From a virus, in IMG/VR virus record IMGVR_UViG_3300022744_000099, positions 1 through 23,697 of that record: DNA of 23,697 bases, one strand, 5' to 3'. Both the position numbers and the translations under genes were made by a program. Position 1 is the first letter of the stretch. Each line of letters starts with the position of its first letter. The notes below the pieces were generated by a model. It saw nothing but the letters and a program-made list of their open reading frames with translations, was not told the DNA's origin and did not search any database. This document shows positions 1-23,697 of this stretch, piece after piece.

Positions 1-1022
1 ATCGGGGCGAGGAGGATGTTCCGGTTGCCGGATGTCGCCGTCGGCACCGGATCGGCCGCGCTCCGGGGCACGTTGTTCGTGTTGTTCGGGACGACGATCG
101 GGGTGACGACCGCGTGGTGCGTCCCGCCGGCCGACACCGTCGAGAGCGGCTGGCCGACTCCGTGCGTCGAGGTGTGCGCCGGGGACGTGCCCCGCAGCGG
201 AACGACGAACGGCTCTTTCGCGTCGAGGACGAACTTCTTGATCCCCCGCGCGATCCGCCGCAGCGTCGCCTCGGCGAGCGGACGCTTGGGCACGCCGTCG
301 GCGCCGGTCTCGCGCGCCCACGCACGCGCCTCGTCCTTGGTCGCGAAGATCGAGAGGCCCAAGTTCGACCAGTCGATGATCTCGGCGGCGGCGCGGTATG
401 GCTTCAGCCCCGGGCCGTGCGTCGGCGTCGGCCACCGGATCGGCTGCCCGTCGCGGCGGGCGACCAGGAAGAACCGCTTCCGGCTCGTGTACCCGCCGAA
501 CCGATGCGACTCGAGCTCGCGCCACTCGACTGCGTACCCGAGGTTGGTCAGCCGCTTGAGCCATCGGCGGAACGACTCGCCGCGCCGGGCGGGGTCGGGC
601 CGATTGTCCGGACCGAGCGGACCCCAGTTCAGGAACTCAACGACGTTCTCCATCGTCACGAGGTCCGGCCGCATCCTCTCGACCCAGTACAGGACGACGC
701 CCGCGAGGCCGCGACGACGACGCGCCTTGTGCGGGTCGCGGAACGGCTTCCCGCCGCGCGCCCGGCTGAAGTAGGTGCAGTCCGGCGAGGCGTGCAGGTG
801 GCTCACCTTGCGGCGGCGCACCGCGCGCGTCGGGTCGACGGCGAACACGTCGGCGAGGTGGTGGTACGTCTCCGGGTGGTTCTGCGTGTGCAGCGCGATC
901 GCGTCCGGGTCGTGGTTCACGGCCACGTCGACCGGCCGCCCATGCGCCGCCTGCAGCGCACCTGACGCCCCGCCGCCGCCCGCGAACAAGTCGACGATCG
1001 CGCCGGTGAAGAGGTCACGCAT
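1..1022 (-). CDS. C5-cytosine DNA methyltransferase, 3' end cut by window
   Basis: Transfers a methyl group from S-adenosylmethionine to C5 of cytosine in DNA; in a phage this usually protects the genome from host restriction. The reading frame is open from ATG at 1022 to the window edge (340 residues, C-terminus missing). Visible motifs in family order are: motif I VDLFAGGGGASG (about 10-21, SAM binding); motif IV SPDCTYFS with catalytic Cys82, a Dcm-type variant of PPCQ; motif VI MENVVEF (Glu126); and a motif VIII-like YTSRKRFF (about 179-185). Residues from about 200 on would hold the target-recognition region. The ATG overlaps the stop of the upstream cysteine-rich gene by 8 bases, so translation is probably coupled. 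No restriction enzyme gene lies next to it in the window, so it looks like an orphan phage methylase. Family assignment is firm; the target sequence cannot be read. Confidence 0.93.
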   Translation of the reverse strand, partial: MRDLFTGAIVDLFAGGGGASGALQAAHGRPVDVAVNHDPDAIALHTQNHPETYHHLADVFAVDPTRAVRRRKVSHLHASPDCTYFSRARGGKPFRDPHKARRRRGLAGVVLYWVERMRPDLVTMENVVEFLNWGPLGPDNRPDPARRGESFRRWLKRLTNLGYAVEWRELESHRFGGYTSRKRFFLVARRDGQPIRWPTPTHGPGLKPYRAAAEIIDWSNLGLSIFATKDEARAWARETGADGVPKRPLAEATLRRIARGIKKFVLDAKEPFVVPLRGTSPAHTSTHGVGQPLSTVSAGGTHHAVVTPIVVPNNTNNVPRSAADPVPTATSGNRNILLAP

Positions 1023-1527
1023 CCGCCGCCTCCAACCGATCCGCCTTCACGCCGACCGCGACGAGCACCTCGACCGGGCGCCGGCAGTGCTCGCACCGCC
1101 CGGCAACGATCCGGTGCTTCGCGGCCGGCGCGGTCCCGACGCCGGCTTCGGTCAGGTTCGACCGGCACTTCGGGCACGCGCTGCACGCGAACATCGTTGA
1201 GGGACGCCGCGCACGGCGGGCCGCGAGCACGCAGTCCCGGCCGCAGTACCGGGGCAGATGGCCGGGAGCCCGGCGGATGCACACGAACTCGACGCCGCAC
1301 GTCTGGCGCGCGATCACCGGCCGCGTCGGGATCAGCAACACGCGCGCGACCCGCCGAGCGGTGTTCCGGCGGAGGCGCACCTCGGGCCGCGCGAGGTAGT
1401 TGCGCTGGTAGATGGCGTCGCAGAGCTTCTTGAACTCGCGCTTCTCGCGCTGGTGCCGCCAGTCGGCCATCCGCGCCGACTTGCCGACGAGGAACCCCGC
1501 CCGCTCGCTGTAATCGAGGTCGATCAC
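1015..1527 (-). CDS. Cysteine-rich (double zinc-finger-like) phage protein, 170 aa
   Basis: Function not recognised. The first 75 residues are basic and largely helical. Next come two likely metal sites: Cys77, Cys83, Cys95 and Cys99 (TC-G-V-E-F ... RYCGRDC), which resembles the treble-clef knuckle of phage DNA-binding proteins; and CPKC (118-121) paired with CEHC (145-148), the spacing of a zinc ribbon. Cys115 is extra. GTG at 1527 was chosen because it makes a 4-base GTGA overlap with the stop of the preceding gene, the pattern used throughout this operon. Its own stop overlaps the methyltransferase start. Being between a winged-helix-like protein and a DNA methylase, it may bind DNA or assist the methylase; that is inference from position and zinc motifs only. 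Confidence 0.8.
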   Translation of the reverse strand: MIDLDYSERAGFLVGKSARMADWRHQREKREFKKLCDAIYQRNYLARPEVRLRRNTARRVARVLLIPTRPVIARQTCGVEFVCIRRAPGHLPRYCGRDCVLAARRARRPSTMFACSACPKCRSNLTEAGVGTAPAAKHRIVAGRCEHCRRPVEVLVAVGVKADRLEAADA

Positions 1528-2105
1528 AGCCGCGCCACGAGCGCCCGGCAGTACTCGACCGGCAGGATCACGCCCGGCCCCTCCGCGCCCTCGCGCAGGT
1601 ACCGGATCGCGTCGGCGGCGAGCGACGGGCGGACGGGCTCGGTGGCCGTCTCGGCGACCGGCTCGGCCTTCCGGCGCTTCGTCGGCCGCTCGTCGGGCAC
1701 CTGCGAGGCGAGCGCGACCGTCCGGCCGTTGCGCTCGGTCGGTCCGGCGCCGATCGCGGCGAGGTCCGAGAGCAGCGGCGAGAGCGACTCGTAGCCGAGC
1801 GCCTCGCGCAGGTCCGACCGGGTCGCCGGTCCGTGCACCTCCAGGTGCGCGCGCAGGCGGATCCGCCGCGCCTCGATGTTGTCCTTCGTGTCCCTCGGCA
1901 TTCCGGTCTCCGTCCGCGGCTCCGGCCGCTTGAACAGGTCCTCGCGGACCGTGGTGATCACCGCGTCGCCCCGGAACGCGTCCGCGCGCGTCGAGGCGTT
2001 CTTCACGTCCGCCACCGGCGTCACGTCCACGTCCGGCACGCTGCCGTCCCAGAGGCGGGCGTTGCGCGGCTTCTCGCGTTCGAGCTCGATCAGGGGCCGG
2101 ATCAC
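1524..2105 (-). CDS. Hypothetical protein with winged-helix-like domain, 193 aa
   Basis: No family recognised by name. Residues about 78-134 (from NIEARRIRLRAHLEVHGP through RTVALAS) have the helix-helix-wing layout of a small winged-helix domain: two helices around SDLREALGYESLSPLLSDL, then a short beta hairpin. A charged linker (about 135-160) follows, then a short helical C-terminus ending PVEYCRALVARL. GTG at 2105 is favoured because it forms a GTGA overlap with the stop of the preceding 62-residue gene; a longer upstream reading exists but would run back through that gene. The stop overlaps the next gene in the same way. A DNA-binding or regulatory role is plausible, but this is inferred from fold-like patterning. 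Confidence 0.75.
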   Translation of the reverse strand: MIRPLIELEREKPRNARLWDGSVPDVDVTPVADVKNASTRADAFRGDAVITTVREDLFKRPEPRTETGMPRDTKDNIEARRIRLRAHLEVHGPATRSDLREALGYESLSPLLSDLAAIGAGPTERNGRTVALASQVPDERPTKRRKAEPVAETATEPVRPSLAADAIRYLREGAEGPGVILPVEYCRALVARL

Positions 2106-2290
2106 GACGCGGCCTCGCGGTCGTCCTCGGCGTCGCGCGACGTCAACGCCGCCGGGTCGAGCGCCGTACACGCCGCGCACCACGGGCACATGGGCTCGCC
2201 GCCGACGAGCAGCAACGTCGCGGGGACGTGGCACGTACAGCGACTCGCGGGCTCGTGCGCGCCGTCCGGGCCGTTCAACATGTCGGACAT
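2102..2290 (-). CDS. Mini zinc-ribbon-like protein, 62 aa
   Basis: Small protein with cysteines in a CxC ... CxxC-xx-C arrangement (Cys18, Cys20, Cys35, Cys38, Cys41) and an acidic tail. The paired knuckles suggest a bound zinc ion, but the role is unknown. ATG at 2290 was chosen because GGAG stands 6 bases upstream; a second ATG lies three codons in, and a more distant upstream ATG (2359) would overlap the promoter. This is the first gene after the promoter at 2359-2331, so it heads the leftward block that ends in the methyltransferase. Its stop overlaps the next start as GTGA. Two other genes nearby also encode small cysteine-knuckle proteins. Confidence 0.72.
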   Translation of the reverse strand: MSDMLNGPDGAHEPASRCTCHVPATLLLVGGEPMCPWCAACTALDPAALTSRDAEDDREAAS

Positions 2291-2300
2291 CGTCGACTCC

Positions 2301-2332
2301 GTCCCACGTGGGGCATCGGGTAGGCGTGGGAC
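2301..2332. promoter_or_regulatory. Inverted repeat, probable operator
   Basis: GTCCCACG (2301-2308) and CGTGGGAC (2325-2332) form a perfect 8-base inverted repeat with a 16-base spacer. The left arm also lies in a perfect 10-base palindrome CCCACGTGGG (2303-2312), so the CCCACG half-site occurs three times. The right arm overlaps the -10 element of the leftward promoter, and the rest covers the expected transcription start and leader. That placement suits a repressor operator; alternatively the leader RNA could fold into a hairpin just upstream of the Shine-Dalgarno sequence at 2290. Confidence 0.6.
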
Positions 2333-2359
2333 TCTAAAGGAAAGCCGCACGACTGTCAA
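2331..2359 (-). promoter_or_regulatory. Sigma-70-type promoter of leftward operon II
   Basis: On the minus strand, TTGACA (2359-2354) is followed by exactly 17 bases and TAGAGT (2336-2331). The -35 is a perfect consensus and the -10 matches at four of six positions, in DNA otherwise near 70% GC. The start site should fall about 2324, giving a leader of roughly 35 bases before ATG 2290. It lies just after the stop of the SEC-C gene, so it can restart transcription of the methyltransferase block independently of the helicase block. Confidence 0.75.
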
Positions 2360-2362
2360 ACA

Positions 2363-2716
2363 TCATCCGCGCACGCCCTCGGGGTGGCACTTCTTCCACT
2401 TCAGGCCCGAGCCGCACGGGCACGGCTCGTTCCGCTCCGAGCCCGACGGGCGCCGGAGCGTCCCCTTCGCCGCCGCCTCCTCGCCGACCATGAGCTCCAC
2501 GCCCGGCGGCAGGGCGATGTCGTAGCCCTGACCGCACCCCGGGCACTTCGCGTGGTAGCTGTGGCGGAAGGTGTGGTCCTCGAGCTTCGCGAGCCCGGAT
2601 GCCTGCATGTCCTCGGCGCGAATGACCGCAGTGCAGCGACGGCAGGCGAACGTCGGCTCGAGGCGGCGGACACGGGACTTCTCGGCGATGGCGACGGCGG
2701 AGGCGAGTTCGCTCAT
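2363..2716 (-). CDS. Zinc-ribbon and SEC-C motif protein, 117 aa
   Basis: Two metal sites are visible. CRRC (25-28) and CPGC (58-61) form a zinc ribbon in the N-terminal half, and the C-terminus carries a canonical SEC-C motif, NEPCPCGSGLKWKKCH (97-111; Cys99, Cys101, Cys110, His111). SEC-C is known from SecA and many small bacterial and phage proteins, where it binds zinc and mediates protein contacts. ATG at 2716 overlaps the preceding stop by 4 bases (ATGA). It closes the block that starts at 5950. A partner cannot be named; with a primase-helicase upstream, a replication accessory is possible. Confidence 0.82.
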   Translation of the reverse strand: MSELASAVAIAEKSRVRRLEPTFACRRCTAVIRAEDMQASGLAKLEDHTFRHSYHAKCPGCGQGYDIALPPGVELMVGEEAAAKGTLRRPSGSERNEPCPCGSGLKWKKCHPEGVRG

Positions 2717-3069
2717 GGATTCCTGATCCTTTCGAGGGCGTGTGCGACCGCCTTTCGCCGGGCTCCGGCGAGGGATCGGTCTTGGCCGCGGGCCTTCCGG
2801 CGCCGGCCGACGTGGACTTCCCAGACGAACGAGCCCGCATGCGCGTACGCGACCGCGCGGATGGATCGAAGACGGCTCGCCTCGCGGGCGACGACGACGG
2901 TCCAGAGGCGTCCCGTCCACACCATCGCCGCGACAAGCGCCTCGACCGCGCCCGAGTCCGGCCCCGGCGCCGGTCCTACGGACGCCTTGCCGGAGGCGCC
3001 CGACCCCGCCTCGGCACCATTGCCGGACGGGACGACGTCGGGGCCGGACTCGGGCGCGGGCGGGTTCAC
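2713..3069 (-). CDS. Hypothetical protein, 118 aa
   Basis: Not recognised. The first 40 residues are a low-complexity, Pro/Gly/Ser/Ala-rich flexible segment. The rest is a compact basic domain: a helix at about 41-50, beta strands around RLWTVVVA and GSFVWEVHVGRR, and a strongly basic helical tail (RRRKARGQDR ... ALERIRNP). The tail could bind nucleic acid, which would suit a gene next to a primase-helicase. GTG at 3069 forms the GTGA overlap with the helicase stop, and its own stop overlaps the next start (ATGA), so it is surely co-translated. Function is unknown. Confidence 0.7.
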   Translation of the reverse strand: MNPPAPESGPDVVPSGNGAEAGSGASGKASVGPAPGPDSGAVEALVAAMVWTGRLWTVVVAREASRLRSIRAVAYAHAGSFVWEVHVGRRRKARGQDRSLAGARRKAVAHALERIRNP

Positions 3070-5537
3070 GTCGTGCCTCCGGCGATCACCTGGAACGGGG
3101 GCGCGTGCTGGCCGGCGCGCACGAGCGGTAGGCGCAGGAGCTCGGGCGTCGGCACATACACGCGGACGCGGTGCCCGCCGATGCGCTCCCGGGCGCCGCG
3201 CGTGAAGCCCATGCCGGCGAGCACCGACGCGATCTCGCGCTCGGTCGCGGGCGTCAAGTCGCCGGGGCTCTTCCCGAGGGCCTGTTCGGCGACCGTCGAC
3301 ACCCACACCGTGCCGGGGCGCTTCTCGGGCGCGATCGCACGCCACCACGCGGCGACGCGGTCGGCCACGGCGCTCGTGCGGACGCGCGAGGCGGTGACCT
3401 GCCGGAGCGTCAGCTCGTCCTCGACCTCGAAGAACCACTTCGTCCCGGCGCGGTAGAGCGCGACGGCCTCGGCCCAGAGCTGGTCCCGGTCGCGCTCGAG
3501 GGCGGCGATGTCGATGCGCTCTCCGACGCGCACCGGCCACCACCGGCGGATGCCCTTATTGCTCGTGAGCCAGTCGTCGTCCTCGGTCGTGCCGACGAAG
3601 ACGCACCGACGCGCCTTGTTCGCGATGGTCGCGGCGTAGGGCGGGCGGTAGACGTCCTCCCGGGTCGTCAGGAAGGCGTTCATCGACTCGCGCGAGCGGC
3701 CGTTCATGATCGAGGCGAGTTCGGCGAGCTCGATGATCCACGAGCGCGCCGCGACCATCTTCGTGTCCTTGTCGGCGAGGTCCACGGACGCGACGGTGTA
3801 GAACGGCCCGCCGAGCGCCGCGAAGAAGCTCGACTTTCGCCGGCCCATTTCACCCTCGAACACGAGCACCGTGTCGACCTGGCACCCGGGCTCGAGCACG
3901 CGGGCGACGCAGGACACGATCCACTTCGTGCCGATCTCGACGAGAAGCCGCTCGGCCTCGCCCGGGGGCAGGTCGAGGTCGGAGTCGAGCGAGCCGTGCA
4001 CGTAGTCGAGGAGCAGGCGGTCGGTGCGGAACACGCCGTCCCACGTGAGGCCGTTCAGGTAGTCGAGGAGCGGGTCGAAGGCGTTCCCGCGAGCGACGAG
4101 CAGCAGCGTCGCCTTCACGTCCGCGACGGCGAAGCGCACGTCGAAGTGCTCGGCCATCCAGTTCGCCACGGCCTGCGGCAGGACCTCAAGGTCACGTTCC
4201 GGCGCGGGGAGCGGCCCACCCACGACTTCGATCGAGCTCGTGAGTGCGTTCCAGCGGATCACGCCGCGCCAGTCCGGCACGTGGTCGAGCAGGAGCCGCA
4301 GGTTCAGCGGGTCCGGCGAGAGCGCCGGAAGCCGACCCTCCTTCGCCGGGACGAGCTTCAGCTTCGTCTTCCAGTGCTCGTCGTCCTCGTCGTTCGCCTT
4401 CGGGCTCGGGTCGGCCGCCGAGGCGGCGTCGTAGGCCTCACGGTGGGCCTGCGGCATGAGCTCGCGCGGCACGACCGAGAGTAGGTGGTGGCGGACGGCG
4501 AGGTCCTGGGCGACGCGCTGTCGGTCGCTCTCGTCTCGCCTGCGAGTCGCGCGGGCGAAACAGTCCTCGGCTTCGGCCCGCCAGTGCGCCTCGCCCTCGG
4601 GGTGCGCCATGCCGACGACGGAGCGGCGAACGAGTTCGTAGGCCACCGGCGGCGGCGTGCCGGCCGGCAGTGACACGGCCAGGATCGACATGACTGCGTT
4701 CAGCGTCCGGTCCCGCTCGCCGGCAGGGGCGAGGGGCTCACCGTCGAGCACGCGCCCGAGCCACGCCGCACGCGCGTCCTTCGCGCGGGTGTATTTCGTG
4801 CGCTGGGCCTTCACGGCCGCTTCGAGCGCCTGCAGGTCGTAGGCGGCGGGGTCGACCGGCGGCGCGGGCGGCGTCGTTTCGCTGAAATTGTCGCTGGATT
4901 CCGGCGACGCCTGCACCTCGACGAGCGGTACGCGAGGCGCCTGCACGGCGTCCACGTCGAGCGCCTCGCCGGGCATGTCGTAGGCGAGGAACTGGCCGAG
5001 ACGCCGCTCCGGGATGCGGGGCGTGTAGTAGAGGCGCGCGGGGTCCTTGCACGCTTCGTCGAGCGGCACGGCGCCGAGTCCCAGGAACGCCCGCGCGGCT
5101 TGCCAGAACGACGGCCAGTCCGCTCCCGGCACCGGGCGTGACAGGGCGATTACGACGCGCAGCGCCGCCGCGTCGGGCCTCGACGGGGGGCGATGGGAGT
5201 GGGTCGAGTGCGCGACGTAGGCCCGGCCCTCAAGTGCCGCGAACACCGTGCGGATCTGCGCGGCCGTGAGACCGTCGAGGTCGAGGACGAGCGCCGAGAC
5301 GTGCTCGACGTTCTCGTTTCTGCGGCTCGTGCCGGCGCGCAGGGCGCCCGGCGACCACGAGAAGCCGTCCTTCTCGGGGCACTCGCCGCCCGCGGCCTTG
5401 TCGCAGTCGCACGGCGTCGGCACGGGGGTCGTGAGCAGCTCGGCGAGCTCACGCCACGTGGTCGTCCTCCGCTGGCCCGCAGGCTTCTTCTTGGAGGCGT
5501 AGAAGGTGACGTCGAGCGACGCCGTGTCCAGGATCAT
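3066..5537 (-). CDS. Primase-polymerase / VapE-type superfamily 3-like helicase, 823 aa
   Basis: Replication protein that should lay primers and unwind phage DNA. The N-terminal domain (about 75-200) looks like an archaeo-eukaryotic PrimPol: acidic pair in LVLDLDG (Asp86, Asp88), HSTHSH (110-115), then RVVIALSRP. A middle linker contains basic and acidic helices. The C-terminal domain (about 405-705) is the virulence-associated E helicase: a Walker A-like loop at 561-570 with GEMGRRKSS (Lys568), an acidic Walker B-like strand in SWIIELAEL, and the RRWWPV sensor (Arg664/665). A Cys-rich patch CDCDK...GEC (43-53) may bind metal. The Walker A is unusual, with Arg where Gly normally precedes the Lys. 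ATG at 5537 has GAGGGACGG before it. It lies 35 bases after the 125-residue gene and overlaps the next gene by GTGA. Confidence 0.9.
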   Translation of the reverse strand: MILDTASLDVTFYASKKKPAGQRRTTTWRELAELLTTPVPTPCDCDKAAGGECPEKDGFSWSPGALRAGTSRRNENVEHVSALVLDLDGLTAAQIRTVFAALEGRAYVAHSTHSHRPPSRPDAAALRVVIALSRPVPGADWPSFWQAARAFLGLGAVPLDEACKDPARLYYTPRIPERRLGQFLAYDMPGEALDVDAVQAPRVPLVEVQASPESSDNFSETTPPAPPVDPAAYDLQALEAAVKAQRTKYTRAKDARAAWLGRVLDGEPLAPAGERDRTLNAVMSILAVSLPAGTPPPVAYELVRRSVVGMAHPEGEAHWRAEAEDCFARATRRRDESDRQRVAQDLAVRHHLLSVVPRELMPQAHREAYDAASAADPSPKANDEDDEHWKTKLKLVPAKEGRLPALSPDPLNLRLLLDHVPDWRGVIRWNALTSSIEVVGGPLPAPERDLEVLPQAVANWMAEHFDVRFAVADVKATLLLVARGNAFDPLLDYLNGLTWDGVFRTDRLLLDYVHGSLDSDLDLPPGEAERLLVEIGTKWIVSCVARVLEPGCQVDTVLVFEGEMGRRKSSFFAALGGPFYTVASVDLADKDTKMVAARSWIIELAELASIMNGRSRESMNAFLTTREDVYRPPYAATIANKARRCVFVGTTEDDDWLTSNKGIRRWWPVRVGERIDIAALERDRDQLWAEAVALYRAGTKWFFEVEDELTLRQVTASRVRTSAVADRVAAWWRAIAPEKRPGTVWVSTVAEQALGKSPGDLTPATEREIASVLAGMGFTRGARERIGGHRVRVYVPTPELLRLPLVRAGQHAPPFQVIAGGTT

Positions 5538-5572
5538 CCGTCCCTCGAGAGGTAGCGGCTGGCGGGGTGTGG

Positions 5573-5950
5573 TCAGCGGTCCGTCGGCTGGTAGACGGTG
5601 GTGCGCTGGGCTGTGTCGTACACCGGCCGCAGGCGCGCGGGGAAGGAATCGCTGTCCTGCGCGAGGGCGGTGAGGACGTCGTCCGCGATCGGGGCCGCGT
5701 CGACGTGCGGCGGCAGGAGCGTCCGCACGAGCTCGGTCGCGCGCTCACGCGTCACGTGGCCGGCCGTCTTGGCTTCGGCGAGGAGCACGCCGGCGAGGGA
5801 ACGGGGCGAAAGAACCGCCGCCCGTGCCGCCGCCGCCACGATCGCGGTCGGGGTGATGGGCGTCGAGCCGTCCGTGCGCGCCTCGCGCAGGGTCTCGAGC
5901 CGCAGGAGGGAGCGAAGCGCGGGCGGGGTGTAGATGGAGACGGTGGCCAT
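5573..5950 (-). CDS. Small helical protein, first gene of early operon, 125 aa
   Basis: Function unknown. The protein is Ala/Leu/Arg-rich and predicted mostly helical, with clear segments around RSLLRLETLRE, TAIVAAAARAAV, RERATELVRTLL and IADDVLTALAQ. It has no Cys, signal or membrane segment. It is the first gene of the leftward block containing the primase-helicase and ends 35 bases before it, so a replication or early regulatory role is likely but unproved. The start is uncertain: ATG 5950 gives MATVSIYTPP; ATG 5968, six codons upstream, is equally possible because neither has a strong ribosome site. Further extension would run into the TGGACC repeats. Confidence 0.68.
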   Translation of the reverse strand: MATVSIYTPPALRSLLRLETLREARTDGSTPITPTAIVAAAARAAVLSPRSLAGVLLAEAKTAGHVTRERATELVRTLLPPHVDAAPIADDVLTALAQDSDSFPARLRPVYDTAQRTTVYQPTDR

Positions 5951-6134
5951 GCCCCGGACGTCTAGCATGCCAAGCGCACGCGCGCAAGCGTGGCCTTTGT
6001 GCCACGGCACGGGGCGTGGCTGGACCGGATTGGACCGCAGTGGACCGGTGGTGGTCCAGTGGTGGTCCACGCGAAATCCTGAGTGTTTCCGCACGGTTAC
6101 GGCACGGTCGGACCGATGGACGGACTGGACCACC

Positions 6135-6260
6135 CCCTTCTATAACCCCTTAGAGAGTCGTCTCTAATATATACATGTATGTAATACACGCAAGGCATAT
6201 TACAACGATAGGAAGCGTATATTACATACCAAGCCATATTAGTGACGGTGCATAGTAAGG
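6135..6260. other. AT-rich island with palindromes; candidate unwinding element
   Basis: This stretch is far richer in A and T than any other part of the window. It contains a hairpin TTAGAGA-GTCG-TCTCTAA (6150-6167), a perfect palindrome ATACATGTAT (6171-6180), and three ATATTA steps at 6197, 6219 and 6236, each preceded by a G/C-rich step. No convincing protein is encoded. Flanked by TGGACC repeats and next to the primase-helicase operon, it could be a DNA-unwinding element of an origin or a stack of divergent promoters. Confidence 0.65.
6166..6193 (-). promoter_or_regulatory. Possible leftward promoter of early operon I
   Basis: On the minus strand, TTGCGT (6193-6188), 16 bases, then TATATT (6171-6166; five of six to consensus). 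It would start transcription near 6158 and give a leader of about 200 bases, crossing the left TGGACC repeats, before the 125-residue gene. It is weak at -35, and many AT-rich hexamers here could serve as a -10, so this is tentative. Confidence 0.35.
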
Positions 6261-6452
6261 TGTTAGGAACGCCGTTTTTCGGTCCCGGCGGTCCACGGTG
6301 TGCCAACCCCGCGAAACGACTCAGGAAATAAGTGGACCACCACGTGGACCGCCACTTTTTGCCCCGCGTCCACGGTCCACGGACTGCGGCATCGGTGCCA
6401 CGGCAATCGGCTCGCGCTCGGGCACCCGTGCCGGTGGCCGGCGCGTGCCCTG

Positions 6453-6482
6453 TTGCCGTCGGTGTCCCTGACGTTTTAGAGT
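6453..6482 (+). promoter_or_regulatory. Possible rightward promoter of packaging/structural genes
   Basis: TTGCCG (6453-6458), 18 bases, TAGAGT (6477-6482). The -10 is identical to that of the strong promoter at 2336-2331, and both are preceded by T-rich bases (TTTAGAGTC). It would leave a leader of about 80 bases before the small terminase start. A TTGACG at 6512-6517 lacks a good partner -10. The match is moderate. Confidence 0.4.
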
Positions 6483-6569
6483 CGTCGCCTGCGGGTTTGA
6501 AGGTCGTTCTCTTGACGCTGTCACAAGCCAACGCGCGTCTACCGTCGACCACCTCGCGCGAGGCGCCAC

Positions 6570-7022
6570 GTGCCCCACGCCAAGACGATCAAGATCCACC
6601 GGGTGACCGACGCGAGCCGCGCGAGGGTCGAGACGGCCATCGCTTGCGGCCTCACCCAGCCCGAGACCGCGCGGCTCATCGGCGTGAGCCTGAGCACCCT
6701 GCTCGAGAAGTACCCGGACGAACTCACCCTCGGTGCGCAGAAGGCCAACATGGTCGTCGCGCAGCAGCTCTATCGGGTCGCTTCGGGCCGGAACAAGAAG
6801 GCTGACGTCCGCACCCAGGTACAGGCCGGCATCGCGTGGCTGAAGATGCGCGGCGGGGCCGCGTGGCAGGAGGGGCCGTCCGTGGTCGTGAACGCGGGCC
6901 CGAGCGCGAACGTCGACGTGAAAGCCGTCCTCGTGAACCTGCAACACCTGCCCGACGACGAGCTCCGAGGCCTCGCGGACGCCCTCGCGAAGGTGCTCCC
7001 CGCCCCGGACGACAAGCCGTGA
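6570..7022 (+). CDS. terS: Terminase small subunit, 150 aa
   Basis: Recognises the phage packaging site and hands DNA to the large subunit. Residues about 25-52 form a helix-turn-helix (LTQPETARLIGVSLSTLLEK) typical of TerS N-terminal DNA-binding domains. A helical oligomerisation core follows (about 55-100), and a C-terminal tail (about 118-150) would contact the large subunit. GTG at 6570 is supported by GAGG 6 bases upstream. The stop overlaps the large-subunit start (GTGA), which is strong context for a terminase pair. It is the first gene of the rightward structural block and follows the non-coding control region, so the packaging site may lie in or near that region or in this gene. Confidence 0.88.
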   Translation: MPHAKTIKIHRVTDASRARVETAIACGLTQPETARLIGVSLSTLLEKYPDELTLGAQKANMVVAQQLYRVASGRNKKADVRTQVQAGIAWLKMRGGAAWQEGPSVVVNAGPSANVDVKAVLVNLQHLPDDELRGLADALAKVLPAPDDKP

Positions 7023-8620
7023 CCGCCCCGGCCCTCGCCGCCTCCCTGTCGAGCCTGTCGCCCGCGGCCTTGCGTGCGATCGCGGAGGCGGCGCGTGCCG
7101 AGCGTGCGCGCCGGAGCCTGCACGAGTTCGTGCGGCAGGGCTGGGGCCTCGTCGAGCCCGCCGCGCCGTTCGTCGACGGCTGGCACGTCGGCGCCATCTG
7201 CGCGCACCTCGAGGCCGTCACGCGCGGCGAGATCAACCGCCTGCTCGTGAACGTGCCGCCCGGCCACGCCAAGTCCTTGATCGTGTCCGTCCTGTGGCCC
7301 GCCTGGATCTGGACCCAGCAGCCCTCGTTCCGCGGCATGTTCGCGTCGTACGCCCTCGACCTCGCCGTGCGCGACTCGGTGCGGTGCCGCGACCTCGTGG
7401 AGAGCGACTGGTACGTGAAGCACTTCACGACGCACACGGACTCGCGCGGCGCTTCGTACACGTGGAGGCTCAAGGACGACTCCAACGCGAAGGACATGTT
7501 TGCGAACACGGCGTCGGGCTTCCGCCTCGCGCTCGGCGTCGGCGGCGCATCCACTGGCTTCCGTGCGGACTTGGTTTCCGTGGATGATCCGCTGAACGTG
7601 AAAAAGGCGGCGAGCGACGTCGAGCGTGAGAGCGCGATCGTGTGGTGGGACCGCGCGATGTCGTCTCGCTTCAACGACATGACCCGACAGCGGCGCGTGA
7701 TCATCATGCAGCGCCTGCACCAGAAGGACCTCGCCGGCCACGTCGAGGCGCAGGGCGGGTACGAGATCCTCCGGCTCCCGAGCGAGTTCGAGCCCTCGCG
7801 CCGGTGCGTGACGTACGTGCGCCTGCCGAACGAGGCGGGCGAGCTCGTGCGCGTGGAGCTGTTCCGCGACCCGCGCACCGAGGCCGGCGAGCTGCTGTTC
7901 CCCACGAAATTCCCGGCGGAAGTGATCGAGCAGGCGAAGAAGGACCTCGGATCGGACTACGCCGCGCAGCACCAGCAGCGCCCCGTCGACGCGGCCGGCG
8001 GGATCTTCAAGCGGTCGCATTGGCGGTTCTGGAAGCCCGACGGCGTCGGTGCCGACGAGCAGGCCCCGCGCCCGGACGGCTGCTACACGGGCCCCGCGCG
8101 TCCGCTGCCGGCCACGTTCGACCGCACCGTCCTGAGCCTCGACGCGAACTTCAAGGGCGTGCAGGCGAAGGGCAACGACCCCGTCGTGTTCGTCGTGATC
8201 GGGTGCAAGGGCGCCGACCGCTTCGTGCTCGACCGCGTGCGGCTGTTCGTGGGCTTCAACGAGACGCTCGCCCACTTCCGCATCCTCGTGAAGAAGTGGC
8301 CGCGGGCACTCAGGCGCCTCGTCGAGGACAAGGCGAACGGCTCCGCGATCATCGAGACCCTGCGCGACGAGATCGGCGGGATCATCCCGGTCGAGCCCGA
8401 GGGCGGGAAGGAGGCCCGCGCGCACGCGGTCGAGCCGCAGGTGGCCGGCGGGAACGTCTACCTGCCGGACGGCGCCCCGTGGCTCGAGGAGTGGGTGGAC
8501 GAGTTCGCAGTGTTCCCGCGCGGCGAGCACGACGACCAGGTCGACGCCCTGACGCAGGCCCTCGTGCACCTGATCGAGCCCGACGGGGTCCAGCGCCTGC
8601 GCGCCCTCGCCTCCCGGTGA
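7019..8620 (+). CDS. terL: Terminase large subunit, 533 aa
   Basis: ATP-driven DNA-packaging motor with a nuclease that cuts concatemers. The ATPase domain shows Walker A PPGHAKS (80-86, Lys85), Walker B LVSVDDP (185-191, Asp189/190) and a coupling segment IIMQRLHQKDLAG (228-240). The RuvC-like nuclease shows SLDANFKG (Asp375), RLVEDKANG (Glu436) and GEHDDQVDAL (503-511, acidic metal ligands). Length matches a typical phage terminase. GTG at 7019 overlaps the small-subunit stop by 4 bases; frame extension further upstream lies within the small-subunit gene and is discounted. No ribosome site of its own is obvious, so translation probably depends on coupling. Confidence 0.95.
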   Translation: MTAPALAASLSSLSPAALRAIAEAARAERARRSLHEFVRQGWGLVEPAAPFVDGWHVGAICAHLEAVTRGEINRLLVNVPPGHAKSLIVSVLWPAWIWTQQPSFRGMFASYALDLAVRDSVRCRDLVESDWYVKHFTTHTDSRGASYTWRLKDDSNAKDMFANTASGFRLALGVGGASTGFRADLVSVDDPLNVKKAASDVERESAIVWWDRAMSSRFNDMTRQRRVIIMQRLHQKDLAGHVEAQGGYEILRLPSEFEPSRRCVTYVRLPNEAGELVRVELFRDPRTEAGELLFPTKFPAEVIEQAKKDLGSDYAAQHQQRPVDAAGGIFKRSHWRFWKPDGVGADEQAPRPDGCYTGPARPLPATFDRTVLSLDANFKGVQAKGNDPVVFVVIGCKGADRFVLDRVRLFVGFNETLAHFRILVKKWPRALRRLVEDKANGSAIIETLRDEIGGIIPVEPEGGKEARAHAVEPQVAGGNVYLPDGAPWLEEWVDEFAVFPRGEHDDQVDALTQALVHLIEPDGVQRLRALASR

Positions 8621-8623
8621 TAG

Positions 8624-8635
8624 GGTCCGTGGACC
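8624..8635. repeat. Inverted repeat GGTCC-GT-GGACC abutting portal start
   Basis: A 12-base inverted repeat ends at the base before the portal ATG (8636) and contains one more TGGACC. A reverse copy, GGTCCA, is at 8587-8592. No clear Shine-Dalgarno sequence precedes this ATG, so a small hairpin or bound protein here could influence portal translation. This could also be chance in GC-rich sequence. Confidence 0.3.
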
Positions 8636-10210
8636 ATGAGCGATCCGAAGAAGCGCCTTGACGGCTTCCAGAACGTCCTGACCGGCCTGAACACCCTGCG
8701 CGACAAGCGCCGCGGAGTCACGACCGAGCGCGCGACCATGCTCCCCGGCGACGCCGAGGAGGCGTGGGTCTCGGACTGGCTGCTGCAGCGCATCGTCGAG
8801 GTCCCGGTCGACGACATGCTCCGCTCCGGCCTGTCTGTGAAGATCGCGGCCCTCGACGGCGACAGCACCGAGCCGGAGCAGTCGAGCGACCCGGAGCCCG
8901 AGCCGCTCGTGCCTCGCACGGACGCGGACGCCCCTCCGGTGCCGATGCTCGCCCCGGCCCCGAAGCCGAAGCCCGGCGTCATCGAAGTGGACGACGCTCC
9001 GCACGTCGTCGCCGAGCAGATGAACGCGGCGCTCGACGACTTGGGCCTCGTCATGGCCCTCGCCGAGGCGAAGAAGCTCGAGCGCGGCACCGGCGGGTCG
9101 CTGATCCTGATCGGTGCGTTCGACGGCGCGGCGTCGCTTGAGGAGCCGCTCGACGAGGAGTCGATCGAGAGTGTCTCGTTCCTGACCGCGTTCTCGGCGT
9201 TCGAGGCGCGACCCGTCGCCTACTACAGCGACCCGAAGGCCCGCGCGTACGGCCGGCCGCGCGTGTTCCAGGTGAACGCGCAGATCATGCCCACCATGTA
9301 CGCGGGCACGTTGCCGATGGCGGCGAACGTGCCGGTGGTGAACCCGATCCTGTACGTGCACGAGTCGCGGGTCGTGTGGTTCCCCGGCATCCAGTCGACC
9401 CGCCGGGAGCGCATGCGGCGCGGCGGCTGGGGGCAGTCGATCGTGGAGCGCGTGTACGAGCCCGCCGCCGACTTCCGCATGGGCAACCAGTCCGCCGCCG
9501 CGCTCCTGCAGGACTTCGCGCAGGCGGTCATCAAGATCAAGGGGCTTGCCGAGCTGTTCCAGTCGAACGACGAAGCGACGTTCCGCGCGCGCCTCGAAGG
9601 CATCGACCTTGGCCGGAGCGTCCTCCGCGCGATGGTGATCGACGCCGAGGAGGAGTTCGAGCGAAAGCCGACCCCGATGACGGGTCTTCCCGAGACGCTC
9701 GACCGCCTTGCGAACCAGCTCTCGGCGGCGTGCGAGATCCCGGTGACGCGCCTCCTCGGTCAGGCCCCGGCGGGCCTCAACGCGACCGGCGACGCGGATA
9801 TCCGGGCCTACTACGACATGCTCGCCGCCGTGCGTGCGAGCAGCGTGCTCCGGCAGGCCGAACGCATCGTGCGGCTCGTGTTCCGGTCGAAGGCCGGGCC
9901 GACGAACGGCGTTGAGCCCGCGTCGTGGTCGATCCAGTTCCCGCCCCTGTGGCAGCAGACCGCCGCCGAGCGCGCCGCCGAGCGCAAGACGATCGCGGAG
10001 ACGGACCAGATCTACATCAACGCCGGTGTCCTCACGCCCGAAGAGGTCGCCGCCTCGCGCTTCGCGGGCGACGAGTGGAACCCGGAGACCACCCTCGACC
10101 TCGAGGGCCGTCGCCTGCAACACGAGGCCGACGAGGAAGCCGTCGCGAACCGTCCGGCACCGCCCACCCCGCCCGGCGCCGCGCCCGCCCCCGAGAACGC
10201 GCCGGAGTAG
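8636..10210 (+). CDS. Portal protein, DUF1073-type, 524 aa
   Basis: Forms the dodecameric ring at the capsid vertex through which DNA passes. The family is recognised from position after the terminase and from conserved blocks: the N-terminal VSDWLLQRIVEVPVDDM (45-61), GGSLILIGAFDG (153-164), the NPILYVHESRVVWFPG region, WGQSIVERVYEP, and the clip/stem part ETLDRLANQLSAACEIPVTRLLGQAPAGLNATGDADIRAYYD. The C-terminus (about 490-524) is Pro/Ala/Glu-rich and likely disordered. A Pro/Glu-rich low-complexity insert (about 77-115) interrupts the N-terminal wing and is probably a surface loop. ATG at 8636 follows the large terminase by 15 bases. Its stop lies 3 bases before the MuF gene. This portal type is known to travel with the DUF2213, DUF2184, DUF4054, DUF3383 and DUF3277 genes found downstream. 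Confidence 0.9.
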   Translation: MSDPKKRLDGFQNVLTGLNTLRDKRRGVTTERATMLPGDAEEAWVSDWLLQRIVEVPVDDMLRSGLSVKIAALDGDSTEPEQSSDPEPEPLVPRTDADAPPVPMLAPAPKPKPGVIEVDDAPHVVAEQMNAALDDLGLVMALAEAKKLERGTGGSLILIGAFDGAASLEEPLDEESIESVSFLTAFSAFEARPVAYYSDPKARAYGRPRVFQVNAQIMPTMYAGTLPMAANVPVVNPILYVHESRVVWFPGIQSTRRERMRRGGWGQSIVERVYEPAADFRMGNQSAAALLQDFAQAVIKIKGLAELFQSNDEATFRARLEGIDLGRSVLRAMVIDAEEEFERKPTPMTGLPETLDRLANQLSAACEIPVTRLLGQAPAGLNATGDADIRAYYDMLAAVRASSVLRQAERIVRLVFRSKAGPTNGVEPASWSIQFPPLWQQTAAERAAERKTIAETDQIYINAGVLTPEEVAASRFAGDEWNPETTLDLEGRRLQHEADEEAVANRPAPPTPPGAAPAPENAPE

Positions 10211-10213
10211 CCC

Positions 10214-12076
10214 GTGCCCGTCCTGCCCGATGTCTCGCGCCGCCGCGCGCACGCCCTCGCCCTCGTGCGGGTGCTGCGCGCGCACGCCGTGAAGAAGCCG
10301 CGCACGCGCCGGATGCCGCGGCAGGTCCCGCCGCTCGCCTTGGAGCGCGCGTACGGCACCGAGATCGGGCGCTACGTCGACCTCGTGCGCGCGATCATCG
10401 AGCGTGAGCTCCTGCCCGAGCTGCCCTCGATCCTCGACGAGGCCCGGCGCACGCGCGAGGACGCCGCGCGGGCGGACGCGGCCGGCACGCGCATCCGGGA
10501 CATCTTCCGGCGCATCGCGAACGCCGCCTTCGACCTGCTCTCGCCGTTCGGCCTCGACCGGCTCGCCGAGGCGTTCGCCGACCGCACCCAGGCGTGGAAC
10601 CGCAAGGAGCTGAAGCGGCAGGCCGAGGCCACGATCGGCGTCGACGTGTTCGCCAACGAGCCCGACCTCGCCGCGCTCACCGCCGACTTCGTTGCCGAGA
10701 ACGTCGCGCTCATCCGCACCGTGCCGACGCGGTACCTCGAACAGACCGAGGGCATCGTCCTTCGAGGCGTCACGAGCGGAGCGCTCGCGCGCGACATCGG
10801 CCAGCAGCTGCAGGACGCGACCGACGTGGCGAAGCGCCGGGCGCAGCTCATCGCGCGGGATCAGGTCGGCAAGTTCTACGGGCAAGTCAACAAGGCCCGG
10901 CAGGCGAAGGTCGGCGTCGAGACGTACACGTGGCGCACCGTGCACGACAACCGCGTGCGGCCCGAGCACGAAGAGCGCGACGGCAACGAATACGCATGGA
11001 CACAGGCGGCCGCCGAACGCCTCGGCGTGGAGTACCTGCCGCCCGAGGAACAGCCCGGCCAGCCGATCAACTGCTTCCCCGGCGACACGCCTGTGTGGTC
11101 ACCGAGCCCTGTACGTGTAGCGTACCGGCGCTGGTTCGACGGCGAACTGACCGTGCTTGTTACGGACGCGGGTGAAGTTCTCCACGCCACACCAAACCAC
11201 CCGGTACGGACGCCCGAAGGCTGGGTCGCCGCGCATCTTGTCGAGGTCGGCGAGCACGTACTCAAGGCACCCGGCCAACGCCGAGACCTTGCTGTACGTG
11301 ACCCAGAATGTGCGGATCCCACGATCGAAGAGATCCATCGTGCGGCGTGCGCGCTCGGTGTCGTTCATCGGGTTCATGGTGCCGCAGCGGGGTTCCACGG
11401 CGACGGATCCGACCAGCAGGTCGATGTTGTAGATGTGGACTGGAGCTTGGGCGTCGAACTCGATCCCGGCTTCGCGAAGCGCGTTTGCGACAAGACGCTC
11501 GCCGGGACCGACCAGACGGGATCGGACTTGGGCGCGGCGTACCTTGCACTCCTCGGTGTCCGACTGGCCTCGGCGCGCGGCGTGGGCGGCCTCGGTGAGT
11601 TGCTTGCGCTCCTCGGCGCTGGCGTTCGTCATGCGGACGGTCATCGCTTCGCTGCGGTTGCGCGGCTTGACGCCGTCGCTGACCAACTGGTTTCGGACGG
11701 TCGCGCGGCTGACGCCGAAGTGCTGCGCCATCTTCTTCACGCTCCACCCGTCGGCGTGGAGCTTCGCAACCATGTCGCGCGGGTACTCGCGGGCATTGTG
11801 CGCGGGGCGCTTGTGGCGGGGGATCACGAACCCGCGTTCACGCAGGAGGACGCTGACGCGATCCGGGGTCCGGCCGATGGCGGCGGCAGCCTCCTTCAGC
11901 GTGAGGCCGGAGATCATGAGTTCGCGCGCGTGATCGAGAAGCGAGTCGTCCGTTGGGCGGGACATGTGTTCAACCTCGGCACCGGGTTCGGTTGGTATGT
12001 AGCGCGGAACCTGATTGTGCACAACTGCCGGTGCTCTGCGGAGCCGAACGTCGACCGCCTCCTTGAGAGCCTTTGA
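10214..12076 (+). CDS. MuF-like head morphogenesis protein interrupted by an intein, 620-aa precursor
   Basis: Minor head protein next to the portal, needed for capsid assembly or DNA injection in related phages. The extein has a helical N-terminal region (1-200) and the MuF core (about 205-262): RAQLIARDQVGKFYGQVN, then YTWRTVHDNRVRPEHEERDG. The family's terminal signature PGQPINCRCSAEP is split: PGQPIN ends at residue 286 and CRCSAEP starts at 605. Everything between (287-604) is intein. Splicing would restore a 302-residue protein of normal length. GTG at 10214 has GGAG 6 bases upstream and follows the portal stop by 3 bases. The precursor reading frame stays open across an oppositely oriented nuclease gene. 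Without splicing the protein would lose its conserved C-terminal motif, so splicing is expected to be essential. Confidence 0.92.
   Translation: MPVLPDVSRRRAHALALVRVLRAHAVKKPRTRRMPRQVPPLALERAYGTEIGRYVDLVRAIIERELLPELPSILDEARRTREDAARADAAGTRIRDIFRRIANAAFDLLSPFGLDRLAEAFADRTQAWNRKELKRQAEATIGVDVFANEPDLAALTADFVAENVALIRTVPTRYLEQTEGIVLRGVTSGALARDIGQQLQDATDVAKRRAQLIARDQVGKFYGQVNKARQAKVGVETYTWRTVHDNRVRPEHEERDGNEYAWTQAAAERLGVEYLPPEEQPGQPINCFPGDTPVWSPSPVRVAYRRWFDGELTVLVTDAGEVLHATPNHPVRTPEGWVAAHLVEVGEHVLKAPGQRRDLAVRDPECADPTIEEIHRAACALGVVHRVHGAAAGFHGDGSDQQVDVVDVDWSLGVELDPGFAKRVCDKTLAGTDQTGSDLGAAYLALLGVRLASARGVGGLGELLALLGAGVRHADGHRFAAVARLDAVADQLVSDGRAADAEVLRHLLHAPPVGVELRNHVARVLAGIVRGALVAGDHEPAFTQEDADAIRGPADGGGSLLQREAGDHEFARVIEKRVVRWAGHVFNLGTGFGWYVARNLIVHNCRCSAEPNVDRLLESL
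11072..12025 (+). mobile_element. Intein in MuF, 318 aa, carrying an antisense nuclease gene
   Basis: Self-splicing protein element. Block A starts with Cys1 (precursor residue 287) in CFPGDTPVW. Block B is LHATPNHPVRTPEGW with the TxNH catalytic set (Thr326, Asn328, His329). Block F is GHVFNLGTGFGWYVARN and block G is LIVHN followed by Cys605, with the penultimate His603 and terminal Asn604 needed for cyclisation. The DNA borders share the 7-base CAACTGC (11068-11074 and 12022-12028), as expected for insertion before a Cys codon. A perfect palindrome TTGTGCACAA (12015-12024) sits at the right border. About 225 residues between blocks B and F (about 351-576) match no sense-strand endonuclease; they are the codon-aligned complement of the minus-strand nuclease gene. 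GC content appears somewhat lower than in flanking head genes. Confidence 0.92.
11099..11965 (-). CDS. HTH plus Vsr/EDxHD-like putative homing endonuclease, antisense within intein, 288 aa
   Basis: Probably cuts intein-free muF alleles to spread the intein. The N-terminal half holds two helix-turn-helix units, LTLKEAAAAIGRTPDRVSVL (21-40) and SVKKMAQHFGVSRATVRNQL (75-94), as in modular DNA-binding regions of phage homing enzymes. A basic linker follows (about 100-150). The nuclease-like core is GPGERLVANALREAGI (Glu156), YNIDLLVGSVAVE (Asp182, Glu191), then ERARRTMDLFDRGIRTFWV, a pattern of Vsr-like (EDxHD) homing nucleases. The His expected after the AVE strand is not evident; the segment reads CGTMNP. 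ATG at 11965 has GAGG 8 bases upstream; an upstream ATG at 12022 would add 19 residues that merely mirror the intein C-terminus. The last 50 residues are antisense to intein blocks A/B. Codons align exactly with sense codons. Confidence 0.82.
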   Translation of the reverse strand: MSRPTDDSLLDHARELMISGLTLKEAAAAIGRTPDRVSVLLRERGFVIPRHKRPAHNAREYPRDMVAKLHADGWSVKKMAQHFGVSRATVRNQLVSDGVKPRNRSEAMTVRMTNASAEERKQLTEAAHAARRGQSDTEECKVRRAQVRSRLVGPGERLVANALREAGIEFDAQAPVHIYNIDLLVGSVAVEPRCGTMNPMNDTERARRTMDLFDRGIRTFWVTYSKVSALAGCLEYVLADLDKMRGDPAFGRPYRVVWCGVENFTRVRNKHGQFAVEPAPVRYTYRAR

Positions 12077-12083
12077 CGTTTGA

Positions 12084-12113
12084 TTGTGTAGCCCTGCGGC
12101 GTGTCTGTAGAGT
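12084..12113 (+). promoter_or_regulatory. Possible promoter with very short leader
   Basis: TTGTGT (12084-12089), 18 bases, TAGAGT (12108-12113), immediately after the MuF stop. The -10 equals that at 2336-2331 and is followed by the same CCC. Transcription would begin near 12120, only a few bases before ATG 12123, which has no Shine-Dalgarno sequence. The -35 is weak. Confidence 0.35.
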
Positions 12114-12122
12114 CCCCCGCCG

Positions 12123-12431
12123 ATGCGCTACCTCGGCTCCATCGTCGTCCCGAACGGCACGTCGAAGGACAACTCGACGACCGCGACCCCGTTCGCGCTC
12201 CCGAAGACGGCGTGCGCGCTCGTGTTCGTGCCGTCGGCGACCGGCCTGCTCCTGCGCTACGGCAGGGCGGCGGACGTCACGAGCGACGACATCGGCCTCG
12301 GCACCGGGCCGCTTTCGGCCCCCTGGGCGGGGCGCGACTCCGGGCTCGTGGGCCTGAAGAATCCGACGGGCGGCTCGATCACGTGCAAGGTGTACGCGAC
12401 CGACTACCCCGGCATCCCGACCCTCGTCTGA
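12123..12431 (+). CDS. Hypothetical small structural-region protein, 102 aa
   Basis: No named family recognised. The composition is beta-rich with alternating hydrophobic and polar residues (RYLGSIVVPNG, TACALVFVPSATGLLLRYG, SITCKVYATDYPG), as in small phage decoration or fibre-base proteins, and there are no membrane or signal segments. It lies between MuF and the protease, a place where accessory head proteins are common. ATG at 12123 has no ribosome-binding site but sits just downstream of a TAGAGT hexamer, so a near-leaderless message is possible. It may be a capsid accessory; this is inference from position and composition. Confidence 0.65.
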   Translation: MRYLGSIVVPNGTSKDNSTTATPFALPKTACALVFVPSATGLLLRYGRAADVTSDDIGLGTGPLSAPWAGRDSGLVGLKNPTGGSITCKVYATDYPGIPTLV

Positions 12432-12467
12432 CGATTCCCGGCCCGGCACGGGCAGGAGTGACACCAC

Positions 12468-13148
12468 ATGGCCACCGGCGCTCGCCAGCTGCTCTCCCGC
12501 GTGTTCGGCCGCCTCACGCCGTTCACGCCCGGCGGGGACGTCGTCCTGAACGAGGACGGCACGTTCACCGTCACGAACGCGGCCCTCGTCAAGAGCGGCG
12601 CGGCGGTCGCCAAGACCATCTCCTCGGGTGCGTTCGCACTCACGACCGGCAAGGGCTTCTACGTCGTCGACGGCGAGGGCGCGGCGGCGGACAACCTCGA
12701 CGCCATGACCGGCGCGGTCGAAGGCACCGAGATCACGCTCCGCCCGGCGAACGCCTCCCGCGCGATCACCCTTCGGGACGTGAGCGTGTCGAGCGCGAGC
12801 GCCGACGGGATCTACACCCCCGCGCAGAAGTCCGTGGTGCTCACCCAGACCAACGACTTCGCGAAGCTCAAGCGGGGCGCGACGCACTGGACGCTGACCT
12901 CGTACAAGACGCAGGCGGCGGACCTCGGCAGTGCGCGCCTGAAGTTCTTCAAGTCGACCGAGCAGACCGGCACCGGCTCAAGCCAGAACATCGCGCACGG
13001 CCTCGGCGTCACGCCGGTGCTCACGTGGTACTCGGTCACCGACGCCGGCAGCACCTACGTGCTCGCCGAGGGCACGCACGACAGCACGAACCTGAAGGTC
13101 ACGGTCACGAGCGGGAAGAAGTTCATCGCGTACGCGATCGCGCCCTAA
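12468..13148 (+). CDS. Putative head fibre / decoration-type protein, 226 aa
   Basis: Not a family I can name with certainty. The N-terminal half is beta-rich (GGDVVLNEDGTFTVTNAALV ... AFALTTGKGFYVVDGEG). The C-terminal 60 residues carry SQNIAHGLGVTPVLTWYSV and end KKFIAYAIAP, a pattern (HGLG-x-TP) frequent in C-terminal domains of phage fibre proteins. Position between MuF and the protease suggests a virion surface protein on the head rather than the tail. ATG at 12468 is preceded by AGGAG about 10 bases upstream. It is separated from the preceding gene by 36 bases and from the protease by 36 bases. Confidence 0.65.
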   Translation: MATGARQLLSRVFGRLTPFTPGGDVVLNEDGTFTVTNAALVKSGAAVAKTISSGAFALTTGKGFYVVDGEGAAADNLDAMTGAVEGTEITLRPANASRAITLRDVSVSSASADGIYTPAQKSVVLTQTNDFAKLKRGATHWTLTSYKTQAADLGSARLKFFKSTEQTGTGSSQNIAHGLGVTPVLTWYSVTDAGSTYVLAEGTHDSTNLKVTVTSGKKFIAYAIAP

Positions 13149-13184
13149 GCGGGCGGCACGACAGCGCGGGAAACGGAGCGGACG

Positions 13185-14354
13185 GTGGCGCAGCGGTACG
13201 ACGTCGGGGAGCTCAAGAAGCCGGTCCGCATGGACAACGGCTGGCTCCGCGTCGACGGCCTGCTCACGCGCTCCGGCGTGTTCCCCTACCGCAACGCCGA
13301 CGGCTCGACTCGCCTCGAATACCGGCCCCCGGACGAGGTGTTCCGCGCGGACAGCCTGGAGTCGTTCGCCCTCGTGCCGTTCACGAACGACCATCCGCCC
13401 GAGGTCTTGAACGCGAAGAACACGAAGACCTACGCGGTCGGATCGATCGGCGAGAACGTGCGACGCGACGGTGACCACGTCCGCGCGCAGATCCTCGTGA
13501 CCGACGCGGCGACAGCCGAGCAGATGATGGGCGGCAAGGTCGCGCTCTCGTGCGGCTACAGCTGCGACGTCGACATGACCCCCGGCGAGGTGGGCGGCGT
13601 GCGCTACGACGCCGTCCAGAAGAACATCCGCGGCAACCACGTCGCCCTCGTCGACATCGCCCGTGCCGGTCCCGCCGCGAAGGTGCGGATGGACGCCGGC
13701 GATGCCGTGCAGGTCCCGAACGAAACCCCCCGCCCGGACCCCACGGGCACGAAGGAGAGCCCCATGCTCGTGAAGTTCCGCGTCGACGGCGTCGAGGTCG
13801 AGGTGACCGAGACGGCCAAGCAGGTGATCGAGAAGCAGCTCACCGGCCTCACCGCCCGCGCCGACAAGGCGGAGGCGGACCTCGTGAAGGCGACCGCCCG
13901 CGCGGACGCCGCCGAGGCCGCTCGCGTGCAGGAGAAGGCCCGCGCGGACGCCGCCGAGGCCCCCGCCCGCATCCGCGAGGCCGTCAAGGCGCGCGTCGAG
14001 CTCGAGCGCACGGGCGCGAAGGTGCTCGGCAAGGACTTCAAGGCCGACGCCTCCGACGTCGACCTCAAGGTCGCGATCGTCGAGAAGGTCGACGGCGTGA
14101 AGCTCGATCCCGAGAAGCTCAAGGTGCCGGCGTACCTCGACGCCCGGTTCGACTCCGCCGTCGCCCGCGCCAAGCCCGCCGACGGCATCGCCGACGAGCT
14201 GAAGGCGTCGGGCCTCGTGCCGGAGAAGCGCGTCGACGGCGCCGCCCCCGTCGACCCGAACGACGTCGCCGCCGCCGCCGCCCGCATGGACGCCTTCGTG
14301 TCCGGTGCGTGGAAGCGCAAGCCCACCGCCTCCGACGAGTCCGACGAGGGCTAG
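13185..14354 (+). CDS. DUF2213-type prohead protease fused to scaffold, 389 aa
   Basis: Cleaves scaffold and capsid proteins during head maturation, with a scaffold domain attached. The N-terminal part (1-165) is the DUF2213 family: LLTRSGVFPYRN, ALVPFTNDHPPEVLNAKNT, KTYAVGSIGENV, MMGGKVALSCGYSCDV and RGNHVALVDIARAG. The His of NDHPP and the Ser of LSCGY are candidate active-site residues, by analogy with herpesvirus-type phage proteases. A Pro-rich linker (about 175-193) leads to a long charged coiled coil with repeated ARADAAEAA units (about 215-265) and an acidic C-terminus typical of scaffolds. GTG at 13185 has GGAG 6 bases upstream. A second, stronger ribosome site inside the gene probably yields free scaffold. 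Confidence 0.86.
   Translation: MAQRYDVGELKKPVRMDNGWLRVDGLLTRSGVFPYRNADGSTRLEYRPPDEVFRADSLESFALVPFTNDHPPEVLNAKNTKTYAVGSIGENVRRDGDHVRAQILVTDAATAEQMMGGKVALSCGYSCDVDMTPGEVGGVRYDAVQKNIRGNHVALVDIARAGPAAKVRMDAGDAVQVPNETPRPDPTGTKESPMLVKFRVDGVEVEVTETAKQVIEKQLTGLTARADKAEADLVKATARADAAEAARVQEKARADAAEAPARIREAVKARVELERTGAKVLGKDFKADASDVDLKVAIVEKVDGVKLDPEKLKVPAYLDARFDSAVARAKPADGIADELKASGLVPEKRVDGAAPVDPNDVAAAAARMDAFVSGAWKRKPTASDESDEG
13764..14354 (+). CDS. Internal in-frame start: free scaffold protein, 196 aa
   Basis: Within the protease gene, ATG 13764 (precursor residue 194) is preceded by a near-ideal AAGGAG (13752-13757) with 6-base spacing, stronger than the site of the full-length gene. It falls exactly at the junction of the Pro-rich linker and the coiled-coil domain, so its product would be the scaffold without protease. 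Lambda C/Nu3 is the classic precedent for a nested in-frame scaffold. The evidence is start-site placement and domain logic; expression is not shown. Confidence 0.65.
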   Translation: MLVKFRVDGVEVEVTETAKQVIEKQLTGLTARADKAEADLVKATARADAAEAARVQEKARADAAEAPARIREAVKARVELERTGAKVLGKDFKADASDVDLKVAIVEKVDGVKLDPEKLKVPAYLDARFDSAVARAKPADGIADELKASGLVPEKRVDGAAPVDPNDVAAAAARMDAFVSGAWKRKPTASDESDEG

Positions 14355-14421
14355 TCCCCAGCACCACCACACCGAACCGTCCGCTGCCTGCGGACAGCCC
14401 CCTGACGGGCAGGAGCACCAC

Positions 14422-14970
14422 ATGTCGCAGACCACCTCCCCGACCGCGATGACCTACGCCATCGAGGGCGGGCTGTACCAGGAGAGCCCGGACCCGCTGA
14501 TCGACTCGGGCGTGAACGAGGAGGGCTCGAACGCGATCGCGTTCGGCACCTTCGTCGCGCGTGGCACCACCGAGCGCGGCGTGATCCAGCCGGCCGGGGC
14601 CACCGACGCCGCGAAGCTCTGCGGCATCGCCCTGCACTCGCACGCCTACGCGAAGGCGTACGACGGCACCACCGCCACCGGCGACCTGTCCTCGACGGGC
14701 ATCCTGCCGAAGGCGAAGGTGAACGTGCTGCGCCGGGGCCGGGTGTGGATGAAGGCCGAGCAGGACCTCTCGCGCGGCGACCGCAGCCTCCGCGTCCGCC
14801 ACACGGCCGGTGCCGGCGGCTCGACGATCGGCGCGCTCCGGAAGGACGCCGTCGCGGGCGAGACGATCAACCTCTCCGGCTCGGCCGAGGTCATCGTCGG
14901 CGCGTCGGCCGGCTCGTTCGTCGTGATCGAGCTCGACATGGAGAACGGCATCGGGTCGGTCGACACCTAG
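14422..14970 (+). CDS. Structural cement / head decoration-like protein, 182 aa
   Basis: Probably coats and stabilises the expanded capsid. The protein is beta-rich with a repeated Gly/Ala framework: GSNAIAFGTFVARGTTERGVIQPAGATDAAKLCGIALHSH, then KVNVLRRGRVWMKAEQDLSRGD, and a C-terminal beta segment AEVIVGASAGSFVVIELDM. This order matches small phage cement proteins (Gp24-like / DUF2190-like) that sit between protease and major capsid genes. ATG at 14422 is fixed by AGGAG 6 bases upstream. A longer in-frame reading from 14305 would overlap the protease gene in another frame and is not favoured. The exact family name is inferred from pattern and synteny. Confidence 0.72.
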   Translation: MSQTTSPTAMTYAIEGGLYQESPDPLIDSGVNEEGSNAIAFGTFVARGTTERGVIQPAGATDAAKLCGIALHSHAYAKAYDGTTATGDLSSTGILPKAKVNVLRRGRVWMKAEQDLSRGDRSLRVRHTAGAGGSTIGALRKDAVAGETINLSGSAEVIVGASAGSFVVIELDMENGIGSVDT

Positions 14971-15052
14971 TCCCGCCCTCCGGGGCCTCGGCGGCGTTCG
15001 CTTCGGCGGGTGCCACGAGGCTTCGGTGAAGCGGCCCGGCCACGCTGCCGGA

Positions 15053-15081
15053 CCTCTTCACCGGGGATCCCCCCGAAGAGG
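15053..15081 (+). other. Stem-loop in leader of major capsid gene
   Basis: CCTCTTC (15053-15059) pairs with GAAGAGG (15075-15081), and the loop contains a palindrome GGGGATCCCC (15063-15072), giving a two-tier hairpin. It lies in the 153-base non-coding gap between the cement and capsid genes (14971-15123), the rest of which holds only GC-rich sequence with partial repeats of CTTCGG. No T-run follows. It could stabilise or process the abundant capsid message, or attenuate transcription. Confidence 0.45.
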
Positions 15082-15123
15082 CACCCACACGCACCGCGCG
15101 TGGACGCGGTCGAGGAGAGCACG

Positions 15124-16101
15124 ATGGACATGCTGCAGCGCAAGAAGGTGCGCTTCGACCGCGCCGCGATCGAGGCGAGCGTCACCCGGGACAACCGGCT
15201 CGACGCCGGGGAGAGCGCGTTCTTCGCCCGCCAGCTCGAGCAGATCGCGGCGAAGACGTACGACATCAAGTACGCCGAGCTGAAGTCGCTGAAGTTCCTG
15301 CCCGTGGACACCAGCATCAACCCCGGCGTCGAGGCGTACACCTACCGCCAGTTCGAGCTCTTCGGCGTCGCGAAGATCGTCGCGGACTACGCGAAGGACT
15401 TCCCGAACGCGAACGTGAACGGCAAGGAGTTCACGAGCAAGATCAAGTCGCTCGGCGCGGGCTACGGCTACTCGATCCAGGAGATCCGCGCCGCGGCGTT
15501 CGCGCAGATGCCGCTCGACCAGGCGAAGGCGAACGCGGCCCGGCGCGCGATCATGCAGGGCCACGACAACATCGCCCGCGACGGCGACTCGACGAACGGC
15601 CTCACCGGCTTCCTCGGCCTGTCGAACACCACCTCGTTCGTCGTGCCGAACGGCGCGGCGGGCACGGCGACGTGGGCGACGAAGACCCCCGACGAGATCG
15701 TCGCGGACCTCAACGGCATCGCGAACGGCATCGTGTCGAGCACGAAGGAGATCGAGGTCCCCGACACGATCCTGCTCCCGATCGCGCAGTACACGTACAT
15801 CGCGTCGCGCCGCATGGGCGACGGCGACTCGACCACGATCCTCAAGCACTTCCTGATGTCGAACCCGTACATCAAGACGGTCGAGAGCTGGTACGCGCTC
15901 ACCGGCGCGGGCTCGGGCGGCACCGACCGCATGGTGTGCTACCGCAAGGACCCCGACGCCGTGCGCTACCTCGCGCCGGTCGTGTTCGAGAGCTTCCCGC
16001 CCGAGCTCGAGGGCATGCAGTACTCGGTGGCGTGCCACGGCCGCTCCGGCGGCGTCGTGTGCCCGTACCCGCTCTCCGTGAGCTACGGCGACGGCATCTA
16101 G
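15124..16101 (+). CDS. Major capsid protein, DUF2184-type, 325 aa
   Basis: HK97-fold shell protein. The order of conserved segments matches DUF2184 capsids: FFARQLEQIAAKTYDIKYAELKSLKFLPVD near the N-terminus, the ELFGVAKIVADYAKDFPNANV stretch, IKSLGAGYGYSIQEIRAAAFAQMPLDQAKANAARRAI (typical spine-helix region), GLTGFLGLSN, PDTILLPIAQYTYIASRRMG, and the C-terminal PVVFESFPPELEGMQYSVACHGRSGGVVC. ATG at 15124 has GAGGAG (15112-15117) at 6-base spacing, one of the strongest ribosome sites in the window, in keeping with high expression. A second ATG two codons in is possible. It follows protease and cement genes as in related myoviruses. Confidence 0.92.
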   Translation: MDMLQRKKVRFDRAAIEASVTRDNRLDAGESAFFARQLEQIAAKTYDIKYAELKSLKFLPVDTSINPGVEAYTYRQFELFGVAKIVADYAKDFPNANVNGKEFTSKIKSLGAGYGYSIQEIRAAAFAQMPLDQAKANAARRAIMQGHDNIARDGDSTNGLTGFLGLSNTTSFVVPNGAAGTATWATKTPDEIVADLNGIANGIVSSTKEIEVPDTILLPIAQYTYIASRRMGDGDSTTILKHFLMSNPYIKTVESWYALTGAGSGGTDRMVCYRKDPDAVRYLAPVVFESFPPELEGMQYSVACHGRSGGVVCPYPLSVSYGDGI

Positions 16102-16128
16102 CCCGCCCGCGGACAGCAGGCGTGCAGA

Positions 16129-16169
16129 GAGACGCCCGGTTCGGCTACGATGGCCGGGCCGGGCGTCTC
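16129..16169 (+). terminator. Perfect 11-base inverted repeat after capsid gene
   Basis: GAGACGCCCGG (16129-16139) and CCGGGCGTCTC (16159-16169) form a perfect 11-base stem with a 19-base loop that can itself fold (CGGC/GCCG). It lies 28 bases after the capsid stop in a 130-base gap. Only a short T-run (GTTTCG) follows, so it may be a partial terminator or a 3' stabiliser that sets the capsid message apart from the neck genes. Confidence 0.6.
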
Positions 16170-16231
16170 CCGTTTCGAGGACCGCAACGAGCGTTCGTGC
16201 CCGGTGCTCGCGGATCCTCGTCGGAACCACC

Positions 16232-16654
16232 ATGCAGACCGTGAAGGTCAGGAACACGCAAGCCCGCCTCGTGAACATCATGGACCCCGGTCCGATGATC
16301 ATGGGCGCCGACGGCAAGGCGAAGCGGTCGCCGTCCGTGAACGTGCGGACGCTGAAGCCGGGCGTCAACCTCGTGCCCAAGGAGACCGTCGAGTTCAACC
16401 GCTCGAACGTGGTCTTCAAGCACCTCGAGGAGACCGGCGGGCTCGTCGTCGAGGAGGAGGTCGGCGAGGACATCGCGAAGTCGATCGCCTCCATGAAGCC
16501 CGCCGACGCCGTGAAGCTCGTGCAGCAGACGCTCGACGTGGTCCTGCTGGAACGCTGGCAGAGCGACCCGGCGACCTCGCCGAAGGTCCTCGCCGCGATC
16601 GCGACGCAGCTCGAGAAGATCGAGTCGATGGGGCCGCAGAAGCCCAAGGAGTAA
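16232..16654 (+). CDS. Hypothetical head/neck-region protein, 140 aa
   Basis: No family recognised. The N-terminal half is beta-rich (TVKVRNTQARLVNIMDPGPMIMG, RTLKPGVNLVPKETVEF); the C-terminal half is helical and charged (EDIAKSIASM, ADAVKLVQQTLDVVLLERWQ, KVLAAIATQLEKIESM). Its place directly after the capsid and directly before the DUF4054 gene is commonly held by a head-completion or accessory protein. ATG at 16232 has only a weak upstream GGA. It follows the hairpin at 16129-16169. Its last codons supply the AAGGAG ribosome site of the next gene. Function is open. Confidence 0.7.
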   Translation: MQTVKVRNTQARLVNIMDPGPMIMGADGKAKRSPSVNVRTLKPGVNLVPKETVEFNRSNVVFKHLEETGGLVVEEEVGEDIAKSIASMKPADAVKLVQQTLDVVLLERWQSDPATSPKVLAAIATQLEKIESMGPQKPKE

Positions 16655-16657
16655 GCC

Positions 16658-17035
16658 GTGGCCGTCTCGTGGTCCGACGTCACCGCCATCGCCCCGCCGC
16701 TCTCGGCGGTGCCGTCGGGCACGCAGACGGTCATCCTCGCGGCCGTTTCCGCGCAGCTCTCGAACGCGAGCTACTGGCCGACGACGGCCCTCTACGAACT
16801 CGCGCAGAAGTACCTCGCCGCCCACATGGGCACGCTCTACCTGCGCTCGAACGGCGGGGGCGACGCCTCCGGCGGGCCGGTCGCGAGCGAGTCGGTCGGC
16901 GACGTGTCGGTCTCGTACATGACCGTCCCCGCGAAGGACGCGGCCGACGCCTGGTACACGCTCACGCCGTGGGGCCTCGCGTTGCAGGCCCTGTCGCTTC
17001 GCAGCGTCATGCGACGCGGGCCGATGGTGGTGTGA
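16658..17035 (+). CDS. DUF4054-type head-tail adaptor, 125 aa
   Basis: Likely a connector protein attached below the portal. The pattern PPLSAVPSGTQTVILAAVSAQL, TALYELAQKYLAAHMGTLYL, then GDVSVSYMTVPAKDAADAWYTLTPWGLALQALSLR matches DUF4054/gp6-like adaptors: a helical core with the AQ-x-YLAAH signature and a C-terminal extension. GTG at 16658 has AAGGAG (16646-16651) 6 bases upstream, formed by the end of the preceding gene. It is followed after 1 base by the next neck gene. The order capsid, unknown, DUF4054, HK97 gp10-like, closure, terminator is standard for this class. Confidence 0.82.
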   Translation: MAVSWSDVTAIAPPLSAVPSGTQTVILAAVSAQLSNASYWPTTALYELAQKYLAAHMGTLYLRSNGGGDASGGPVASESVGDVSVSYMTVPAKDAADAWYTLTPWGLALQALSLRSVMRRGPMVV

Positions 17036-17036
17036 C

Positions 17037-17645
17037 ATGGCCCGCCGTATCGGTGCCGCTGCCGCCCTGATCGACCGCGACCTTGGCTGGCGTCGCCTCA
17101 TGGACATCCAGCGCGGCCTTCGCGGCGGCGACCACTACGCGAAGGTCGGCGTACTCGCAGCCGCACCGGTGCCGGACGACGAAGCACCCGAGTTCACGAT
17201 GGCGTCGCTCGCCGCCGTGCACGAGTTCGGCTCCGAGGACGGCCGGATCCCCGCGCGCCCGTTCATCCGCGGCGGTATCGACGCCGGGCGCGAGCGCATC
17301 GTCGGCGTCGCGAAGGTGGCCGTCGGCAAGATCTACGACGGCAAGCTCTCCGTCGACCGGGCCCTGAACATCATCGGCATGACGGGCGCCGCCGAGATCA
17401 AGAAGTACGTGACCGAGGGCGAGCAGGTGCCGCCGCCGAACGCGCCGTCGACCATCCGCGCGAAACTGAAGCGCGGCGCGTGGAACGACAGCCGCCGCAA
17501 GCGCAAGCCCGTCGATTCCGCGAAGCTCATCCGCACCCTGATCGACACCGGCCGCATGATCGGCTCGGTGACGTGGGTCGTCGTGGGCGGCGTGTCGAAC
17601 ACGATCGCGACCGCGCTCACCGGCGGCGAGCGGAGGGTCTCGTGA
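17037..17645 (+). CDS. HK97 gp10 / Mu virion-morphogenesis-like neck protein, 202 aa
   Basis: Probably a head-tail joining or tail-completion protein. The diagnostic segment is LAAVHEFGSEDGRIPARPFIRGGIDAGRE: a conserved HEFG followed by PARPFIR is the hallmark of HK97 gp10-like and Mu morphogenesis proteins. KVGVLA upstream forms the first beta strand. The region PNAPSTIRAKLKRG resembles the family's later P-x-T-x-x-x-K segment, and IRTLIDTGRMIGSVTWVVV is the common C-terminal block with the LIDTG signature. ATG at 17037 comes 1 base after the preceding stop. The last codons carry a strong ribosome site (GGAGGG) for the next gene, which overlaps by GTGA. Confidence 0.78.
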   Translation: MARRIGAAAALIDRDLGWRRLMDIQRGLRGGDHYAKVGVLAAAPVPDDEAPEFTMASLAAVHEFGSEDGRIPARPFIRGGIDAGRERIVGVAKVAVGKIYDGKLSVDRALNIIGMTGAAEIKKYVTEGEQVPPPNAPSTIRAKLKRGAWNDSRRKRKPVDSAKLIRTLIDTGRMIGSVTWVVVGGVSNTIATALTGGERRVS

Positions 17646-17986
17646 ACCTCGCGCACGTCGTCTCCCGGTTCGGCTCGACGTACACCGTCACGCGCACGAG
17701 CGCGGCGACGTCGTACAGCGACGGCAAGCGGGCGACGCCTTCGACGTCGACCCTGTCCGTGACGGGCGTCGTGCAGCCCGTGCCGGGGCAGGAGCTGAAC
17801 CGGCTTCCCGAAGGCCTGCGCGATCGGGACGTGCGCGTGTTCTGGACCACCGTCGCCCTGCAGGGCGGGTCGGCCGTCGAGCCCGACCGGGTCGCGATCG
17901 GCAGCGACACGTGGCAGGTCGAGGAGTGCCGGGACTGGACGGGCCTCGGGAACTACTTCCGCAGCATCATTCGGAAGGCGGGCTGA
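17642..17986 (+). CDS. Head-closure-like small neck protein, 114 aa
   Basis: Small beta-rich protein: STYTVTRTSAATSYSDG, TSTLSVTGVVQPVPGQEL, DVRVFWTTVALQ, and the C-terminal DRVAIGSDTWQVEECRDW. A strand-rich body with a late 'GD/SDTWQVEEV-like' strand is typical of SPP1 gp16-like head-closure or related connector proteins, and its place between the gp10-like and terminator proteins agrees. GTG at 17642 overlaps the previous stop by 4 bases and has GGAGGG closely upstream. The class is inferred from pattern and order, not from an unmistakable motif. Confidence 0.6.
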   Translation: MNLAHVVSRFGSTYTVTRTSAATSYSDGKRATPSTSTLSVTGVVQPVPGQELNRLPEGLRDRDVRVFWTTVALQGGSAVEPDRVAIGSDTWQVEECRDWTGLGNYFRSIIRKAG

Positions 17987-17990
17987 AGCC

Positions 17991-18596
17991 GTGGCGCTGA
18001 ACTTCACCACCTTCGAGAAGGCCTTGCAGGACGCCGTCGTGCTCGCTGGCGGGCTCGCCGATGGCAAGGTCATCTGGGCCCGGCAGGACGGCACGCGCCC
18101 CGCCGCGCCCTACGTCACGCTCGACCTCACGTCGTTCTCGGTCATCGGCATCGACGGCACGCGCCACGACTACGACGCCGAGGCCGACCCGGGAGCCGAG
18201 ATCACCCTGAAGCACGGCGGGATGCGCGAGTTCGGCCTGGCCGTCGTCGTGTTCTACGGCACGCTCGGCGCGGCCGGCGCGATGGCGCTCGCGGAGACCA
18301 TCCGCACGAGCCTGTCGAAGGTGGCGGTGCGCGAGGTGCTCGACGCCGCGAACGTGTCCCTCTTCGACTTCGGCCGGGTGCTGAACCTCACGCAGGTCGT
18401 GAACACGGTCTACGAGGGCCGGGCCGTGTTCGAGCTCCGGGGCTACACGACGCAGGAAGTCACCGAGACGATCGGCTACATCCAGTCCGCCGAGATCGAG
18501 GGTACGATCAGCACCGTGACCACCGTCGAGACCGTCGACATCGGGAGCCCGCCGCCGTCCGGCGTCTGGGGCTCCGGCAACGTGTGGGGAGGCTGA
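17991..18596 (+). CDS. Tail-terminator-like neck protein, 201 aa
   Basis: Likely caps the tail tube and joins it to the head. The first 150 residues have the alpha/beta layout of phage neck/tail terminator proteins (gp12-like): FTTFEKALQDAVV helix, KVIWARQDGTRPAAPYVTLDLTSF, AGAEITLKHGG-type strand, FGLAVVVFYG, AMALAETIRTSL helix, and NTVYEGRAVFELRGY. The last 45 residues are a Thr/Val-rich then Gly-rich tail (PPPSGVWGSGNVWGG) that may be flexible. GTG at 17991 lies 4 bases after the preceding stop. Two fibre genes follow instead of the sheath, which is unusual placement. Confidence 0.68.
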   Translation: MALNFTTFEKALQDAVVLAGGLADGKVIWARQDGTRPAAPYVTLDLTSFSVIGIDGTRHDYDAEADPGAEITLKHGGMREFGLAVVVFYGTLGAAGAMALAETIRTSLSKVAVREVLDAANVSLFDFGRVLNLTQVVNTVYEGRAVFELRGYTTQEVTETIGYIQSAEIEGTISTVTTVETVDIGSPPPSGVWGSGNVWGG

Positions 18597-18599
18597 CCC

Positions 18600-20537
18600 G
18601 TGCCGGCGCTCATTCCAGGCGATTCGTCGCAGTACCCGACCGCGATCCAGACCCCGGTCGACGGCGACACGGCGAACGCCGCGTCCGTCTCCACGGGCCT
18701 CGCGCAACTCGCCGACCGCACGGCGAACCTGAACGCCCGACTCGTCTCAGGCGGCGGTGGCGGCGGGGCGCCGACCGACGCCACGTACCTCGTCGCCTCG
18801 TCGAACAGCACGCTCACGAACGAGACCGTTGTCCCCGCACAGGGCCTCACGTTCCTCGCCGCGACGGACGCCGCCGGGCAGCGCGATGCGATGGACCTCG
18901 GCGACTCGTCGACGAAGGACGTCGGCACGACCGCCGGGACGGTGGCTGCAGGCAACGACTCGCGGATCACCGGCGCCGCGCAGAAGGCGTCGAACCTCTC
19001 GGACCTCTCGAACGCCGCGACGGCTCGGACGAACCTCGGCCTCGCCGCCGTCGCCTCGTCGGGTGCGTATTCAGACCTGAGCGGGCGGCCGACGCTGGGT
19101 TCCGCCGCGGCTGCGGACACGGATGACTTCGACGCCGCCGGAGCCGCGTCAGCCGCGCAGAGCGCGAGCCTGCAGAAGTCGTCGAACCTCTCGGACCTCA
19201 CCAGCGTCAGCACCGCACGGACGAACCTCGGTGCCGGCAGCCCGAGCGGGCTCGCCACGCTCGACTCCGGTGGCAAGGTGCCGACGACGCAGCTCCCGTC
19301 GGTCGCGATCACGGACACGTTCGTCGTGAACTCGCAGGCGGCGATGCTCGCGCTCACGGCCGAGCGCGGCGACGTCGCGATCCGGACCGACATCTCGACC
19401 TCGTTCATCCTGTCGAGCGACAACCCCGGCACGCTCGCCGACTGGAAGGAGCTGCTGACGCCGGCCGACGGCGTCACGAGCTTCAACGGCCGCACCGGCG
19501 CGGTGTCGCCCGCGCCCGGCGACTACACGGCGTCGGACGTCGGCGCGCTCGAGGTCGCATCGAACCTCGGCGACCTCACGGACACGGCGGCCGCCCGCGC
19601 GAACCTCGGGCTCGGTGACTCCGCCCCGCTCGACGTCGGCACGACCGCCGGAACGGTGGCTGCGGGCGACGACTCGCGGATCACCGGGGCGGCGCAGAAG
19701 TCCGCGAACCTCTCGGACCTCGCGAACGCCGCGACGGCACGGACGAACCTCGGCCTCGGCACGGCCGCGACCTATGCCGCGTCCGCGTTCGATGCCGCGG
19801 GTGCCGCCGCCGCCGCGCAGGCTGCGTCGCAGCCCCTCGACGCCGACCTCACGGCGATCGCCGCGCTGGCGTCCTCCGCGAACAAGGTGCCCTACGCGAC
19901 GGGTTCGGGGACGTGGGCGCTCGCGGACTTCACGGCGGCGGGTCGCGCGCTCCTCGACGACGCGGACGCCGCGACGCAGCGGACGACGCTCGGGCTTGGA
20001 ACGGCTGCGGTCCTGAACGCCCCAGCCTCGGGCGATGCCGCCTCGGGCGAGGTCGTGAAGGGCAGTGACACGCGGCTCTCCGACACGCGCACGCCGACCG
20101 ACAACACGGTCGCCACGGCGAAGATCGTCGACGCTGCGGTCACGGACGCGAAGCTGCGGACGTCGGCTGCACTCTCCGTCATCGGCCGTTCCGCGAACAG
20201 CATCGGCAACGTGGCCGACATCGCGGCGTCGTCGGACGGCGACGTGCTGCGGCGCAGCGGCACCACGCTGGGATTCGGCGCGATTCCGCAGGCGAGCGTC
20301 ACCGGACTTACCACGGACCTCGCTGGCAAGGCGTCGACCGGATCGGTCGGCTCGTCGGGCCTGACGATGGGTACCGGAAAGGTGCTTGGCCGCTCCACGT
20401 CAGGCAGCGGCGCGGTCGAGGAACTCACTCTCGGCAGCGGACTCTCGATCTCGGGCGGCGTGCTCGACGCGACGAGCAGCGGCAGCGGGCTCACGCAGAA
20501 CCAGGTCCTCGCGCGGTCTTCATTCGGAGGCTTCTGA
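18600..20537 (+). CDS. Tail fibre protein with internal repeats, 645 aa
   Basis: Elongated fibre, probably for host attachment. The N-terminus (PTAIQTPVDGDTANAASVSTGLAQLADRTANLNARL, 13-48) resembles a conserved fibre-anchoring segment. After a Gly linker come repeats of SNLSDL-x-x-x-x-TARTNLGLG (near 131, 195, 321 and 369) and two copies of a longer unit, DVGTTAGTVAAG-x-DSRITGAAQK (107-130, 345-368). The middle has SLPSVAITDTFVV-type strands and GVTSFNGRTGAVSPAPGDYTASDVGAL (291-317), a motif common in phage fibres. The C-terminal part continues with shaft-like repeats and ends SRSSFGGF-like. GTG at 18600 has GGAGG 7 bases upstream. It directly precedes the Gly-rich adhesin, with 1 base between stop and start. 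Confidence 0.85.
   Translation: MPALIPGDSSQYPTAIQTPVDGDTANAASVSTGLAQLADRTANLNARLVSGGGGGGAPTDATYLVASSNSTLTNETVVPAQGLTFLAATDAAGQRDAMDLGDSSTKDVGTTAGTVAAGNDSRITGAAQKASNLSDLSNAATARTNLGLAAVASSGAYSDLSGRPTLGSAAAADTDDFDAAGAASAAQSASLQKSSNLSDLTSVSTARTNLGAGSPSGLATLDSGGKVPTTQLPSVAITDTFVVNSQAAMLALTAERGDVAIRTDISTSFILSSDNPGTLADWKELLTPADGVTSFNGRTGAVSPAPGDYTASDVGALEVASNLGDLTDTAAARANLGLGDSAPLDVGTTAGTVAAGDDSRITGAAQKSANLSDLANAATARTNLGLGTAATYAASAFDAAGAAAAAQAASQPLDADLTAIAALASSANKVPYATGSGTWALADFTAAGRALLDDADAATQRTTLGLGTAAVLNAPASGDAASGEVVKGSDTRLSDTRTPTDNTVATAKIVDAAVTDAKLRTSAALSVIGRSANSIGNVADIAASSDGDVLRRSGTTLGFGAIPQASVTGLTTDLAGKASTGSVGSSGLTMGTGKVLGRSTSGSGAVEELTLGSGLSISGGVLDATSSGSGLTQNQVLARSSFGGF
18918..19757 (+). repeat. 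Pair of 126-base direct repeats in tail fibre gene
   Basis: 18918-19043 and 19632-19757 are near-identical in-frame copies, 714 bases apart, each encoding 42 residues (DVGTTAGTVAAG ... TARTNLGL). Differences are mostly single bases. They probably arose by duplication and could allow loss or gain of the intervening 714 bases by recombination without a frameshift, changing fibre length. Confidence 0.8.
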
Positions 20538-20538
20538 A

Positions 20539-21903
<1,365 letters not shown>

Positions 21904-21984
21904 CCAGGACCCCCGTAGCACCCTCCCGGACGACCTGATACCGTCCCGCCGCGCAGGGACGCCGAACCCCTCCCCGAGGTCCGC

Positions 21985-23352
21985 ATGCTCTCCGATTTCG
22001 TCGAAGTTACGATCACCACGGTCTCGACGGTGCTCGCCCGCGCCGGGTTCGGCATCCCCCTGATCCTCTCCGCGAACATGACCACGACGGCGCGCACCGC
22101 CGAGTGCGCGAGCCTCGCGGAGGTCGACGCGGTCGCCGGGATCAGCACGTCGAGCCCCGAATACAAGATGGCCGAGGTGCTGTTCTCGCAGGCCCGCAAG
22201 CCCTCGAAGGTCATCCTCGGGCGCCTCGCGAACAAGCCCACGCAGACGTGGACGATCAGCGTCCCCACGGTGCCGTCGAGCGGCGTCGCGAACTCGACCG
22301 CGTACCAGTTCCTCGTCACCGCCCCGAACGACACGGCCGAGCAGGCTGTCTCGTACACGAGCGACTCGAGCGCCACGAACGCCGAGATCATCGACGGCCT
22401 GAAGGCCGCGTTCGACGCGCTCTCGATCAGCGGGATCGCGTCCTCGACCTCGGGCTCCGGCGACTCCAAGGTGCTGGTCCTCACGGCGAGCGCGTCGGGC
22501 ACCGTGTTCTCGACCCGCGTGCCGGTCGCGCAGCGCGCGAACGTCTGGGTCGCGGCCTCGCACCCCGACCCGGGCTTCTCGGCCGACCTCACGGCGATCC
22601 GGAGCGAGAACGACACGTGGTACTGCGTCCTGAACCCGTGGCCGTCGAAGGGCTACACGGGCGCGATCGCCACCGCGATCGAGGCGCTCACCGACACGAA
22701 CAAGATTCACGTCACCCGCACGAACGAGACCGAGACGATCCAGGCGACGAGCTCGAGCGGCGTCGCGCAGACGCTCGCGACCGCGAACCGCGAGCGTACG
22801 TCGGTGTTCTACAGCGACTACAACGACACCTACATCGACGCCGCGATCGCCGGGCTCATGCTGCCGACCGACCCGGGCTCGGAGAACTGGGCGTTCAAGA
22901 CCGTCTCCGGCCCCGCCGCCGACACGCTCACGAGCACCCAGCGCGCGAACGCCCTGCGCTCGAACGCGAACGTGTACACGTCGACCGCGGGCGTCTCGAT
23001 CACCCAGCTCGGCACCGTGGCGTCCGGCGAGTACATCGACGTGGTGCGCGGGCGCGACTGGCTCTCCGCGCGCCTCGCCGAGGACGTGTTCGGGCTCTTC
23101 ACGAGCCTCGTCAAGGTCCCGTTCACCGACGCCGGGATCGCCCTCGTCGAGACGGCCGTGCGCGGCGTGCTGCAGGAGGGCGTGGCCGTCGGCCTCCTGT
23201 CGCCCGACCCCGCTCCCGCGGTCACCGTGCCGAAGGCGTCGGAGGTGTCCGCCGAGGACAAGGCCGCGCGCCTCCTGCCCGACGTCAAGTTCACCGCCAC
23301 GCTCGCGGGCGCCATCAACAAGGCCCAGATCGACGGCACGATCAGCGTCTAG
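21985..23352 (+). CDS. Tail sheath protein, DUF3383-type, 455 aa
   Basis: Contractile outer layer of the tail. Family features are the N-terminal VEVTITTVSTVLARAGFGIPLILSANM, then EVDAVAGISTSSPEYKMAEVLFSQARKPSKVILGRL (a signature stretch), an inserted Ser/Thr-rich beta domain (about 80-190), WYCVLNPWPSKGYTGAIATAIEAL, DAAIAGLMLPTDPGSENWAFKTVSG, and the C-terminal GEYIDVVRGRDWLSARLAEDVFGLFTSLVKVPFTDAGIALVE. These define a DUF3383 sheath and make the phage a myovirus. ATG at 21985 has GAGG 5 bases upstream. The 81 bases before it hold no clear promoter. The tail tube gene follows after 54 bases. Confidence 0.92.
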   Translation: MLSDFVEVTITTVSTVLARAGFGIPLILSANMTTTARTAECASLAEVDAVAGISTSSPEYKMAEVLFSQARKPSKVILGRLANKPTQTWTISVPTVPSSGVANSTAYQFLVTAPNDTAEQAVSYTSDSSATNAEIIDGLKAAFDALSISGIASSTSGSGDSKVLVLTASASGTVFSTRVPVAQRANVWVAASHPDPGFSADLTAIRSENDTWYCVLNPWPSKGYTGAIATAIEALTDTNKIHVTRTNETETIQATSSSGVAQTLATANRERTSVFYSDYNDTYIDAAIAGLMLPTDPGSENWAFKTVSGPAADTLTSTQRANALRSNANVYTSTAGVSITQLGTVASGEYIDVVRGRDWLSARLAEDVFGLFTSLVKVPFTDAGIALVETAVRGVLQEGVAVGLLSPDPAPAVTVPKASEVSAEDKAARLLPDVKFTATLAGAINKAQIDGTISV

Positions 23353-23406
23353 CACCACCTCCCGCCCGGCCCGCGCGGCCGGCGTCGCACGACCACGAGG
23401 CCCGTC

Positions 23407-23697
23407 ATGCTGCGCACGTACGATCCGAAGAACGTCCTCGTCTCGTTCGGCGAGGTGTCGCTCACCGGCTTCGCCGACGGCACGTTCGTCACCGTCGAAC
23501 GCGCCTCGGACGCCTTCTCGAAGGTGGTCGGCGCCGGCGGCGACGTCGTCCGCACCCGCAACCGGGACCGGAGCGCCTCGGTCACCGTGACGCTGCTGGC
23601 GAGCGCCCCGGAGAACGACCTCCTCTCCGCGATCGCGCAGGGCGACGAACTCGCCGGCACGGGCGTCCGGGCGGTCATGGTCAAGGAGTTGACCGGG
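23407..23697 (+). CDS. Tail tube protein, DUF3277-type, 3' end cut by window
   Basis: Inner tube of the contractile tail. The 97 residues present read MLRTYDPKNVLVSFGEVSLT, then GFADGTFVTVERASDAFSKV, GAGGDVVRTRNRDRSASVTV and LLASAPENDLLSAI. The pattern Y-x-P-x-x-V...GFADGTF...VG-x-x-G-x-V-x-R-x-x-N-x-x-x-S and a following LL-x-x-S/A-x-x-N-D segment is characteristic of DUF3277 tubes, which follow DUF3383 sheaths. ATG at 23407 has GAGG closely upstream. The reading frame is open to the window edge; about 145-155 residues are usual for the family, so roughly a third is missing. Confidence 0.9.
   Translation, partial: MLRTYDPKNVLVSFGEVSLTGFADGTFVTVERASDAFSKVVGAGGDVVRTRNRDRSASVTVTLLASAPENDLLSAIAQGDELAGTGVRAVMVKELTG

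Follow-up and report, generated by a model that had tools for sequence, protein, structure and literature searches.

A bidirectional TGGACC array around an AT-rich island beside a VapE-type primase-helicase gene as a probable phage replication origin

The question raised by this locus is which function is served by a dense cluster of the hexamer TGGACC, present on both strands, that occupies the sole gap between two divergent phage operons. The stretch of DNA that was analysed (the window) is a linear viral record of 23.7 kb and constitutes a genome fragment, which we assign to a contractile-tailed phage because its rightward genes encode terminase, portal, head and tail sheath proteins. As an earlier note on this DNA had proposed, the gene layout places the cluster between a leftward primase-helicase operon and the rightward late genes (Table 1).

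Table 1. Positions of the array, its island and the neighbouring genes and domains in the window
Feature	Position	Strand	Details
Primase-helicase, 823 aa, proposed initiator	3066..5537	-	PF05272 VapE-like at 9.5e-59; PHROG DNA helicase/primase families
N-terminal primase-like region, residues 7-219	4881..5519	-	phrog_9765, phrog_3228 (DNA primase / helicase-primase)
VapE-like ATPase (helicase) domain	3399..4058	-	
Predicted C-terminal winged-helix domain, ~residues 720-796, proposed iteron reader	3150..3380	-	AlphaFold2
125-aa ORF between helicase and array	5573..5950	-	no relative in searched databases
Left iteron group	6021..6131	both	TGGACC at 6021+, 6031+, 6041+, 6053-, 6064-, 6126+
AT-rich island, candidate DNA unwinding element	6139..6260	.	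38% GC; TATTACA x3; imperfect inverted repeats
Right iteron group	6290..6379	both	TGGACC at 6290-, 6333+, 6345+, 6374-
Terminase small subunit, first rightward gene	6570..7022	+	phrog_309 at 1.8e-8

Anatomy of the TGGACC array and its AT-rich island

Exact TGGACC sites are concentrated in this gap, with ten in 6021-6379 and eight in the remaining 23.3 kb (18 in the window). The background outside the array gives a Poisson expectation of 0.12 sites per 359 bases (P ~2e-16), and 200 dinucleotide shuffles yielded at most four in a stretch of this length. The earlier count of ten exact sites within 360 bases is hence upheld, and an equal density of the motif elsewhere in the window is contradicted by the eight outside sites. 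When one mismatch is allowed, 19 sites are found in the region compared with about 4 per 360 bases. Three sites (6021+, 6031+ and 6041+) follow one another at exact 10-base intervals, as had also been described. The longer word TGGACCRCCR suggested in the same note was recovered in part: some sites carry the extension TGGACCRC and the remaining ones lack it.

The sites form two groups that flank an AT-rich island with palindromes, likewise in agreement with the earlier description. The window has an overall GC content of 71%, far above that of the island, and the lowest value for 60 bases is 30% (from 6165), compared with a minimum of 53% outside the region. Within the island, inverted-repeat arms at 6159-6191 and 6215-6247 show 76% complementarity, a palindrome lies at 6165-6186 and GTGGACCACCAC is present as inverted copies across it. 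All TATTACA copies of the window are contained in 6159-6247 and could represent a second repeat class within the unwinding element. The open frames that cross 6021-6379 gave no PHROG family match at E values up to 1, and no evidence of conserved coding emerged for the region, in agreement with the view that it encodes no credible protein. Both the array and the AT-rich island are real and unique within the window. No TGGACC origin was found in the searched literature. The cumulative GC skew, which the earlier note had recommended plotting, peaks at the array; since this peak coincides with the switch in gene strand, it is uninformative on an origin. Elsewhere in the window, positions 21001-21750 reach a GC content of 0.79, with a strong G skew and clustered ACGGCG on one strand at intervals that are for the most part divisible by three, as coding repeats show.

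The primase-helicase as candidate initiator

The array lies upstream of the primase-helicase gene at a distance of ~480 bases from its start, with the 125-aa ORF intervening. The helicase scores 198.9 bits against PF05272 (curated cut-off 25). Among PDB entries, 7pds ('similar to D. nodosus vapE', 3.8e-23), which we take to be a staphylococcal protein, is the sole significant relative. A helicase search yielded no close relatives. The Walker A motif GEMGRRKS was dropped as an anomaly, similar forms being present in other VapE proteins. In the AlphaFold2 model, the C-terminal block has pLDDT values mostly of ~77-86 and the order H-H-H-beta-beta; winged-helix fold matches for the C-terminus are weak, none having E <= 0.001.

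From this arrangement we infer a mechanism in which the leftward-encoded primase-helicase would bind the TGGACC iterons on both sides of the island, probably through its predicted C-terminal winged helix. Two ATPase rings would assemble and open the AT-rich island, after which the primase part of the protein or the host would prime DNA synthesis.

Arrays beside the primase-helicase genes of other replicons

To look for similar arrays in other phages, as the earlier note had advised, we searched 2.9 million viral contigs for sets of three TGGACC sites with 10-11 base spacing, which returned 86 loci. Collagen-like coding repeats, the bulk of the first TGGACC scan, were set aside, and the string TGGTCCACGCGAAA(T) common to the window and L063/L069 was given no weight because most of its matches in a genome scan were not part of an array. 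A fixed rule (at least seven sites in 500 bases, at least two on each strand) separates bidirectional arrays from repeats that are mostly in-frame and coding. In a test set of 50 contigs, chosen by eye before this rule was applied and including four loci from an earlier TGGACC scan, VapE or DUF5906 helicases are found in 14 of the 22 rule-positive contigs versus 2 of the 28 rule-negative ones (Fisher 3e-5). With AAA_25 added to the count, 17/22 versus 2/28 contigs have a helicase at most ~0.7 kb from the array (p 6e-7); AAA_25 proteins are present at the array in four loci (L137, L156, L170, L206) and a Prim-Pol protein in one (L150). Two loci retrieved by the DNA word only, without protein search (L125 and L153), encode helicases of 32-33% identity that cluster with the window helicase (support 0.97, FastTree, 25 VapE proteins). 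The search thus yielded bidirectional arrays beside primase-helicase genes in unrelated phages.

The same scan with control hexamers of identical composition returned at least 20 bidirectional arrays for GTCAGC and 4 for CAGGTC, compared with 25 for TGGACC. TGGACC as a privileged origin word is hence ruled out, the GTCAGC arrays also abutting AAA_25 primase-helicases: in L287, L290, L326, L334 and L363 they begin within or just 3' of the end of the AAA_25 primase-helicase gene. GTCAGC is a candidate origin word of this different helicase group. VapE/DUF5906 helicases accompany 14/22 TGGACC arrays versus 2/24 control-word arrays (p 1e-4). Since TGGACC is not special, its recurrence across helicase lineages is no evidence for a common reader, and the reader of TGGACC is putative because the word also occurs beside AAA_25-family helicases.

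The complementary survey started from the protein and comprised 20 phage and plasmid loci with VapE-type helicases, picked by protein similarity from annotated collections, in which clusters of any hexamer were sought. In 13 of the 20 loci, such a cluster on both strands scored above 30 shuffles. Every one of these arrays is close to the helicase 3' end, and their starts range from 512 bases upstream of the helicase stop to 382 bases downstream of it; the same scan gave no array in the other 7. A stricter test, which demands that the array score of the 3' zone be strictly above the rest of the locus, was passed by 8/20. Arrays were found in Marinobacter PS3, Pseudomonas Haddon/U5, Corynebacterium StAB, Staphylococcus StauST398-2 and the plasmid pGO128. 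Their words differ among loci (GGTCAC, GGACAG, which is the word of Pseudomonas phage Haddon, TGTTCC, TTGCATC, GTTACC and others). In 19 of 34 loci the regional (~7 kb) GC minimum falls inside the array, with 1.9 expected. Like the window, these phages and pGO128 have clustered hexamers on both strands next to the helicase gene, in most cases together with a local GC minimum; unlike the window, they use other words and have the array 3' of the helicase. The window array lies on the 5' side of its helicase, against the helicase 3' end that is usual in most loci. The 4.3-kb Gluconobacter plasmid pGO128 (L218), with a GTGCTA/AGCACT array at 2670-2908 at the end of its VapE gene, is a compact candidate replicon.

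Phage P4 served as a positive control, and the top two arrays of the same scan are its annotated crr and ori. The P4 alpha protein binds the ori repeats via a winged helix, then unwinds and primes (PMC4234260). Similar to the window array, P4 ori has short iterons in both orientations, some of them spaced by 10-11 bases, adjoined by an AT-rich stretch and situated between a leftward replication (alpha) operon and rightward genes, whereas the word of its type I iterons (TGTTCACC, alpha protein) differs from TGGACC. While alpha combines primase, ATPase and winged-helix parts, the window helicase has a strong ATPase match, a PHROG-matched primase region and a winged helix predicted with moderate confidence, and its ATPase is VapE-type, unlike that of alpha. 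P4 crr lies 3' of alpha, as do the arrays of most other phages studied here, and no TGGACC cluster is present at 2706-3066, 3' of the window helicase. Because this crr-like second element is absent, we liken the window array to P4 only in its working and do not file it in the P4 family.

Two further systems share parts of this design. Origins of staphylococcal pathogenicity islands (SaPIs) have sets of iterons on both sides of an AT-rich region and a Rep helicase, as reportedly described by Ubeda in 2012, and the SaPI ori lies 3' of rep. The window thus shares the two iteron sets around an AT-rich region, but has its array on the 5' side of the helicase and another word; its helicase is related to the vapE-like protein 7pds. 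In pRN1 of Sulfolobus, the origin likewise adjoins a gene for a primase-SF3 helicase-winged helix protein, but it is a 100-base stem-loop 3' of this replication gene and has no iterons (PMC4234260). In Bordetella BPP-1/BIP-1, for which a stem-loop origin was proposed, the same scan gave no comparable array.

Alternative functions and wider meaning

Since the same design recurs in unrelated viruses beside the gene for their own DNA-opening enzyme, we consider it very probable that 6021-6379 serves this phage as a replication origin and acts in the manner of P4 ori. The earlier note had offered iterons with an unwinding element or a multi-operator control switch, and the former is favoured by the same geometry beside primase-helicases in unrelated phages, VapE-type phages and P4. 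The switch does not stand as the main reading and is kept as a possible second function, because divergent promoters must lie in the gap that holds the array. As the array separates the replication operon on its left from the late genes on its right, these promoters probably overlap it. The window being a fragment, a better origin may be located elsewhere in the genome.

An array of operators as the primary function, at which a regulator (the 125-aa protein or an autoregulated helicase operon) binds TGGACC and controls divergent early and late promoters, appears unlikely. It would suit the location in the only gap between the divergent operons, and the N-terminus of the 125-aa protein, inspected by eye, resembles a ribbon-helix-helix, but the model of its structure is of low quality in this part and unconvincing, and the protein has no relative in Pfam, PHROGs, PDB, viral contigs or any fetched locus. 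Furthermore, no sigma-70-like promoter was found, the arrays of unrelated phages track the 3' end of the primase-helicase gene and not a promoter, and the array-enclosed AT-rich stretch recurs across loci.

Terminase recognition sites are often located near terS, and the array abuts this gene, encoded 190 bases downstream, so that a pac/cos packaging site with repeats bound by the small terminase was considered as well. We regard this as very improbable, since arrays track helicases and not terminases: two contigs with a related large terminase (L004 and L006, 45% identity) have neither VapE helicase nor array, and the same array type is found on the small plasmid pGO128, which lacks phage structural genes. 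The pattern in L004 and L006 looks as though an exchange of the replication module had taken place, and this joint absence of helicase and array also speaks for the origin reading. A partition or centromere-like site is barely credible. Ribbon-helix-helix proteins are known to bind short direct repeats at par sites, but the family-matched genes of the fragment include neither ParA nor a partner gene, and the arrays are associated with helicases.

The proposed replication origin in the window is most likely a further example of an origin type already known from phage P4. Most phages are known from sequence alone and their origins are unmapped. The placement rule that emerges here calls for a hexamer array on both strands next to a primase-helicase gene, usually with a local GC minimum inside the array. 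It retrieves crr and ori, the annotated elements of P4, and proposes candidate origins for 13 of the 20 other VapE-type replicons, and with it the origins of many phages, cultured or not, become predictable. Several of these replicons are cultured phages or plasmids, in which origin and DNA-reader are directly testable. As a tentative generalization, phage and plasmid primase-helicases may broadly carry their own origin in the form of a bidirectional, lineage-specific hexamer array beside the gene that is read by the C-terminal winged helix of the helicase. If this is true, the window would be a case with the array on the 5' side, and arrays could be paired with helicases by computation, so that recognition would be decoded across many replicons.
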